NCBI RefSeq assembly: GCF_030691135.1 | Contig: NZ_JAUYFA010000092.1 | Span: forward strand, 1-64,000 | From: Phreatobacter sp. | Lineage (GTDB): Bacteria > Pseudomonadota > Alphaproteobacteria > Rhizobiales > Phreatobacteraceae | Length of the DNA stretch: 64,000 nt | Direction: 5' to 3' | Shown here: positions 1 through 64,000 of the stretch, piece after piece | Position numbering within the stretch: the stretch's first letter is position 1 | Layout: each line of letters opens with the position of its first letter | The notes under the pieces: model-generated | Seen by the model: the letters and a program-made list of their open reading frames with translations, nothing else | Databases searched by the model: none | Told to the model about the DNA's origin: nothing | Position numbers and translations under genes: made by a program

Positions 1-1104
1 GAGTCCGAAAAGACCGGAGATGACCCAGTTGGCGACGAGCTTGGCGTCGCGCCCGCCGCGGGCCGTACGCTCGAAATAATCCGCCGTTTCGCGCTCGACC
101 ACCAAGACGCCGGCGTCGTAGGCCGAGAGCTTGTACTGCTGCTTGAAGCGTTCGGCCTTTGCGTCCGGCAGTTCCGGCAGGGTCTTGCGTGTTGCTTCGA
201 TGAAGCTCGCTTCGATCACCAGCGGCAGCAGGTCCGGGTCGGGGAAATAGCGGTAGTCGTGCGCCTCCTCCTTCGACCGCATGGACCGCGTCTCGCCCTT
301 GGAAGCGTCGTAGAGCCGCGTCTCCTGGTCGATCGTGCCGCCATCCTCGATGATGCCGATCTGCCGGCGCGCCTCGTAATCGACGGCCTGGCCGATGAAG
401 CGGATCGAATTGACGTTCTTGATCTCGCAGCGGGTGCCGAGGGGATCGCCCGGCTTGCGCACCGAAACGTTGACGTCGGCGCGCAGGTTGCCCTTCTCCA
501 TGTCGCCGTCGCAGGTGCCGAGATAGCGCAGGATGGTGCGCAGCTTCGTCACATAGGCCTTGGCCTCCTCGGCCGAGCGCATGTCGGGCCTGGAGACGAT
601 CTCCATCAGCGCCACGCCGGAGCGATTGAGGTCGACATAGGACAGGGTCGGATGCTGGTCGTGAATCGACTTGCCGGCATCCTGTTCGAGATGCAGCCGC
701 TCGACCCCGACCTTGAAGCTCTCGGTCGGCGACAGGTCGACGATCACCTCGCCCTCGCCGACGATCGGGCTCTTGTACTGGCTGATCTGGTAGCCCTGCG
801 GCAGGTCCGGATAGAAATAGTTCTTCCGGTCGAAGACCGAGCGGTGGTTGATCTGCGCCTTCAGGCCGAGACCGGTGCGGATCGCCTGCCGCACGCATTC
901 CTCGTTGATCACCGGCAGCATGCCCGGCATGGCAGCGTCAACCAGGCTGACATTGGCATTGGGCTCGTCGCCGAAGCCGACCGCCGCGCCCGAGAACAGC
1001 TTGGCGTTGGACGCCACCTGCGCGTGGATCTCGAGGCCGATCACCACTTCCCAGTCGCCGGTGGCGCCGGGGATGAGGTTCTTCGGATTGGCATGAGCGG
1101 TCAT
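1..1104 (-). CDS. gatB: Asp/Glu-tRNA(Asn/Gln) amidotransferase subunit B, 3' end outside window
   Basis: GatB is the tRNA-binding and kinase-like subunit of GatCAB, which converts Glu-tRNA(Gln) and Asp-tRNA(Asn) to the amide forms in the cytoplasm. The 368 visible residues start [13 protein letters not shown] and continue with the family block [12 protein letters not shown], then [14 protein letters not shown] and [16 protein letters not shown]. The protein runs off the left edge, so the C-terminal tail (family length about 480-500) is not seen. It lies about 105 bases downstream of the anti-sigma gene, separated from gatCA by four genes. Identity is secure; only completeness is unknown. Confidence 0.96.
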
Positions 1105-1208
1105 GGGCGGGCCCGGCAGTGGAGAAGAAGCGCTTGGGTAGCCCAGGGGAGCGGTCATCGGCAAGGGGCAGCGGGCCCCGCAGGCCCCCTTGCGTCCTGC
1201 CGGCGGCC

Positions 1209-1910
1209 TCAAAGCGGCGTCGCCCCCCGCCCGACATAGAGGATCGGCCCGGTCGGCCGCCCGGTCGGCGACCCGCCCGCCGGCTCCAGCGTGATCTCGT
1301 ACATTTGCTGGCCGACCGGCCGCGGCATGCCTGACGTTACGTAGTCGCGCGCCTCGGCCCGCTCCATCAGACCGACCGAGCGTGGCCCGACCTGCCGGTC
1401 CCACAGGGTCCAGACCTGCAGTACCCGCCCTTCCGGCACCGGGATGGCGCGCAGCGGCACGACGCGGATACGACCGTCGGCGAAGGCCTCGACGATGGCG
1501 CCGGCTTCGCTCGTGTTCGGAGCGTTCAGCACCGCGACGACCGTTGGCTTGTCACTGCGCCCGAATGGCTGCGTGACCAGAAGCAGCGCCATGACGAGGG
1601 CCGCCGCAGCCCCCGCGAGCGAGGCGAGCCTCAGGGCGGAGACATCCTGCCAGAGGCGCGCGAACCAGCCGGGTTTCGCCTGTTCCGGACGCGCAGCGCC
1701 AATAGCCCTCTCGATGGCCGGCCAAAGGCCTTCGGAGGGCGCCATCTGCGTCGCGGTCTCGTCGAGCGCGAGGAGCCGCGTGCGCCAGTCCGCGACGGCG
1801 CTGCGGACCATGGGGTCACTGGCGATCAGCCGTTCGAAGGCCTCTTGCTCCTCCGGCGACATCAGTCCGGCGACATACTCCCCGGCGGTGGCGATGAGGT
1901 CGTCGGTCAT
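1209..1910 (-). CDS. RskA-type anti-sigma factor
   Basis: Probable membrane-bound anti-sigma factor holding the adjacent ECF sigma factor inactive. The N-terminal 80 or so residues form a zinc-free anti-sigma-like helical domain ([17 protein letters not shown]). A single membrane helix follows near residue 100 ([15 protein letters not shown]), then a periplasmic RskA C-terminal domain ([18 protein letters not shown], later PTGPILYVG). An ATG at 1910 overlaps the sigma stop codon as ATGA, implying translational coupling; an ATG three codons upstream at 1919 is an alternative. The signal sensed is not visible. Confidence 0.88.
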
Positions 1911-2446
1911 CCCATGCACTCCCTGAGCGCCAGCAGCGACCGGCGGATCCAGGCCTTCACCGTGCCGAGCGGCAGGCCGAGACGGCCGGCGATCTCGCCA
2001 TGGGAGAAGCCGTCCACATAGGCCATGAGGAGGCTGGTGCGGCGGCGGGCCTCGAGCCCCTCCAGGCAGCGGCGCAGGGCCTGGCCTTCCGGCAGGCGCT
2101 CGGCGGCGGCATAGGCCTCCACTGCCGCGCCTGCATCCTCCGGCACCTCGTCGACGAGATCCTCGCGCCGGCCGCTTCGCAGGGTGTTGATGGCCTGGTT
2201 GCGGACGATGGCATAGATCCAGGCCTTGGCAGGGCCGAGGCCGGGGTCATAGCGGTGGGCATTGCGCCAGATCTTGACGAAGGCCTCCTGCACGACCTCT
2301 TCGGCCAGTTCGCGCCGCTTCACGATGCGCACGGCGACGCCGATCATCGATGCGCATTCGCTGTCGTAGATCATCCTGAGGGCAGCCTTGTCGCCGCCCG
2401 CGCAGCGCGCGAGGGCGTCCTTGAGATCGACGCTGACCGCCACCAT
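1907..2446 (-). CDS. ECF RNA polymerase sigma factor, SigK-like
   Basis: A 179-residue extracytoplasmic-function sigma factor. Region 2 is seen in AEEVVQEAFVKIWRNAHRYDP followed by AKAWIYAIVRNQAINTLR, which is the core-binding and -10 recognition part. Region 4 is seen near the C-terminus as a helix-turn-helix (FSHGEIAGRLGLPLGTVKAWIRR). A GGGAGG Shine-Dalgarno sequence precedes the ATG. It overlaps the RskA-type gene by four bases, the usual pairing for SigK-class factors. No clear self-recognition promoter could be read upstream, so the regulon is unknown. Confidence 0.92.
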   Translation of the reverse strand: MVAVSVDLKDALARCAGGDKAALRMIYDSECASMIGVAVRIVKRRELAEEVVQEAFVKIWRNAHRYDPGLGPAKAWIYAIVRNQAINTLRSGRREDLVDEVPEDAGAAVEAYAAAERLPEGQALRRCLEGLEARRRTSLLMAYVDGFSHGEIAGRLGLPLGTVKAWIRRSLLALRECMG

Positions 2447-2668
2447 GGAGCCTCCCGAACCATGCCGTCAGTGGTTCTACACCAAAGAACGCCCCCTGGA
2501 TGCGACAGGCTGTCGCTGAATTGCGCTTTTGCCCTTCCCGCTGCATCCGGTGGCATGGGGGCCCCGTATCCCAGTTGGGCGGACGCCCCATCCGCCCCTG
2601 GGAAGCCGGCAGCCGCCCCGCCGCGCCGGCCCCCGGCGGCGCCCGCGCCAATGCGGGCGTCGCCACCC

Positions 2669-4945
2669 TCAGGGCTGGCGCAACCGCCTCATGATCGGGT
2701 CGATGATGTTGGAATAGTCGTCGGTCCAGGTCTGGAAGCCGGCTGGCACGGCCAGGGGAGGCCATGCAGGCGACCCAGCGACGGCCCCGAGATGCCTCGC
2801 GTCGCGCGCCACCATGGCCACGATGGCCGGGGCGGTCATCGCCTCGCGCATGCCGCCTTCCGCAACACCGTGGCGAACGCCGCCGGTGAGGCCATGGGCG
2901 GCGGCGGAGGCCGCCACGACCGGGCTGAGATCCATGTTGCGGTTGGAGATGTGGACGAGGATCGCCCCGTCCGGCGCCAGCTTGCCGAGATAGCCGGCAA
3001 AGGCCTCCCGCGTCAGCAGATGGACGGGGATGGCATCCGAGGAGAAGGCGTCGACGACAATGAGGTCGAAGCGGCCGGCCTGGTCGCCGAGCGTCAGGCG
3101 CCCGTCGCCGATCACCACCGGCGCCTCGGGCGCACAGCGTGTCAGCGACTGGAAGAGGCGGGTATCGCGGGCCATCCGGACCACGACGGGATCGATCTCA
3201 AGGAATGTCCAGGCATCGCCAGGCTCGCTGTAGCAGGCGAGCGAGCCGATCCCGAGCCCGATGGCGGCGACCCGCAGCGGCCTGCCCTGCCGGGTGGCGC
3301 GCAGGGCGCCGATGGCATCGCCGAAGGGCCCGCCGCGATGATAGTAGCTCGCCGGTTCGGGCCGCCCGTCGATGAGCCGGCCGTCGGGATGGCGGATGCG
3401 CTCGGCGCCATGGACCGTGATGCCATGGACCAGCAGTCGCCCCCGCCCGTCCGGCGTCTCCTGCACCTCGTGGACGGCGAAAAAGGAGCGCTCGCGCGCG
3501 AGGGTGCCTGCGGGCATGACCGGCGCCTGGCTCATCGCGAAGAAAACGAGCGCCCCCGCCAGCATGGCAGCCGGCTGCTGCCGGCTAATGAGGATGACGC
3601 CGGCAATGGCGGACATAAGGGCGATATAGCCGATAACCGGCAGCGACTTGGCAGTGACGCCGGCGACGGCCTGCATCCCCACCAGGCCGGCCAGGATGGC
3701 CATGGCGGCGACGAGGCGCGACCAGCCGAGCCGCCCCAGTGCCTCGCACATGCCCGGCCGGCACAGGACTGCGGCAACGACGAGGATCGGATACTCGAGG
3801 ATCGAGTTGAACAGGGCTGGCGCGGCCAGGCTGGCGAAAACGCCACCGATGACCCCGCCGACGGACAACATGACGTAAAACTCAGTCAGATGCGTGGTGA
3901 TCGGGCGACGGCGGTAGAGTTCGCCGTGGCAGACCATCGTGGCGACGAAGAAGAAGCCGACATGCAGCGCCGCCGCCAGCGGCCAGGGGATGTTCGCACC
4001 GGCCACCAGGGCGAAGACAACGCCGACCAGCATCAGCGGCTGAGCGGCGACCATGAGGCGATGCAGACCGGAGCCGCCGTCGCGGAAGGCGAGCACGAAG
4101 GTGAGCAGGAAGAGCGCCAGTGGCAGCACCCAGAGGAGCGGCACGGCGGCGACATCGGTCGACAGATGTGCGGTGAGCGCCACCAGAAGTCCAGATGGCA
4201 CCGCCGCCTGACCGATCCAGGTCAGCCGCTCCGCCCAGGCGACCGACGTTTCGGCGCGGACCGCCGACGGAGCGACCGCGGGCGCCCGGATGGTCGAGAC
4301 GAGGATCACCGCGGTGACTGCGATCAGGCCGCCAAGAACGGCGAAGCTGGCGGTCCAGACAGCGGACTGGGTTTTCAGAGGCAGCAGCGGCTCGATCACG
4401 AAGGGATAGGACAGGAGCGCCAGGAAGGAACCGAGATTCGAGGCGCCATACAGAAAATAGGGGTCGGCGGCGTCGCGGTGGCCCGTCCGGGCGAACCATG
4501 CCTGCAGCAGTGGACCATTGCCGGCGAGCGCGAAGAAGGGAAGGCCCACCGACGCCGCGAACAGGCCGATGAGCCAGAACGCCTCGCCTTCGGCCGGTGG
4601 CCGGCCCCAGCCCGGCGCCAGGGCGATCGGCAGAGCGATCGCGAATACGGTCGCCATCATGGCCAGATGGACGAGGATGGCGCGACGCGGATCCAGATAA
4701 CGGTTCAGCAGATGGGCATAGCCGTAGCCGGCGAGCAGCACGCCCTGGAAAAAGACCATCGCCACCGACCAGACCGCCGGCGTGCCGCCGAGCACCGGAA
4801 GCACCATCTTGGTGAACAGCGGCTGCACCGAGAACAACAGGAAGGCGGAGACAAAGATGGCGAGCGCGAAGAGCGGCAGCGCGGCGAGCCGGGCGAGACT
4901 CCCCTCGCCGGCGGGCACGTCGTGTGAAGAATCGATCGATGACAT
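2669..4945 (-). CDS. Fused multi-helix membrane / spermidine-synthase-like protein
   Basis: A 758-residue inner-membrane fusion protein. Roughly residues 20-500 contain many hydrophobic helices of MFS-like type. The C-terminal 200 residues are a spermidine-synthase-like Rossmann methyltransferase fold: VAAIGLGIGSLACY near residue 560, the acidic FLEIDPVV, and VVDAFSSDAIPVHLLT near residue 630. Members of this fused family are widespread in Proteobacteria, and whether they make polyamine is not established. The ATG at 4945 is chosen over an upstream TTG at 4963. It lies between the small membrane gene and the sigma factor on the same strand. Confidence 0.85.
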   Translation of the reverse strand: MSSIDSSHDVPAGEGSLARLAALPLFALAIFVSAFLLFSVQPLFTKMVLPVLGGTPAVWSVAMVFFQGVLLAGYGYAHLLNRYLDPRRAILVHLAMMATVFAIALPIALAPGWGRPPAEGEAFWLIGLFAASVGLPFFALAGNGPLLQAWFARTGHRDAADPYFLYGASNLGSFLALLSYPFVIEPLLPLKTQSAVWTASFAVLGGLIAVTAVILVSTIRAPAVAPSAVRAETSVAWAERLTWIGQAAVPSGLLVALTAHLSTDVAAVPLLWVLPLALFLLTFVLAFRDGGSGLHRLMVAAQPLMLVGVVFALVAGANIPWPLAAALHVGFFFVATMVCHGELYRRRPITTHLTEFYVMLSVGGVIGGVFASLAAPALFNSILEYPILVVAAVLCRPGMCEALGRLGWSRLVAAMAILAGLVGMQAVAGVTAKSLPVIGYIALMSAIAGVILISRQQPAAMLAGALVFFAMSQAPVMPAGTLARERSFFAVHEVQETPDGRGRLLVHGITVHGAERIRHPDGRLIDGRPEPASYYHRGGPFGDAIGALRATRQGRPLRVAAIGLGIGSLACYSEPGDAWTFLEIDPVVVRMARDTRLFQSLTRCAPEAPVVIGDGRLTLGDQAGRFDLIVVDAFSSDAIPVHLLTREAFAGYLGKLAPDGAILVHISNRNMDLSPVVAASAAAHGLTGGVRHGVAEGGMREAMTAPAIVAMVARDARHLGAVAGSPAWPPLAVPAGFQTWTDDYSNIIDPIMRRLRQP

Positions 4946-5031
4946 GAAGCCCCGCGGCGGCAAACGAACCCGCGGAGAATGGCCGATAGCCCCTTAAAAG
5001 AGCGTGTCGAACATGGGGAAACACGTCGCCG

Positions 5032-5247
5032 CTAGCGACCCGCCTCGATCCGCCGCGCCAGATGACGGCTGGCGAAACCCGACGCCACCGAGGCGAGGGC
5101 CATCACGGCGAGATAGACGAGCTTGAACCCCGGATCGCCCGACCGCCAGGCCATGACGAGATAGATCACGAGCAGCCCGGCGAAAATCCACAGGAGCCAG
5201 CCGAAGACCGTCAGACACGCGATGGCGACGGCACGGGCGGCGATCAT
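5032..5247 (-). CDS. Small two-helix membrane protein, unknown function
   Basis: A 71-residue protein with two predicted membrane helices (AIACLTVFGWLLWIFAGLLV and LVYLAVMALASVASGFA) and a basic C-terminal tail (RHLARRIEAGR). It starts four bases after the gatA stop codon, so it is almost certainly translated from the gatCA transcript. I do not recognise a named family. The spacing supports it being a real gene and not a chance frame. Confidence 0.75.
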   Translation of the reverse strand: MIAARAVAIACLTVFGWLLWIFAGLLVIYLVMAWRSGDPGFKLVYLAVMALASVASGFASRHLARRIEAGR

Positions 5248-5251
5248 CGCC

Positions 5252-6763
5252 TCATCCCCACCAGCGGTCGCTGACGGGGAACCGGCCCTTGGCCTTCTCG
5301 ATCACGCTCGCCACCGAGAACAGCGTCTCCTCGTCGAAGGCGCGGCCGATGAGCTGCAGGCCCAGCGGCAACCCTTGAGGGTCAAGGCCGGCGGGAACGG
5401 CGATGCCGGGCAGGCCCGCCATGTTCACCGTCACCGTGAAAATGTCCTGGAGGTACATCTCCACCGGATCGGCGGAGCCCTTCTCGCCGATGCCGAAGGC
5501 GGCGGAAGGCGTCGCCGGCGTCAGGATGGCGTCGACGCCGGAGGCATAGGCCTGTTCGAAATCCTGCTTGATCAGCGTGCGGAGCTTCTGCGCCCGGACG
5601 TAATAGGCGTCGTAATAACCGGCCGACAGCACATAGGTGCCGATCATGATGCGGCGGCGGACCTCCTTGCCGAAGCCCTTGGCGCGGGTCTTTTCGTAGA
5701 GGTCGACGATGTCCTTGCCTGGTTCGCGCAGGCCGTAGCGCACCCCATCATAGCGGGCGAGGTTGGACGAGGCCTCGGCCGGCGCCACGATGTAATAGGC
5801 CGGAAGCGCATATTTCGTGTGCGGCAGGGAGATCTCGACGATGTTGGCGCCGGCCTCCTTGAGGATCTGTGCGCCGTCGTCCCAGAGCTTCTGGATCTCC
5901 TCGGGCATGCCATCGATGCGGTATTCCCGGGGGATGCCGATGGTCATGCCCTTGATCGACTTGCCGACCGCCGCGGCATAGTCGGGCACCTCACGATCGA
6001 CGCAGGTCGTGTCCTTCGCGTCGGCACCGGCGAAGGTGCGCAGCAGCATGGCCGCATCCTTCACGTCGCGGGCGATGGGGCCTGCCTGATCGAGCGAGGA
6101 GGCGAAAGCGACGATGCCCCAGCGCGACACGCGGCCATAGGTCGGCTTGATGCCGACCGTGCCGGTCAGTGCCGCCGGCTGGCGGATGGATCCGCCCGTG
6201 TCGGTCGCGGTCGCACCGGCACAGAGCATGGCGGCGACGGCGGCCGACGAGCCGCCGGAGGACCCGCCGGGAACCAGGGGAGTACCGTCGATTCCGCCGG
6301 GGCCGACGCCGGCGTTGGAGCCCTGCCGCCGCCACGGATTGATCGGCGTCGGGAAACAGCTTGTCTCGTTGGACGAGCCCATGGCGAATTCGTCGTTGTT
6401 GAGCTTGCCGAGCATGACGGCCCCGTCGCGCCACAGATTGCTCGTGACGGTGGATTCATAAGGGGGCACGAAATTGGCGAGAATGTTCGAGCAGGCCGTG
6501 GTGCGCACGTCCTTGGTGCAGAACAGATCCTTCACGCCGATGGGAATGCCCTCGAGCGGTCCGGCCTCGCCCCTGGCGATGCGGGCATCGGAGGCAGCAG
6601 CCATCGCGACCGCCTTTTCCGGCGTCTCCAGCACATAGGCGTTGAGCTTGCGGCCCTTTTCCATGGCCGCGAGATAGGCCTGCGTCAGGTCGGCGGCCGA
6701 GAAGGTCTTCTTCGTCAGGCCGTCGCAGGCCTCGGCGATGGTGAGCTGGGTCAGATCGGTCAT
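5252..6763 (-). CDS. gatA: Asp/Glu-tRNA(Asn/Gln) amidotransferase subunit A
   Basis: GatA is the glutaminase of GatCAB: it releases ammonia from glutamine or asparagine for transfer to mischarged tRNA. The 503 residues carry the amidase signature with its Ser-cisSer-Lys triad. Lysine lies in [14 protein letters not shown] near residue 80, the glycine/serine-rich [15 protein letters not shown] follows, and the nucleophile region is [14 protein letters not shown] near residue 180. Length matches the family. The ATG is three bases after the gatC stop, an operon arrangement. Confidence 0.97.
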
Positions 6764-6766
6764 GGC

Positions 6767-7054
6767 TTACTCCACGACCTTGGGAACGGCGAAGAAATGC
6801 CCTTCCCGCTCGGGCGCGTTGGCGACGATGAGATCGGCGATGCCCCCGTCGCTCACCACGTCCTGGCGTTTCTTCATCGCCATCGGGGTGACCGAGGTCA
6901 TCGGCTCGACGTTGGACACGTCCACCTCGTTCAACTGCTCGACGAAGGCGAGGATGGCGTTGAGTTCATCCTGGAGGTGCGGCACCTCTTCGTCTGTCAC
7001 GGCGATGCGCGCGAGATGCGCGATGCGCCGGACGGTCGCCTGATCGACGGACAT
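6767..7054 (-). CDS. gatC: Asp/Glu-tRNA(Asn/Gln) amidotransferase subunit C
   Basis: GatC is the small subunit that wraps around GatA and stabilises the GatCAB complex. The 95 residues show the family pattern: [17 protein letters not shown] at the N-terminus, [21 protein letters not shown] in the middle, and the tail [13 protein letters not shown]. It is first in the gatC-gatA-small-membrane-protein transcript. The 162 bases upstream separate it from the divergent TfoX-like gene and should hold both promoters, though no clear hexamers were read. Confidence 0.96.
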
Positions 7055-7216
7055 GCGGAAATCACCCGTTGGAACGAGAAAAGCGGATCGCGCCTCTTAG
7101 CATCAGGCCGTTTCACGCCGCAATGGTAAGACGGGCTGCGCGGCGGACCGTGTCGACACCAGGCCGATGACGGCGCCCGGGCTGTCGCGCGCCGGAGAGT
7201 TCGGGAGAACGAAGCC

Positions 7217-7585
7217 ATGACCGACGATCAGACGATCCTCGCGGTGATCGAGGCGGCCGCAGCCCGGCATGGGTCGACGAGCCGCATCGCCATGTTCGGC
7301 GGCACGGGAGTGCTGCTCGGCGGCAACATGGTGGCGGCGCTGTCGGAAAGCGGGCTGCTCCTGCGGGTCGGCAAGGAGCAGCACGCAGCGGCCCTCGCCC
7401 TGCCGGGAACCCGGCCGATGGAGGTGCGGGGCAAGCCGATGGAAGGCTATGTCTACGTCGACCTGGCGACGCTCGACGCGCCGGCCCTGGCGGGCTGGGC
7501 GGACATGGCCGTCGGACATGTCGCGGCGCTCCCGGCCAAGGCCGCCCGGCAGGCGCGCGGCCCGCGCAGCTTCGAAGAGCGCTAG
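7217..7585 (+). CDS. TfoX/Sxy N-terminal domain protein
   Basis: A 122-residue protein matching the TfoX N-terminal fold: IAMFGGTGVLLGGNMVAAL, GLLLRVGKEQHAAAL, then RPMEVRGKPMEGYVYVDLATL. In gamma-proteobacteria TfoX regulates competence, but stand-alone N-terminal domain proteins in alphaproteobacteria have no settled role. The gene is divergent from gatC. The last 15 residues (KAARQARGPRSFEER) are basic and probably flexible. Confidence 0.85.
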   Translation: MTDDQTILAVIEAAAARHGSTSRIAMFGGTGVLLGGNMVAALSESGLLLRVGKEQHAAALALPGTRPMEVRGKPMEGYVYVDLATLDAPALAGWADMAVGHVAALPAKAARQARGPRSFEER

Positions 7586-7598
7586 GGGACCTCGGGCC

Positions 7599-7949
7599 TC
7601 AACGTGACGGATTCGGCGGATCGCGATCGGGGCGGATGAGCCGCGGCAGGTCGCTGAGCCGGAACCTGAGGATCGACCGCGCCGGAATGCCGCCGGCCTC
7701 GCGCCGGGCGAAGCGCGCGGCCGCCTCGACCACGACGGCCTGGTGTTCGGCGACCAGTTTCTCGCGCAATGCCCGCGCCGCCGCAGCGCCGCCCTGGCGG
7801 ATCACCCGCGGTGGCGCGGTGATGATCGGCGCCACATCCCCGTCCGGAGCGGCGGCCGTTTCCCGGGCCGCGTAGAGGGCGGCATTGGCCTTGAGCTCGG
7901 TCTGGTCGACGATGCCGGACTTCGAGAAAAGGTCTCGCTGCTCGCTCAT
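7599..7949 (-). CDS. Conserved hypothetical protein, 116 residues
   Basis: Unrecognised cytoplasmic protein starting MSEQRDLFSKSGIVDQ; an upstream ATG in the same frame is less likely because GGAG sits just before the 7949 ATG. The middle is alanine/arginine-rich and helical (AAAARALREKLVAEHQAVVVEAAARFA), and the C-terminus is proline/arginine-rich. There is no signal peptide or membrane helix. It is convergent with the TfoX-like gene, with 13 bases between the stop codons. Function cannot be assigned. Confidence 0.6.
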   Translation of the reverse strand: MSEQRDLFSKSGIVDQTELKANAALYAARETAAAPDGDVAPIITAPPRVIRQGGAAAARALREKLVAEHQAVVVEAAARFARREAGGIPARSILRFRLSDLPRLIRPDRDPPNPSR

Positions 7950-8140
7950 TGGGGTCTCCGGGGGAATAGAACGACGGCAAATTACCTGCCGGACCGCGCC
8001 GGGACGAGCCAAACCAATTGTTAACCTTGACGCGGTGGTGGCCGGGCACTTGCGCCGATCTTGGCACTTGGGCTTGTCCACAAGGGCGGGATAGAAGACT
8101 TGACACGACCGATGCCCCTTCCCACCGCGGACCCCATGCC

Positions 8141-8593
8141 ATGTGCGCCGATTGCCCCCCGCAGGCCCCTGCGTCACCATCGAAGACCGAGATCGAGGAG
8201 GGTGACCGTCTCCTCCCCCGTTTCGGTGCCGATGGTCTGGTCACCGCGGTGACCAGCGATGCGCAGACAGGCGATCTCCTGATGGTGGCCCATATGAATG
8301 CCGAGGCGCTGCGCCTGACCATCGAGACCGGCGAGGCCCATTACTGGTCGCGCTCGCGCGGGGTCATCTGGCACAAGGGCGACACGTCCGGTCAGATCCA
8401 GTCGGTCGTCGAGATGCGCGTCGACTGCGACCAGGACGCCGTCTGGCTCAAAGTGCGGGTCGGCGGCGACGGCGGCTCGTGCCATACCGGCCGCAAGACG
8501 TGCTTCTACCGCACCGTCCCCATCGGCGGCTCGCTGGAGGATGTTCGGCTCGTTCCCCGCGACGCCGAGCGGCTGCGCCCGGCTTTCGGCTGA
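8141..8593 (+). CDS. hisI: Phosphoribosyl-AMP cyclohydrolase
   Basis: HisI opens the purine ring of phosphoribosyl-AMP, the third step of histidine biosynthesis, using Zn and Mg. The 150 residues carry the family motifs: [38 protein letters not shown], the metal-binding [11 protein letters not shown], and [14 protein letters not shown] with the zinc cysteines. The ATG at 8141 (MCADCPPQ) is chosen; a frame extension upstream lacks family similarity. The enzyme lacks the HisE domain, as usual in this group. The patatin gene follows after three bases. Confidence 0.95.
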
Positions 8594-8596
8594 GCC

Positions 8597-9670
8597 ATGC
8601 TGACGTTGCGCCGCCGTCGCCGGCCAGAGGCCGAGCCCACCGATTTCGCGGAAGGCACCTTCACGCCGCCGCCGCGGCCGGTCATCGGCCTGGCCCTGGG
8701 AGGGGGCGCCGCCCGCGGCCTCGCCCATATCGGCATCATCCGCGCCCTGGTGCGCGCCGGCTACGAGCCGGACGTCATCGCCGGTACCTCGATCGGCGCC
8801 ACCGTCGGCGGCCTCTATGCGGCCGGCAAGCTCGACGCCTTCACCGATTGGGCCCTGTCGCTCAAACGGCGCGACGTCATCTCGCTCGTCGACATCGCCA
8901 TTTCCGGCGGCGGCCTGATGGGCGGCTCGCGGCTGGCCCACCTGCTGCAGCGGGAGATCGGCGAGACGCGGATCGAGGCGCTGCCGATCAGCTTCGCCGC
9001 GGTGGCCACTGAGATCGGCACCGGCCACGAGATCTGGCTGACGCGCGGGCGGCTGATGACGGCGCTGCGCGCCTCTTATGCCCTGCCGGGGATCCTTCCC
9101 CCGGTCCGTGTCGGCGGCCGCTGGCTGATGGACGGCGCCCTGTCGAACCCCGTCCCCGTTTCCGTCACCCGCGCCCTCGGCGCCCGGCTGGTGATCGCCG
9201 TCAGCCTCAATGCCGACGCCCTCGGCCGCTCGACCGTCATCCAGGACCACGGCACCAGCCCCGAGGACGAGGCCCTGCCGCTGGTCGAGAGCCGGCCGCG
9301 CGTCAGGGCGGTGGTCAATCTCGGCAAGGGCATCGGACGCGGTCTTGGCCGCGGCATCGGCCGGGCACTGGCGCGGCCGCTGCGCGCCGCAATGTCGCTC
9401 GACACCGAGCCGGGGCCCATCGATACGCGCATCGCGATGGCCCGCGCGCCGGGCATCCCCACCGTGATGGCCAAGGCCTTCAACGCCACCCAGGAGCGCA
9501 TCGCTCGCCAGCGGCTGGCGGGCGATCCGCCGAATATCCTGATCGGCCCCCGGCTGTCGAAGATCGGCCTGTTCGAGTTCCACCGCGCCGCAGAGGCCAT
9601 CGCGCTCGGCGAGGAGGCGGCCGAGCGGCTGCTGCCCGATCTCGCCGAGGCGCTGAAGGCCGTGAGCTGA
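8597..9670 (+). CDS. Patatin-like phospholipase, RssA-type
   Basis: A 357-residue predicted serine acyl hydrolase. The oxyanion loop GGGAARGLAHIGII lies near residue 37, the nucleophile elbow GTSIGATVGG near residue 64, and the catalytic aspartate in DGALSNPVPVSV near residue 180, giving the Ser-Asp dyad in the correct order. There is no signal peptide, so it is probably cytoplasmic or membrane-associated. It begins three bases after hisI, so it is cotranscribed, although a functional link to histidine synthesis is not obvious. The substrate is unknown. Confidence 0.9.
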   Translation: MLTLRRRRRPEAEPTDFAEGTFTPPPRPVIGLALGGGAARGLAHIGIIRALVRAGYEPDVIAGTSIGATVGGLYAAGKLDAFTDWALSLKRRDVISLVDIAISGGGLMGGSRLAHLLQREIGETRIEALPISFAAVATEIGTGHEIWLTRGRLMTALRASYALPGILPPVRVGGRWLMDGALSNPVPVSVTRALGARLVIAVSLNADALGRSTVIQDHGTSPEDEALPLVESRPRVRAVVNLGKGIGRGLGRGIGRALARPLRAAMSLDTEPGPIDTRIAMARAPGIPTVMAKAFNATQERIARQRLAGDPPNILIGPRLSKIGLFEFHRAAEAIALGEEAAERLLPDLAEALKAVS

Positions 9671-9679
9671 GCGCCCGGA

Positions 9680-10111
9680 TCAGGCGTTCATCACGTAGTC
9701 CTTGAGGGCGTTATGCTCGCGCTCGATCTCCGAGAGCCGCCGTTTCACCACGTCGCCGATGGAGATGATGCCGACGAGCCGGCCGTCTTCGACGACGGGC
9801 AGGTGGCGGAACTTGCCGTTGGTCATGCTCTCCATGAGCTGTCCAAGGGAGTCCTGTTCGGCGCAGGTGGTCACCTTGCGCGTCATGGTTTCGTCCACCG
9901 AGCGGTCGAGGGCCCGCGCGCCATGTTCCGACAGCGAGCGGACGATGTCGCGTTCGGACAGGATGCCAGCCACGGTATGGCCCGCTCCCGTGACCACGAC
10001 GGCACCGATCCGCTTTTCGGCGAGCAGGTTGGCGGCAGCCGCCAGCGTCGCGTCGGGAGCGATCGTGGCGACCGCCCTGCCCTTGGCGTCCAGAATGCTC
10101 TTCACGTTCAT
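9680..10111 (-). CDS. Tandem CBS-domain protein
   Basis: A 143-residue protein made of two CBS modules: residues 1-60 (VKSILDAKGRAVATIAPDAT, GILSERDIVRSLSE) and 75-130 (VDETMTRKVTTCAEQDSL, RHLPVVEDGRLVGIISIGDVV). Such pairs bind adenosyl nucleotides and act as energy or redox sensors; here there is no attached effector domain. GGAGG precedes the ATG at 10111, deciding this start over a longer frame to 10207. It is convergent with the patatin gene, with nine bases between the stops. Confidence 0.92.
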   Translation of the reverse strand: MNVKSILDAKGRAVATIAPDATLAAAANLLAEKRIGAVVVTGAGHTVAGILSERDIVRSLSEHGARALDRSVDETMTRKVTTCAEQDSLGQLMESMTNGKFRHLPVVEDGRLVGIISIGDVVKRRLSEIEREHNALKDYVMNA

Positions 10112-10241
10112 GATCTGCCTCCGGTCGCGGCGGGACGCCCGTCGCGGGCAGCCCCGCCTTGTCATACCACGGTTGCCCGGACCCGAAGTATTCGCCTTGC
10201 TCGGCATGAAGACAAGACGGCAGGTGTGCAGCGCAACACTG

Positions 10242-11066
10242 TCAGCCGGCGCGCACCGGATCGAAGAAGCGGAACAGGAAAAGTCCCGCCGCGAAGCCTG
10301 CGAGATGAGCCTGCCAGGCGATCTGGCCCTCGAATCCCGGCATCGGCAGGTTGATCGCGCCGAAGGCGACGTTGACCGCGATCCACACCACGATCATCCC
10401 CATCACCGGCCCGTTGCGGACCATGGCGGTAAGCCCGAGCGCCGGGACCCGGAAGGCATCCTCGCCGCTGGCCCGCATCGGACTCAGCGGGCCGCCCGCC
10501 TGGAAGACGAAACGCAGGGCGGCGGCCGTGAAGCCGGACACGGCGGCCGACGCACCGATCACCGGCACGAAGGCGGTCCCGACCGCCATGAGGTGACCGA
10601 CGGCGCCCGCCGCCGCGGTCACCGCGAAGAACACCAGGCTTCGCAGCGTCCCGAAGCGACGCGCCACGGCCGACCCGAAGACCGCCAGCCAGAGGACGTT
10701 GACGGCCAGATGCGTCCAGTCGGCATGCAGGAAGCCGTAGGTCACGAAGGTCCACACATCCCCCGCCGCCCCACCGGGGAACCAGGTGCCGGCAAGCGAC
10801 GGCTCGAACCGGGCCGGGATGAAGGCGAAGGTGAGCAGCACCTCGCGGTCCGCATCATCGCTCAAGAGGAAGATGCGGGCCGCGTGAATGGCGATCATCG
10901 CCAGGCTGAGCGCGGTCACCACTCCGGGAATGTTGAGGATCGGTTCGCGTTCGGACAAGGAGAACTGCCGGGGGATCGCCTGCGGGAAGGTCTCACTAGA
11001 GCCAAGGCGACCCCCGTGTCGAGAGCCGGCGGGGCGCGCGACGGACCGCAGGACCACACCGGGCAC
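10242..11066 (-). CDS. Rhomboid-family intramembrane serine protease
   Basis: A membrane protein with six or more helices and rhomboid features: EREPILNIPGVVTAL at the N-terminus, the first-loop histidine in YGFLHADWTHLAVNVLWL, the catalytic serine in VIGASAAVSGFTAAALRF, and the catalytic histidine in IAWQAHLAGFAAGLFLFRF. The start is uncertain: the longest frame begins with a GTG at 11066, but a hairpin with a U-run on the same strand ends at 11076, so translation may begin further in, for example at the TTG before SEREPI. Confidence 0.85.
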   Translation of the reverse strand: MPGVVLRSVARPAGSRHGGRLGSSETFPQAIPRQFSLSEREPILNIPGVVTALSLAMIAIHAARIFLLSDDADREVLLTFAFIPARFEPSLAGTWFPGGAAGDVWTFVTYGFLHADWTHLAVNVLWLAVFGSAVARRFGTLRSLVFFAVTAAAGAVGHLMAVGTAFVPVIGASAAVSGFTAAALRFVFQAGGPLSPMRASGEDAFRVPALGLTAMVRNGPVMGMIVVWIAVNVAFGAINLPMPGFEGQIAWQAHLAGFAAGLFLFRFFDPVRAG

Positions 11067-11075
11067 CGCAAGGAC

Positions 11076-11200
11076 AAAAAAAGGGGGAGATCTTGCGATC
11101 TCCCCCGGCGGGAACGTGGGGAATGGCGAACCATTCCCGATAGGTCACGTCTCCATCTCCTCTTGTCCCCGGAGATATGCCTGAAGTCGTGCGGTCGGCC
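11076..11200 (-). ncRNA. Candidate structured small RNA ending in intrinsic terminator
   Basis: Reading the minus strand, two perfect hairpins lie next to each other. GGGAATGG closes on CCATTCCC over a UUCG loop (11119-11138). GGGGGAGATC closes on GATCTCCCCC over a GCAA loop (11083-11106) and is followed by seven U (11082-11076). UUCG and GNRA loops occur only in this reading direction. No protein-coding gene ends just upstream on this strand, so the terminator probably closes a short RNA; the 5' end near 11200 is a guess. An AGGAGA-rich stretch precedes the hairpins. It occupies the gap between rhomboid and PAS genes. Confidence 0.55.
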
Positions 11201-11412
11201 GGGAGTCAAGACCGGCGTCCCGAATTCGTGGAACGACTGAACCGAACCACACGCCGTGCGCCGCCTGCAATCGAAAGCGTTTCTTAACCCTAACGCGGAA
11301 ACGAACCGTTAACTCCGCCCGCCCCGCCGGGTCATGGCACAGGCGGTGCTGATCCCGTCTCGATCCTTCGCATCCGGGCATTTTCCGTCCCGGATCGGCA
11401 CAGACGAGGCCC

Positions 11413-12015
11413 ATGATGAACAATGCCGCCAGCAGCACCCTCTTCGCCCACTGGGACCAGCTGCGTGCCGGCCGACCGGCTCCCGATCGCACGGAAATCG
11501 ACCCCCGCGCGATCGCTCCGATTCTCGGCGATACGTTCATCCTGGAAACCGACCACAGCGGCAGCCTCGTCTACCGTCTCGCCGGTTCCAGGGCCTGCAC
11601 GCTCTTTGCACGGGAACTGAAGGGCGCCGGCTTCCTCGACGCCTTCACCACGGAAGCACGCAAGACGGTGATCCGTACCCTGGGCGATGCGCTGGCGGCC
11701 CCTTCGGGAATGATGATGAGCCTCACCGCTACCAGCACGGCCGGGCGCAGCGTGGTGCTCGAGGCCGTCCTCCTGCCGCTCGTCCATCGCGGCCGCCTCG
11801 GAGCGCGTCTGATCGGCGCCGTCAGCGCCGCCGACGCGCCCTACTGGGTCGGTCGCGACGATCTCGCCCGTATCGAGGTCGTGTCAGTCCGCCTGCTCTG
11901 GCCCGCCTGGCAGGGCCCGGCCGAGATCGCAGCGGCGGCCCCCGTACAGCCGAACACCGCCGCCTTTCCCACACGTCCGGTGCTGCGTATCATTCAGGGC
12001 GGCAATGTGGCCTGA
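11413..12015 (+). CDS. PAS domain protein, PAS_5 family
   Basis: A 200-residue soluble protein resembling the alphaproteobacterial PAS_5 group: LFAHWDQLRAGRPAPDRTEIDPRAI, ILGDTFILETD, YRLAGSRACTLFARELKG, then FLDAF and a PxxHRGR-like LVHRGRLGARLIGA. These proteins are a lone PAS-like sensor fold without kinase or cyclase output; the role is not established. It starts MMNNAASS after a weak ribosome-binding region. The C-terminal tail ends RIIQGGNVA, typical of the group. Confidence 0.82.
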   Translation: MMNNAASSTLFAHWDQLRAGRPAPDRTEIDPRAIAPILGDTFILETDHSGSLVYRLAGSRACTLFARELKGAGFLDAFTTEARKTVIRTLGDALAAPSGMMMSLTATSTAGRSVVLEAVLLPLVHRGRLGARLIGAVSAADAPYWVGRDDLARIEVVSVRLLWPAWQGPAEIAAAAPVQPNTAAFPTRPVLRIIQGGNVA

Positions 12016-12088
12016 TGAGGCGCTTTGCAACACTGCGTTAACGCTCACCCGTTAATCTTTGGCGCATCGTCCTCCAACCCCGCAAAAC

Positions 12089-12748
12089 ATGTCAGCGCTC
12101 GCGAAAGTCCTGTCCGCACCGTCGTCGGAAGAGAACCGTCGCTTCCAGCGCGTCCGGGTGGATGTACTGGGCCGCTTCATGTTGTCGGACCGGCGCGAAT
12201 TCCCCTGCCAGGTCGTCGACATGTCCCCGGGCGGCGCCGCCGTCGTCGCCCCCGTGGTCGGCAAGCTCGGTGAGCGCGTCATCGCCTATCTCGACCATGT
12301 CGGCCGAATCGAGGGCATGATCGTCCGCGTCACCGAGACCGGCTTCTCGATGACCATCGAGGCCTCGCTCCGCAAGCGCGACAAGCTCGCCGACCAGTTG
12401 ACCTGGCTCGCCAACCGCCAGATTCTCGGGCTGCCCGAGGATCGCCGGCACGAGCGTGTCATTCCGCGCAACCCCTTCACCACCATCACCACGCCGCTCG
12501 GCGAGAAGGTGCCGGTGCGCGTCCTCGACATCTCGCTGTCGGGCGCGGCGATCGGCGGCGCCGAAGACCTCAAGCCCGGCGACGTCGTCCAGATCTCCCG
12601 CACCATGGCGCGCGTCGTGCGCGTGCTGGAACGCGGCGTCGCCATCGAGTTCTCAGGCCAGCAGCCGATCGAGACCATCCTCGCCCTCGGCCAGGAACTC
12701 GGCGCCGACCTCAAGGCGCATGAAGAGCCCGTGAGCTTCGCCCGCTGA
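12089..12748 (+). CDS. Tandem PilZ-domain protein
   Basis: A 219-residue protein with two PilZ domains, the c-di-GMP receptor fold. The first has RRFQRVRVDVLGRF near residue 18 and DMSPGGAAVVAP; the second has RRHERVIPRNPF near residue 130 and LDISLSGAAIGGA. Both therefore keep an arginine-rich start and a D-x-S-x-x-G core, so both might bind the nucleotide. The MSALAK start at 12089 is chosen by family resemblance. No effector domain is attached; such proteins usually act on motility or envelope machinery. Confidence 0.9.
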   Translation: MSALAKVLSAPSSEENRRFQRVRVDVLGRFMLSDRREFPCQVVDMSPGGAAVVAPVVGKLGERVIAYLDHVGRIEGMIVRVTETGFSMTIEASLRKRDKLADQLTWLANRQILGLPEDRRHERVIPRNPFTTITTPLGEKVPVRVLDISLSGAAIGGAEDLKPGDVVQISRTMARVVRVLERGVAIEFSGQQPIETILALGQELGADLKAHEEPVSFAR

Positions 12749-12925
12749 ACGGGCACGCCGGGCGTCACCACCCTTTTCCGCTGGGTCAACGAACCCGTTT
12801 CCGGCTGCCCGTGCGGCAGCGACTGCCGACGTGCTGAAACGGCGGTTAACGGCGAAGCGGCGCCCGGCCCCGGCGCCTTCACACTTGCAGGCTTCAAAGA
12901 CCGCACGAGCGCGAAGCCGCCCGCA

Positions 12926-12953
12926 GAAAATCCGCTGAAACGAGCGGATTTTC
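12926..12953 (+). terminator. Hairpin in the 12749-13129 intergenic stretch
   Basis: An 11-base perfect stem (GAAAATCCGCT with AGCGGATTTTC) over a six-base loop, followed by TTGCCTTTTC. It lies 178 bases after the PilZ stop and could end that transcript; its A- and T-rich stem ends would let it work in both directions. Nothing else with coding or RNA character is seen in this 381-base gap, apart from scattered TTAA words near 12845 and 13024. Confidence 0.5.
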
Positions 12954-13129
12954 TTGCCTTTTCAATGGATTGCAGCGCGCCCCGGATTCCTGCCGTCAAG
13001 TCACAGGGTAAATCCACACCCCGTTAAACTGAACGAGTGGTGACGCAAACCCGTCGTCTTTCACCGTTTCATTTCAGCGCGCCGCAAAGCCCGCCTGTCA
13101 GTGTCCCGCCATCGACGGAGGGACACGTC

Positions 13130-13771
13130 ATGAACGGCCAGACGACCTGGTGGAGGGTGAAGACGAGGAGCGCCATGACGGGCGCTCTGGTGCTCGGCCT
13201 CGTCGCCGCGATGCCGGTCTTCGAAGCCGCGGCTGGCGATCGCCTCGCCTTCCTGAACGAACAGGGCGCGTCGACGGCGCCCATCGGCTGGCGGCAGTTC
13301 TGCCGGGACTTTCCCGCCGAATGCCGGGACCGGCCGCGCGGGGTCGATCTGGTGCGTGCCGATCGCCACAGCTGGGCGACGCTGATCCGCATCAATGCTC
13401 ATGTGAACACCGCCATCGAGCCGGTCACGGACATCGAACAATATGGCACCGAGGAGCGCTGGACCTATCCGACCTCCGGGCGCGGCGACTGTGAGGATTA
13501 CGTACTTCTGAAGAAGAAGCTGCTCATCGAGGCCGGGTTCCCCGCCAGCGCCCTGCTCATCACCGTCGTCCGCGACCGTCAGGGCGACGGCCACGCGATC
13601 CTCACCGTTCGGACCGACCGCGGCGATTACATTCTCGACAACGAGACGAGCGACATCCGCCTCTGGAACCAGACCGGCTACCGCTTCATCAAGCGGCAGG
13701 CCTCCCACGACCCCAATCACTGGGTGACCGTCGGACCGGGCCGCGCGCCCGCCGCCGTCGCCACCCGCTAA
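13130..13771 (+). CDS. Periplasmic transglutaminase-like cysteine peptidase
   Basis: A 213-residue exported protein of the bacterial transglutaminase-like cysteine proteinase (BTLCP) family. It has a signal peptide (MTGALVLGLVAAMPVFEAAAG). The catalytic cysteine is in GRGDCEDYVLLKKKLL near residue 123, the histidine in DGHAILTVRTDRGDY, and the aspartate in YILDNETSDIRLW. LapG-like relatives cleave adhesins under c-di-GMP control, but no LapD or adhesin gene is visible here, so the substrate is unknown. The MNGQTTWW start at 13130 follows GGAGGGACAC. Confidence 0.9.
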   Translation: MNGQTTWWRVKTRSAMTGALVLGLVAAMPVFEAAAGDRLAFLNEQGASTAPIGWRQFCRDFPAECRDRPRGVDLVRADRHSWATLIRINAHVNTAIEPVTDIEQYGTEERWTYPTSGRGDCEDYVLLKKKLLIEAGFPASALLITVVRDRQGDGHAILTVRTDRGDYILDNETSDIRLWNQTGYRFIKRQASHDPNHWVTVGPGRAPAAVATR

Positions 13772-13833
13772 TCGAGTTTCGCGTCCTCGGTCACGTCCCA
13801 CCCCTCCCCGTCCCCAGACCGGGTTCGCGAACA

Positions 13834-13876
13834 GACGGCCGGTACCTCAGAACGAGGGCCGGCCGTCACCTTTTTT
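13834..13876 (+). terminator. Intrinsic terminator after the transglutaminase-like gene
   Basis: A nine-base stem (GACGGCCGG at 13834 with CCGGCCGTC at 13859) followed by ACC and six T. It lies 63 bases after the stop codon of the plus-strand peptidase gene and just before the convergent isomerase gene. Confidence 0.75.
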
Positions 13877-13886
13877 GGCGTTCGAT

Positions 13887-14492
13887 TCAGGCAGCGCTGG
13901 CTTTCAGCGCCCATGCCACGGCCTCTTCGATCCGGTCGTTGCCCCAGAACAGCTCCCCGTCGGCGGTGACCATGCTCGGCGCGCCGAACAGGCCCCTGGC
14001 CTTGGCCTCCTCGGTGGTCGCCCGCAGCGCCTGTTTCACCGGGTCCGATCCGGCCGCAATGATCGCGGTCGCTGGCTCGACACCGGCTGCCGTCAGCGCC
14101 CGGCCCAGAACCTCGGGATCGGCGATCGACAGGCCCTCGCCGAATTCAAAGCGATAAAGCGCGCGCGAGAAGGCGGCACGCCTGCCGTCGTCCGGCAGGG
14201 ACGTGGCGATGCGCGCGGCGGTGAGGCTGTTCTGCGGAAAGGGATCGGGTTTCGTGAACGGCAGGCCCATGGTCGCCGTGATCCGCTCCAGATCCCGCCA
14301 CATGTACCGCCCCTTGGCCGGGATCAGGTTGAACGGCGAGGTGGTCCAGCCGGCTTCGGCGAAGATCGGCCCCAGCAGGAACGGCCGCCAGCGCACGGTG
14401 ACGCCGGCCTCGGCCGCGACCTCCTCGACCCGCAGCGCCGCGGGGTAGGAATAGGTCGAGGCGAATTCATAGAAGAAGTCGACGGTGGCCAT
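13887..14492 (-). CDS. 2-hydroxychromene-2-carboxylate isomerase-like, DsbA-fold
   Basis: A 201-residue cytoplasmic enzyme of the kappa-GST/HCCA isomerase group, which uses glutathione to isomerise aromatic ring-cleavage intermediates. Visible features are DFFYEFASTYSYPAALR with the active-site serine near residue 12, RWRPFLLGPIFAEAGW, KGRYMWRDLERI, and GLFGAPSMVTADGELFWGNDR near the C-terminus. The ATG at 14492 (MATVDFFYEF) is chosen. It lies five bases after the carbonic anhydrase gene on the same strand. No naphthalene genes are nearby, so the substrate is uncertain. Confidence 0.88.
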   Translation of the reverse strand: MATVDFFYEFASTYSYPAALRVEEVAAEAGVTVRWRPFLLGPIFAEAGWTTSPFNLIPAKGRYMWRDLERITATMGLPFTKPDPFPQNSLTAARIATSLPDDGRRAAFSRALYRFEFGEGLSIADPEVLGRALTAAGVEPATAIIAAGSDPVKQALRATTEEAKARGLFGAPSMVTADGELFWGNDRIEEAVAWALKASAA

Positions 14493-14497
14493 GGCGC

Positions 14498-15028
14498 TCA
14501 GCCCACCGGCTTGAGGCCGGCCTTGAAGCGCCGCGCGTTCTTCACATAGCTGGCGGCCGACAGCTTCAGCCGGGCGATGGCGGCCTCGTCGAGCGTTCGC
14601 ACGGCGCGTGCCGGCGATCCGACGATGAGCGAATTGTCGGGAAATTCCTTGCCTTCGGTGACGAGGGAATTGGCCCCGACCAGACAATTGTTGCCGATCT
14701 TAGCATTGTTGAGGATCGTCGAGCCCATGCCGATCAGCGTGTTGTCGCCGATGGTGCAGCCGTGCAGGATCACCTTGTGGCCGATGGTGCAGCCGGTCCC
14801 GATCGTCATCGGCGCGCCGGGATCGGTATGCAGCATGCACATTTCCTGGATATTGGTGCCCTCGCCGATGGCGATCAGCTCATTGTCGCCGCGGATCACA
14901 GCGCCGAACCAGATGCCGACATCGGCGCCGATCTCGACCTTGCCGATGACATGAGCGTCGGGCGCGACGAAGACGCGGTCGCCCTCGGGCAGGATCGGCT
15001 GGATACCGTCGATGGCATAGATGGGCAT
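14498..15028 (-). CDS. Gamma-class carbonic anhydrase family protein
   Basis: A 176-residue left-handed beta-helix protein of hexapeptide repeats. Residues matching the Cam/CaiE/YrdA group are IWFGAVIRGD, the histidine in MLHTDPGAPM, and two more in IGHKVILHGCTIGD, giving a complete three-histidine metal site. C-terminal LIVGSPARAVRTL fits the group. GGAGGACGCC precedes the ATG at 15028. Many relatives show no measurable hydratase activity, so the enzyme activity is an inference. Confidence 0.92.
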   Translation of the reverse strand: MPIYAIDGIQPILPEGDRVFVAPDAHVIGKVEIGADVGIWFGAVIRGDNELIAIGEGTNIQEMCMLHTDPGAPMTIGTGCTIGHKVILHGCTIGDNTLIGMGSTILNNAKIGNNCLVGANSLVTEGKEFPDNSLIVGSPARAVRTLDEAAIARLKLSAASYVKNARRFKAGLKPVG

Positions 15029-15109
15029 GGCGTCCTCCGCGCGTGTCGCCAAGGACCTATCGCACGGCGCCGGCCGGCTTGAGAAGTCGGCGGAACGGGC
15101 CAGGCGGCC

Positions 15110-15616
15110 TTACGGCGCCCGGCGGAAATCCATCACCCAGTTGGTCTCGAAACTCGCCCCGCCATCGGCGGAGAAGGCCTGTTCCCAGCGCGCCGACTGG
15201 GCGGTCAGGCCGGACCAGAGAAAGCGCACCCTGACCGGCCGGTCCTGCCAGGTGTCGTCGCCGACAAAGGTCCCGACACCGTCGGCGAAACGGCCGTGGA
15301 CGGGCGAACCAATGGCGCCATCACGCGCGTCGAGCCACCAGATCGACCATTGCCGCCGCGCCGCGTCGAAGGCGCGGATGCTCAGCGCGCGGTAGCTGCC
15401 GCCGGGAAGATGCAGGATGTTGTCGTCGACATTGCCGGCACCACCGAGCACGGGAAGCGCGGCGCAGGTGCCGCCGAATTCCTCCCATCGGGTATCGGCC
15501 GACAGCCGCGTCCGCAGGCGCCGGTGATGCACAGTCCAGGTGCCCATCAGGAAATCGAAGTCGCGGCGTCCGTCGCCGGCCTCCATCGCAACGCGATCGC
15601 TTCGGCTGCAGGTCAT
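15110..15616 (-). CDS. Conserved hypothetical protein, DUF1579-like
   Basis: A 168-residue soluble protein opening with DFDFLMGTWTVHHRRLR, followed by WEEFGGTCAALPVLGGAGNVDD and ending with GASFETNWVMDFRRA. This is the pattern of small calycin/lipocalin-like conserved proteins annotated near DUF1579 in alphaproteobacteria. GGGAGG lies before the ATG. No catalytic residues can be named, and function is unknown. Confidence 0.7.
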   Translation of the reverse strand: MTCSRSDRVAMEAGDGRRDFDFLMGTWTVHHRRLRTRLSADTRWEEFGGTCAALPVLGGAGNVDDNILHLPGGSYRALSIRAFDAARRQWSIWWLDARDGAIGSPVHGRFADGVGTFVGDDTWQDRPVRVRFLWSGLTAQSARWEQAFSADGGASFETNWVMDFRRAP

Positions 15617-15692
15617 GGCCCCCTCCCGTGTTGGTGACGGGACGAGGATGCGCCGGGGCCGTGTCAGGAGATGTCAGGTGCGTGTCGGGCGA

Positions 15693-16013
15693 TCACAGGC
15701 CGAAGGCATGCAGGACCATGGTCAGCACGCGGCCGGACATCAGGCTCCAGATCAGCGCCACCAGCGTCGCGAGGAAGACGAACTCGAACCGGCGATTCTC
15801 GATGCGGCGGCCGCGGATCGTGTTGCGCACGATGATGGCGGGGGCGGCGAAGGCGAGGAAGGGAATCGCCAGAACCGCAGCGGCGCCTCCGCTCTGCAAC
15901 AGGCGGAAACTCGCGGGCTTGGCGGCGAGAGCCCGGTAGATCGCCACGAGAAGTCCGGAAATCGCAAAGCCCAGCGCGAGCGAGTGGAGAAGCTGGAGGC
16001 TGACCTGAGACAT
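15693..16013 (-). CDS. Small membrane protein, DUF6949-like
   Basis: A 106-residue protein with three hydrophobic segments (LALGFAISGLLVAIYRAL, GGAAAVLAIPFLAFAAPAIIV, FVFLATLVALIWSLMSGRV). The middle RNTIRGRRIENRRFEFVFLATL resembles the Rhizobiales-restricted DUF6949 family; this name is from memory and tentative. Two CtrA-type sites lie 61 and 94 bases upstream of its ATG. Function is unknown. Confidence 0.72.
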   Translation of the reverse strand: MSQVSLQLLHSLALGFAISGLLVAIYRALAAKPASFRLLQSGGAAAVLAIPFLAFAAPAIIVRNTIRGRRIENRRFEFVFLATLVALIWSLMSGRVLTMVLHAFGL

Positions 16014-16073
16014 GACGCGGAACCCGATGGGACACGAGGGCGATCCGCCCTCGTCCCAATCGGTACCGCGTCG

Positions 16074-16088
16074 TTAGGATTTTGTTAA
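16074..16088 (+). promoter_or_regulatory. CtrA-type binding site TTAG-N7-TTAA
   Basis: The motif TTAG, seven bases, TTAA lies 61 bases upstream of the DUF6949-like gene. It differs by one base from the full CtrA consensus TTAA-N7-TTAA. A perfect copy follows at 16107. Binding is inferred from the motif only. Confidence 0.5.
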
Positions 16089-16106
16089 GAGGTCAGGCCG
16101 ATTTCC

Positions 16107-16121
16107 TTAAGGAAGGGTTAA
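16107..16121 (+). promoter_or_regulatory. Perfect CtrA-type binding site TTAA-N7-TTAA
   Basis: TTAA, seven bases GGAAGGG, TTAA, exactly the cell-cycle regulator CtrA consensus. It lies between the DUF3126 stop and the DUF6949-like start, 94 bases upstream of the latter, with the related copy at 16074 closer in. Confidence 0.55.
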
Positions 16122-16135
16122 CCGGCCAGCCCGGC

Positions 16136-16351
16136 TCACACCTCTTCGAGGTCGATATCGAGGATGGAGATGGTGACCGTGTAGGAGGTCTCCCCGTCGT
16201 CCACGTCCTTGTAGAGCGTGCCGATCTGCTCGTCGCCGATCATCACCTCGACCATCTCCTTGCGGCGCATGTTGGGCTGCAGCTTGATCGTCTGGTTGGC
16301 GAACTTGCGGCGCAGGTAGTCCTGAATCTTGGTGATCTCGGTCCGGTCCAC
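16136..16351 (-). CDS. DUF3126 family protein
   Basis: A 71-residue protein typical of Rhizobiales: TEITKIQDYLRRKFANQTIKL, RRKEMVEVMIGDEQIGTLYKD, VDDGETSYTVTISILDIDLEE. It is small, acidic and soluble, probably a compact alpha/beta fold. The start codon is GTG at 16351, supported by GGGAGG nine bases upstream. Function is not known. Confidence 0.9.
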   Translation of the reverse strand: MDRTEITKIQDYLRRKFANQTIKLQPNMRRKEMVEVMIGDEQIGTLYKDVDDGETSYTVTISILDIDLEEV

Positions 16352-16460
16352 GGGCGACCTCCCTTGTTTCGCTGGTTGCGCCGTGTGCCATGGCCGGGGT
16401 GGTCAAGTCAAAGCCGCCGCGCCGCGGCCCGCCGTCCGGCGGCTCGAAGCGGCGGCGGGA

Positions 16461-17270
16461 TCAGCCCCCTGCGGACCGCCGGGCCGGGATGACGATCTCC
16501 GACGTCTCGCAGAGGTTCTGGCGGGTCAGCGTCACGGTATCGGTCTCTTCGGGGTCGAAACCGGCCCGCACGTCGAAGAGGCAAGCGCCACCGCGCGGAA
16601 CGCGGCCCGTGTAGACGTCACCGGCCTCCATCATCCAGATGCCGAGAAGATCGCCCTGCGGCTGCCGTGCCCCGGCCGGGGAAACACGCAGAACCGCGAC
16701 ACGCTGCGCGGTGCGGTTGACCACCCGGAACAGCGCGACGCCGTCCCGGGTCGGCAGCGCGGCGCGCTCGGCGGAAGCCTCCTCCGCCGTGATCTCGACC
16801 TTCTCCTGGGCGCAGAAATCGTGGTCGAGCCGGACGAACTCCCGCCCCAGAGCGAAGGTGACGCGGACGTCGTAGCGGCAGTCCGTGCCGTTGGCGCGCC
16901 ACCGCATCCAGGCCCGCGGGTTCAGCGTCTCGCGCGCCAGACGGTTCGGCCCCCAGGAAGTCGCACCGGCCGGGGCGAACTGGATCACCAGCGCCTTGAC
17001 CTCCGTCTTGTTCTCGAAGGCGAGGGAGACCTGCCGGCTGCGGAGCGGGCTGGCGGGCCGATTGAGAAGCTGGTCGACCTCCTGGCCCACCGTCGGGCGG
17101 CCGGGGGCGGCGCGCCGGTCGGCGTCGGGCACCTGGGACAGCGCCCTGTCGATCTCCTGGCCGATGGAGGGCGGCAGGCCGGGGACCGACTGCGCTGCCG
17201 CTATCCCGCCGGGCAGCAGGGCGACGAAAGCGAAGGCGGCGAGCGGCAGGCGGCTGGTCTGGCGGTTCAT
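16461..17270 (-). CDS. Secreted protein with two copies of a cysteine-pair domain, unknown function
   Basis: A 269-residue exported protein with a signal peptide (LPLAAFAFVALLPGGIAAAQS). After a linker with two IGQEIDRAL / VGQEVDQLL-like repeats, it contains two homologous domains of about 75 residues. Copy 1 has FENKTEVKALVIQFAPAGA, DCRYDVRVTF, DFCAQEKVEI; copy 2 has FRVVNRTAQRVAVLRVSPAGA, ACLFDVRAGF, NLCETSEIVI. Each has two cysteines, suggesting one disulfide per domain. I do not recognise a named family. The MNRQTSR start at 17270 fits the signal peptide. Confidence 0.75.
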   Translation of the reverse strand: MNRQTSRLPLAAFAFVALLPGGIAAAQSVPGLPPSIGQEIDRALSQVPDADRRAAPGRPTVGQEVDQLLNRPASPLRSRQVSLAFENKTEVKALVIQFAPAGATSWGPNRLARETLNPRAWMRWRANGTDCRYDVRVTFALGREFVRLDHDFCAQEKVEITAEEASAERAALPTRDGVALFRVVNRTAQRVAVLRVSPAGARQPQGDLLGIWMMEAGDVYTGRVPRGGACLFDVRAGFDPEETDTVTLTRQNLCETSEIVIPARRSAGG

Positions 17271-17403
17271 GGCGGGGTCCCCTTGGTGAGTGGCCCCTCC
17301 TCTAGAGGGCCGGCGCTGCACGACCGTGGCGGCTGCCTTGCCCTCCCGTTTCCATTGCTTCACCCGTGTTGCAGGGCGCGAACAGTGCAACTTGGACGGC
17401 GAA

Positions 17404-17447
17404 GCTGAATCGGAATCGCAGGATGAACCGCAGGCTGAATCGGAATC
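17404..17447. repeat. Short 30-bp-period direct repeat
   Basis: GCTGAATCGGAATC occurs at 17404 and again at 17434, with a related, degenerate 15-base unit between and further variants to about 17490. It lies between the secreted-protein gene and the alpha/beta hydrolase. There are too few copies and no uniform spacers, so it is not a CRISPR array. Confidence 0.6.
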
Positions 17448-17515
17448 TGAACATCAGCCGCACGAAGGAAGCGTCTGAATCGACTCGGAAAACCGTCACG
17501 CGACGGGAGCGACGC

Positions 17516-18370
17516 TCAGTTCAGGAAGGAGAGGATCGCGTCGGCGAAGATGTCGTTCTTGTCGCCCGCCACCATGTGGCCGGCGCCACTGACATCGACG
17601 AAGCGGGCATGCGGAACGAGGGTGAGGAAGGCGTCGGCGCTCTCCTGCGAGACGATATCGGAGGCGTTGCCGCGCACCAGAAGCGTTGGCACCGACAGCC
17701 GTCGCGCCGCATCCTCGAGCGAGGCGACAATCGTCGTACGGTCGGTGTTGACGGTGCGCCCGCCTTCGAGAAAGGCCGGATCCCAGTGCCAGTACCAGCG
17801 CCCGTCCTCGCGCAGCCGCAGGTTCTTCTTCAGGCCGTCCGTGGAAGGAGGCCGGCTCCGGTTCGGCAGATAGGCCGCCACCGATTCGGCTGCCTCCTCG
17901 ATGGTGGCGAAGCCCTCCTTCGCCCGCGCCCGCATGAAACTCTGCACATGCTGAACGCCGGTCTCTTCCATGCGTGGGACGATGTCGACCAGCACAAGGG
18001 CGGAGAAACAGGGCGCGACACCGAGCGCATGAAGCGCGGCGATCCCACCGAGCGAGGCGCCGATCACCGCCGGCGCCGCTCCGAACCGCTCGGCGATGGC
18101 ATGTCCGAGGACGACGGCGTCACCACTGTAATCGGCAAAGGCATAGGCGCCATTGGCCGCCCATTCGCTGTCGCCATGGCCGCGCTGGTCGATGGCGATC
18201 GCCGTGAAGCCGCGTTCGGCGAGCCTGCGGGCGGTGGCGCGCCAGGCATGCCGCGTCTGCCCGCCGCCGTGCAGCAGCAGTGCCACCTTCTCGCCATGGC
18301 CGTAGACATCGGCCTCGAGCCGGTTGCCGTCATGGCCGGTGAAGCGCGCGTGGCGGGGGTGCTGGGACAT
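17516..18370 (-). CDS. Alpha/beta hydrolase
   Basis: A 284-residue soluble alpha/beta hydrolase. The oxyanion HGGGQTRHAW lies near residue 35, DQRGHGDSEW near 62, the nucleophile elbow GASLGGIAALHAL near 100, an acidic residue region LLVRGNASDIVSQE, and the final histidine in DVSGAGHMVAGDKND. The triad is thus complete in order. There is no signal peptide. It lies 29 bases downstream of a second hydrolase gene on the same strand. The substrate (ester, epoxide or haloalkane) cannot be told. Confidence 0.87.
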   Translation of the reverse strand: MSQHPRHARFTGHDGNRLEADVYGHGEKVALLLHGGGQTRHAWRATARRLAERGFTAIAIDQRGHGDSEWAANGAYAFADYSGDAVVLGHAIAERFGAAPAVIGASLGGIAALHALGVAPCFSALVLVDIVPRMEETGVQHVQSFMRARAKEGFATIEEAAESVAAYLPNRSRPPSTDGLKKNLRLREDGRWYWHWDPAFLEGGRTVNTDRTTIVASLEDAARRLSVPTLLVRGNASDIVSQESADAFLTLVPHARFVDVSGAGHMVAGDKNDIFADAILSFLN

Positions 18371-18399
18371 GGCGGCGCGGTCCGATGAGAGGCCGATCG

Positions 18400-19182
18400 T
18401 CAGGCGGCGATCCGGGCGAGGAAGGCGAGCGCGCCGGCCTTGAAGACCTTGTCGCCCACCGCCGGCATATGATCGCGATCGGGGATCGAAAGCACCTCCC
18501 CCTTGGGGATGATCGCTGCCAGCGGCTCCGGCACGCCGGCGATCTCGTCCTTCGTCCCCACCGCGATCAGCACCGGGCAGGCGATCGCGGCGGCCTCCTC
18601 GCGGCTCATCAGGTTGCGCGAGCCGCGGATACAGGCGGCCAGCGCCCGCCGGTCCGACTGGGTCTGCATGGCGAAGGCGCGGAACATGCGGCCCTGCGGG
18701 TCGGTGACCTCCTCGAGGGTCTCCGCCTCCAGCGCCTCGGCGATGGACTCCGGCAGCCCGACGCCGTCGACCAGCTTGATGCCGAGGCCGCCCATGATCG
18801 CCGCCCTGACCCGGCCGGGATGGCGATGGGCGAGGAAGGCCGTGATGCGCGACCCCATGGAATAGCCGAGCACCACCGTGCTCTCGATGCCGAGATGGTC
18901 GAGCAGCGCCCGCGCATCCTCGGCCATCAGAGTCGTGTGGTAGGCGGCGGGGTCGTAGAGCTTTTCCGAATCGCCGTGGCCGCGATTGTCGAGCGCGATG
19001 ACGCGCCGTCCGGCCCTGGTCAGCGTGTCCACCCAGCCCGGATAGGTCCAGTTGATATGGGCATTGGAGGCGAAGCCGTGGATGCAGAGGACCGGATCGC
19101 CCTCCCCCGTGTCGAAATAGGCGATCTCGACGCCGTCGGAGGAAAAGCGGTGCTTGGGCAGGCGGGAGGAGGACGCGATCAT
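18400..19182 (-). CDS. Alpha/beta hydrolase
   Basis: A 260-residue alpha/beta hydrolase distinct from its neighbour. Motifs: CIHGFASNAHINWTYPGWV (oxyanion), DNRGHGDSEKL, nucleophile GYSMGSRITAFLAHR near residue 98, aspartate in VGTKDEIAGVPE, and final histidine in IPDRDHMPAVGDKVF. The region between resembles 3-oxoadipate enol-lactonase or carboxylesterase subfamilies. First gene of a two-hydrolase transcript, with the GH3 gene divergent upstream. Confidence 0.87.
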   Translation of the reverse strand: MIASSSRLPKHRFSSDGVEIAYFDTGEGDPVLCIHGFASNAHINWTYPGWVDTLTRAGRRVIALDNRGHGDSEKLYDPAAYHTTLMAEDARALLDHLGIESTVVLGYSMGSRITAFLAHRHPGRVRAAIMGGLGIKLVDGVGLPESIAEALEAETLEEVTDPQGRMFRAFAMQTQSDRRALAACIRGSRNLMSREEAAAIACPVLIAVGTKDEIAGVPEPLAAIIPKGEVLSIPDRDHMPAVGDKVFKAGALAFLARIAA

Positions 19183-19364
19183 GGCGGAGCTATAGCCGGA
19201 CGGGACGACCTGCGGAACCCGCCCGCCGGCGGGACAGGCGTGACGCCCGGCCGCGGCCGCGGGCCCGTTGCGGAAGGCGTGAGAACACGGCTAGGAAGCT
19301 GATGCCTTCGTTGCCGGTCGCAAACACGCCCGGCCGCATGCCCTGAGGAGCCGCGCGCCCCCCG

Positions 19365-21578
19365 ATGAATGCCCTGACCCGCCGACTGCTCCCGCTTCTC
19401 CTCGCCATAGCTCCCCTGCCGGCCCTCGCCCAGCAGCCCCCCGGCCCTCCGGCCCTCGCCTGGAAGACCGGCGCCGAGGCGCGCGCGATCGAGCGGCGCA
19501 TCGACGCCCTGCTCGCACGCATGACGACGGCCGAGAAGATCGGCCAGCTCAACCTGCGCGGCCGCGGCGACGAGTTCCGGCCCGAATGGGTCGCCCAGGG
19601 CCGGACCGGCGCCGTGATGAACTTCACCTCGCCCGCCGAGATCGCCGCCGTCCGGGCCCAGGTCGCCCAGTCGCGGCTGAAGATACCGCTGATCCTCGGC
19701 CTCGACGCGATCAACGGCTTCGCCACCTATTTCCCCCAGCCGATCGGCCAGGCCGCCACCTTCAACCCGCGCCTGGTCGAACTCGCCTCCTACTGGTCCG
19801 CCCGCGAGGCCCGCGCCACCGGCATCAACTGGACCTTCGCGCCGATGATCGACATGACGCGCGATGCCCGCTGGGGTCGCAACATGGAGGGCGCCGGCGA
19901 AGACGTGCACCTGGCCTCCGTCATCGCCGCGGCCCGCGTCGTGGGCTACCACCGCGGCGGCCTCGCCACCTCCGCCAAGCACTTCGTCGGTTATGGCGCA
20001 GCCGAGGGCGGACGCGACTACAACAGCGTCTGGATCCCCGTCTCGCAGCTCTGGGACTACCAGATCCCGCCGTTCCGGGCGGCGATCTCGGCCGGCGCCT
20101 TCACCGTCATGACGTCGCTGAGCGCCATGAACGGCATCGCCGCGACCGGCGACCGCAGCCTCGTCACCGACGTCCTGAAGGGCCGTCTCGGCTTCCGCGG
20201 CTTCGTCGTCTCCGATTTCGATTCCGTGCGCGAGCTGATCAATCACGGTATGGCCTCCGACCGGGCCGAGGCGGCACGCAAGGCCTTCCTCGCCGGCGTC
20301 GACATGGACATGATGTCGGGCGCCTATGACGCCCATCTCGCCGACGAGATCCGTGCCGGCCGGGTGCCGGCCGCCGCCCTGGACGAGGCGGTCCGCCGCG
20401 TGCTGCGCGTCAAGTTCCATATGGGTCTGTTCGAGGAACCGCCGTTCGACCCGACAACCGCTGCCCGTGACATGGCGACGCCCGCAGCCCGCGCCGATTC
20501 GCTCGCCGTGGCACGGGAATCCATCGTCATGCTGCGCAACCACGAGGCCGCGCTGCCGCTGCGCTCCTCGGTGCGCTCCATCGCCGTCGTCGGCGGCGCC
20601 GCGACCCATCAGGAGGACTGGCAGTATTCCGACAATGCCGGCCTGCCGCGCGTCCGTCCGCCGAAGCTGCCGGACGAACTCACCCGCCTGCTCGGCCCGG
20701 ACGTCGCGATCAGCTTCGCGCCCGGCCTTGCGACCCACTGCAACCTGGCGGCCGGCGACACGGCAGGCGCGGTGCGCACGGCGGAGGCCGCCGATGTCGT
20801 CGTCGTCATGCTTGGCGAGGACTGCGAGCAGATCGGCGAGGGCACCTCGCGCGCCCATCTCGACCTGCCGCCGGTGCAGCAGGCCCTGCTCGACGCGCTG
20901 ATCGCCACCGGCAAGCCGGTCGTCGTCATCCTGCACACCACGCGGCCCTTCGTGCTGACCCGCTTCGAAGGCCGCGTCGCGGCCATTCTGCAGGCGTTCC
21001 ACCTGGGCACCGAGGGCCGCACCGCCCTCGCCGAGGTGATCACCGGCCACGTCAACCCCTCGGGCAAGCTGCCGATGACCTTCCCGCGCGCCACCGGACA
21101 GGTGCCGATCTATTACGACAGCCTGCCGACCGGCCGCCCGCGCCTGACCAATGCCCGCTACGAGACCGGCTACACCGACGAGAAGCTGGAGCCGCTCTAC
21201 CCCTTCGGCTTCGGCCTCTCCTTCTCGCGCTTCACCTTCGAGGCGCTGACCTTGGACGCCCCGCGCGTGGCGCGCGACGGCACGGTCGCGGGTTCCGTCC
21301 GCGTCAGCAACATTGCCGGCCCGGCCGGCCGCGAGGTCGTGCAGGTCTATGTCCGGCAGAAGGTCGCCTCGCGATCGCGGCCGGTCCGCCAGCTCCGGTT
21401 CTTCGAGAAGGTCGAGGTCGCGGCCGGCGGTCAGGCGACCGTCCGCTTCGCCATTCCCGTGCGCAGCCTGGGCTTCCACGACGACCAGGCGCGCTACCGC
21501 GTCGAGCCGGGCGAGTACGAGATCTATGTCGGCAATGATTCCAACGCGACTCTGAGCGCCACGGTCACGGTGCGCTGA
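19365..21578 (+). CDS. Exported glycoside hydrolase family 3 beta-glucosidase
   Basis: A 737-residue BglX-like enzyme that releases terminal beta-linked glucose or xylose, probably in the periplasm; the signal peptide is LLPLLLAIAPLPALAQ. The GH3 N-terminal domain shows KIGQLNLRG, INWTFAPMIDMTRDARWGRN, KHFVGYGAAEGGRDY and the nucleophile aspartate in GFVVSDFDSVREL near residue 285. The C-terminal GH3 domain shows SIVMLRNHEAALPL and GEGTSRAHLDLPPVQ, the likely acid/base region. A fibronectin-III-like domain (ALTLDAPRVARDGTVAGSV to the end) closes it. Length matches BglX. Confidence 0.93.
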   Translation: MNALTRRLLPLLLAIAPLPALAQQPPGPPALAWKTGAEARAIERRIDALLARMTTAEKIGQLNLRGRGDEFRPEWVAQGRTGAVMNFTSPAEIAAVRAQVAQSRLKIPLILGLDAINGFATYFPQPIGQAATFNPRLVELASYWSAREARATGINWTFAPMIDMTRDARWGRNMEGAGEDVHLASVIAAARVVGYHRGGLATSAKHFVGYGAAEGGRDYNSVWIPVSQLWDYQIPPFRAAISAGAFTVMTSLSAMNGIAATGDRSLVTDVLKGRLGFRGFVVSDFDSVRELINHGMASDRAEAARKAFLAGVDMDMMSGAYDAHLADEIRAGRVPAAALDEAVRRVLRVKFHMGLFEEPPFDPTTAARDMATPAARADSLAVARESIVMLRNHEAALPLRSSVRSIAVVGGAATHQEDWQYSDNAGLPRVRPPKLPDELTRLLGPDVAISFAPGLATHCNLAAGDTAGAVRTAEAADVVVVMLGEDCEQIGEGTSRAHLDLPPVQQALLDALIATGKPVVVILHTTRPFVLTRFEGRVAAILQAFHLGTEGRTALAEVITGHVNPSGKLPMTFPRATGQVPIYYDSLPTGRPRLTNARYETGYTDEKLEPLYPFGFGLSFSRFTFEALTLDAPRVARDGTVAGSVRVSNIAGPAGREVVQVYVRQKVASRSRPVRQLRFFEKVEVAAGGQATVRFAIPVRSLGFHDDQARYRVEPGEYEIYVGNDSNATLSATVTVR

Positions 21579-21582
21579 GCGT

Positions 21583-22338
21583 TCACTTCACCACGTTGGA
21601 GCCGGCATAGGGTGGCGGCGGAATGTCCATATGCGCCTTGCGCAGCGCCGCCGACCAGCGCTCGCGCAGGTCGTGGAAATAGGGCTCGCCGGGTTCGATC
21701 CGGTAATGGGTCTGCAGGACGGCGTCGCCCCGCGGCATCACCGCGATGTCGATGGGCATGCCGACCCCGAGATTGGAGCGCATGGTCGAATCCATCGAGA
21801 CGAGGCCGATCTTGAGCGCATCGTTCAGATTGGTGTCGAACTTGATGGCGCGGTCGAGGATCGGCTTGCCGTATTTGTGCTCGCCGATCTGCAGATAGGG
21901 CGTATCGACCGTGCACTCGATATAGTTGCCGGCGGCATAGACCATGAACAGGCGCAGCGATCGGCCCTTGATCTGCCCGCCGAAGAGGAACGAGGCCTCG
22001 AACTTGATGCCGTCCTCCTCGAGGCCGGGCCCGTCGATGCGCCGCACCTCACGGATGGCGCGGCCGACACGCTGGGCCGCCTGGAACATGGACGGCGCGT
22101 TGAGGATGGTTTCAAGCTCGCCCGTCTCCTCGTTGGGCAGGCCTTCGTGAAGGAAGCCGAGAACCGACTGGGTGATTGACAGATTGCCGGCGGAGGCAAG
22201 CGCCATCACCCGCTCGCCGGGCTTCTGGAACACGTGCAGCTTGCGGAACGTCGAGATGTTGTCGAGACCCGCATTGGTGCGGGTGTCGGCGATCATCACC
22301 AGCCCGTCGCGCACGAGGATGCCGCAACAATAGGTCAT
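21583..22338 (-). CDS. Proteasome-type protease Anbu
   Basis: Anbu is an HslV/proteasome-like peptidase that assembles into open helical or ring structures. The start MTYCCGILVRDG leaves threonine as the N-terminal nucleophile after Met removal; MIADTRTNAGLDNISTFRKL supplies the aspartate and lysine expected of an Ntn hydrolase, and SMDSTMRSNLGVGMPIDI fits the family. The ATG at 22338 is decided by this nucleophile. It is downstream of trhO-slyX on the minus strand, while its usual partners (ATP-grasp, alpha-E, transglutaminase) begin at 23625 on the plus strand. No signal peptide. Confidence 0.92.
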   Translation of the reverse strand: MTYCCGILVRDGLVMIADTRTNAGLDNISTFRKLHVFQKPGERVMALASAGNLSITQSVLGFLHEGLPNEETGELETILNAPSMFQAAQRVGRAIREVRRIDGPGLEEDGIKFEASFLFGGQIKGRSLRLFMVYAAGNYIECTVDTPYLQIGEHKYGKPILDRAIKFDTNLNDALKIGLVSMDSTMRSNLGVGMPIDIAVMPRGDAVLQTHYRIEPGEPYFHDLRERWSAALRKAHMDIPPPPYAGSNVVK

Positions 22339-22446
22339 CAGCGATTCTCCAGGGACCTGACGGGTGTAGCGGCGGCCACTGTCATGAGCAACGCAGCAGG
22401 CGTTCCGGTCCGTTTCGTCCACAGGGCGGAGCCGGGCGCGGCGAGA

Positions 22447-22662
22447 TCAATAGTGCGGCGGCGGCGGTTCCGGCCCCTGCGGACCGCCGTTCTGGGCCTC
22501 GCGCAACTGGTCCTCGAGGCGCGCGACGAGCCGTTGCAGCCGGTTCAACTCGGTCCACTGCGCGTTGATCGTGGTGTTGAGGTCCTCGATCGTCTGATCC
22601 TGATAGGCCGCCCTGATCTCCAGGGCTTCGAGACGGGCGGCGAGGTCGGCGATCCCGGTCAC
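22447..22662 (-). CDS. slyX: SlyX family protein
   Basis: A 71-residue coiled-coil protein: LAARLEALEIRAAYQDQTIEDLN, then NRLQRLVARLEDQLRE and the hallmark tail ending EPPPPHY. The start is a GTG at 22662 that overlaps the trhO stop codon as GTGA, so translation is coupled to trhO. SlyX has no settled function; it was named from an E. coli lysis-gene neighbour. Length and both ends match the family. Confidence 0.92.
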   Translation of the reverse strand: MTGIADLAARLEALEIRAAYQDQTIEDLNTTINAQWTELNRLQRLVARLEDQLREAQNGGPQGPEPPPPHY

Positions 22663-23417
22663 GGCAGCCCAATCCCTTCTGCCGTCTCCGGCATCTCGGC
22701 GAGGCCATGGCCGAGTGCGACACGGCCGTCGAAGACGAAACAGCCGCCGCGCCACAGGCTCTCGCGCTCCGGCACCTGTTCGAGATAGGCGAGGATGCCG
22801 CCCTTGAGATGATGCACCTCGGGAAAGCCCTGCTCGACGAGATAGGCGCTCGCCTTCTCGCAGCGGATGCCGCCGGTGCAGAACATGGCGATGCGCCGGT
22901 CCCGCGCCGGGTCGAGGGCGCGGGTGGCATAGTCGCGAAACTCGCCGAAGCTGACGGTTCCGGGATCGCGGGCGCCCTCGAACGTCCCGATGGCCACCTC
23001 GAAGGCGTTGCGCGTGTCGATGACGACGGTGCCGGGATCGGCGATCAGGGCGTTCCAGTCAGCGGGCGCGACATAGGTGCCCACCCGGCGGGACGGATCG
23101 GTCACGCCGCCGTCGAAAGCGACGATCTCGCGCTTGGCCTTCACCTTGAGCCGGCCGAATGGCATGACCGCGGCGGTCGAGAGCTTCAGCTCCATGCCGG
23201 CGAGCCGGTCGCCGAAGACCCATCCGCCGGTCAAGCGGGCGATGAGGCGGTCGATCGCCGCCGCCTCCCCCGCCACCGTGCCGTTGATGCCCTCGGGGGC
23301 CAGCAGGAGCGTGCCCCTGATGCCGAGCGCGGCGCACAGCTCCATGACCGGCGCGACGAGGGCGGCGCAGTCCGGCAGGCTGGCGAAGCGGTAGAGGGCG
23401 GCGACCGTGACAGTCAT
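22659..23417 (-). CDS. trhO: tRNA uridine-34 hydroxylase (rhodanese family)
   Basis: TrhO installs the oxygen-dependent 5-hydroxyl group on uridine 34 of certain tRNAs. The 252 residues comprise an N-terminal acylphosphatase-like domain (LYRFASLPDC, GTLLLAPEGINGTVAGE) and a rhodanese domain with VVIDTRNAFEVAIGTFEGA and the catalytic cysteine in MFCTGGIRCEKASAYL near residue 180. HLKGGILAYLEQVP follows as in the UPF0176 group. ATG 23417 is chosen. It is divergent from the ATP-grasp gene with a 207-base gap. Confidence 0.93.
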   Translation of the reverse strand: MTVTVAALYRFASLPDCAALVAPVMELCAALGIRGTLLLAPEGINGTVAGEAAAIDRLIARLTGGWVFGDRLAGMELKLSTAAVMPFGRLKVKAKREIVAFDGGVTDPSRRVGTYVAPADWNALIADPGTVVIDTRNAFEVAIGTFEGARDPGTVSFGEFRDYATRALDPARDRRIAMFCTGGIRCEKASAYLVEQGFPEVHHLKGGILAYLEQVPERESLWRGGCFVFDGRVALGHGLAEMPETAEGIGLP

Positions 23418-23624
23418 GGGTCTCCCCGTGGCGTGGGGCTGCAATAACCGGACGGCGGGGAACCGGCAACGTCAGAGGACCGTTTTACCGGACGGGATAT
23501 TTCGCGGCTGCGAAAGCCCCCTTCCCTAACGACCTGATTTGCCGCTAGCTTGTTGTCGAAGCGTCAGGATTGCTCCGTCAGAGAGCGACCACGTTTTGTC
23601 TTCCAGAGGGGAATTGAGCCGTCA

Positions 23625-25052
23625 ATGGCAGGCGATGCACCGGTCTTCGATGAAATGAATCTCGCGGACGGTGCTGTCCGCCCCGCCTACGAAACCCTGG
23701 CTCGGTGGTTGAAAACCATTCCGACGGACCTGCTGGCCACGCGCTCGCGCGAGGCGGAGGCGCTGTTTCGCCGCATCGGCATCACCTTCGCGGTCTATGG
23801 CGACTCCGCCTCGACGGAGCGCCTGATTCCCTTCGACGTCATCCCGCGCGTCCTCACCAACGACGAATGGGTGCGCCTGTCGAAAGGCCTGACGCAGCGC
23901 GTGCGCGCCATCAACGCCTTCCTCGGCGACGTCTATTCGAAGCGCGAGATCCTGCGGGCCGGCCTCGTTCCCGAGGATCTCGTCTACCAGAACCCCGCCT
24001 TCCGGCCGGAGATGAACCAACAGGCGGTGCCGCACGGCATCTATGTGATGATCGCCGGCATCGATATCGTCCGCGTCGATTCCGAGACCTTCTACGTGCT
24101 CGAGGACAATGCCCGCACGCCCTCCGGTGTCTCCTACATGCTGGAGAACCGCGAGGTGATGATCCGCCTCTTCCCCGAGTTGTTCTCCCAGCACCGGGTG
24201 GCACCGGTGGAGAACTACACCGATGACCTGCTCGCCACGATGAAGTCGGTGGCACCGCGCTCGGCCTCCTCCGACCCGACCTGTGTGCTGCTGACGCCCG
24301 GCCTGTTCAATGCGGCCTATTACGAACACACCTTCCTCGCCGACAAGCTCGGCGTCGAACTGGTCGAGGGCCGCGACCTCTTCGTGAAGGCCGACGTCGT
24401 CTACATGCGCACGACCGGGGGTCCGAAGCGCGTCGACGTCATCTACCGCCGGCTCGATGATGATTTCCTCGACCCGCTCGTCTTCCGGCCGGATTCGGCG
24501 CTCGGCGTGCCCGGCCTCATGTCGGCCTACCATGCCGGCAACGTCACGCTAGCCAATGCTGTCGGCACCGGCGTCGCCGACGACAAGGCCGTCTACAGCT
24601 ACATGCCGGAGATCGTGAAATTCTATCTCGGCGAGGAGCCGATCCTGAAGAACGTGCCGACCTGGCGTTGCCGTGAGCCGGACGAGCTGAAATATGTCCT
24701 CGAACACCTACCCGAACTGGTCGTCAAGGAGGTCCACGGCTCCGGCGGCTACGGCATGCTGATCGGGCCCAAGGCCGCGGCGGCCGAGATCGAGCTCTTC
24801 CGTCACAAGCTGGCGCAGGACCCGTCCAACTTCATCGCCCAGCCGACGCTCGCCCTCTCCACCTGCCCGACCCTGGTCGAGGAGGGGGTCGCCCCCCGCC
24901 ATGTCGACCTCCGGCCCTTCGTCCTGACGGGGCGCGACAAGGTCCGCATCGTCCCCGGCGGCCTCACCCGCGTCGCCCTCAAGGACGGTTCGCTGGTGGT
25001 CAATTCCAGTCAGGGCGGCGGCACCAAGGACACCTGGGTCCTGGATTCGTGA
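23625..25052 (+). CDS. Circularly permuted ATP-grasp protein (type 2), Anbu-cluster amidoligase
   Basis: A 475-residue circularly permuted ATP-grasp protein, predicted to ligate an amino group to a carboxylate using ATP. Visible blocks are RIGITFAVYGDSASTERLIPFD, GIDIVRVDSETFYVLEDNARTPSGVSYMLENR, and in the C-terminal part LPELVVKEVHGSGGYGMLIGP and HVDLRPFVLTGRDKVRIVPGGLTRVAL. GAGGGGA precedes the ATG at 23625. It heads a three-gene operon with alpha-E and transglutaminase genes, 14 bases before the next. The product made is not known for this family. Confidence 0.92.
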   Translation: MAGDAPVFDEMNLADGAVRPAYETLARWLKTIPTDLLATRSREAEALFRRIGITFAVYGDSASTERLIPFDVIPRVLTNDEWVRLSKGLTQRVRAINAFLGDVYSKREILRAGLVPEDLVYQNPAFRPEMNQQAVPHGIYVMIAGIDIVRVDSETFYVLEDNARTPSGVSYMLENREVMIRLFPELFSQHRVAPVENYTDDLLATMKSVAPRSASSDPTCVLLTPGLFNAAYYEHTFLADKLGVELVEGRDLFVKADVVYMRTTGGPKRVDVIYRRLDDDFLDPLVFRPDSALGVPGLMSAYHAGNVTLANAVGTGVADDKAVYSYMPEIVKFYLGEEPILKNVPTWRCREPDELKYVLEHLPELVVKEVHGSGGYGMLIGPKAAAAEIELFRHKLAQDPSNFIAQPTLALSTCPTLVEEGVAPRHVDLRPFVLTGRDKVRIVPGGLTRVALKDGSLVVNSSQGGGTKDTWVLDS

Positions 25053-25066
25053 GATAGGCGGAACCC

Positions 25067-26011
25067 ATGCTCTCCCGTACCGCCGACAATCTCTTCTGGC
25101 TCGCCCGCTATGTCGAACGGGCCGAATATCTCGCCCGTATCATCGAGGCCTCGACCCGTCTCGCCAACCTGCCCTCCGCCTATGCCGGCACGTCCAACGA
25201 ATGGGAATCGGCGGTCGCCACCGCAGGCTGCGCCCATCTGTTCTACCAGGCGCATGACAAGGCGACCCGCGAGACGGTGATCGACTTCCTCGCGTTCTCG
25301 CCCGACAATCCCTCCTCCATCCGCTCCTGTTTCGAGGTCGCCCGCACCAATGCGCGCTCGGTGCGCACCGCGCTGACGGTCGAGATGTGGGACGCCATCA
25401 ACGCCGCCTGGCTGGAACTGTCGAAATACCGGGCGAGCGGCCTCAACCAAGACGAGCACCTCGCCAATTTCCTCTCCTTCGTGAAGGAGACGGGCCTGAG
25501 GTTCGACGGCTCGGCCTATCGCACCATGCTGCGCTCCGACGGCTACTGGTTCTCGCGCCTCGGCGTGATGATCGAGCGGGCCGACAACACCGCCCGCATC
25601 CTCGACGTGAAATATCACGTGCTGCTGCCTGGAGCCGAGCAGGTCGGCGGGTCGCTGGACTATTTCCAGTGGTCGGCAATCCTGCGCGCCGTCTCGGCGC
25701 TGACCGCCTATCACTGGGTCTACAAGGAGAGCCTGAAGCCCTGGCTGGTCGCCGACCTCCTGATCCTCAACGACCAGATGCCGCGTTCGCTGGCCGCCTG
25801 CTACGAGAGCATCGTGCGCAACCTCGACAGCCTGTCGCTCTCCTATGGCCGCCAGGGTCCGGCCCAGCGCGCCGCACGCGCCACCCGCACCAAGCTCGAA
25901 AGCGCCCGCATCGACGACATCTTCCAGTCGGGGCTGCACGAATTCGTCTCGGAGTTCATCACCGAGAACAACCGGCTGGGTGCCGCCATCACCCAGCAAT
26001 ACCTGACCTGA
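25067..26011 (+). CDS. Alpha-E domain protein (DUF403)
   Basis: A 314-residue all-helical protein of the alpha-E family: LSRTADNLFWLARYVERAEYLARIIE at the start, RSCFEVARTNARSVRTALTVEMWDAIN, then GYWFSRLGVMIERADNTARILDVKYHVL and NDQMPRSLAACYE. The repeated ER(A)(E/D)xxAR helices are the family hallmark. It always accompanies circularly permuted ATP-grasp and transglutaminase genes, as here, and probably acts with the ligase. Its biochemical activity has not been established. It starts with ATG 14 bases after the ATP-grasp stop. Confidence 0.93.
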   Translation: MLSRTADNLFWLARYVERAEYLARIIEASTRLANLPSAYAGTSNEWESAVATAGCAHLFYQAHDKATRETVIDFLAFSPDNPSSIRSCFEVARTNARSVRTALTVEMWDAINAAWLELSKYRASGLNQDEHLANFLSFVKETGLRFDGSAYRTMLRSDGYWFSRLGVMIERADNTARILDVKYHVLLPGAEQVGGSLDYFQWSAILRAVSALTAYHWVYKESLKPWLVADLLILNDQMPRSLAACYESIVRNLDSLSLSYGRQGPAQRAARATRTKLESARIDDIFQSGLHEFVSEFITENNRLGAAITQQYLT

Positions 26012-26024
26012 GCGGGCGGCCGCC

Positions 26025-26849
26025 ATGCGCATCCGCATCGCCCACGAGACGGTCTACAGCTACGCGGTTCCCGCCCATGCGGTGATCCAGACGCTGCGGC
26101 TGACCCCGCGCAACTACGAGGGCCAGCACGTCGCCACCTGGCGCATCGACGTCGACCAGGACTGCCGGCTCGACGCCCACGAGGACGCCTTCGGCAACAT
26201 CACCCACACCTTCTCCTGCACCGGGCCGGTGCAGACGCTGACGGTCAGGGTCGACGGCCTGGTCGAGACCTCAGACACCGCAGGCGTGGTGCGCGGCGCC
26301 ATCGAGCGTTTCCCGCCCGGCCTCTACCTGCGCGGCACCGACCTAACCACGGCCGACGGCGACATCCGCGCCTATGCCGAGGCGAGACACCATCCCGCCG
26401 ACCGGCTCTCCACCCTGCACGCCCTCCTCGACGACCTCGTCCGCGACATCACCTTCGACAAGGACCCGACCCATTCCGCCACCACGGCGGCCGAGGCCTT
26501 CGCCCTCAAGCGCGGCGTCTGCCAGGACTTCGCCCATATCTTCATCGCCGCCGCCCGCCATCTCGGAATCCCGGCGCGCTATGTCGGCGGCTATTTTCTC
26601 CACGACGACGGCACGGTCGACCAGGAGGCCGGCCACGCCTGGGCGGAAGCGCATGTCGAAGGCCTCGGCTGGGTCGGCTTCGATCCCGCCAACGGCCTCT
26701 GCCCGACCGAGCAGCACATCCGCATCGCCTGCGGCCTCGACTACCTCAACGCCGCGCCCATCCGCGGCTCGCGCCACGGCGGCGAGGGCGAGTTCCTCAC
26801 CGTGAAGGTGATGGTCGACCAGGCCTCGCGGCAAGTTCAGGTGCAGTAG
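26025..26849 (+). CDS. Transglutaminase-like cysteine protease/amidase of the Anbu cluster
   Basis: A 274-residue cytoplasmic transglutaminase-fold protein. An N-terminal beta domain (IRIAHETVYSYAVPAHAVIQTLRLTPR) is followed by the catalytic core: cysteine in KRGVCQDFAHIFIAAARHLG near residue 165, histidine in QEAGHAWAEAHVEGLGWVGF near 206, and aspartate in FDPANGLCPTEQHI. All three catalytic residues are present. It ends the ATP-grasp/alpha-E operon, 13 bases after the alpha-E stop, and would be expected to cut or remodel the amide product of that pathway. Confidence 0.92.
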   Translation: MRIRIAHETVYSYAVPAHAVIQTLRLTPRNYEGQHVATWRIDVDQDCRLDAHEDAFGNITHTFSCTGPVQTLTVRVDGLVETSDTAGVVRGAIERFPPGLYLRGTDLTTADGDIRAYAEARHHPADRLSTLHALLDDLVRDITFDKDPTHSATTAAEAFALKRGVCQDFAHIFIAAARHLGIPARYVGGYFLHDDGTVDQEAGHAWAEAHVEGLGWVGFDPANGLCPTEQHIRIACGLDYLNAAPIRGSRHGGEGEFLTVKVMVDQASRQVQVQ

Positions 26850-26944
26850 GGCTGGTGGAAGGCGCCGATCACCGTTGCCACAGCGGATGATGCCTGCACT
26901 CCGGCGATGCGGGCCTCAGAGACAACCCGGCTCACCCGAACATC

Positions 26945-26967
26945 ATGCCCGGGCTCATCCCGGGCAT
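26945..26967. repeat. Palindromic intergenic repeat, copy A
   Basis: ATGCCCGGG, five bases, CCCGGGCAT: a perfect nine-base inverted repeat between the transglutaminase and CinA-N genes. A second copy with the same core is at 45339. Elements of this form are common between genes in Rhizobiales. It is not a T-tailed terminator. Confidence 0.65.
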
Positions 26968-27042
26968 CCACGACTTGAACGTCAGCGCCCCTTGCCGCCG
27001 GTCCCGACGCGCTCTACCTCGGAGCCAGCCCCGGAGCGCATC

Positions 27043-27813
27043 ATGACCGAGCCGACCACCGTCACCGCCGCCATCCTCGTCATTGGCGACGAGATCCTCT
27101 CCGGGCGCACCAAGGACAAGAACATCGGCTACATCGCCGAGTACTGCACCGCCATCGGCATCGACGTGAAGGAAGTCCGGGTCGTTCCCGACGAGGAGGA
27201 CGAGATCATCCCCGCCCTCAACACGCTCCGGGCGAAGTACGGCTACGTCTTCACCACCGGCGGCATCGGCCCGACACACGACGACATCACAGCCGACTGC
27301 GTCGCCAAGGCCTTCGGCGTCTCCATCGACGTCGACCCGCGCGCCCGGGCCATGCTGCTGGAGCGCATTCCCGAACAGGATCTCAACGAGGCGCGCCTGC
27401 GCATGGCGCGCATCCCCGCGGGTGCCGAACTGATCGAGAACCCGGTGTCGAAGGCGCCGGGCTTCATGATCGGCAATGTCGTCACCATGGCCGGCGTGCC
27501 CTCCGTCATGCAGGCGATGATGGACGTCGTCTCGCCGCGGCTGAAGACCGGCACCAAGATGATCCAGGTCTCGATCGAGGCGCCCGGCCTGCGCGAGGGC
27601 GACATCGGCACGCCCTATGCGGCGCTCGCCAAGGCCCATCCCGGTGTCATCATGGGCTCCTACCCGATGATGCAGGACGGCAGGTTCTGGACGCGGCTGG
27701 TGCTGCGCGCCAAGGACGAGGCGCTGCTGGCGGCAGCCGAAGCGGCCGTCGTCGTCATGGTCGGCGAACACAAGCGGCCGGAGGCGCCGATCACGGTCAC
27801 CCGTGGCGCCTGA
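27043..27813 (+). CDS. Molybdopterin-binding (CinA N-terminal / MoaB-like) protein
   Basis: A 256-residue protein of the competence/damage-inducible CinA N-terminal family. Motifs: AAILVIGDEILSGRTKDKN, VRVVPDEEDEI, YVFTTGGIGPTHDDITADCVAKAFG and the downstream NPVSKAPGFMIGNVVTMAGVPSVMQAM. It lacks the C-terminal nicotinamide-nucleotide amidase domain of full CinA. The ATG at 27043 is chosen from family resemblance. Related proteins bind molybdopterin or hydrolyse nucleotides such as ADP-ribose; which applies here cannot be seen. It stands alone. Confidence 0.88.
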   Translation: MTEPTTVTAAILVIGDEILSGRTKDKNIGYIAEYCTAIGIDVKEVRVVPDEEDEIIPALNTLRAKYGYVFTTGGIGPTHDDITADCVAKAFGVSIDVDPRARAMLLERIPEQDLNEARLRMARIPAGAELIENPVSKAPGFMIGNVVTMAGVPSVMQAMMDVVSPRLKTGTKMIQVSIEAPGLREGDIGTPYAALAKAHPGVIMGSYPMMQDGRFWTRLVLRAKDEALLAAAEAAVVVMVGEHKRPEAPITVTRGA

Positions 27814-27971
27814 CATTGCCGCGGGGGCGTGACGAGAGCTTCGCAACGCTCCCGGGCCTTCGTCGTTCAGGTACGATTCCCTTGGGAAAAGCGCCGCGGG
27901 CGATTTGCGCCGGGGCCGCGCACGGCTAGTGTCGCCGCCCTGTCGATGATCTCGTGAGCGTGGAGCACCCC

Positions 27972-28466
27972 ATGGCGACGCCGAATCCGGAAAAGGCCTT
28001 CCCCGTTGCCTGGGACCAGTTCCATCGCGACGCCCGCGCGCTCGCCTGGCGGATCAGCGGGGCCGGTCCGTTCCGCGCCATCGTCTGCATCACCCGCGGC
28101 GGCCTCGTGCCGGCGGCCATCGTCACGCGCGAGCTCGGCATCCGCATGATCGAGACGGTCTGCATCGCCAGCTACCACGACTACCAGAGCCAGGGGCAGC
28201 TGAAGGTGATCAAGGAGGTCGCCCCGCAGCTGCTGACCGACGGCGGCGAAGGCGTTCTCGTCGTCGACGACCTCGTCGACACCGGCAAGACGGCCAAGGT
28301 GGTGCGCGACATGCTGCCGAAGTGCCATATCGCGACGGTCTATGCCAAGCCGCAGGGCCGGCCCATGGTCGACACCTTTGTCACCGAGGTCTCGCAGGAC
28401 ACCTGGATCTATTTCCCCTGGGATATGGGCTACACCTTCCAGCCGCCGATCCGCGACGCCGGCTGA
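27972..28466 (+). CDS. gpt: Xanthine phosphoribosyltransferase
   Basis: A 164-residue purine-salvage enzyme that joins xanthine or guanine to PRPP. Features are [23 protein letters not shown], the PRPP-binding [47 protein letters not shown], which gives the XGPRT-type C-terminus. An ATG at 27972 with GGAG upstream is preferred over an in-frame GTG at 27954. Single gene, with no purine operon nearby. Confidence 0.93.
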
Positions 28467-28472
28467 CCGGTT

Positions 28473-28643
28473 TCAGCGGCGCCCGAACAGCGCGATGCGC
28501 ATCTGGTCGGTGCCCAGGCTCTCGTCGATCATGAGTCCGGCGCGACGGCCGTCCGGCCCCAGGAGGCCGAGCACCAGCGGCGGGTTCATGAAGACCAGCA
28601 GGCTCAAGAAGAACAGGAGGATCTTGGCGGGAGTGACCTTCAT
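28473..28643 (-). CDS. Small membrane protein, 56 residues
   Basis: A short frame starting MKVTPAKILLFFLSLLVFMN with one membrane helix, followed by a proline/glycine turn (PPLVLGLLGPDGRRAG) and a soluble tail ending MRIALFGRR. GAGGAGA lies the right distance before the ATG, which is the main support for a real gene. It is convergent with gpt, with six bases between the stops. A CtrA-type site lies about 120 bases upstream. No family is recognised. Confidence 0.55.
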   Translation of the reverse strand: MKVTPAKILLFFLSLLVFMNPPLVLGLLGPDGRRAGLMIDESLGTDQMRIALFGRR

Positions 28644-28764
28644 GGCGGCTCTCCTCGAACGGTGTTCCAGCCCTCCCCGCGATCCCCGGCGGACCCTAGC
28701 TGCCAGCCTTCAACAGCGCGTTCACGGGACCGCTCGAAATGGTCAATGAACTGTTGCCCTGCCG

Positions 28765-28779
28765 TTAGGGTATCGTTAA
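28765..28779 (+). promoter_or_regulatory. CtrA-type site TTAG-N7-TTAA
   Basis: TTAG, seven bases GGTATCG, TTAA, one base from the CtrA consensus. It lies 122 bases upstream of the 56-residue minus-strand gene and 86 bases upstream of tRNA-Leu on the plus strand. Confidence 0.4.
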
Positions 28780-28864
28780 GGCCTGATGCTGCCGCTGCGT
28801 CATCCACCACCCCCGTCGCGAGTGGATGACAGCCCCCGCCGATCGCGCTAAGCCTCGGTCCGGA

Positions 28865-28949
28865 GCGGGCGTGGCGAAACCGGTAGACGCACGAGACTTA
28901 AAATCTTGCGGGGCAACCCGTGCCGGTTCGAGTCCGGCCGTCCGCACCA
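28865..28949 (+). tRNA. tRNA-Leu (anticodon TAA)
   Basis: A class II tRNA of 85 bases. The acceptor GCGGGCG at 28865 pairs with CGTCCGC at 28939, followed by A and an encoded CCA. The D-arm is TGGCGAAACCGGTAGACGC, the anticodon loop carries TAA within ACTTAAAATC, a long variable arm follows, and the T-arm is CCGGTTCGAGTCCGG. It reads UUA/UUG leucine codons. Confidence 0.97.
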
Positions 28950-29042
28950 TCCATTGATCCTGGCCGGCCTTGCGCTATCCTCGTCGGATCAATTCCCAAC
29001 CCCAGTCGAGCCGCTCGACCTTCTTCGCCGGAGGCATGCACG

Positions 29043-29609
29043 ATGATTCTCGTCGATGTGGGCGCGACGGCGCTGCGTCACCCCGGTGGCTGGCCCTGCC
29101 GGCTGGCGGTCTGCGGTCAATACGAGGCGCGCCAGGGGTTCGAGGCCATGGCGGCGACCCATGTCATCAGCATCCGGCGCGCCGCGCGCCCCTTCCATCC
29201 CCCGAAAGTTTCGCCCGACCGCCACCTCGTCCTCGACTTCGAGGACACGACGGACGCAGGCAATCCGGAAGCCCCGACACAGGCGCATCTCGACGCGGCG
29301 ATCGCCTTCGTCGACGCGCTTCCCGCCGATGCGCGGCTTCTGGTGCATTGCCTCCAGGGGCTGTCCCGGTCCACCGGGCTGGCGCTCGGCCTGCTCGCCC
29401 GCGAAGTCTCGCCCCTGCGGGCGGCCTATCTCCTCCACACCGCCCGCCCCGTCGCCACGCCGAACATGCTGGTGGTGAAGATGTGGGACGACAGGCTCCG
29501 GCTGGACGGTGCCCTCGTCGCGGCGGGACGGCACTTTCCCTGCCAGGTCTGGCGGCATGGCGACGGGCTCGGGAACTTCCCGCACAGGCGCAAGAAGGGG
29601 GACCGGTGA
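29043..29609 (+). CDS. Tyrosine/dual-specificity phosphatase-like protein
   Basis: A 188-residue cytoplasmic protein with the CX5R signature of cysteine phosphatases, LLVHCLQGLSRSTGLALGLLA near residue 103 (H-C-x5-R-S). An upstream acidic HLVLDFEDTTD near residue 63 occupies the place of the general-acid loop. The N-terminus (GATALRHPGGWPCRLAVCG) and ATHVISIRRAA are shared with the next gene. The ATG at 29043 is chosen. The next gene overlaps its stop codon (TGATG), so the two are translated together. The substrate is unknown. Confidence 0.8.
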   Translation: MILVDVGATALRHPGGWPCRLAVCGQYEARQGFEAMAATHVISIRRAARPFHPPKVSPDRHLVLDFEDTTDAGNPEAPTQAHLDAAIAFVDALPADARLLVHCLQGLSRSTGLALGLLAREVSPLRAAYLLHTARPVATPNMLVVKMWDDRLRLDGALVAAGRHFPCQVWRHGDGLGNFPHRRKKGDR

Positions 29610-30103
29610 TGCGCGCGCTCCTGCCCGATGCGCCGAACCCGAATGGCTGGCCCTACCGGCTGATGGTGGCTCCCGATGGCTTCTACGGTCGCTACGGCGA
29701 TGCGCATGAGGCGGGGCTGATCACCCATGTGATCAGCATCATGCCGCCGGGCGGGCATCATTTTCGCTTCGCCGAACTGCTGCAGAACCGCGCCAAGGTG
29801 TGGCTTCCCTCAAGGGAAGGGCAAAGCCTGTCCCAGGTCGTCGATGACGAATTGGCCTATGTCGAACACTTCGTCGACGCATTGCCGGCGGATGCCGGGG
29901 TTCTGATCCTGTCGCTGAATCTCGGCACACCGGCGCTGGCGGTGGCCGTGGGGCTGATCGCCCGTCAGGTTGGATGGCAAAGGGCAGAAGAAATTGAACA
30001 GGAACTGAAGGCCACGCTGCCTGTCAGCCGGGTGACACCAGCGGCCGTGCTGATCGCTGCATGGAGGCGGCGACCGGTCGCGAGTGTAGATGCTGCCTGC
30101 TGA
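29609..30103 (+). CDS. Paralogue of the upstream phosphatase lacking the catalytic motif
   Basis: A 164-residue protein aligned along its length with the preceding phosphatase: PNPNGWPYRLMVAPDG, THVISIMPPGGHHFRF, VEHFVDALPADAGVLIL and LAVAVGLIARQVGW. Where the partner has HCLQGLSRS this protein has LSLNLGTPA, so both the catalytic cysteine and arginine are gone. It is probably a pseudophosphatase or binding partner. The start overlaps the upstream stop by one base (TGATG). Loss of catalysis is read directly; the role is inference. Confidence 0.72.
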   Translation: MRALLPDAPNPNGWPYRLMVAPDGFYGRYGDAHEAGLITHVISIMPPGGHHFRFAELLQNRAKVWLPSREGQSLSQVVDDELAYVEHFVDALPADAGVLILSLNLGTPALAVAVGLIARQVGWQRAEEIEQELKATLPVSRVTPAAVLIAAWRRRPVASVDAAC

Positions 30104-30217
30104 GAAGACCACCACAGGAAGGACCCGAAACGGATCTCCATCTAGCCGCTCCCGCTCCAGACCCGGAGCGTACTCTCCGAAGGAAGGGGAACGACTGCCC
30201 GAGGCGACTGCTAGCCC

Positions 30218-30237
30218 CAAAATACTGAAAACAGTAT
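30218..30237 (-). terminator. Weak hairpin with short U tract
   Basis: On the minus strand ATACTG and CAGTAT pair over a TTTT loop and are followed by TTTT. It lies about 95 bases past the stop of the AT-rich gene and could end its transcript. The stem is only six bases. Confidence 0.35.
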
Positions 30238-30329
30238 CGATGTGCAACCCGTGCCAATTACAAATCAACTGCAACGGCGCCCACACCCAACGAGTCAGAG
30301 TGCCCAAAATGCCGTTTATTTATATCGGC

Positions 30330-31352
30330 CTAGTCTGCGTCAGCTATGGCCTCTTCGATGATCTTAACAATGGCGTCTTCGTGGATAATATTTTTTGCAA
30401 TTAGTCCAATACCCTCTTTTATGGCCCTCTCAGCAAGCTCCTCGGAGATCATGCGTGTTGTTTCAGCGAAGTTTTCGCGCATGTCCTGCGCAACACTCTG
30501 AGACACCTTGTCTGCAAGCTTGGCAGAAAACCCCGCCACCTCATAGGCTACCCATGCAAGGACAAGCGGAATAAGAACCCAAATAAAGGCACCGGCCGCT
30601 GTAAGACCAAGCTTTGTTCCAACAATCTTCACGAACGCGCCCAGCAGCGCTCCCACGACAATCGCCTTCAATTTACTGACGACAGCCGCCTTAAATGCGG
30701 CACTAGCAAGCAATTTAATAATAATTGGCTTCAAAGTAACCATAAGACTAGCAACCAACGCAGTAACAATTTTCGCAGCGACGGGAGCTCCTACCGAGCC
30801 CATTGCAATTTTTGCAAGTGACGATTTAATCGTCATAGATGTCGTTGTATCGATGGAATGAGAAATATATAATGATAGCTTCGATGAAAGGATTTCTGAT
30901 GCTTTTTGCTTAACCAGATTCGGTATTGGATTTTGATAGGCGGACATAATTGCATCGGACAAAGCGCTCGCAAAACGTGCGTCGGATACTACGAGTGGCA
31001 TGAGTCGCTCGGCAATAGCGTCCGCCTTATCACCGATTAAACGGGAAAAAACGTCTGCTACCGTCTCGGCAGTCGAATCCGTCAATGCAGAATCAAGAAT
31101 ACCGTCATCGAGAGGCTTGCCTCTAACAAAAGCGATCAGGGCGGTCGCATATTCATGGCTCGCCGCCAAGGGGAGGTGACGGGTGATGGTCCCATCAGTG
31201 TCACGAAGCACAAGCGATAGACACTCTGCATTTGATTTCGACGCAATATGGGCCTCGACGGCGCGTTGCACTTCCGCAACGATACCATCCCTTTCATGAC
31301 CCAGAAGTGTGGCTAACTCGTCGAGCAATTGTTGCCGTTGCTGCTTATTCAC
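30330..31352 (-). CDS. AT-rich accessory gene, membrane-associated protein of unknown function
   Basis: A 340-residue protein, not recognised. Residues 1-150 are soluble and helical (LLDELATLLGHERDGIVAEV, SLVLRDTDGTITRHLPLAA). Residues 185-290 hold several hydrophobic, lysine-spaced helices (KIVTALVASLMVTLKPIIIKLLA, IVVGALLGAFVKIVGTKLGL, AAGAFIWVLIPLVLAWVAYEVAGF). An amphipathic helical tail follows, ending with many acidic residues. Base composition and codon use (AAT, ATA, TTA) are clearly more AT-rich than all neighbours, a sign of transfer. The start is GTG at 31352 with GGAG upstream. A promoter and a palindrome precede it. Confidence 0.7.
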   Translation of the reverse strand: MNKQQRQQLLDELATLLGHERDGIVAEVQRAVEAHIASKSNAECLSLVLRDTDGTITRHLPLAASHEYATALIAFVRGKPLDDGILDSALTDSTAETVADVFSRLIGDKADAIAERLMPLVVSDARFASALSDAIMSAYQNPIPNLVKQKASEILSSKLSLYISHSIDTTTSMTIKSSLAKIAMGSVGAPVAAKIVTALVASLMVTLKPIIIKLLASAAFKAAVVSKLKAIVVGALLGAFVKIVGTKLGLTAAGAFIWVLIPLVLAWVAYEVAGFSAKLADKVSQSVAQDMRENFAETTRMISEELAERAIKEGIGLIAKNIIHEDAIVKIIEEAIADAD

Positions 31353-31367
31353 CGGCTAATCTCCAAC

Positions 31368-31379
31368 TGAGTGCACTCA
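31368..31379. promoter_or_regulatory. Perfect 12-bp palindrome (operator candidate)
   Basis: TGAGTGCACTCA lies directly downstream of the predicted -10 element of the AT-rich gene and 16 bases before its GTG, so a bound repressor would block initiation. The regulator is unknown. Confidence 0.45.
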
Positions 31380-31408
31380 ATTCTCAAATTTCTCGGAATC
31401 AAATTCAA
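31380..31408 (-). promoter_or_regulatory. Predicted sigma-70-type promoter of the AT-rich gene
   Basis: On the minus strand TTGAAT (31408-31403) and GAGAAT (31385-31380) are separated by exactly 17 bases. The -35 matches four to five and the -10 four positions of the standard hexamers. It sits in AT-rich DNA, so chance resemblance is possible. Confidence 0.4.
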
Positions 31409-31640
31409 GCCGAAATAAATCATGCGAATTCGCGAATACGATGATGCTTGCTGGTATGACGTTAAGCGCCACATACGCTCACACCAAGAATTGCGATGTC
31501 GATTTAAAAGTGAAGACACAAAAAGGAGTGTGCACGGGCAGGACCCGTACTGCATGCGCCTGCAAGCGATGGATGTCAGGTCACCGCTAACGGGGCCCGG
31601 CGCGACGCTCACGTGGCTGCGCGCCGGGCTTGGCCCTTCC

Positions 31641-32804
31641 TCAGCGGGTCATCGGCTCGGCGGTCCTTATGCCGGCCGGCGAGGCCGGCATGGCGAGCGT
31701 GCCGATCTCCTGGAGCTTTCCGCCCTCGAAAGCGAAGACCTGGATGTCGTCGCCCACCATGTTCTGGACCAGCAGGCGGCGGCTGTCAGCGGACCAGGCC
31801 GCGCCCTGCGACCATTGGCCGATGGGCGCCTCGGCGACCCTGGCGAGTTCGTGGCCCCGGACCTCGTAGATGATGACGCTGCCGCGCTCGGCGAAGAAGG
31901 GCGAGTTGCGCGGCTTGTTCGAACCGTTCATGACCACGACGGCCACATGCCGGCCGTCCGGCGCCATCTTGATACCCTCGGGGGTCTGGCCCACCGACAC
32001 GGTGTTCACCACACGCGGCGGCTGGGCCTTCACGTCGATCAGGCTGATCGTGTCGGCATCGCCCCCGCCGAGCCCGATATTGGCGACCACTGCCACATCT
32101 CCTCGGGTCGAAATGTCGATCCCATATGGCCGCAGGCCAGCGTTCAGATCGCGCCGCGTATAGGTGACCGTGGTCCCCTCAATCGCGAGGACGGAAATCT
32201 TGTGGTCATTGTCGCGGCTCACCAGGGCGGTTTTCCCGTCGGGCGTGAAGACGACATGGCTCGGCCCGGAAGTGGGTTCACCGACGGCGATTTTCGCCCC
32301 GACGGTGACGGTGCGCCCGGCGATCGTCAGCACCGAAACGGTGCCCTCGGCACGGTTGGCCACGAGCGCGAGGGCCCCCGAGGGATGGATGGAAAGGCCA
32401 GCGGCTCCCTGCCCTACTTCGAGCGTCGCGATGACCGCCGGCGGGTTCGCCTTCAGGTCGATCACCGAGACGCGGTTGTCGGGGACGGTGCGGCGGGGAT
32501 TGGCCGGGTCGAGCTTCATCGCCGAACTCACCAGGGCCAGACTCTCGTCAGCCGTGATGGCGACCGATACGGGCGGGCCGACCACGCTCGCAGGCGCTGG
32601 AATGGTTGCGCGCACGCGCGGTGTTCCCGAGGCGAAGTCGATGATCGATACCGAATCCGGCCGCGGCTGTTCGACCACGGTCGCGACACCGTTCACGAGC
32701 CGCATCTTGCCGTCGTTGGCGGAGACCGCGATTTGGGCATCGGCGCGGGCCGCGCAGAGCGATAGCACAGCCACGAGGGCCGGCAGGCAGGGTCGCATCG
32801 TCAT
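31641..32804 (-). CDS. Secreted YVTN/lactonase-like beta-propeller protein
   Basis: A 387-residue exported protein with a signal peptide (CLPALVAVLSLCAARADAQ). The rest is a seven-bladed-type propeller with repeating units such as VSVIDLKANPPAVIATLEVGQG, SHVVFTPDGKTALVSRDNDHKISVL, YGIDISTRGDVAVVANIG and ISLIDVKAQPPRVVNTVSVGQTPEGIKMAPDGR. The ATG at 32804 (MTMRPCL) has GGGAGA upstream. Proteins of this type may be lactonases, cofactor-linked dehydrogenase partners or scaffolds; no catalytic residues can be named. Confidence 0.82.
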   Translation of the reverse strand: MTMRPCLPALVAVLSLCAARADAQIAVSANDGKMRLVNGVATVVEQPRPDSVSIIDFASGTPRVRATIPAPASVVGPPVSVAITADESLALVSSAMKLDPANPRRTVPDNRVSVIDLKANPPAVIATLEVGQGAAGLSIHPSGALALVANRAEGTVSVLTIAGRTVTVGAKIAVGEPTSGPSHVVFTPDGKTALVSRDNDHKISVLAIEGTTVTYTRRDLNAGLRPYGIDISTRGDVAVVANIGLGGGDADTISLIDVKAQPPRVVNTVSVGQTPEGIKMAPDGRHVAVVVMNGSNKPRNSPFFAERGSVIIYEVRGHELARVAEAPIGQWSQGAAWSADSRRLLVQNMVGDDIQVFAFEGGKLQEIGTLAMPASPAGIRTAEPMTR

Positions 32805-33000
32805 GGCGTTTTCTCCCGGGCCTGAAGCGGCCTGATTGTTGTGCCCACAGACCCTAGCAGCCTGACCGCACGGCGCCATCCGCAGCCGCCCGGACCCTCG
32901 GCCTGCGTTGCAGGCACTTCGAGGGCGGACCGTTGCCCTGACATCACGGTACGCGACGCACCTCTGCCGTAAGATGGCCACCTGCCTAATGGGAGACTGC

Positions 33001-33543
33001 ATGCGCCTTGCCCTGATCGCGACGACCCTTGCAGCGGCAATCGTCGCCCCGGCGATGACGCAACCGTTGGAGCTGCCGCTGCGCCGGCCCGGATACTGGG
33101 AAATCCGCATGATGACCGGCGGCGGTCCGGGCGGACAGGAATTCACCGTGCAGACCTGCACGGATGCCGCCACCGAGCGGCAGATGGTGCAGTTCGGCTT
33201 CGGCCAGCTCGGCCAGCAATGCCAGCGCTACGACATCCGCCGCGAAGGCGAGGACTTCATCATCGAGAGCGACTGCCAGGTCGGCCAGACACGAACCACG
33301 GCCCGCTCCGTCGTCTCCGGCGATCTCAGGGCCACCTATTCGCTGCGCATCGAGGGGACCGTGCAGACCATCGGCCAGTCCGAACTGCAGCAGACTCTCA
33401 CCACCCAGCAGGGGCGTTTCGTCTCGGCGCGCTGCGGCGGCGGCCTGCGGCCCGGTGACATTCTGCTGCCCGGCGGCCAGCGGATGAACATCCGCGACCT
33501 CGCCGGCACCGCCGACCAGGCAGAAAACCCGCGACGGCGCTGA
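33001..33543 (+). CDS. DUF3617 family exported protein
   Basis: A 180-residue protein with a signal peptide (LALIATTLAAAIVAPAMT), then RRPGYWEIRMMTGGG, a cysteine in VQTCTDAATERQM, a second in QQCQRYDIRREG and a third in ESDCQVGQTRT. This is the DUF3617 pattern, periplasmic proteins of unknown role. GGGAGA precedes the ATG. It is convergent with the FAD monooxygenase, with four bases between. Confidence 0.83.
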   Translation: MRLALIATTLAAAIVAPAMTQPLELPLRRPGYWEIRMMTGGGPGGQEFTVQTCTDAATERQMVQFGFGQLGQQCQRYDIRREGEDFIIESDCQVGQTRTTARSVVSGDLRATYSLRIEGTVQTIGQSELQQTLTTQQGRFVSARCGGGLRPGDILLPGGQRMNIRDLAGTADQAENPRRR

Positions 33544-33547
33544 TTGT

Positions 33548-34723
33548 TCAGGCGCGGTGGGCGTAGATCCAGTCCTGCTGCGCCAGCAGCCCGCGGCCGC
33601 CGAGCAGCCGGATGGCGGTGTCGCGGGCGAAGGCCGCGGGACCCCTGAGGTGGTAGATGGCGCCATTGCGCCCGGCGAGCGACTGGATGCGCGCGACGCG
33701 CCCGCGACGCGCCCCTTCATAGGCGCGGAACGCACCGGCGAGGTCGTGCGGCCCGGCCGCGCAACAGGCGGCCAGCACGGCGGCATCCTCGACCGCCATG
33801 GCGCCGCCCTGGGCCACGAAGGGCAGCATGGCATGGGCCGCATCCCCGATCAGCGTTGCTGCCCCCTGCCCCGGGCCGAACCAGACCGGGCGATCGGCGA
33901 GCGACCAGCGCTGCCACTCGTCGACCGCCGCGATCAACTGGCGCGGCGCCGCGTCCCAGCCGGACAGGCGTTGCGCGAGGACCGAGGCCTCGCCCGGCGC
34001 GCGCCAGCCGGCGACCGGGGCGGGGTCGCCGATGATCGCCACGACGTTGAACAGGCTGCCACCGCGCAGCGGATAATGGACGAGATGGGCATCGGGACCG
34101 AGCCAGAGCCCGAGCCGGTCACCGCGCAGGACGGCGGGCACCGCCGCCATTGGCAGGGTGGCCCGAAAGGCGCTGCGGTGCCGGAAGATCGGCGCGGCCG
34201 GATCGCCGAGCCCTCGCCGCACCGCCGAACGGATGCCGTCGGCGCCGACCAGCACGGCGATATGGCGGCGTTCTCCCCCCTCCAGGGTGAGGTCGAACCC
34301 GTCCGCAACTGCCATGACGGTGGCGACGGCGCTGCCGGTCTCGATCGTGATGGCCGGTTCCCGCGCGGCGGCCGCGGCGAGAGCGGCGAGTAGATCAGCC
34401 CGGTGGATGACCCACCATGGTGAGCCCCAGCGCTGTGCCGCCGTCTCGCCCAGCGTCGCGGCAGCGAGCAGCGCGCCGGATGATGCAGACCGGACGTCCA
34501 TGCCCGCCGGGGCGACGACGGCCGGCGCAAGCGCCTCCGCGAGACCGAGCGCGATCAGAATCCGGCTGGCATTGGGGGAGAGCTGGATGCCGGCACCAAC
34601 CTCTTCCAGAGCCGGGCTGCGCTCCAGGACGGTCGATGTGAACCCCGCCCTGGCGAGGCACAAGGCCAAGGTCAGGCCGCCGATGCCGGCACCGGCAATG
34701 GTGACGTGGCGCGCCGCGGGCAC
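33548..34723 (-). CDS. FAD-dependent monooxygenase, salicylate hydroxylase-like
   Basis: A 391-residue class A flavoprotein monooxygenase that would hydroxylate an aromatic or related substrate using NAD(P)H and O2. FAD binding is shown by GAGIGGLTLALCLARAG at the N-terminus, the DG motif in VLVGADGIRSAVRRGL near residue 165, and GD in TLIGDAAHAMLPFVAQGG near 290. The start is a GTG at 34723, seven bases after the zf-CHCC stop. The substrate cannot be read; no aromatic pathway genes adjoin (pcaD and pcaC are 19 kb away). Confidence 0.9.
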   Translation of the reverse strand: MPAARHVTIAGAGIGGLTLALCLARAGFTSTVLERSPALEEVGAGIQLSPNASRILIALGLAEALAPAVVAPAGMDVRSASSGALLAAATLGETAAQRWGSPWWVIHRADLLAALAAAAAREPAITIETGSAVATVMAVADGFDLTLEGGERRHIAVLVGADGIRSAVRRGLGDPAAPIFRHRSAFRATLPMAAVPAVLRGDRLGLWLGPDAHLVHYPLRGGSLFNVVAIIGDPAPVAGWRAPGEASVLAQRLSGWDAAPRQLIAAVDEWQRWSLADRPVWFGPGQGAATLIGDAAHAMLPFVAQGGAMAVEDAAVLAACCAAGPHDLAGAFRAYEGARRGRVARIQSLAGRNGAIYHLRGPAAFARDTAIRLLGGRGLLAQQDWIYAHRA

Positions 34724-34730
34724 GCGCCGG

Positions 34731-34979
34731 TCAGGCCTCGGCCAGGGTCTTTACATAGGCGCCGGCCGGGCGGGTCTCGTCGGCATGCAGCGCGGCGTCA
34801 AATTTGTAGAGGGTCGAGCAATAGGGGCAGACGATCTCGGTCTCGCTGCCCATGTCGAGGAAGACATGCGGATGGTCGAAGGGCGCGCGCGCGCCCATGC
34901 ACTGGAATTCCTTGACGCCGATATGGATGACGGCGACGCCGTCGTCATTGGCGAAATGGGGCACGATGTGATCGGCCAT
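34731..34979 (-). CDS. Zinc-finger (zf-CHCC) domain protein
   Basis: An 82-residue protein with the CHCC zinc-ligand set: FQCMGARAPFDHPHVFLDM and VCPYCSTLYKF. The same domain occurs in the NDUFS6 subunit of complex I; in bacteria the role of the small stand-alone form is not defined. The gene overlaps no other and is followed by the monooxygenase after seven bases. Confidence 0.9.
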   Translation of the reverse strand: MADHIVPHFANDDGVAVIHIGVKEFQCMGARAPFDHPHVFLDMGSETEIVCPYCSTLYKFDAALHADETRPAGAYVKTLAEA

Positions 34980-35050
34980 GGCAGGTCCTCGTCAGATCTG
35001 GGCGGACCATACTGTCCGTGGCCGCCCAAGTGAAGCCGGATCGGCGCGGA

Positions 35051-35674
35051 TCAGGCGGTCAGCCAGCCGAAACTCGTGATCGCCGCCGCCACCAGCGCCA
35101 CCACCAGGGCCAGGACCAGCGCGGTCGCGATGATACCGATGGCGTGACCGGCGGCGACGAGCATGCCGTCATCCTCGAGCAGGCCGATCGACAGCACCAC
35201 CAGCGCCACGCCGGGCGGGAAATTGCCGACCCAGGACAGCGGCAGGGCCAGGATCGCCCCGAGCAGCACGAACATGGCGCCGAGGACGACATGCATCGGC
35301 CCGCGTGTCATGAAACTCCAGCGCGGCCGCGCCACCCGCTCGACCTTTGCCACCCAGCCAACGGTGCGGTCGACCATGGCCGCGAGCTGGGACCGCGGGA
35401 TCGATTTCTCGCCGATGGCGGCGGGCAGCCAGGGCGCATGCCGGCCGATCATCATCTGCAGGCCCACGATCCCGATGACGATGCCGGACACGGTGGAGAC
35501 GCCCGGGATCATGGGAATGATGTTCGGCAGGGCGAAGATCAGCACCAGCAGGCCGAAGGCGCGGTCGCCGAGGGCGCGCGTCAGCCCGTCGAGAGAGATG
35601 CGCTCACCCTCCCCGACATCCTTCAACGCGAGGAAAATCTCGGAGGTCCGGCGGACCGGGGGATCGGAATTCAC
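35051..35674 (-). CDS. ExoD-like membrane protein, copy 2
   Basis: A 207-residue inner-membrane protein of the ExoD family, named from Rhizobium exopolysaccharide and alkali-sensitivity mutants. Motifs: ISLDGLTRALGDRAFGLLVLIFALPNIIPMIPGVST and GLQMMIGRHAPWLPAAIG, followed by two to three C-terminal helices. Start uncertain: GTG 35674 gives the family length, while a TTG at 35713 directly overlaps the upstream ExoD stop. Lies directly behind its paralogue, so the two are coexpressed. Confidence 0.82.
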   Translation of the reverse strand: MNSDPPVRRTSEIFLALKDVGEGERISLDGLTRALGDRAFGLLVLIFALPNIIPMIPGVSTVSGIVIGIVGLQMMIGRHAPWLPAAIGEKSIPRSQLAAMVDRTVGWVAKVERVARPRWSFMTRGPMHVVLGAMFVLLGAILALPLSWVGNFPPGVALVVLSIGLLEDDGMLVAAGHAIGIIATALVLALVVALVAAAITSFGWLTA

Positions 35675-35713
35675 CTGCAAGGGACGTGTCTCCGCTGCGT
35701 TGGCAGACCGCAA

Positions 35714-36334
35714 TCAGAACAGGACGGACAATGCGCTCGCAACGATCGTATAGCCGATTCCGGCGCTCACCGCCGTGGCAATCGCGGCGAGGACGAAGCC
35801 GGCGACGACCAGCAAGCCGTCGCGCTCGGTCAAACCGAGGCCGAGCACGCAGAGCGCGAGGCCCTGCGGCATCGAGCCGATCCATGGAATCGGCACGATG
35901 ATCAGCAGCACCGCGAGGACCAGCACGGCGAATCCGACGAGGCGGCGCGCGGTGGGCCCCGCCGCCAATGCGAGCCGCGGCCTGGTCATGGTCTCAACAC
36001 GCCGCAGCAGCGGCAGCGTGCGATTGACGACCTGCGTCAGGCGGGCGCGCGGCAGCGCCGTGCCTGCGATGCGGGCGGGAAGCCAAGGCACTTCCCGTCC
36101 GACGAGGATCTGCAATGCGAGCATGATCAATACGATACCGGTGAGGATCGGCAGGCCGGGAATGGGCAGGAGGTTCGGCAGGCCGAACAGAATCAGCGAC
36201 AGACCGAAGGCACGCGAGCGCAGCGACGTCAGGAGATCGCCGACCGTCAGGCTCCCGAAGACCTCGGAATCACCCGATGCCTTGGCCGACATCAGTGCGG
36301 CAATGATATGGGATGTCTTCTCAGGGGCGGGCAC
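35714..36334 (-). CDS. ExoD-like membrane protein, copy 1
   Basis: A 206-residue paralogue of the following gene: VGDLLTSLRSRAFGLSLILFGLPNLLPIPGLPILTG, then LQILVGREVPWLPARIAG and membrane helices (AVLVLAVLLIIVPIPWIGSM). The frame extends upstream to 36517 but that part lacks family similarity and overlaps usg; GTG 36334 or ATG 36292 are the likely starts. Role in envelope polysaccharide is inferred from the family name only. Confidence 0.8.
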   Translation of the reverse strand: MPAPEKTSHIIAALMSAKASGDSEVFGSLTVGDLLTSLRSRAFGLSLILFGLPNLLPIPGLPILTGIVLIMLALQILVGREVPWLPARIAGTALPRARLTQVVNRTLPLLRRVETMTRPRLALAAGPTARRLVGFAVLVLAVLLIIVPIPWIGSMPQGLALCVLGLGLTERDGLLVVAGFVLAAIATAVSAGIGYTIVASALSVLF

Positions 36335-36437
36335 GAACGGTTCCGGCAGGCGAAAGGGCGCTATCCATACGTCGCCCCGCGCTGCGCCGCCACTGCCCAG
36401 CGACCGGTTCAAGGCGAATTGCGATAATCGGCACGGA

Positions 36438-36740
36438 TCAGTGCAGGTAGGACAGGCTCTGGGCCATGCGCAGTTCGCGCGGCCGGAGCAGCCGCGACGA
36501 TACGACGGTGACCGCATGCAGCCGTCCGTCGAGGCTCTTCTCCCAGAAGGCGAGGAAACGCTTCAGCACCGGGAAATAGGGCGCCTGATCGTAGTCCTGC
36601 CAGAGATAGGTCTGCAGCAACAGCGGATGGTCCGGCATCCGGTAGAGGATCTCGGCGGTGGTGAGGGAATAGCCTTCGATCAGCCGGACAAAATCGGCAT
36701 CGATATGGCGGGACGGAACGGAAGGGGACTGCGCTGGCAT
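36438..36740 (-). CDS. usg: Usg family protein
   Basis: A 100-residue alphaproteobacterial protein: DADFVRLIEGYSLTTAEILYRMPDHPLLLQTYLWQDYDQAPYFPVLKRFLAFWEKSLDG, a close match to the Usg family that lies near trp genes in some genomes. Its function is unknown. The ATG at 36740 has a CtrA-type site 92 bases upstream, shared with the divergent gene. Confidence 0.93.
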   Translation of the reverse strand: MPAQSPSVPSRHIDADFVRLIEGYSLTTAEILYRMPDHPLLLQTYLWQDYDQAPYFPVLKRFLAFWEKSLDGRLHAVTVVSSRLLRPRELRMAQSLSYLH

Positions 36741-36831
36741 GACGGCCTCCGGCGAAGCTGTGACGATGCACTGGGTCTTGCTGGCCGACCGGCGACACGA
36801 TCGTGCCGTCGCAATTGAGCGACAAACATGG

Positions 36832-36846
36832 TTAGCGGATGATTAA
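36832..36846 (+). promoter_or_regulatory. CtrA-type site TTAG-N7-TTAA between divergent genes
   Basis: TTAG, seven bases CGGATGA, TTAA, one base from the CtrA consensus, placed 92 bases before the usg start and 85 bases before the BcsS-like start. Confidence 0.45.
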
Positions 36847-36930
36847 CAGCCGAGTGACGTCGCCGTGCCCGCCGTCTCATCCGGTGATGTCCCATATGGC
36901 CAGAGGCGAGGTTCCATGAGCGAATGACCC

Positions 36931-37641
36931 ATGCGCGCATGGAGAGCATGGGGAACCATTGCCGTCGCATGGTTGCCGGGCGTGGCCCTCGCCGACGCGC
37001 CCGCCGAAGGTCGTTTCGCGAGTTTCTTCGGCCTCGATGGCGCCTTCGACGGCTTCCACCTCTCCTCCGGCTTCGATGCATTGACCGTTCGGCACGGCGA
37101 GGGCCGCGGCCTGGCCCTGCGGATCACGGCCGGCACGGGGATGTCGCGGTTCCGCATCGATCCCGTTCTGCCGGATCGGGTCCTGGAGACCACGACCACC
37201 GCACGGCTGATGGCCGGCTGGCGTGAACAGGGCCATTGGGGATCGGCGACCCTCTTCGCCGGCCTCGCCCTGGAGACGCGGCGCCTGTCGCCCGCCCTCC
37301 CCGACCCCCATGTCGGGACGCGCATCGGTCCTGTCGTGACGCTCGACGCCTGGCTCACTCCCTATGAGCGTGTCGCCGTCCAGCTCTACGCCACCTATGC
37401 GACCCCCTTCGCCGCGGCGAGCCTGCGCGTCGCACCCGGCTACGACGTCGGTGGCGGCATCTATGTCGGGCCGGAGGCGACGTTCAGCGCCCACCACGGC
37501 ACGCTGCGCACGCGGCTCGGCGTACATGCGACCGGAATCACCATCGGCCCCGTGGGGCTGCGCCTGTCCGGGGGATTTGCGCAGGATCGCGGCGGCCGTT
37601 CCGGCGCCTATGCCGGCCTGTCCCTCTGGCGGCGCTACTGA
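36931..37641 (+). CDS. BcsS-like outer-membrane beta-barrel candidate
   Basis: A 236-residue exported protein with a signal peptide (MRAWRAWGTIAVAWLPGVALA) followed by alternating beta strands rich in aromatic and glycine residues: FGLDGAFDGFHLSSGFDAL, DPHVGTRIGPVVTLDAWLTP, VAPGYDVGGGIYVGPEATF, and the ending GAYAGLSLWRRY. This pattern fits the cellulose biosynthesis protein BcsS family. No cellulose synthase genes are seen nearby, so the assignment to cellulose is doubtful. The stop overlaps the convergent GT39 gene by seven bases. Confidence 0.65.
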   Translation: MRAWRAWGTIAVAWLPGVALADAPAEGRFASFFGLDGAFDGFHLSSGFDALTVRHGEGRGLALRITAGTGMSRFRIDPVLPDRVLETTTTARLMAGWREQGHWGSATLFAGLALETRRLSPALPDPHVGTRIGPVVTLDAWLTPYERVAVQLYATYATPFAAASLRVAPGYDVGGGIYVGPEATFSAHHGTLRTRLGVHATGITIGPVGLRLSGGFAQDRGGRSGAYAGLSLWRRY

Positions 37642-39164
37642 GGCGTGGCGAGATCGGGAAGGCCAGGCTGAAGCGGATCACGGACGACGAAGAGCACCAG
37701 CTGGTCCATGCGATCCGTCAGCCCGAACCGCGGCCGCCATAGCCTGTCGACCGCCCCGGCCGGTGCCACCACCCGATAGAGCTGTCCAAGGCGCGCAGCG
37801 ACCTCTGCCGCCCGGCGGCTCTCGACCACGACCAGAACCGGCCGAGAAGCGACCACGGCGGCATCGGGCGCCGGTTCCATGGCATAGCGCAGGCGTTCGC
37901 CGAACTGGACCACCGGCGGCCGCCCCGAGCCGTAGAATCGCAGATGCGCCGTCGTCGTGTAGCTCGCCGTGCCGATCGTGCCCGCCCCGGCCCTCATGGC
38001 CGCCGCCTCGACGGCCTCCGCAGTGGCGCGCCAGCCGTGCAGCTGGCCCGTCGGATCAATGGCCAGTGGCGCAAGCCGGAAGCTCGCATGGGCGATGACG
38101 AAGAGCCCGAGCAGCACCCCGGTCAACACCGACCAGCGCAGGCTCACCCGCAGCACCGCCGCGGCGCGGGGGGCGGCCGCCGGAAGGGCCTTGGCGCCGA
38201 TGACGGCGGCGGCGATGGCGGCCGGCAGGAGGCAGGCCGTCCAGTTGCCCTGGACGCGGTCGAAAAGGCCGTACCAGACGAGATAGGCGAGGAGCGGCAG
38301 CACCGACACGGTCAGCAGAACGGCGCCCGGCTCCCGATGGTCGAGGGCGCGGCGGCCGACCACCCACAGGCCCCAGAGCACGAGGATCCCGATCAGCGGC
38401 GTGAGCAGCGCCGCCTGTCCGGCGATGAATTCGGGCACGAAACGCGGGTCGAAGGCCTTCGGAACCGCACGGCCGAACTGCTTGGTGAGGGAGGCGCCGC
38501 CATGGGCGAGATTCCACCACAGCACCGGCGCCATGACCGCGAGGCAGAGGATGCCGCCCGCATAGGGCCAGGGCGAGCGCAGCCAGCGGCGAAGCTCCGG
38601 TACCAGCACGATCCAGAGCAGGATGGCGAAGCCGAGGAAGACGGCGGTGTACTTGGAGATGAAGGCGAGGCCGACGGCGAGGCCAGCCGCCAGCCACCAG
38701 ACGCCCCGGCCGGTGCGCCAGACCTCGACCAGGGCGAGCAATGCCAGCGTCCAGAACAGCACGAGCGGCGTATCCGGTGTCACCAGCATGGCGCCGGCGC
38801 CGAGGAACAGCGTCGCCTGCACCATCGCCGCCCCGGCGATCGCCGCCGCCCGGTCGTCGGTCAGGCGCCAGACGAGGCGCCAGACCCCGATGCTCGCCGC
38901 CGCCGCCAGCAGCACAGACAGCCAGCGGATGCCGAATTCCGTGTCGCCGAAGACCGTTGTGGAGGCACGGATCAGCAGCGCCACCATCGGTGGGTGGTCA
39001 AAATAGCCGAGGGCGAGGTTCTGCGACCACAGATGGTAATAGGCTTCGTCGGCGGCGAGGCCGAGGGACCCGGCGGCCCAGAGACGCACCGCGGTGAGGG
39101 CGGCGACCAGAATGAGGACGGCGCCGGCGCTCCCCGCCCAGACCGGGCGCAAGGCCGCCGTCAT
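37635..39164 (-). CDS. GT39/ArnT-type membrane glycosyltransferase
   Basis: A 509-residue polytopic protein that transfers sugar from a polyprenyl phosphate donor to an envelope acceptor. The N-terminal loop carries the family acidic motif AADEAYYHLWSQNLALGYFDHPPMVAL near residue 37; about twelve hydrophobic helices follow, and a C-terminal periplasmic domain has TASYTTTAHLRFYGSGRP. The ATG at 39164 is two bases after the stop of the GT2-GtrA gene, so the donor-making and donor-using enzymes are probably coupled. The sugar and acceptor are unknown. Confidence 0.88.
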   Translation of the reverse strand: MTAALRPVWAGSAGAVLILVAALTAVRLWAAGSLGLAADEAYYHLWSQNLALGYFDHPPMVALLIRASTTVFGDTEFGIRWLSVLLAAAASIGVWRLVWRLTDDRAAAIAGAAMVQATLFLGAGAMLVTPDTPLVLFWTLALLALVEVWRTGRGVWWLAAGLAVGLAFISKYTAVFLGFAILLWIVLVPELRRWLRSPWPYAGGILCLAVMAPVLWWNLAHGGASLTKQFGRAVPKAFDPRFVPEFIAGQAALLTPLIGILVLWGLWVVGRRALDHREPGAVLLTVSVLPLLAYLVWYGLFDRVQGNWTACLLPAAIAAAVIGAKALPAAAPRAAAVLRVSLRWSVLTGVLLGLFVIAHASFRLAPLAIDPTGQLHGWRATAEAVEAAAMRAGAGTIGTASYTTTAHLRFYGSGRPPVVQFGERLRYAMEPAPDAAVVASRPVLVVVESRRAAEVAARLGQLYRVVAPAGAVDRLWRPRFGLTDRMDQLVLFVVRDPLQPGLPDLATPQ

Positions 39165-39165
39165 G

Positions 39166-40284
39166 TCAGCGGCGCCAGACGAGGGTGGCCGAGGCGGCAT
39201 AGTTGAACACGGCACCCATCACGGCCCCGGCGAGGCCGGAGAGCCACCAGTCGACATCGCCGGCATAGAGCCAGCTGGCGACGCCGACATTGCCGAAGGC
39301 GCCGATGCTGCACACGAGATAGAAGAGCAGCAGGCCGGTCAGGAAGCGGGCGCCCTTCAGCCGGGCATCGCGATAGGTGATCTCGTTGTTGATGACGAAA
39401 TTCGACGTCATGGCGACGACCGTCGCCAGCGTCTGCGCCCATTCGAAGCGCATGCCGAAAGTCAGGCCCGCATAGAGCGCCGCCAGATGGACGATGAGGC
39501 CGCTGGTGCCGACCAAGGCGAAGAAGATGAAGCGCAGCGGGATGAACCCGCCGGACAGCTTGTTCAGGACGAAGCCGACATAATCCAGCGCCACCTTGGC
39601 GTCGAGCTTGCTCTCGCCATGGACGCGCTCACGGAAGACGAAGGGGACTTCGGCGAAGCTCGGCGCCCTGGGCACCGATGCCGCGATGTCGGCGAGGATC
39701 TTGAACCCGGTGGTCGACAGCCGCGGCGCCACCTCCTCGACGATGTCGCGGCGGATCATGAAGAAGCCGGACATCGGGTCGGTCAGCGGTGCCTTGAGGA
39801 TCATCGACGACAGACGGCGGCCGAGGTCGGAAATCCCCTGGCGGATGGGCGTCAGACCCTCGGTCTTCGAGCCGCCGGCGATGTTGCGGCTGGCGACGAC
39901 GAGGTCGCGCCCGGCCCGGATCTGCTCGAGCATGGCCGGCAGGATGGTCTCGTCGTGCTGCAGGTCGCCGTCCATGACGGCGACGACCGGCGCCGAGGAA
40001 GCGAGCATCCCCTCGATACAGGCGCCCGCAAGCCCCCGCCGACCCACCCGGCGGATGCAGCGCACGCGCGGGTCGCGCGTTGCGATCTCCTTGACCACGG
40101 CGGCTGTGCCGTCCGGGCTGTCGTCGTCGACGACGATCATTTCCCAGGCGATGCCGGCGAGCACATGATCCAGCCGGCGCGCCAGTTCCGGCACGTTGTC
40201 GCGTTCGTTGAAGCTGGGCACGACCACCGTCAGTTCGGGGGGGCCGGCGGTCTTGATGTCATGGGTCATCTGGCCGGGGGTCAT
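39166..40284 (-). CDS. GT2 polyprenyl-phosphate glycosyltransferase with GtrA domain
   Basis: A 372-residue protein fused from two domains. Residues 15-240 are a GT2 enzyme of dolichol-phosphate mannosyltransferase type: LTVVVPSFNERDNVPEL, IVVDDDSPDGT, VAVMDGDLQHDE and PMSGFFMIRRD. Residues 250-372 are a GtrA-like four-helix membrane domain (IFFALVGTSGLIVHLAAL, TSNFVINNEITYRD). It would load a sugar onto undecaprenyl phosphate. Alternative start ATG 40269. Operon with the GT39 gene. Confidence 0.9.
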   Translation of the reverse strand: MTPGQMTHDIKTAGPPELTVVVPSFNERDNVPELARRLDHVLAGIAWEMIVVDDDSPDGTAAVVKEIATRDPRVRCIRRVGRRGLAGACIEGMLASSAPVVAVMDGDLQHDETILPAMLEQIRAGRDLVVASRNIAGGSKTEGLTPIRQGISDLGRRLSSMILKAPLTDPMSGFFMIRRDIVEEVAPRLSTTGFKILADIAASVPRAPSFAEVPFVFRERVHGESKLDAKVALDYVGFVLNKLSGGFIPLRFIFFALVGTSGLIVHLAALYAGLTFGMRFEWAQTLATVVAMTSNFVINNEITYRDARLKGARFLTGLLLFYLVCSIGAFGNVGVASWLYAGDVDWWLSGLAGAVMGAVFNYAASATLVWRR

Positions 40285-40305
40285 AGACCCCGCCCGCCGA
40301 CGGGG

Positions 40306-40977
40306 TCAAGCAAGGGCCGGCCTTGTCGCGACGGCATGGACCGCATAGTCGCGATAGGGGCGCGCCAGACGCACGGCAAACCCGCGCGCTCCGGCGGCCT
40401 CATCGAGCGCTTCGGCGAATCCGTCCCGCGGCGTGACGTGGAACTGCGACAGCCAGGCCCTGAGGCCGGCACGGAACAGGCCCGGCAGCCGGCTCTGGCC
40501 GCCGAAGTCCACCACGTGGAGCGAGCCGCCCGGCAACACCGCGGCCATCGCGCGGTCGAGTGCCTCCCGCCAGGGCGGGATCATCGACAGCGTGTAGGAA
40601 CAGAAGGCACGGTCGAAACCGTCCCGCGCGAAGGTCGACAGCGGGTCGAAGCGCGCGGCGTCGGCCTCCGCGAGGCGGATGCGGTCGGCAAGTCCGGCGC
40701 GGTCGACGGCGCGACGGGCCTCGGCCAGCATCACCGGGCTCACGTCGAAGCCGTAGAACCGCGCCTGCGGATAGCGCCGGGCGGCGACGATGAGGTTGCG
40801 CCCGGTGCCGCAGCCGACTTCCAGCACGGTGCCGCCGGCGGGCGGCGCGAGCTCGGCGATCAGACCGTCACGGCCGAGCAGATAGAACTTGCGCGTCGCG
40901 TCGTAGATGCCGACCTGCCACCGGTAGATCGCGTCCATCTGCCGCGATGCGTGGACCGTGTCGGCGGGCGCGGTCAC
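40306..40977 (-). CDS. btaB: Betaine-lipid N-methyltransferase BtaB
   Basis: BtaB adds three methyl groups to diacylglycerylhomoserine, giving the phosphorus-free betaine lipid DGTS. The 223 residues show MDAIYRWQVGIYDATRKFYLLGRD, the SAM-binding TVLEVGCGTGRNLIVAARRYP and FYGFDVSPVMLAEAR, then DFGGQSRLPGLFRAGLRAWLSQFHVTPR. The start is a GTG at 40977 that overlaps the btaA stop (GTGA). Identity rests on the neighbour, which is specific for this pathway. Confidence 0.9.
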   Translation of the reverse strand: MTAPADTVHASRQMDAIYRWQVGIYDATRKFYLLGRDGLIAELAPPAGGTVLEVGCGTGRNLIVAARRYPQARFYGFDVSPVMLAEARRAVDRAGLADRIRLAEADAARFDPLSTFARDGFDRAFCSYTLSMIPPWREALDRAMAAVLPGGSLHVVDFGGQSRLPGLFRAGLRAWLSQFHVTPRDGFAEALDEAAGARGFAVRLARPYRDYAVHAVATRPALA

Positions 40978-42227
40978 GACGCCGCCAGCGTGTAGAGGTG
41001 GAAGCCGCCATAGATCGACGACCGGTCGCGGTCGGTCCAGGCGCGGCACCGCGGCGCGTCATAGGTGAAGCGGGCGAGGATGTCGGGCGCCACACGGCCT
41101 GGCAGCAGGCTCTCCTCCGCCGCCGTACGGAAGATGACACGGGCACCGGGCCGCGCCGTGCGCAGGATCGCGCGCCACAGCCGGTTCAGCACCTCGTCGG
41201 TCATCCAGTCCTGCGCGTCGAGCAGCACATAGGCGTCGCGCGAGGCGTCGGGTTGCCGCTCGAGATGGTCGATGAAATTCTCGTGGCAGACCTCGACGCG
41301 ATCGGCATGGGCCTTCACCGCATCGAAATGGCCGGCGACGAGGTAGGGCGGCACGGCCCCCGTCGCGCCCGGCTGGTAGCGGCGCCCGAAGGCCTGCCAG
41401 GCGAAGTAGTTGCTCTCCAGCGGAAAGCCACAGGCGAGGCGCTCGAGGCGCGTCACCAGAACCTCCTCCATGCCGCCGCCGGCCTTGGCTGAGGTCAGCA
41501 GCGCCTTGTACTGGGCCGGCGGAATGCCGAGCCCGTAGAGCGACGCGGGATTCTTCACCAGCCAGCGCACCAGGCCCGACGAGAACAGCGGCTTCAGCTC
41601 GCTGTCGAAGATGGCGCGCTGCTCGGCCAGCGAACGGGCCTCCAGCATGCGGCGCGGATCGCGGCCGTGCAGGCGGGCGACGGCGTGGCCGGTGCCGATC
41701 ATCCAGCCGAGCAGGCCCTTGCGATAGATGTTGTCGGAGAACTGCCGGATGCGGCGGCGGCCGACCCAGTCGCGGTGGTCCCAGTAGGCGCGCGTCACCG
41801 GATCCAGCCGGTCGCGCAGATGCCGGTCAAAGGCGGCGACATTGTCGCGGCTGTCGGCCTCGCCGAAGAAGCGGAAGAAGCTCGCATGGTCCGGCAGATG
41901 CTGGGCTGCCGTGAGCTTGAGCCGGTTCAGCGCCACGTGGTTCTCGTTGAGGTCGAGGGCGGTGATGCGGGCAGGCCCGGCAACGAGGTAGCTGAGGATG
42001 TTGCAGCCGCCCGAGGCGATCGCCACCACGTGATCGGCCGGGCCGAGCGCCAGCGCCTCCATGTCGATCGCCGGATCCTCCCAGATCTGCGGATAGACGA
42101 GGCCCGAGAACATCAGCGTGAAGAGCTGTTCCTGAAGCCCCGCTCGCGACAGCGGACTGTGGCGGGCGACTGCCCGTCCGATATTGCGATGGGTCGCCTT
42201 GCGGGCCTCGCCTGCCACCAGAGCCAT
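40974..42227 (-). CDS. btaA: SAM:diacylglycerol 3-amino-3-carboxypropyltransferase BtaA
   Basis: BtaA transfers the aminocarboxypropyl group of SAM to diacylglycerol, the first step of DGTS synthesis. The 417 residues match DUF3419/BtaA: LMFSGLVYPQIWEDPAIDMEALAL, VVAIASGGCNILSYLV, ITALDLNENHVALNRLKL, then LESNYFAWQAFGRRYQPG and YVLLDAQDWMTDEVLNRLW near the C-terminus. Four Pho-box half-sites upstream predict induction by phosphate starvation, as known for btaA in Sinorhizobium. btaB follows with a four-base overlap. Confidence 0.93.
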   Translation of the reverse strand: MALVAGEARKATHRNIGRAVARHSPLSRAGLQEQLFTLMFSGLVYPQIWEDPAIDMEALALGPADHVVAIASGGCNILSYLVAGPARITALDLNENHVALNRLKLTAAQHLPDHASFFRFFGEADSRDNVAAFDRHLRDRLDPVTRAYWDHRDWVGRRRIRQFSDNIYRKGLLGWMIGTGHAVARLHGRDPRRMLEARSLAEQRAIFDSELKPLFSSGLVRWLVKNPASLYGLGIPPAQYKALLTSAKAGGGMEEVLVTRLERLACGFPLESNYFAWQAFGRRYQPGATGAVPPYLVAGHFDAVKAHADRVEVCHENFIDHLERQPDASRDAYVLLDAQDWMTDEVLNRLWRAILRTARPGARVIFRTAAEESLLPGRVAPDILARFTYDAPRCRAWTDRDRSSIYGGFHLYTLAAS

Positions 42228-42277
42228 GCCGTCTCATCCCGATTCGAGGGTTCTGGAGACGGACGTATGAGGGGGGG

Positions 42278-42317
42278 ATGACGCGCAGGTGAAACCACCA
42301 TGACCCGACGATGACGG
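42278..42317 (-). promoter_or_regulatory. Four tandem PhoB half-sites (two Pho boxes) upstream of btaA
   Basis: On the minus strand the seven-base units CCGTCAT, GGGTCAT, GTTTCAC and GCGTCAT (plus-strand starts 42311, 42300, 42289, 42278) recur at exactly 11 bases. This is the spacing of PhoB half-sites (consensus CTGTCAT, four-base spacer). They end 51 bases before the btaA ATG, with a possible -10 CATACG eight bases further on. Confidence 0.7.
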
Positions 42318-42389
42318 GGACCTGTTTCCGCGCGCCGGAGTCTGCGCGCGGATGCCGACAATTGGACGGTTTTCCAGCGCGGCCGATTA

Positions 42390-42525
42390 AGGTCAACGGG
42401 TAGGGTAAAGATGCGGTCTTGATTGTGCTGCCCAACGGATGGGCAGATAGACGGATTCAACCACTCCGCGTCCACGGAGATGACCATCTGACGCCCCGGG
42501 CCGGCAACGACCCGGGGTTTTTTTT
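42390..42525 (+). ncRNA. Candidate small RNA with three hairpins and terminator
   Basis: Three successive perfect hairpins lie on the plus strand. CTGCCCA with TGGGCAG spans 42428-42446, CTCCG with CGGAG spans 42464-42479, and CCCCGGG with CCCGGGG spans 42494-42517, followed by eight T (42518-42525). No coding frame of useful length ends here and the next gene is on the other strand, so the terminator must close a noncoding or very short transcript. The 5' end is a guess; TTGGAC near 42363 with GATTAA 17 bases later is a weak promoter candidate. This fills the 328-base gap between btaA and the MobA-like gene. Confidence 0.6.
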
Positions 42526-42555
42526 GTCAAAGTCGCCGCGTGCCATTCAGGTTGG

Positions 42556-44163
42556 TTAAGGCCCGGGCCGGCCGCCGGCAGCCGCCAGCGCTTCCGGCGT
42601 ATCGAGGTCGAGATGGACGTCGTCCTCCTCCGCCGAGACCTCGGCGATGGCCTCAGGCGCACCTGCCAGCACCGCCCGCCCGCCCTGGTCGCCGGTGACG
42701 CGCATCAGCTCGACGAAGAAGCGCCGCCCCCACAGGACCGGATTGCCGCGCCGCCCGCCCGCGATCGGCACGACGATGTGTCGGCCCTCTTCGGGGGCGA
42801 AGGCTGCGGCGAGCCGTGCAACCAGCGCAGGTGAGATGCGCGGCATGTCGCCGAGCAGCACCACGGCCCCGTCGACGTCATCGCCCAGCGCCGCGATCCC
42901 CGCCTTGAGCGAGGTGGACAGGCCGGCGGCGAAATCGGGATTGTGGGCGAAGCGCACGGGCATGCCGGTCAGCGCCGCCTGCACCGCCGCCTCCTGATGG
43001 CCGGTGACGACCAGCACGTCGGCCGGCCCCGCCCCGAGCGCCGCCTCCACCGCATGGCGCACCAGCGGCTTGCCGCCGATCTCGGCCAGGAGCTTGTTCG
43101 GCCCGCCCATGCGCGTCGAGCGCCCCGCCGCCAGCACGATGCCGGCGATCCGCGGCGCCGGGGAAACCTCGACGTCTCCCGCCCGCGGTTGCGGTCGCGA
43201 CACGATCTCCATAAGCAAGCCTCCCACCCCCATGCCGGTCACGTCCTGCTTGGTCACGGCGAGGCCTGCCAGCAGCCGCATCAGCACCCAGTCGAAGCCG
43301 TTCTCCTTCGGCGAGCGGGCGCACCCCGGCGCGCCGATGACGGGAACGCCGTCCAGCGTGCCGATCATCAGGAGGTTGCCGGGATCGACCGGCATGCCGA
43401 GATGCTCGACATGGCCGCCCACCGCCTCGAGCGCCGCGGGGATGACGTCGCGGCGGTCGGCGATGGCGGAAGCCCCGAAAACGAGGACAAGATCGGCCTG
43501 CGGGCGCAGTTCGGTGATCACCGCCGCCAGCGCCGCGGCATCATGGGGAATACGCCGATCGGCGACGATTCGGGCCCCGGCCGGGGCGAGGCGGTCGGAC
43601 GTGACCCGGAGGGTCTTGTCGACGACCTTGTCGGCAAGGCCCGGCAGGAGCGTCGAGACCACGGCGATGCGGCGCCGGATGAAGGGGGCGATTTGCACGA
43701 GCGGGCCGGCGGCGAGCGCCTCGGCGACCCTGGCACCCGCCACCGCATAGGGAATGATCTTGACGGTCGCCACCATCTCGCCCGCCTCGACAGCGGCGAA
43801 GGCCGGCAGGGTCGCGAAGGTAATCGCCTCGTCGATGCGGTTGATCCTGTCGATCCCGCTGCGCTCGACCACGAGAACGCCGGCCTCCATCGCGAAGAGA
43901 TTGGCGCGGCCGGTGAAGGCCCGGTCGATGCGCAGACCGGTCCCGGAGACGGCTGCCGCGATTTGCGCGGCCGCCTCGTCCTCGCCGACGTCGCCCGGCT
44001 CGGCCATCGCCACGGTCACCGTGTCGAGACCGGCAGCGGCGAGCGCCGCGATCTCGGCCGCGCCGATCCGGGTGCCCTTCTTCAGGAGCAGGCCGTCCCG
44101 GCGCACGGCATGGGCGACGACGCCGCCCAGCGCTTCGTCCAAGGGCACGGGACCGAACCGCAT
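42556..44163 (-). CDS. Fused MoeA-like molybdopterin-binding / MobA-like cytidylyltransferase
   Basis: A 535-residue protein with two parts. Residues 1-330 are a MoeA/MogA-like molybdopterin-binding domain (RIAVVSTLLPGLADKVV, VLVFGASAIADRRDVIP, VIGAPGCARSPKENGFDWVL). Residues 345-535 are a MobA/MocA-type nucleotidyltransferase (GIVLAAGRSTRMGGPNKLLAEIGGKPLV, LLGDMPRISPALV, RGNPVLWGRRFF). It probably finishes the cytosine-dinucleotide molybdenum cofactor used by the adjacent hydroxylase. AGGAGG precedes the ATG. It is the last gene of the cox-type locus. Confidence 0.9.
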   Translation of the reverse strand: MRFGPVPLDEALGGVVAHAVRRDGLLLKKGTRIGAAEIAALAAAGLDTVTVAMAEPGDVGEDEAAAQIAAAVSGTGLRIDRAFTGRANLFAMEAGVLVVERSGIDRINRIDEAITFATLPAFAAVEAGEMVATVKIIPYAVAGARVAEALAAGPLVQIAPFIRRRIAVVSTLLPGLADKVVDKTLRVTSDRLAPAGARIVADRRIPHDAAALAAVITELRPQADLVLVFGASAIADRRDVIPAALEAVGGHVEHLGMPVDPGNLLMIGTLDGVPVIGAPGCARSPKENGFDWVLMRLLAGLAVTKQDVTGMGVGGLLMEIVSRPQPRAGDVEVSPAPRIAGIVLAAGRSTRMGGPNKLLAEIGGKPLVRHAVEAALGAGPADVLVVTGHQEAAVQAALTGMPVRFAHNPDFAAGLSTSLKAGIAALGDDVDGAVVLLGDMPRISPALVARLAAAFAPEEGRHIVVPIAGGRRGNPVLWGRRFFVELMRVTGDQGGRAVLAGAPEAIAEVSAEEDDVHLDLDTPEALAAAGGRPGP

Positions 44164-44196
44164 CTGCCGCCTCCTAGCCGCGTGCCCGGGTCGATC

Positions 44197-44874
44197 TCAC
44201 GCGATGCCCTGCCGCCAGGCCTGCGTCACCTCGGCGAGGATCGACACGGCGATCTCCGCCGGCGTGATGGCGCCGATGGCGAGGCCGACGGGCGCCTTGA
44301 TGCGGGCCAGCACCTCCGGCGACGCCCCATTGGCGGTCAGCCGCTCGACGCGGCGGGCATGGGTCTTCCGCGAGCCCAGCGCCCCGATATAGAAGCAGTC
44401 CTTCTCGAACGCGTGCATCAGGGCGGGATCGTCGATCTTCGGATCGTGGGTGAGCGCGATGAAGGCGGTGTAGCGGTCGACCTTGAGGCCAGGCAGAGCC
44501 TCGTCCGGCCATTGCGCCAGAACCGTGACGCCGGGAAAGCGCTCGGGCGTGGAGAAGGCCGTCCGCGGATCGACGATGACGGGATCGTAGCCGACCATCC
44601 GCGCCATCGGCACCAGCGCCTGGCTGATATGGACGGCGCCGATGACGACCATCCGCGCGGGCGGCACCTGGACGGTCAGGAAGGCACGCGTCCCCTCCAC
44701 GACACCACTGCGCCCCGTGCGCAGGGCCGTGCGGATCGCCTCCTCCAGCGGATCGCCGGCGAGCGTCTCCGCGGTGACGAGGCGGGCCGCACCACCGTCG
44801 AGATCCGTGACGAGGACGGCGGCGCGCCTGTCGGAACGGGCGGCGTTGAGCGCCGAGAGGAGTGCGAGGCGCAT
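44197..44874 (-). CDS. XdhC/CoxI-family protein, Rossmann half
   Basis: A 225-residue protein equivalent to the C-terminal half of XdhC: ARMVVIGAVHISQALVPMARMVGYDPVIVDPRTAF, ALPGLKVDRYTAFIALTHDPKIDDPAL, FYIGALGSRKTHARRVERL and APVGLAIGAITPAEIAVSILAEV. Such proteins insert sulfurated molybdenum cofactor into hydroxylases. The start overlaps the stop of the other half (TGATG), so the two polypeptides are made together. A single fused protein is the alternative arrangement in other genomes. Confidence 0.88.
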   Translation of the reverse strand: MRLALLSALNAARSDRRAAVLVTDLDGGAARLVTAETLAGDPLEEAIRTALRTGRSGVVEGTRAFLTVQVPPARMVVIGAVHISQALVPMARMVGYDPVIVDPRTAFSTPERFPGVTVLAQWPDEALPGLKVDRYTAFIALTHDPKIDDPALMHAFEKDCFYIGALGSRKTHARRVERLTANGASPEVLARIKAPVGLAIGAITPAEIAVSILAEVTQAWRQGIA

Positions 44875-45197
44875 CAGCCGACCTTCTCGACATAAACGGC
44901 GATCCGTCCACCGCAGGACAGGCCCGCCCGCCACGCCGTCTCGTCTGCGACGCCGAATTCGAGGAGTTTGGCTTTCCCGGTTCCGATCACGTCCAGCGCT
45001 TCGGTGACGACCTCACCCTCGACGCAGCCGCCCGAGACCGAACCGAAGAAGCTGCCGTCCTCGTCGATGACAAGGTGCGAGCCGACCGGGCGCGGCGCCG
45101 AGCCCCAGGTCTCGACCACGGTCGCCACCGCCACCCCCTTGCCGGCTTTCGCCCAGGCCTCGGCCTGTCCGAGAATGTCGTTGTCGGTCGAGAGCAT
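44874..45197 (-). CDS. XdhC-family protein, N-terminal half
   Basis: A 107-residue protein: ILGQAEAWAKAGKGVAVATVVETWGSAPRPVGSHLVI, FFGSVSGGCVEGEVVTEA, and the cysteine-containing RAGLSCGGRIAVYVEKVG. Both cysteines expected to hold the cofactor intermediate are present. GGAGG five bases before the ATG at 45197 fixes that start over a frame extension at 45209. Works with the following half in maturation of the cox-type enzyme. Confidence 0.87.
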   Translation of the reverse strand: MLSTDNDILGQAEAWAKAGKGVAVATVVETWGSAPRPVGSHLVIDEDGSFFGSVSGGCVEGEVVTEALDVIGTGKAKLLEFGVADETAWRAGLSCGGRIAVYVEKVG

Positions 45198-45338
45198 GGC
45201 GGCCTCCATCGGGGAGAAGTGTCCCTCGCAAGACATCGGATGAACCGGGGCGCGGCGCAAGGGCGGGCTGCGCCTGCAAGGCACATCCGGGGAGCCCGTC
45301 ACCCCGCATCAAGGCGTTGCGACGTCCTCAGCGCGTCG

Positions 45339-45359
45339 TGCCCGGGTTTGTCCCGGGCA
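45339..45359. repeat. Palindromic intergenic repeat, copy B
   Basis: TGCCCGGG, five bases TTTGT, CCCGGGCA, flanked by GACGTCC at 45324 side and GGACGTC at 45360 in inverted orientation. It has the same core as the copy at 26945. It lies between the VWA-protein and XdhC genes. Confidence 0.6.
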
Positions 45360-45407
45360 GGACGTCCTTCCGTCAAGGCTGGTGCGCGAAGGAGGCGTCC
45401 CCAACCC

Positions 45408-46598
45408 TCACGGCGCCTTCATCCACCGCCGCGGATCATGGGCACGGTCAGGCCGGCGGGCATCGAGCGCCGCGACGAGATCGGCCACCGCCGCGACGTT
45501 GTGGATGGTGCGGAACTCGTCGACATGGGGCAGCAGCGCGCGGATGCCCTGCGCTTTTGCCTCGAACCCGTCGAAACGCAGCAGCGGGTTGAGCCAGACG
45601 AGCCGGCGACAGGAACGATGCAGCCGGTCGGCAGCGCGAGCGAGATCGGCGGTGCCGTCGCGCTCGAGCCCGTCGGTCACCAGCAGGACGACCGCCCCGC
45701 CGGACAGCACCCGTCGCGACCAGACCTTGTTGAAGGCCGCCAGCGAGGGCGCGATGCGCGTGCCGCCCGACCAGTCCTCGACCGCCGCCGAGCAGGCCGC
45801 GAGCGCCTCGTCCGGATCCTTCGCCTTGAGCATCCGCGTGATGTTGGTCAGCCGCGTGCCGAAGGTGAAGGCGTGGACGTTGCGGCGGTTCTCCATCAGC
45901 GCATGGACGAAATGCAGGATCACCCGGGTGTACTGGTTCATCGAGCCGGAAATGTCGCACAGCACCACCAGCGGCGGATGCTTCATCTTCGGGCCGCGGC
46001 GGGCGAGGTCGATGATGCCGCCGCCCTCGCCGATCGACCGGCGCAGCGTGCGCCTGAGGTCGATCCGCCGCCCGCGGGGATCGGGCGCGAAACGGCGCGT
46101 CATAATGGCATCGTCGGGGAGCACCAGGGCCGCCACCCGCCGGTTCGCCTCGGCGATCTCGGCGGCCGTCATCTGCGCGAAGTCCTTCTTCTGCAGCACC
46201 TCGATGTCGGACACCGTCAGGCTCGCATCGACCTCGATCTCAGGCTTCTCCACCGGCACGCTCTCGGCCTGCTTGAAGAAGGCCTCCTGCAGGCGCAGCG
46301 ACACCGGATCGGGCTTGCCCGGCGCGGCCGGTGCCACCGGCATCAGGATGGAGAGCAGCTTCTCCATCAGGTGACGCTTCTTCCAGAAGATCTCGAAGGC
46401 GGTGCGGAACAGCAGCGAATGCTCGTGCTTCGTCACGAAGACCGCGTGCAGCGTCCAGTAGAAGTCATCGCGCGAGCCGATGCCCGCCGCCTCCACTGCC
46501 GCGACGGCGTCGAGCACGGTGCCCGGGCCGACGGGGAGCCCCGCGATGCGCAGCGCCCGGGCGAAGTGCGCGATGTTCTCGGCCAGCGCATTCGCCAT
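45408..46598 (-). CDS. coxE: VWA-domain protein CoxE
   Basis: A 396-residue protein of the CoxE/YehP-type group, partner of the CoxD ATPase in maturing the molybdenum centre. An N-terminal helical region (FARALRIAGLPVGPGTVLDAVAAVE) is followed by a basic linker and a VWA domain with the MIDAS motif in VVLCDISGSMNQYTRVILHF near residue 215 and EDWSGGTRIAPSLAAFN. The ATG at 46598 overlaps the upstream stop as TGATG, which decides the start over a much longer frame. Cytoplasmic. Confidence 0.9.
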   Translation of the reverse strand: MANALAENIAHFARALRIAGLPVGPGTVLDAVAAVEAAGIGSRDDFYWTLHAVFVTKHEHSLLFRTAFEIFWKKRHLMEKLLSILMPVAPAAPGKPDPVSLRLQEAFFKQAESVPVEKPEIEVDASLTVSDIEVLQKKDFAQMTAAEIAEANRRVAALVLPDDAIMTRRFAPDPRGRRIDLRRTLRRSIGEGGGIIDLARRGPKMKHPPLVVLCDISGSMNQYTRVILHFVHALMENRRNVHAFTFGTRLTNITRMLKAKDPDEALAACSAAVEDWSGGTRIAPSLAAFNKVWSRRVLSGGAVVLLVTDGLERDGTADLARAADRLHRSCRRLVWLNPLLRFDGFEAKAQGIRALLPHVDEFRTIHNVAAVADLVAALDARRPDRAHDPRRWMKAP

Positions 46599-47095
46599 CA
46601 GGCCGGCCTCAGCAGGAAGGCCCAGAGCGGCGAGAGCGCGAGAGACCCGGTATTGTAGGCGGCATGAGCGAGCGCCGTGCCGAGAAAGGCGATGCGCCAG
46701 CCGCGTGCGGCGGACCAGGCGGCATATTGCCAGGCGAACACGACAAAGATCGTCGCGGTGACCGGCGTGCGCACCAGAGTCAGCGGCAGGTGGGCGGCCA
46801 CCGCCGCCGCGACTGCAACCCCCACGAAGGCGGCGCGGGGCAAGCCGATGCGCATGATCGTCAGCCAGTGCAGCAGCGCGAGCACCGCGGTCTCCAGCAG
46901 CGGCGCGATGACAAGCGCCGCCACGACGATCAGCACCGTCGACAGGCCGGAGGGCACCGGCACCGGCACGCGCGTTCCGGCGAGCGCCAGCACTGTCCAC
47001 CAGATCAGCGGCACGAGAAGCAGCGCGGCGCCGATGGCGAGGGCCTTCAGCCAGGGCCGGCGGCCGGGTTCGATGAGCGATGCGGCAGGAGCCAT
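46598..47095 (-). CDS. CPBP/CAAX-protease-like membrane protein, degenerate
   Basis: A 165-residue protein with five or six hydrophobic helices. It resembles the CPBP intramembrane protease fold: APLLETAVLALLHW where an EExxxR motif is expected, AAVAAHLPLTLV for the second and ALAHAAYNTGSLA for the third motif. The first motif keeps a single glutamate and lacks the arginine, so activity is doubtful. It sits inside the coxDE pair with a four-base gap and a TGATG overlap, which is not a usual place. Confidence 0.62.
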   Translation of the reverse strand: MAPAASLIEPGRRPWLKALAIGAALLLVPLIWWTVLALAGTRVPVPVPSGLSTVLIVVAALVIAPLLETAVLALLHWLTIMRIGLPRAAFVGVAVAAAVAAHLPLTLVRTPVTATIFVVFAWQYAAWSAARGWRIAFLGTALAHAAYNTGSLALSPLWAFLLRPA

Positions 47096-47099
47096 GGCG

Positions 47100-48017
47100 T
47101 CAGCGTCCCGCCTTCACCTCGTCGAGGATGGCCTTGGCCTCGCCGCCCTGCATCTTCTGGATGTCGTCCTGGTACTTGAGCAGGACCCCCAGCGTGTCGG
47201 TGACGCCCTGAGGGTCGAGGCCGACGGCATCGAGCTCGGTGAGCGCCGTCGCCCAGTCGATCGTCTCGGCGACGCCCGGCACCTTGAACAGGTCGGATTT
47301 CCTGAGCCGCTGGACGAAGGCGACGATCTCCTTCGTCAGTCGCTCCGGCGCCCCCGGTGCCTTGGCCTTGAGGATGGCGAGTTCGCGCGCCGCGTCGGGA
47401 TAGTCGACCCAGTGATAGAGACAGCGGCGCTTCAGCGCGTCATGGATCTCGCGGGTGCGGTTGGAGGTGACGATGACGATGGGCGGTGCCGGAGCTTTGA
47501 TCGTGCCGAGCTCCGGCACCGTCACCTGGAAGTCGGAGAGCACCTCCAGCAGAAAGGCCTCGAAGGCCTCGTCGGTGCGGTCGAGTTCGTCGATGAGCAG
47601 CACCGGCGGGCCGCGCTCGTCCGGTGCCAGCGCCTGCAGCAGCGGCCGCTTCACGAGGAAACGCTCGGAGAAGATGCCGGAGGCGAGCGCCTCGCGGTCC
47701 ACCTCCCCTTCCGCCTCGGCGAGCCGGATCGTGATCATCTGCGCCGCGTAGTTCCATTCATAGACGGCGGCCGAGACGTCCAGCCCCTCGTAGCACTGGA
47801 GGCGGATCAGGTTGCGCCCGAGCGCCGCGGCGAGAACCTTGGCGATCTCGGTCTTGCCGACGCCCGCCTCCCCTTCAAGCAGCAGTGGGCGGCCCATTTT
47901 CAGTGCCAGGAACAGGACGGTCGCCAGCGATCGGTCGGCGACGTAATCGCCGCTCTTCAACAGGGCGAGCGTCGCGTCGATGGAGGTGGGAAGCGCGATG
48001 GGCGGGGCAGATGTCAC
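47100..48017 (-). CDS. coxD: MoxR-type AAA+ ATPase CoxD
   Basis: A 305-residue AAA+ ATPase needed in CO dehydrogenase systems to sulfurate and insert copper or otherwise finish the molybdenum site. Walker A is LLLEGEAGVGKTEIAKVLA near residue 45, Walker B VLLIDELDRTDEAFEAFLLEVLSD near 115, sensor 1 IVIVTSNRTREIHDALKRRCLYHWVDYP. The start is a GTG at 48017 with GGAG upstream. Genes for its VWA partner and a membrane protein follow. Confidence 0.92.
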   Translation of the reverse strand: MTSAPPIALPTSIDATLALLKSGDYVADRSLATVLFLALKMGRPLLLEGEAGVGKTEIAKVLAAALGRNLIRLQCYEGLDVSAAVYEWNYAAQMITIRLAEAEGEVDREALASGIFSERFLVKRPLLQALAPDERGPPVLLIDELDRTDEAFEAFLLEVLSDFQVTVPELGTIKAPAPPIVIVTSNRTREIHDALKRRCLYHWVDYPDAARELAILKAKAPGAPERLTKEIVAFVQRLRKSDLFKVPGVAETIDWATALTELDAVGLDPQGVTDTLGVLLKYQDDIQKMQGGEAKAILDEVKAGR

Positions 48018-48073
48018 GAAGGCACTCCGGCTGGATGGCGAACCATAGCGCAGCCGGTATGCCGTCGAGAACC

Positions 48074-48910
48074 TCAATCCGCGGAGGCGCGCCGTGCCGT
48101 CGGCGGGCCCGGGTCGAGGGCGAGCCGCGTCGCCTGGGCGATGCCCGTGCCATAGCCGGTCGACAGCGCGATCCTCGCCGGCAGGAGGTTCCGCGTGCCG
48201 CGAACCGGAACGAGGATCACCTCGGCGGAGCGTTGCCGCGCGCTCTGGATGTCGTTGCGGTCGGGCCGGTAGCCGGCGATCGGCTCGAACCGCACGCGGC
48301 AGACCGCCGCCTCACCCTTGTAGCCGCCGATATCCACCTGCCGGGTCTCGACGAAGGAATAGATGAGGTCGAAGCGCTCGCGCCCGCCGAAGACCGGTGT
48401 GCGGCGCTCGCAGGCCGCCGCTCCCGCGACGGGCCCCGTGCCGCCGGCGACGAAAATGCCGGCAGAGAGCGGGTCGAGCACGCCGCGCAGATGTTCCGGC
48501 AGGAGCGGCGTCGCGCGCGGATGCGGCGGCTTGTCGGGGTCGCGGGTGACACCGGTGACGTTGCCGCCGGCCATGTCCATGCGCATCGTCTCGACCTTCT
48601 CACCCGAGCGGATCTCCACGGTGAAGCTGGACGGCACCGGCCCATTGCCGCGGATCTGGCCGGTGGAGATGGCCGTTCCCGCGCCGCCGGCGAAGACAGC
48701 CGCCATGCCGGTGACTCGCGCCTCGAGCGTGGTGCGGTAGGTCCGCCCGTCCGACGTCGAGACCATCGTGCCGCGGCCGATGGAAAGCCCGAGAAAGGTC
48801 ACGGCATAATCGGCGGACACTTCGCCCTGCACCTGTGCGGCGGCAGGCCCCGCAGGAAGGGCGACGAGGGAGAGGATCGACGCGGCGAGGACGGCAAGGG
48901 GGGATTTCAC
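48074..48910 (-). CDS. DUF3108 exported protein
   Basis: A 278-residue periplasmic protein with a signal peptide (PLAVLAASILSLVALPAGPAAAQ), then SADYAVTFLGLSIGRGTMVS, FTVEIRSGEKVETMRMDMAGGNV and PLSAGIFVAGGTGPVAG, the DUF3108 pattern. A large beta-rich single domain is expected. GGAGG before the GTG at 48910 fixes the start; the open frame upstream is noncoding. There is no evident link to the cox genes on either side. Confidence 0.85.
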   Translation of the reverse strand: MKSPLAVLAASILSLVALPAGPAAAQVQGEVSADYAVTFLGLSIGRGTMVSTSDGRTYRTTLEARVTGMAAVFAGGAGTAISTGQIRGNGPVPSSFTVEIRSGEKVETMRMDMAGGNVTGVTRDPDKPPHPRATPLLPEHLRGVLDPLSAGIFVAGGTGPVAGAAACERRTPVFGGRERFDLIYSFVETRQVDIGGYKGEAAVCRVRFEPIAGYRPDRNDIQSARQRSAEVILVPVRGTRNLLPARIALSTGYGTGIAQATRLALDPGPPTARRASAD

Positions 48911-49115
48911 GCGCTGACCTCCGGGGCGACCGGAACGGGCGGTCGGTGTCGATGCAGTGTTCGCGGCGGGTTGGGGCGATTTTGCGGCATGACGGGGGAA
49001 AACCGCCGCGATGAGACGGGCGGACTCCGGATGCAACCATTTTTCGTGGTTTCGATTCGAATTTTCGTTAATGGCCATATGGTAGCAGCGATGCTTCTCA
49101 CGACTCGTGTACGCC

Positions 49116-49493
49116 ATGGGCCAGCCGATGCGCCACAACACGACCCTGATCACGATGCTTGTCGCCTTCGGCGGCATGATCATCGGACTGTTCGTGCTCT
49201 TCCCGGGCGAAGCTTCGCTGATAACCGGCAGCGTCCGCCGGATGATCGACCCGAAGCGCCCCGATCTCGTCCGCCTCGAATACATCACGTCAAACCCGGA
49301 ACTGTCGCGCGGCTGGCGCACGCTGCGGGTGGTCGAGCGTCCCGAGCAATGCCTGCAGCTTATGGAGCACAACCACGCCCATGACCCGCAGATTCCCGGT
49401 CCGCTCGGATCGCTGCGCTGCGTGTCCTATCGCAAGAACGACGAGATGATCGAGGTCCTGCAGGTCCGCCGCATCGCGCCGGATGCGGGCTGA
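49116..49493 (+). CDS. Hypothetical single-helix protein
   Basis: A 125-residue protein with one N-terminal hydrophobic helix (TLITMLVAFGGMIIGLFVLF) and a soluble rest (RLEYITSNPELSRGW, VERPEQCLQLMEHNHA, SLRCVSYRKNDEMIEVLQV). Start uncertain among GTG 49107, ATG 49116 and ATG 49128; none has a strong ribosome-binding site. It is on the opposite strand to the surrounding cox genes and convergent with coxM. No family is recognised. Confidence 0.62.
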   Translation: MGQPMRHNTTLITMLVAFGGMIIGLFVLFPGEASLITGSVRRMIDPKRPDLVRLEYITSNPELSRGWRTLRVVERPEQCLQLMEHNHAHDPQIPGPLGSLRCVSYRKNDEMIEVLQVRRIAPDAG

Positions 49494-49586
49494 ACCGGCC
49501 ACGCCGGATCGAAAACAGAGTCGAAAAAGGCGAAGGGCCGGTGCTTTCGCGCCCGGCCCTCCACTTGTTTCCAATGATCGCTGCGC

Positions 49587-50384
49587 TCAGGCGATGGCAG
49601 CGGCGACGGCGCGCTTGGCGATGACGCCGACGAGATGGGCGCGATAATCCGCCGAGGCGTGAATGTCGCCGTTGAGATCGGCGGCAGGCGTCCCGACGCC
49701 TTCCAGCGATTTCGGGTTGAAGCGCTTCGCCAGGGCCTCCTCCATCGCCGTATGGCGGAAGACGCCGCCCGATCCGGCGCCGGTCACGGCGACCTTCACC
49801 TGGCTGCCCTTCTTGGCGACGAAGACGCCGACGATGGCGTAGCGCGAAGCCGGATTGGGGAACTTCACATAGGCGGCCTTGGCCGGCACCGGGAAGGCGA
49901 TCTTGGTGATCACCTCGTCCTCGTCGAGGGCGGTGGCGAACATGCCGGCGAAGAACTCCTCCGCCGGGATCTTGCGCTTGCTGGTATGGACCGTCGCCCC
50001 CAGCGCCATGAGCGCCGCGGGATAGTCGGCCGCCGGGTCGTTGTTGGCCACCGAACCGCCGATCGTGCCGCGATGGCGGACATGGGGATCGCCGATATGG
50101 CCGGCGAGCTGGGCGAGCGCCGGGATCGCCTGCTGGACGATCGGCGATGCGGCAACCTCGGCATGGGTCGTCATCGCGCCGATGACGATGTTGCGGCCCT
50201 TCTGCTCGATTCCCGACAGGCCGGCGCCCGACAGGTCGACCAGCGTCTTCGGACTGGCGAGTCGCTGCTTCATGGTCGGGATCAGCGTATGGCCGCCGGC
50301 CAGCAGCTTGGGATCCTCGGCCTTGCCGAGGAGCGAGACGGCGCCGCGGACGGTTGCGGCCTTCTGGTACTTGAAAGGATACAT
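49587..50384 (-). CDS. coxM: CO dehydrogenase-type FAD subunit (CoxM family)
   Basis: A 265-residue FAD-binding subunit that passes electrons from the iron-sulfur centres to the quinone or other acceptor. Motifs: DPKLLAGGHTLIPTMKQRLASPKTLVDL with the first FAD loop, and GDPHVRHRGTIGGSVANNDPAADYPAAL with the second. Its C-terminal part (AVTGAGSGGVFRHTAMEEALA) fits the family. Third gene of the S-L-M operon, ATG 18 bases after coxL, with AAAGAGGT before it. Confidence 0.92.
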   Translation of the reverse strand: MYPFKYQKAATVRGAVSLLGKAEDPKLLAGGHTLIPTMKQRLASPKTLVDLSGAGLSGIEQKGRNIVIGAMTTHAEVAASPIVQQAIPALAQLAGHIGDPHVRHRGTIGGSVANNDPAADYPAALMALGATVHTSKRKIPAEEFFAGMFATALDEDEVITKIAFPVPAKAAYVKFPNPASRYAIVGVFVAKKGSQVKVAVTGAGSGGVFRHTAMEEALAKRFNPKSLEGVGTPAADLNGDIHASADYRAHLVGVIAKRAVAAAIA

Positions 50385-50402
50385 GATGACCTCTTTCGAA
50401 CC

Positions 50403-52766
<2,364 letters not shown>

Positions 52767-52830
52767 GACGATCCTCCCTTAGGACGTCGGATGGCGGAAT
52801 GGAGGCTGCGGAAACGGCTTGTGGCGCCGC

Positions 52831-53325
52831 TTATTCCGCAGCCTGGCGCGCGGGGGCCTTGCCGGTCATCGCCTGGGCGCCGGCTTCGACGGCCTTCACG
52901 ATGTTGTGGTAGCCGGTGCAGCGGCAGATATTGCCTTCCAGCTCCTCGCGGATCGTCGCCTCGTCTACCGCGCCCTTGCGGTTCACGATGTCGACGGCGG
53001 CCATGATCATGCCGGGCGTGCAGAAACCGCATTGCAGGCCGTGATGCTCGCGGAAGGCCTCCTGCATCGGATGCAGCTTGCCGTCCTGGGCGAGGCCCTC
53101 GATCGTCACGACCTCGGTGCCCTGGCACTGGACCGCGAAGGTCGTGCAGGACTTCACCGCCTTGCCGTCGACATGGACGACGCAGGCCCCGCACTGCGAC
53201 GTGTCGCAGCCGACATGGGTTCCGGTCAGGTGCAGGTTCTCGCGCAGCATCTGCACCAGCAGGGTGCGCGCATCGACGTCGGCCGTCACCGATCGTCCGT
53301 TGACCGTCAGGGTCACCGTCGGCAT
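52831..53325 (-). CDS. coxS: [2Fe-2S] small subunit (CoxS family)
   Basis: A 164-residue iron-sulfur subunit. The plant-ferredoxin-type cluster is bound by [21 protein letters not shown] near residues 40-60; the second cluster by [11 protein letters not shown] near 103 and [16 protein letters not shown] near 138. Eight cysteines are complete. It heads the S-L-M operon (coxL 64 bases later); GAGGAGGA precedes the ATG. The form I order is M-S-L, so gene order agrees with form II. Confidence 0.94.
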
Positions 53326-53574
53326 GGGCGTTCCTCCTCACATTCGATCAAAACAGGCGCCTTCGGGATTGTTTTTGTATTCGCCGCCGGCTCCCGCGCC
53401 GGAAACAGCCTGTTTTCGGCGGGAATTACAGTTTGGACCCGTTCTCAACGGAGCGTCAAGCTGGAACCTTGCCACGGTGCAGGCCCGCCCCCCTGCCGGT
53501 GCATCCCCTCCCCCGTTGCATTGTCGCAAGTCTCCCCTAGTCTCTCGCGCCACCATTGCCGCAGGAGACTTTTC

Positions 53575-54354
53575 ATGGCCCGGTTCACGACCTCGGACGG
53601 CCTTTCGCTGCGCTACGAAGATACCGGCGGCGACAAGCCGGCGCTGCTCCTGTCCAACTCGCTCGGAACCCGGCTGGAGATGTGGCAGCCGCAGATGGCC
53701 GCCTTCGCCGAGGCCTTCCGTGTCATCCGCTATGACAAGCGCGGCCATGGCGACAGCGAGCTGCGCGTCGGACCGACCGGCTTTGCGCGGCTGACCCGCG
53801 ACGCGGTCGAACTGCTCGACCACCTTGGGATCGCGAAGGCCGACTGGTGCGGCCTCTCCATGGGCGGCATGAGCGGCATGTGGGCCGGCACCCACCATGC
53901 CTCCCGCTTCAACCGCCTGGTTCTCTGCAACACCGCCGCCGGCATGCCGACCGCCGACATGTGGAACCAGCGCATCGCCACCGTGAAGCGCGACGGTCTC
54001 ACCCCGCTCATCCCGACCATCGTCGACCGCTGGTTCACCAAGCGCTTCCAGGCCGCGGACCCCAAGGCCGTTGCCCGCATTGTCGCCATGCTGGAGACCA
54101 CCCCGCCGGAAGGCTATGCCGCATGCTCCGCCGCCATCCGCGACATGGACCAGCGCGAGGCGATCCGCGCGATACGGCTACCGACGCTCGTCATTTCCGG
54201 CACTCATGACGGCTCGACGCCCCCCGGCAAGGGCCGCGAGATCGCCGAGGCGATCCCCGGCGCCCGCTATGTCGAGCTCGATGCCGCGCATCTGTCCAAT
54301 ATCGAGCAGGCCGGGGCCTTCACCGACACGGTGATGGGCTTCCTGCGGCCGTGA
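53575..54354 (+). CDS. pcaD: 3-oxoadipate enol-lactonase
   Basis: PcaD opens the enol-lactone ring to give 3-oxoadipate in the protocatechuate branch of the beta-ketoadipate pathway. The 259 residues show SNSLGTRLEMWQPQMAAF, VIRYDKRGHGDSEL, nucleophile GLSMGGMSGMWAG near residue 100, aspartate in VISGTHDGSTPPGKG and histidine in ELDAAHLSNIEQAGAF. CAGGAGACTTTTC precedes the ATG at 53575. pcaC follows after a palindromic repeat; pcaGHB are not in the window. Confidence 0.9.
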   Translation: MARFTTSDGLSLRYEDTGGDKPALLLSNSLGTRLEMWQPQMAAFAEAFRVIRYDKRGHGDSELRVGPTGFARLTRDAVELLDHLGIAKADWCGLSMGGMSGMWAGTHHASRFNRLVLCNTAAGMPTADMWNQRIATVKRDGLTPLIPTIVDRWFTKRFQAADPKAVARIVAMLETTPPEGYAACSAAIRDMDQREAIRAIRLPTLVISGTHDGSTPPGKGREIAEAIPGARYVELDAAHLSNIEQAGAFTDTVMGFLRP

Positions 54355-54372
54355 TCAGCGGCAAGACGGGTC

Positions 54373-54584
54373 AGTGCGTCCTTCGAGGCTCGCAATAGCA
54401 TCGAGCGGACGCGAGATGCGTCCGCATCTCGCTATGCGCTCGCACCTCAGGATGAGGAAGGTTGAGCCTGGCATGACGGCCGACCTCGTCCCGCTTTGTG
54501 CAGGACACCAACGCCCCTCATCCTGAGGTGCGAGCCCCAGCGATGCGGCAGCATCGTCCGGAGGCGAGCCTCGAAGGACGCACT
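54373..54584. repeat. Long palindromic intergenic element between pcaD and pcaC
   Basis: Nested inverted repeats. The outer arm AGTGCGTCCTTCGAGGCTCGC (54373-54393) returns inverted at 54564-54584; the inner arm GCTCGCACCTCAGGATGAGG (54438-54457) returns inverted at 54516-54535. The arms are perfect. Elements built from such arms are dispersed in Rhizobiales genomes. The element occupies nearly the whole gap between the two pca genes. Confidence 0.85.
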
Positions 54585-54623
54585 TCCACCGATGCAGGGC
54601 GCAGTGCCCGACAGGAGACCTTC

Positions 54624-55010
54624 ATGGACGAAAAAGACCGCTTCGAAAAAGGCCTCGCGGTGCGTCGCGCCGTTCTCGGCGATGCCCATGTCGACCGTTC
54701 GCTCGCCGGCCGCGACGGCTTTTCCGGCGAGTTCCAGGACTTCATCACCCGCTATGCCTGGGGCGAGATCTGGACGCGGCCGGGCCTCGAGCGCAAGACG
54801 CGCAGCTTCCTGGTGCTCGCCATCTGCGCCTCACTCGGCCGCTGGGAGGAGTTCCGGCTGCACTGCCGCGCCTCCTTCGCCAACGGTGTGACCACCGACG
54901 ACATCAAGGAGGTCATCCTGCAGATCGCCGTCTATGCCGGTGTTCCCGCAGCGAATACGGCGATGAAGGAGGCGAAGGAGGTTTTCGCCGAGCTCGGCAT
55001 CAAGACCTGA
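54624..55010 (+). CDS. pcaC: 4-carboxymuconolactone decarboxylase
   Basis: PcaC decarboxylates 4-carboxymuconolactone, the step just before PcaD. The 128 residues show FEKGLAVRRAVLGDAHVDRSL, FQDFITRYAWGEIWTRPGLERKTRSFLVLAICASLGRWEE and a C-terminal VTTDDIKEVILQIAVYAGVPAAN, typical of the trimeric family. CAGGAGACC before the ATG at 54624 fixes the start; a longer frame would run into the repeat. Cytoplasmic. Confidence 0.93.
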   Translation: MDEKDRFEKGLAVRRAVLGDAHVDRSLAGRDGFSGEFQDFITRYAWGEIWTRPGLERKTRSFLVLAICASLGRWEEFRLHCRASFANGVTTDDIKEVILQIAVYAGVPAANTAMKEAKEVFAELGIKT

Positions 55011-55020
55011 GACTCTGCAG

Positions 55021-55072
55021 GCCCCACCCTTACCCTCTCCTCGCGCAAGCGAGGGGAGGGTGCGGGTGGGGC
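55021..55072. repeat. Long perfect-type hairpin behind pcaC
   Basis: GCCCCACCC, spacer, CCCTCTCCTCGC, loop GCAA, GCGAGGGGAGGG, spacer, GGGTGGGGC: a hairpin spanning 52 bases, 10 bases after the pcaC stop. It has no T tract, so it is a REP-like element more than an intrinsic terminator, although it could protect mRNA ends. It lies between convergent pcaC and the flavin reductase gene. Confidence 0.75.
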
Positions 55073-55116
55073 ATCCTTCGCAGGAGAAAGCGGCAGAGGG
55101 GTCGCTGATACGCCGC

Positions 55117-55644
55117 TCAGCGCGGGATCGGCCGATAGGCCCGGTCGAAATAGGCGAGAGCCGGGCCCGCCGGCCCGATCCTGACCGCCTCGACCTGGCC
55201 GATGAGGATGTGATGCGTCGCCATGGCGCGCATCTCCACGAGACGGCAGTCGAAGGTGACGAGGGCGATGTCGAGCGTCGGCGCCCCCGTCGCGAGCGGC
55301 GACCAGGACCCCTCGCGGAAACGCTCGGCGCCGACATGGCCACGGCGACCGGCGAAGGTCTCTGCCAGCCCCTCGGCGCCGGCCGGCAGGGCATTGACCG
55401 CGAAGACGCCGTTGCTGGCGATCAGCGCCCCGTTGGCGGACTTGCGATTGAGGCAGACGAGCAGCGTCGGCGGCTCGTCCGAGACCGAGGCGACCGCGAT
55501 GGCGGTGAAGCCGCTGGATCCTGCCGGCCCGGCGGTGGTGACCACATGGACGTGACCTGCCACATGCGCCATGCCGTCCCGATAGGCCTGCGGTGAGGCG
55601 GCGGGCACTCCCGGAATCATCGAGTGGCTGGCAGCGCCATCCAT
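55117..55644 (-). CDS. Flavin reductase domain protein (FMN-binding split barrel)
   Basis: A 175-residue protein: YRDGMAHVAGHVHVVTTAGPAGSSGFTAIAVASVSDEPPTLLVCLNR, SANGALIASNGVFAVNALPAG, TFDCRLVEMRAMATHHILIGQVEAV. These are the blocks of HpaC/Fre-type NAD(P)H:flavin oxidoreductases that feed reduced FMN to a monooxygenase. The MDGAASHS start at 55644 has GAGG upstream. No partner oxygenase adjoins. It is divergent from livH. Confidence 0.88.
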   Translation of the reverse strand: MDGAASHSMIPGVPAASPQAYRDGMAHVAGHVHVVTTAGPAGSSGFTAIAVASVSDEPPTLLVCLNRKSANGALIASNGVFAVNALPAGAEGLAETFAGRRGHVGAERFREGSWSPLATGAPTLDIALVTFDCRLVEMRAMATHHILIGQVEAVRIGPAGPALAYFDRAYRPIPR

Positions 55645-55903
55645 GCAAAATCCTCTGTTGCCGATTGATATAGGCCTGCGAGCGCGGCGGAGCCAATCCA
55701 TACCGCTGAATTCTCGGTGATTAAGGTTGAGACGGTCGCATGCCGGCCGTGTGAATAAACGCCACGACGCCATTGTGACTTCTCGGGACGCTTGCTACCG
55801 ATATGTGGCATGTTGTGTAGCAGGCCCGGCCGCAGAGGCGGCCGTCGCCGGAGACCATCGCGGCGCTATCCCGCGCCGTCGGGGACAGTGGGAAGGTGAC
55901 GGC

Positions 55904-56821
55904 ATGGAAGTCTTCTTCCAGCAGCTGATCAACGGCGTCACGCTCGGATCGATCTACGGTCTTATCGCCATCGGCTACACGATGGTCTTCGGCATCATCG
56001 GCATGGTCAATTTCTCCCATGGCGATGTCTTCATGGTCTCCACCTTCATCGCCCTGATCGCGCTGATGATCGTCACCACCTGGCTCGGCGTCGGGTCGAT
56101 CCTCATCGCCCTGATGATCGTGCTGATCATCGCCATGATCTTCACCTCGCTGATTAGCTGGACCATCGAGCGCGTCGCCTATCGCCCCTTGCGCGGCTCG
56201 TTCCGCCTCGCCCCGCTGATCTCCGCCATCGGCATGTCGATCGTGCTGTCGAACTTCGTGCAGGTGTCGCAGGGTCCGCGCAACAAGGCCATCGACCCGA
56301 TCCTCAACAATGTCTTCGTGCTCTCGGCGGCGGGCGGCTATCAGGTGACGCTGTCCTACAAGCAGATTCTCATCGTCGTGGTCACTGCGGCCCTCCTCGC
56401 CATCTTCTGGTGGGTGGTCGCCAAGACGCCGCTCGGCCGGGCGCAGCGCGCCTGCGAGCAGGACCGCAAGATGGCAGCTCTGCTCGGCGTCGACGTCGAC
56501 CGCACGATCTCCATCACCTTCGTCATGGGCGCCGCGCTCGCCGCCGTAGCCGGCACGCTCTACCTCGTCTATTACGGCGTGGTGAACTTCCACGACGGAT
56601 TCACGCCGGGCGTGAAGGCCTTCACCGCGGCGGTGCTCGGCGGCATCGGCTCGCTGCCCGGCGCGGTGCTGGGAGGCCTGCTCATCGGCCTCATCGAGGT
56701 CTTCTGGTCGGCCTATTTCTCGGTCGAGTACAAGGACGTCGCAGCCTTCTCCATTCTCGCCATCGTGCTGATCTTCATGCCGCAGGGCATCCTCGGCCGG
56801 CCCGACGTCGAGAAGGTCTGA
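55904..56821 (+). CDS. livH: Branched-chain amino-acid ABC permease LivH
   Basis: A 305-residue inner-membrane permease of the HAAT transporter family. Start [44 protein letters not shown] is the conserved first-helix pattern. The cytoplasmic coupling motif is in [22 protein letters not shown] near residue 195, and the end is [17 protein letters not shown] through [13 protein letters not shown]. It heads a five-gene import operon; the ATG at 55904 is used. About eight helices. Confidence 0.94.
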
Positions 56822-56823
56822 TC

Positions 56824-58251
56824 GTGACGAGCGCAACGGACCCGAATTTCGCCAGACCCGAGCCCCCTTCCCCCGTCGCCCGCGCCGCTCGGGAAGCCCT
56901 CTTCGCCGCGATCATCGCGCTCGGTGTCTTCGGTCCCCTGCTCGCCTTCCGGACGACGCAGGACATGCAGAACCGTCTCATCGTCGAGACGCGCTATGGC
57001 CTCATCGCGATCGTCGTCCTGCTCGTCTTCGCCGGGCGCTTTCTGCTGTCGCTCTGGTTCGCGCGGGCGCGCCCCGAGGCGGGGCCCACCCTCGGCGCCC
57101 GCCTGTCCGGCCTGGTGCCCCGGAGCGTGCGCGACGTCGTCCGCAGCGGCCTGCCGCCGGCGGCTCTTGTCGCCCTCTTCGTCTACCCGATGATGATCAT
57201 GTCCCTGACGGGCGGCTCCGGCGCCCTCAAGTGGATCGACAATTTCGGCATCCAGATCCTCATCTACGTGATGCTGGCCTGGGGCCTGAACATCGTCGTC
57301 GGCCTCGCCGGCCTCCTCGACCTCGGCTATGTCGCCTTCTATGCGGTCGGCGCCTATGCCTATGCGCTCATCGCCACCAAGGTGATCCCTGCGACCTTTC
57401 CCGGCCTCGGGGTCTGGGCCTTCTGGATCTGCCTGCCCATCTCCGGCATCCTCGCCGCCTTCTGGGGGGTGCTGCTCGGCTTTCCGGTCTTGCGATTACG
57501 CGGCGACTACCTCGCCATCGTGACCCTTGCCTTCGGCGAGATCATCCGCCTCGTCCTGATCAACTGGACCGCCTTCTCCAACGGCTATGAAGGCATCTCG
57601 ACCATTCCGCGGCCCTCGTTCTTCGGCGTGCCGTTCAACGCCTCGGACACGGGCTTTGCCGCGACCTTCGGGCTGGAATTCTCGCCCGTCTACCGCACCA
57701 TCTTCCTCTACTACGTCATCGTCTGCCTCGCCCTGCTCACCGCCTGGGTGTCGAACCGGCTGCGCAAGCTGCCCGTCGGCCGGGCCTGGGAAGCGCTGCG
57801 CGAGGACGAGATCGCCTGCCGCTCGCTCGGCATCAACACGGTCAACACCAAGCTCACTGCCTTCGCCATCGGCGCCATGTTCGGCGGCTTCGCCGGCTCG
57901 TTCTTCGCCGCGCGTCAGGGCTTCATCTCGCCGGAGAGCTTCACCTTCATGGAATCGGCGGTGATCCTCGCCATCGTCGTGCTCGGCGGCATGGGCTCGC
58001 TCGTCGGCACGGCCCTCGCCGCCGTCGCCATGATCGGCGGCACCGAACTCCTGCGCGAGCTCGACTGGCTGAAGGCCATCTTCGGCAGGGATTTCGATCC
58101 GGCCCAGTATCGCATGCTCATCTTCGGTCTCGCCATGGTGGCGATCATGGTGTGGAAGCCGCGCGGTTTCGTCTCCACCCGCATGCCCAGCGCCTTCCTG
58201 AAAAACCGCCGCGCCGTCTCCGCCGATCACGTCAAGGAGGGCCAAGGGTGA
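56824..58251 (+). CDS. livM: Branched-chain amino-acid ABC permease LivM
   Basis: A 475-residue second permease. It is longer than usual, with an N-terminal extension of two helices ([38 protein letters not shown]) before the core ([35 protein letters not shown]). The coupling loop is [35 protein letters not shown]. The end [15 protein letters not shown] fits the family. GTG start two bases after the livH stop; the stop overlaps livG (GTGA). Confidence 0.93.
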
Positions 58252-59081
58252 GCGAGGCGATCCTGACCGTCGAACACCTGACGATGCGGTTTGGCGGGCT
58301 CCTGGCGGTGAACGACCTGTCCTTCGAGGCACGCCGCGGCGACATCACGGCAGTGATCGGCCCTAACGGCGCCGGCAAGACCACCGTCTTCAACTGCATC
58401 ACCGGCTTCTACAAGCCGAGCCAGGGCCGCATCACCATGCGCCATGCGGACGGGCGCACCCACCTGCTGGAGCGCCTGGCCGATTTCCGCATCGCCCAGG
58501 AAGCGAAGGTCGCGCGCACCTTCCAGAACATCAGGCTTTTCTCCGGGATGACCGTGCTGGAGAACCTTCTGGTGGCCCAGCACAACCCGCTGATGAGCGC
58601 CTCCGGCTGGTCGATCGGCGGCATTCTCGGCCTGCCCGCCTATGGCCGCGCCGAACGCCGCGCCATCGAGAAGGCAGCCTACTGGCTCGACAAATGCGGG
58701 TTGACCGACCGCGCCGACGACCCCGCCGGCGACCTCCCCTATGGCCCGCAGCGGGCCCTGGAGATCGCCCGCGCCATGTGCACAGAGCCCGAGCTCCTCT
58801 GCCTCGACGAGCCCGCCGCAGGCCTCAACCCGCGCGAGAGCCTGGTACTCAACGAGCTGCTGCGCTTCATCCGCAAGGAGCACGGAACCTCGCTGCTGCT
58901 GATCGAGCACGACATGAGCGTCGTGATGGAAATCTCCGACCATGTCGTCGTCCTCGACTACGGCATCAAGATTTCCGACGGCACGCCGGCCATGGTGCGC
59001 GAGGACCCCAAGGTGATCGCCGCCTATCTCGGCGTCGACGATTCAGAGGTCGAGAAGGTGGAAGCGGAGGTGGGCCTGTGA
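58248..59081 (+). CDS. livG: Branched-chain amino-acid ABC ATPase LivG
   Basis: A 277-residue ATP-binding subunit. Walker A is [19 protein letters not shown] near residue 35, Q-loop [20 protein letters not shown], signature [14 protein letters not shown] (the usual SYGxQ changed to PYGPQ), Walker [16 protein letters not shown], and H-loop [23 protein letters not shown]. The insertion [19 protein letters not shown] between Walker A and Q-loop is long. GTG start overlaps livM by four bases. Confidence 0.95.
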
Positions 59082-59800
59082 CGGCGCTCCTGACCGCCCG
59101 CGGCGTCGAGACCTTCTACGGCGCCATCCAGGCGCTGAAGGGCATCGACATCGACGTCGCCCGCGGCGAGATCGTCGCCCTCATCGGGGCCAACGGCGCC
59201 GGCAAGTCGACGCTGATGATGACGATCTGCGGCAGCCCGCAGGCCCGCCGCGGCTCCATCGTCTATGACGGGCAGGACATCACCCGCCGGCCGACCCACG
59301 AGATCATGCGCATGGGCATCGCCCAGTCGCCGGAGGGGCGGCGCATCTTCCCGCGCATGTCCGTTTTCGAGAATCTCCAGATGGGGGCGACCCTCACCGA
59401 TCCCGCCTTCTTCACCGAAGACCTGGAAAAGGTCTTCGTCCTCTTCCCCCGCCTGAAAGAGCGGCGCGACCAGCGCGGCGGCACGCTGTCGGGCGGCGAG
59501 CAGCAGATGCTCGCCATCGCCCGTGCCCTGATGAGCCGGCCGAAGCTGCTGCTCCTCGATGAGCCCTCGCTCGGCCTCGCCCCGCTCATCGTCGCCGGGA
59601 TCTTCAACGCCATCCGCGAGCTCAACCGGGCGGAGGGCCTGACCGTCTTCCTCGTCGAGCAGAACGCCTACCACGCGCTGAAGCTCGCCCACCGCGGCTA
59701 TGTGATGGTCAACGGCAGCGTCACCATGCAGGGGACCGGCAAGGAACTCCTCGCCCGCGAGGAGGTGCGCGCTGCCTATCTCGAAGGGGGGCGGCACTGA
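59078..59800 (+). CDS. livF: Branched-chain amino-acid ABC ATPase LivF
   Basis: A 240-residue ATP-binding subunit paired with LivG. Walker [21 protein letters not shown]-loop [25 protein letters not shown], signature [22 protein letters not shown], Walker [17 protein letters not shown] and H-loop [24 protein letters not shown] start overlaps the livG stop (GTGA), and its stop overlaps the next start (TGATG). Standard length. Confidence 0.95.
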
Positions 59801-60180
59801 TGCAGGGCGTGCTCTACGAGGAACCCTCGGTCTGGCTCTTCCTTCTCGTCACCCTGGTGCTCGGCGGCTGGCTGGCGATCATGACCGGCCGGGCCTGCGC
59901 CCAGACATGGCGCGGCATCCCGGAGACCATCGCCTATCTCCTCGTCCTCGGCCTCGCCGTACGCTTCGCCCATTTCGCACTCTTCGAGGGAACGCTCCTG
60001 TCGCTGCGCTACTATGTGGTCGACACCGTCATCGTCTCCCTCATCGGTCTCCTGTCCTGGCGCATGACGCGCGCCGGGCAGATGGTCCACCAGTACTGGT
60101 GGCTCTACGAACGCACCGGCCCGCTCACCTGGGCGGAACGGCCGGTCCCCCTGTCCTCCCCTCCGGAGAAACACCGATGA
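59800..60180 (+). CDS. DUF6867 membrane protein in the liv operon
   Basis: A 126-residue protein with three hydrophobic segments (VWLFLLVTLVLGGWLAIMTGRA, ETIAYLLVLGLAVRFAHFALF, YYVVDTVIVSLIGLLSWRM) and a tyrosine/tryptophan-rich end (MVHQYWWLYERTGPLTW). It resembles the DUF6867 family found beside liv genes in Hyphomicrobiales; the name is from memory. The start overlaps the livF stop (TGATG), so it is translated with the transporter and is probably an accessory part of it. Confidence 0.78.
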   Translation: MQGVLYEEPSVWLFLLVTLVLGGWLAIMTGRACAQTWRGIPETIAYLLVLGLAVRFAHFALFEGTLLSLRYYVVDTVIVSLIGLLSWRMTRAGQMVHQYWWLYERTGPLTWAERPVPLSSPPEKHR

Positions 60181-60240
60181 CGCGTCGGTTTGAGCCGGAT
60201 GGGCTGACAAGTTCCGCAAAAGGGTATTCGATCCTCGGCA

Positions 60241-60260
60241 AGAACGGCATGACCCGTTCT
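60241..60260. repeat. Hairpin between the DUF6867 gene and livK
   Basis: AGAACGG and CCGTTCT pair over CATGAC in the 128-base gap before livK. There is no T tract, so termination is unlikely; it may stabilise the 5' end of a livK message. A CCCAATTGGG palindrome (60288-60297) follows just before the livK ribosome-binding site. Confidence 0.4.
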
Positions 60261-60308
60261 CCGCGAAGGCTTGATCCCCTCGTGACCCCCAATTGGGAAG
60301 GATGAGAG

Positions 60309-61439
60309 ATGAAGACCAAACTCCTCGCCGGGCTGACGCTCGGCCTCGGTCTTGCCCTGGCGCTTCCCGCCCAGGCGCAGATCCGTCTCGGTGTTGCCGG
60401 ACCGATCACGGGTCCGAACGCCTCGTTCGGCGCCCAGTTGCGCCAAGGCGTCGAGCAAGCCGTGGAAGACATCAACGCCGCTGGCGGCATTCTCGGTCAG
60501 CGCATCCAGCTGTCGGTCGGCGACGACGTTTCCGATCCCCGCCAGGGCGTGAGCGTTGCCAACAAATTCGTCGGTGACGGCATCAAGTTCGTCGTCGGCC
60601 ACTTCAATTCCGGCGTATCCATTCCCGCCTCCGAGGTCTATGCGGAAAACGGCATCGTCGCCATCACCCCCGCCTCGACCAACCCGCGCCTCACCGAGCG
60701 CGGCCTGTGGAACGTGTTCCGCACCTGCGGCCGCGACGACCAGCAGGGCGCCGTCGCCGCAGCATTCCTCGTCCGCAACTTCGCCGGCAAGCGCGTCGCC
60801 ATCGTCCACGACAAGACGACCTACGGCAAAGGCCTCGCCGACGAGACCCAGAAGGCGATGAACGCCGCCGGCCTCAAGGAGGTCATCTATGAAGGCGTCA
60901 ACACCGGCGAGAAGGACTTCTCGGCGCTGATCTCCAAGCTCAAGGCGGCCAATGTCGACGTCGTCTACTGGGGCGGCCTGCACACCGAGGGCGGCCTCAT
61001 CGTCCGCCAGATGCGCGACCAGGGCGTCAGCGCCCCGCTCATGTCGGGTGACGGCATCGCCGACAACGAGTTCGCCGCGATCGCCGGCCCCGGCGCCGTC
61101 GGCACGCTCATGACCTTCCCGCCGGACCCGCGCAACCGCGCCGAGGCCCGCGCCGTTGTCGAGAAATTCCGCACGGCCCGTCGTTTCGAGCCGCAGGCCT
61201 ACACGCTCTACAGCTATGCCGCTGTGCAGATTCTCCAGCAGGCGGCCGTCGCCACCAACTCGCTCGACCCGAAGAAGATCGCCGAATTCATGCGCACCGG
61301 CCACGTCTTCAAGACGGTGATCGGCGACATCTCCTATGACAAGAAGGGTGACATCACCCGCGCCGACTACGTCATGTACACTTGGCGCGCCGGGCCGGAT
61401 GGCAAGGTCTCCTATTTCGAGAGCTCGACCACCAACTGA
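60309..61439 (+). CDS. livK: Branched-chain amino-acid binding protein LivK
   Basis: A 376-residue periplasmic binding protein with a signal peptide (LLAGLTLGLGLALALPAQAQ). Mature blocks are IRLGVAGPITGPNASFGAQLRQGVEQAVEDINAAGGILGQ, GVSVANKFVGDGIKFVVGHFNSG, GIVAITPASTNPRLTERG and VAIVHDKTTYGKGLADE, all typical LivJ/LivK. GGAAGG precedes the ATG. It is last in the operon, behind the DUF6867 gene, and a clear terminator follows 30 bases later. The ligand is likely a branched-chain or related amino acid. Confidence 0.94.
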   Translation: MKTKLLAGLTLGLGLALALPAQAQIRLGVAGPITGPNASFGAQLRQGVEQAVEDINAAGGILGQRIQLSVGDDVSDPRQGVSVANKFVGDGIKFVVGHFNSGVSIPASEVYAENGIVAITPASTNPRLTERGLWNVFRTCGRDDQQGAVAAAFLVRNFAGKRVAIVHDKTTYGKGLADETQKAMNAAGLKEVIYEGVNTGEKDFSALISKLKAANVDVVYWGGLHTEGGLIVRQMRDQGVSAPLMSGDGIADNEFAAIAGPGAVGTLMTFPPDPRNRAEARAVVEKFRTARRFEPQAYTLYSYAAVQILQQAAVATNSLDPKKIAEFMRTGHVFKTVIGDISYDKKGDITRADYVMYTWRAGPDGKVSYFESSTTN

Positions 61440-61469
61440 TCCCGTCCTTCGCGGATCCGACGTGACGAA

Positions 61470-61499
61470 GCCCGCCCGGAGCGATCTGGGCGGGCTTTT
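61470..61499 (+). terminator. Intrinsic terminator of the liv operon
   Basis: GCCCGCCC (61470-61477) pairs with GGGCGGGC (61488-61495) over ten bases, followed by TTTT. It lies 30 bases after livK and before the convergent TadG-like gene. Confidence 0.85.
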
Positions 61500-61524
61500 C
61501 ATGGATCGAGGGCTGGCGCCCGCA

Positions 61525-63081
61525 TCATTGGGTCAGCCGCAGGCGACTGATGTGGTTGCCGATCTCGTCGAAGGCGTTGCTCAGCGCCTGATCGGAATCG
61601 GCCACCAGAGCCATCGACGGGTTAGATGCGCATTGCTGCAGGATGCTGCGCGCCGTGGCGTCCGTCACGAAGAAGGCGACCGTGTAGACCCGGATTCCCG
61701 CCGCCTTGGCATTGGCGCAGGACGTGAGCGTCTTCTCGTTCATCTTGGCGACAATCTCGGCCCTGCTGCTCGACGTCGTCCCGAGGCGCCCTGCCGCCGA
61801 AAAGCCATAGGCCGAATAGAACGACCCGTTCATGGTGGGCAGACCGATCGCATCGTTCGCTCCATCGGTCATCAGCACCATGATCTTGCGGTTCTGCGGA
61901 TCGTTGTAGGCTCGCCCCTCGGTGAACGGCGGCTCGGGCGACAGCACCCGCCAGCCCCACATGACCGCCTCATGCAGGTTGGTGCCGCCGTAGTTCGGCA
62001 TGGCCGCCAGCGCCGTCGTGAGCGTCGGCTGGTTATGCGTCAGCGGGATGATCGGGTTCGAATCACACAACTGATTGGGTCCGCGCCGGGTGCCGTTGGC
62101 CAGCGACTGGTCGGGGCTGGCGCCGTTATACTTGCAGACCCGCCGCTGGCGGGCGAGCATCGACGTACCGAGCCCGCTCTGGCAGGTGCCGTCCGAGAGA
62201 TAGTTGTTGTAGAAGCCGGACCACGCCCCCTCGTCGGGCTCGTCGGGAGCAAAGCTCGGCACGAAGAGCGTCGCCGCATTGCCGGACACTGGCGCACTGT
62301 CGGTCACGTCGTGCGGCGCAGGACGCGCCTCGACGCAGCCGGACCAACTGACACCCGACATCTGAGAATAGAGCTGCAGCCGCTTGGCGGGCGTCGCGAA
62401 GTTCTCTTCGTGGATCGGCGAATGGCCCTGGGTGTCGATCCAGCTGGCACCGGCATTGGCCGGGCCGACATTGACCATCGAGGCGAAGGGCACGACCGCG
62501 ACCCTGGTATCCCCTGCCATATAGGCAAGGCCGAGCACCTTGCGCATCAGATCGGCGGACGCCGTCCGCAAGGTGGTGATCCGCGTCCCCGCCATGGACC
62601 CTGAATTGTCGAGGACGAGCGCGACCTCCAGGAGGGCGCGGCCGAGCTGCGAGGACGACGTGGCCGCCATCGGGACACTGGAAATGCCGATCACCGGCAG
62701 AATGTAGGGCTGATAGACATAGGTGGCCCGGGCCTCGACCGAGCGGGCCGCGACATCGACCGCGACAGTGACCTGGACCTGGCTGGCAAATTCGATATTG
62801 CCGGCCATGTGTCTCCGGACGAGTTCGGCGATCTGGGCCGAGGTCGAATTGGCGGTGACCGAACGCGTCGCAGTCAACACCGCCGAGTCGAGCGCATTCT
62901 GCAGGCGCGACTGCCGGCCGGAGGCGACCGTGTAATCGACCGCGCCGCCGACAACGCCCAGCATGGGCAGCAGCGTGACGGCGAAGAGGATCGTGACGGC
63001 GCCGCCGGCGTCGGTGCGAAAGCGCCTCGCGCGTCGTGCAGCCCGACGGAGCAGCCGCCGGCAGGAAGGCAGCATCCGCAT
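61525..63081 (-). CDS. TadG-like pilus-associated protein with VWA domain
   Basis: A 518-residue protein of the TadE/TadG group, anchored in the membrane and exposed outside or in the periplasm. The N-terminus is arginine-rich, then DAGGAVTILFAVTLLPMLGVVGGAVDYTVASGRQSRLQNALDSAVL, the Tad-pseudopilin-type start. A VWA domain with MIDAS residues follows (VALVLDNSGSMAGTRI near residue 165, then TDGANDAIG), with a large insertion holding several cysteines. The start is uncertain (ATG 63081, 63075 or upstream 63123). No other tad genes are in the window. Confidence 0.82.
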   Translation of the reverse strand: MRMLPSCRRLLRRAARRARRFRTDAGGAVTILFAVTLLPMLGVVGGAVDYTVASGRQSRLQNALDSAVLTATRSVTANSTSAQIAELVRRHMAGNIEFASQVQVTVAVDVAARSVEARATYVYQPYILPVIGISSVPMAATSSSQLGRALLEVALVLDNSGSMAGTRITTLRTASADLMRKVLGLAYMAGDTRVAVVPFASMVNVGPANAGASWIDTQGHSPIHEENFATPAKRLQLYSQMSGVSWSGCVEARPAPHDVTDSAPVSGNAATLFVPSFAPDEPDEGAWSGFYNNYLSDGTCQSGLGTSMLARQRRVCKYNGASPDQSLANGTRRGPNQLCDSNPIIPLTHNQPTLTTALAAMPNYGGTNLHEAVMWGWRVLSPEPPFTEGRAYNDPQNRKIMVLMTDGANDAIGLPTMNGSFYSAYGFSAAGRLGTTSSSRAEIVAKMNEKTLTSCANAKAAGIRVYTVAFFVTDATARSILQQCASNPSMALVADSDQALSNAFDEIGNHISRLRLTQ

Positions 63082-63333
63082 GAGTCCCGCGGACAAGATC
63101 GGGAGTGACATGGCCAGGACCATCCTGGTTGAGCCGACTGGGACTACTGCCCCTACGGCACCGAATATGGTCACCAACGCTGAAACAATCGTTAAAACAG
63201 CCAGAATGTGCAAGATGGGGAAATCTGTGCCCCCGACAAATCACAGATGAGCTCACATCAGGCACGACTAGGTTCGGCCCGGCAATTTTTACATCTGTAA
63301 ACTGACAAAAAAGTCCACGCCGGCGAAAGCCTG

Positions 63334-64000
63334 CTAACCGATCGTCCCGAGCACCGGAAACGTCTCCAGCAACCAGAAGGCCATGGTCGACATCTGTCCG
63401 GTCAGGAAGGCGAGGCCGGTGACAACAAGTAGGCCGCCCATCACCATTTCCACCAGCCGGAGCCGGCCGCGCATGGAGGCGGCGAAGCGCAGGAACGGCT
63501 TGATGGCGAAGGCGGCGAGGACGAAGGGAATGCCGAGCCCGAGCGAATAGACCGCCAGCAGTCCGGCGCCCTTGTGGAGCGTCATCTCGGAGGCCGCGAC
63601 CGCCAGGATCGCGGCGAGCACCGGGCCGATGCAGGGCGTCCAGCCGAAAGCGAAGGCGAGGCCCATCAGATAGGCCCCGACCGGTCCGGCCTTGGGCGGT
63701 GCCATGTCGATCTTCGCCTGCCGGTAGAGCAGCGGGATGCGGAACAGGCCGAGGAAATGCAGGCCCATGATGATGATCACCACGCCCGCCACCATCGACA
63801 GCGTCACCGAATGGACGCGGATATAGTGACCGATCAGGGACGCCGAGGCGCCCATCGCGACGAAGACCGTCGAGAAGCCGGCGACGAAGACCAACGCCAG
63901 CAGGACCGCGCGCCGCACCAGGGCCGGGTCCGCCTCCGCTTCGGTGAGGTCGTCCAGCGTCGCGCCGGTGAGATAGACCAGATAGGGCGGCACCAGCGGC
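63334..64000 (-). CDS. ccdA: CcdA-like cytochrome c biogenesis protein, 5' end outside window
   Basis: The 221 visible residues form six hydrophobic helices of the DsbD/CcdA thiol-transporter family, which carries electrons from cytoplasmic thioredoxin to periplasmic proteins. Visible are PLVPPYLVYLTGATLDDL at the open end, VAGFSTVFVAMGASASLIGHYI, FAFGWTPCIGPVLAAILAVA with one redox cysteine, and GLGIPFVLAAFAI. The first cysteine (CVLPL motif) should lie just beyond the right edge. The frame is open to position 64000, so the true start is not in the window. Confidence 0.9.
   Translation of the reverse strand, partial: PLVPPYLVYLTGATLDDLTEAEADPALVRRAVLLALVFVAGFSTVFVAMGASASLIGHYIRVHSVTLSMVAGVVIIIMGLHFLGLFRIPLLYRQAKIDMAPPKAGPVGAYLMGLAFAFGWTPCIGPVLAAILAVAASEMTLHKGAGLLAVYSLGLGIPFVLAAFAIKPFLRFAASMRGRLRLVEMVMGGLLVVTGLAFLTGQMSTMAFWLLETFPVLGTIG

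Follow-up and report, generated by a model that had tools for sequence, protein, structure and literature searches.

A predicted, doubled Pho promoter upstream of the betaine lipid genes btaAB in Phreatobacter

Upstream of btaA in the genome of a Phreatobacter species, four 7-base units follow one another at an exact 11-base pitch on the coding (minus) strand of the gene (42278-42317; positions without a contig prefix refer to the window, the whole stretch of 64,000 nucleotides that was analyzed). We propose, with a probability of about 0.86, that this array is a PhoB-activated promoter of btaAB, whose phosphorus-free betaine lipid would replace phospholipid in low phosphate. Judged by sequence, it is a new and doubled instance of an already known regulation, and a well-supported one. 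Passages of PMC3972451 describe PhoB as an activator of the genes for DGTS synthesis and place btaA and btaB of sinorhizobia under its control, and according to a passage in PMC8829014 the two genes are among the highly phosphate-stress-induced ones. The open-licence literature searched yielded no report on the control of btaA in Phreatobacter.

The array upstream of btaA and its match to Pho promoters

Counted towards the gene, all on the minus strand, the half-sites are CCGTCAT (half-site 1, 42311..42317), GGGTCAT (half-site 2, 42300..42306), GTTTCAC (half-site 3, 42289..42295) and GCGTCAT (half-site 4, 42278..42284), each assigned by its sequence, its matrix score and its conservation in the genus. 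Half-sites 1 and 2 would pair to hold a first PhoB dimer and half-sites 3 and 4 a second one. Read continuously, the minus strand gives CCGTCAT.cgtc GGGTCAT.ggtg GTTTCAC.ctgc GCGTCAT.cccc CCCTCAT.acgt, and the fifth in-phase unit, CCCTCAT.acg, contains the -10-like hexamer CATACG. This likely -10 element (42264..42269, minus strand) lies in the fifth 11-base register (42263-42273), with a T-A offset that is kept in most of the loci compared below. The ATG of btaA (42227-42225) lies 50 bases downstream of the end of the fourth unit. From the position of the -10, transcription may start near 42257 on the minus strand, and the same position together with the ATG gives an approximate untranslated leader of 42228..42262. 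If PhoB recruits the polymerase, no -35 element would be required at this promoter. The weak points of the array are half-site 3 (GTTTCAC) and half-site 2, which opens with GG where the trained matrix favours CT. We also considered a sixth in-phase unit, CCGTCTC (42262-42256), as a PhoB site and set it aside as probably fortuitous; it lies beyond the -10 and drifts in relatives. The original prediction of four in-phase units spaced 11 bases apart thus stood up to a re-reading of the minus strand, and so did its reading as two tandem Pho boxes, with the refinement that the array runs on for one unit more into the -10 register; two tandem boxes with an in-phase -10 is the likely architecture.

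The gene behind this promoter encodes a 417-residue homologue of the S-adenosylmethionine:diacylglycerol 3-amino-3-carboxypropyl transferase BtaA (40974..42227, minus strand). It matches PF11899 with an E value of 8.6e-110 (367.9 bits against a cut-off of 28.2), the DUF3419 family which we take to hold BtaA, and is 54% identical to a homologue in S. meliloti; no NCBIfam model matched it at E 0.001 and no solved homologue at E 0.01. A class I methyltransferase gene in the position of btaB (40306..41010, minus strand; PF13649, E 1.4e-18) overlaps the end of btaA, and an alternative GTG start is possible at 41049. Such a methyltransferase adjoins btaA in all nine btaA-bearing stretches compared, and among the Pfam and NCBIfam profiles it matched no BtaB-specific model. 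The two genes are followed by a GT2/GtrA glycosyltransferase and then a PMT-family glycosyltransferase. The first of these seems, by eye, to have its own sigma-70 promoter (TTGACC, 17 bases, CTATGA; 40281-40310, minus strand), the -10 of which overlaps the first ATG of the open reading frame, so that translation probably begins at a codon further downstream. This promoter is retained in genomes without btaAB, and we accordingly do not regard the glycosyltransferase as a required co-regulated part, since its own sigma-70-like promoter is there with and without btaAB, though read-through into it is possible.

For scoring, a half-site matrix was built from 48 half-sites of 24 of the 26 pstS and phnC promoters collected from 12 genomes of the genus; pstS, phnC and ugpB are genes which we take to be members of the Pho regulon. 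The btaA promoters were excluded from training because btaA must not judge itself. From 20 PstS-type matches and 25 PhnC matches over cut-off, 13 each were taken as inputs, namely the best match of each genome plus a second one for genome G006, a choice made by hand and within a single genus. Two rows were left out, one for pstS (L124, with a best dimer of 8 of 14) and one for phnC (L149, with 9 of 14). In the pstS rows units 1 and 2 were used, unit 3 being read as overlapping the -10, and genome G001 was entered at its own best dimer.

With this matrix the btaA array scores 24.1 bits as a four-unit site and is the best of the 64-kb window by about 15 bits; non-overlapping sites reach no more than 9.2 on its own strand and 7.6 on the opposite one. 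The score depends strictly on the pitch, falling to -2.2 or lower at 8, 9, 10 and 12-15 bp. When the upstream region (330 bases) was shuffled 2000 times with dinucleotides preserved, no shuffle reached 24.1, the best being 17.9. Two units by themselves score weakly (shuffle p = 0.015), which means that the strength of the array lies in its four-unit phase. A search of the whole genome (4,218,227 bases) for GTCAT repeated four times at 11-bp pitch, with up to three mismatches, gave three matches at two places, while the same pattern reversed gave none on either strand. The btaA array has the fewest mismatches (two), its reading shifted by one unit passes with three, and the second place, also with three mismatches, lies directly before ugpB and ugpA.

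Conservation within the genus and in other Alphaproteobacteria

Eight of the 12 genomes of the genus carry btaA, and in every one of these the array is found, at a distance of 88-91 bases upstream of the btaA start and with four-unit scores of 18.6-24.1; these genomes are close relatives, so that the conservation is in part shared ancestry. A lack of the sites in close relatives had been named as a result that would speak against the original prediction, and they are present in all eight genomes with btaA. The T-A step in the register after the array is likewise found in 8/8, and the units are largely kept while the spacers vary. BtaA identities are 94% and 82% for the Phreatobacter metagenome-assembled genomes L009 and L011 and 87% for the Rhizobiales one, L010. 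The four genomes without btaA have the same flanks, molybdopterin-type genes on one side and the two glycosyltransferases on the other, and in all four the array is absent from the same syntenic place (best four-unit score before the glycosyltransferase at most -8.0). The array therefore tracks btaA between unchanged neighbours, and btaAB and its predicted Pho promoter are present or absent as one unit.

For a wider comparison, 80 alphaproteobacterial btaA upstream regions were fetched and 79 retained, L078 being dropped with a single base upstream. Three of the 79 come from the genus (L009, L010 and L011, apparently the same assemblies as G009, G004 and G010) and 76 from outside it. Two-unit sites exceed the 95% control threshold in 61 of the 79 and the 99% threshold in 43, counts that do not represent independent events because many of the non-genus loci are near relatives of one another (e.g., Roseibium). 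The controls were random segments of the same loci and mostly coding; the comparison of pitches does not depend on them. Three-unit sites over the 99% control level occur in 47/79 at a pitch of 11 bp, as against 1-6 at pitches of 7-10 and 12-16. The remaining 18 of the 79, among them both loci labelled Devosia (L015 and L021), have no two-unit site over the 95% control level, which indicates that some lineages are without the site or that the matrix misses it. In the 50 loci that score 10 or more for two units, the T and the A are each found in 41, at 17 and 18 bases from where the last half-site starts, and neither base had been used for choosing or scoring the loci. Four or five in-phase units were found in six of these 50 (the three genus loci, Sphingomonas L056 and L062, and the Rhodobiaceae metagenome-assembled genome L044). 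By these sequence counts the doubled box is uncommon, yet not unique to the genus.

Single boxes of the same geometry precede btaA of S. meliloti (7.6) and R. leguminosarum (11.4), and Sinorhizobium sp. M103 also scores 7.6. The S. meliloti site, in a species with reported PhoB control, lies below the 95% threshold of 8.3, showing that the threshold can miss real sites. The btaA upstream region of S. meliloti reads TCGTCAT.caaa GTGTAGC.cgag TCACCTT.agaa, and it shares with the Phreatobacter locus the gene order, the 11-base pitch of half-sites and a -10 with T-A in the next register. The two differ in that S. meliloti has one box (two-unit score 7.6) where two stand in tandem here (four-unit score 24.1), and in their flanking genes. 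Within the genus, half-sites followed by a -10 in the next register were seen in 24/26 pstS and phnC promoters inspected, the -10-like registers of the source genome being AGGTCAT.agaa and CTGCCCT.agag. These promoters share the pitch and the next-register -10 with btaA, but have two half-sites where btaA has four. The ugpB gene of the source genome has four units like btaA, although its -10 is not clear.

PhoB and rival readings of the array

A single protein of the source genome exceeds the PhoB family cut-off (TIGR02154; 344 bits against 296.2), and its gene clusters with those for PhoU (231.8 against 130.25) and for a PhoR-like kinase that falls just under its cut-off (312.7 against 334.2). 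The pstS product scores 139.1 against a cut-off of 206.6. Beside the second four-unit place, UgpB reaches 374.6 bits (cut-off 411) and UgpA 372 (cut-off 335). The original prediction had proposed PhoB control of btaAB and had named these as lipid genes of phosphate starvation in Sinorhizobium. The latter point agrees with published work on both PhoB control (a passage in PMC3972451) and induction by phosphate stress (a passage in PMC8829014). The former gains support from the match to a pstS/phnC matrix, the conservation in the genus, the cluster of PhoB, PhoU and a PhoR-like kinase, and the Sinorhizobium precedent.

On the plus strand, divergent from btaA, lies a conserved non-coding element (42385-42530) which is probably a small RNA, to judge from its sequence. 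It has a promoter-like block, GGTCAACNGGTAGGGTAAAGA, and a hairpin, ACTCCGCGTCCACGGAG, at 42463-42479 that is identical in 11 aligned sequences, followed by what looks by eye like a terminator (stem 42494-42517, T run 42518-42525), the stem of which stays paired although its letters differ between genomes. A DNA match to the element was found in 11 of the 12 genomes of the genus, including the four without btaA (in two cases over 30 bases only), and genome G001 has a diverged version. Among genomes of the order, 4 of 150 have the block and 6 of 199 the hairpin, and every one of these belongs to the genus. No Rfam family matched the element at its gathering score; the match to NsiR1 (E 0.91), with 22.1 bits where the gathering score is 39, was set aside.

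Since direct repeats are common binding sites of OmpR-family regulators, another member of this family, such as CenR or ChvI, might control btaAB, in which case the genes would respond to envelope stress and not to phosphate. A passage in PMC9275681 describes TGA-N8-TGA as the site used by CenR of Rhodobacter sphaeroides. This motif measures 11 bases from start to start, although the source gives 10. On the plus strand the array does show TGA at 11-base steps in all four units, a shifted five-unit reading fits as well, and no second place in the window has four steps of this kind; moreover, the PhoB profile hits the genome 45 times, so that there are many paralogues. The six-base CenR core is, however, inherent in any Pho box of which both half-sites end in TCA (on the complementary strand), and so cannot separate the regulators. 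What decides for PhoB, and against CenR or ChvI, is that the fuller matrix which picked the array came from pstS and phnC promoters, that the sole other four-unit place in the genome precedes ugpB, and that PhoB control of btaAB has been published in Sinorhizobium (so stated in a passage of PMC3972451). It also counts against CenR that btaA, betaine lipid and DGTS go unmentioned in the main text of PMC9275681. We consider control by another such regulator unlikely.

It seems very improbable that the array mainly serves the divergent element (about 42385-42530, plus strand) and that btaA uses another promoter. The element is strongly conserved and lies some 70-210 bases beyond the array, but the half-sites and the in-phase -10 face btaA and not the element; a link between the two was rejected, as the four genomes without btaA retain the element and have no array there. 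Scarcely credible is a chance arrangement in GC-rich intergenic DNA: a two-unit site by itself, with a shuffle p of only 0.015, would leave some room for it, but the empty result of the 2000 four-unit shuffles, the single pitch, the conservation and the genome-wide rarity argue the contrary, and to go by them the array is not a product of chance.

PhoB thus remains the preferred regulator of btaAB, on the strength of the pstS/phnC match, the parallel at ugpB and the control published for Sinorhizobium. Under phosphate scarcity, PhoR would phosphorylate PhoB, and two adjacent PhoB dimers would occupy the four in-phase half-sites. The promoter-proximal dimer would take the place of the missing -35 and keep RNA polymerase on the in-phase -10, CATACG. 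Transcription of btaA and btaB, presumably dependent on phosphate, would then convert diacylglycerol into the betaine lipid DGTS, which would take over from phospholipid. The doubling of the box may make induction tighter or stronger.

Lipid supply genes and a reversed Pho box at pmtA

The diacylglycerol for this route is presumably supplied by a PlcP-like hydrolase, which a probe from L082 detected in all 12 genomes of the genus; we take the name PlcP from this probe and from similarity to a published enzyme, and among curated models the protein matched LpxH-type enzymes only, under their cut-offs. In the genus the PlcP-like gene (at 124002 of G000:C26 in the source genome) has forward two-unit Pho sites of at most 5.7. 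A passage of PMC4796936 describes putative Pho boxes in plcP clusters of marine bacteria, some of which, e.g., in Phaeobacter sp. MED193, have btaA and btaB downstream of plcP; here, unlike in those clusters, the plcP-like gene and btaAB sit on different contigs (the former on C26), and btaAB is preceded by a predicted Pho promoter of its own. Two further candidate sites were noticed in the same genome. Between the PlcP-like gene and its divergent neighbour, the start of which resembles by eye a UbiE-type methyltransferase, a two-unit Pho site (L211) faces the neighbour in 12/12 genomes, with scores of 8.4-14.4. A Pho box with an in-phase -10-like register, CTGTCGT.cgcg CTGTCAT.gctg GATGCCT.agtc (G000:C28:41347-41364, L111), stands before a metallophosphodiesterase gene which matches SpdA and CpdA best, in either case under cut-off, and which adjoins a UgpC-like transporter gene.

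A reversed Pho box of 21.8 bits covers the presumed start of pmtA (G000:C111:50465-50482; L110:1466-1483). It is among the three best single Pho boxes of the genome, with one mismatch to the Pho box consensus; the assignment of the gene to pmtA is drawn from model NF045881, which it matches at 173.5 bits where the cut-off is 250. The box is found in ten of the 12 genomes of the genus, with varying spacers, namely in all eight with btaA (15.5-21.8 bits) and in two of the four without (18.8 bits). The remaining two are degenerate at this position and carry, about 26 bases upstream over the -35 region, a weaker match in reverse orientation (12.7 bits). The pmtA box therefore does not strictly follow btaA. 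In the rest of the order, 26 pmtA upstream regions, which are the best-matching non-genus loci from 87 genomes with a match, gave five forward and five reverse sites over the 95% control level and one of each over the 99% level, all scattered; as this is not above background, Pho control of pmtA was rejected as a general rule outside the genus.

These observations suggest, tentatively, a two-way PhoB lipid switch in the genus, in which btaAB (DGTS) would be activated and pmtA (phosphatidylcholine synthesis) repressed; we regard it as possible, with the odds leaning somewhat against it. In E. coli, as a passage in PMC6194859 reports, the phoB promoter is repressed through a weak antisense-strand PhoB site around its -10, a precedent that makes repression of pmtA by PhoB plausible. 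Against such repression counts the description, in PMC3972451, of Agrobacterium pmtA as constitutively expressed. The titles and opening abstract lines of the literature searched contained no report of PhoB control of pmtA. If the switch is true, one choline-like lipid would be swapped for the other by transcription, beyond the breakdown of phospholipid. Phosphatidylcholine and DGTS are inversely related, according to a passage in PMC3972451, and the pmtA lead would make this relation testable at one promoter.

On evidence from across the genus, the doubled promoter of btaAB leads us to predict that Phreatobacter-type bacteria, too, replace phospholipids under the control of PhoB. The simple rule that emerges, half-sites in register with the -10, could predict Pho control of btaA in other Alphaproteobacteria.
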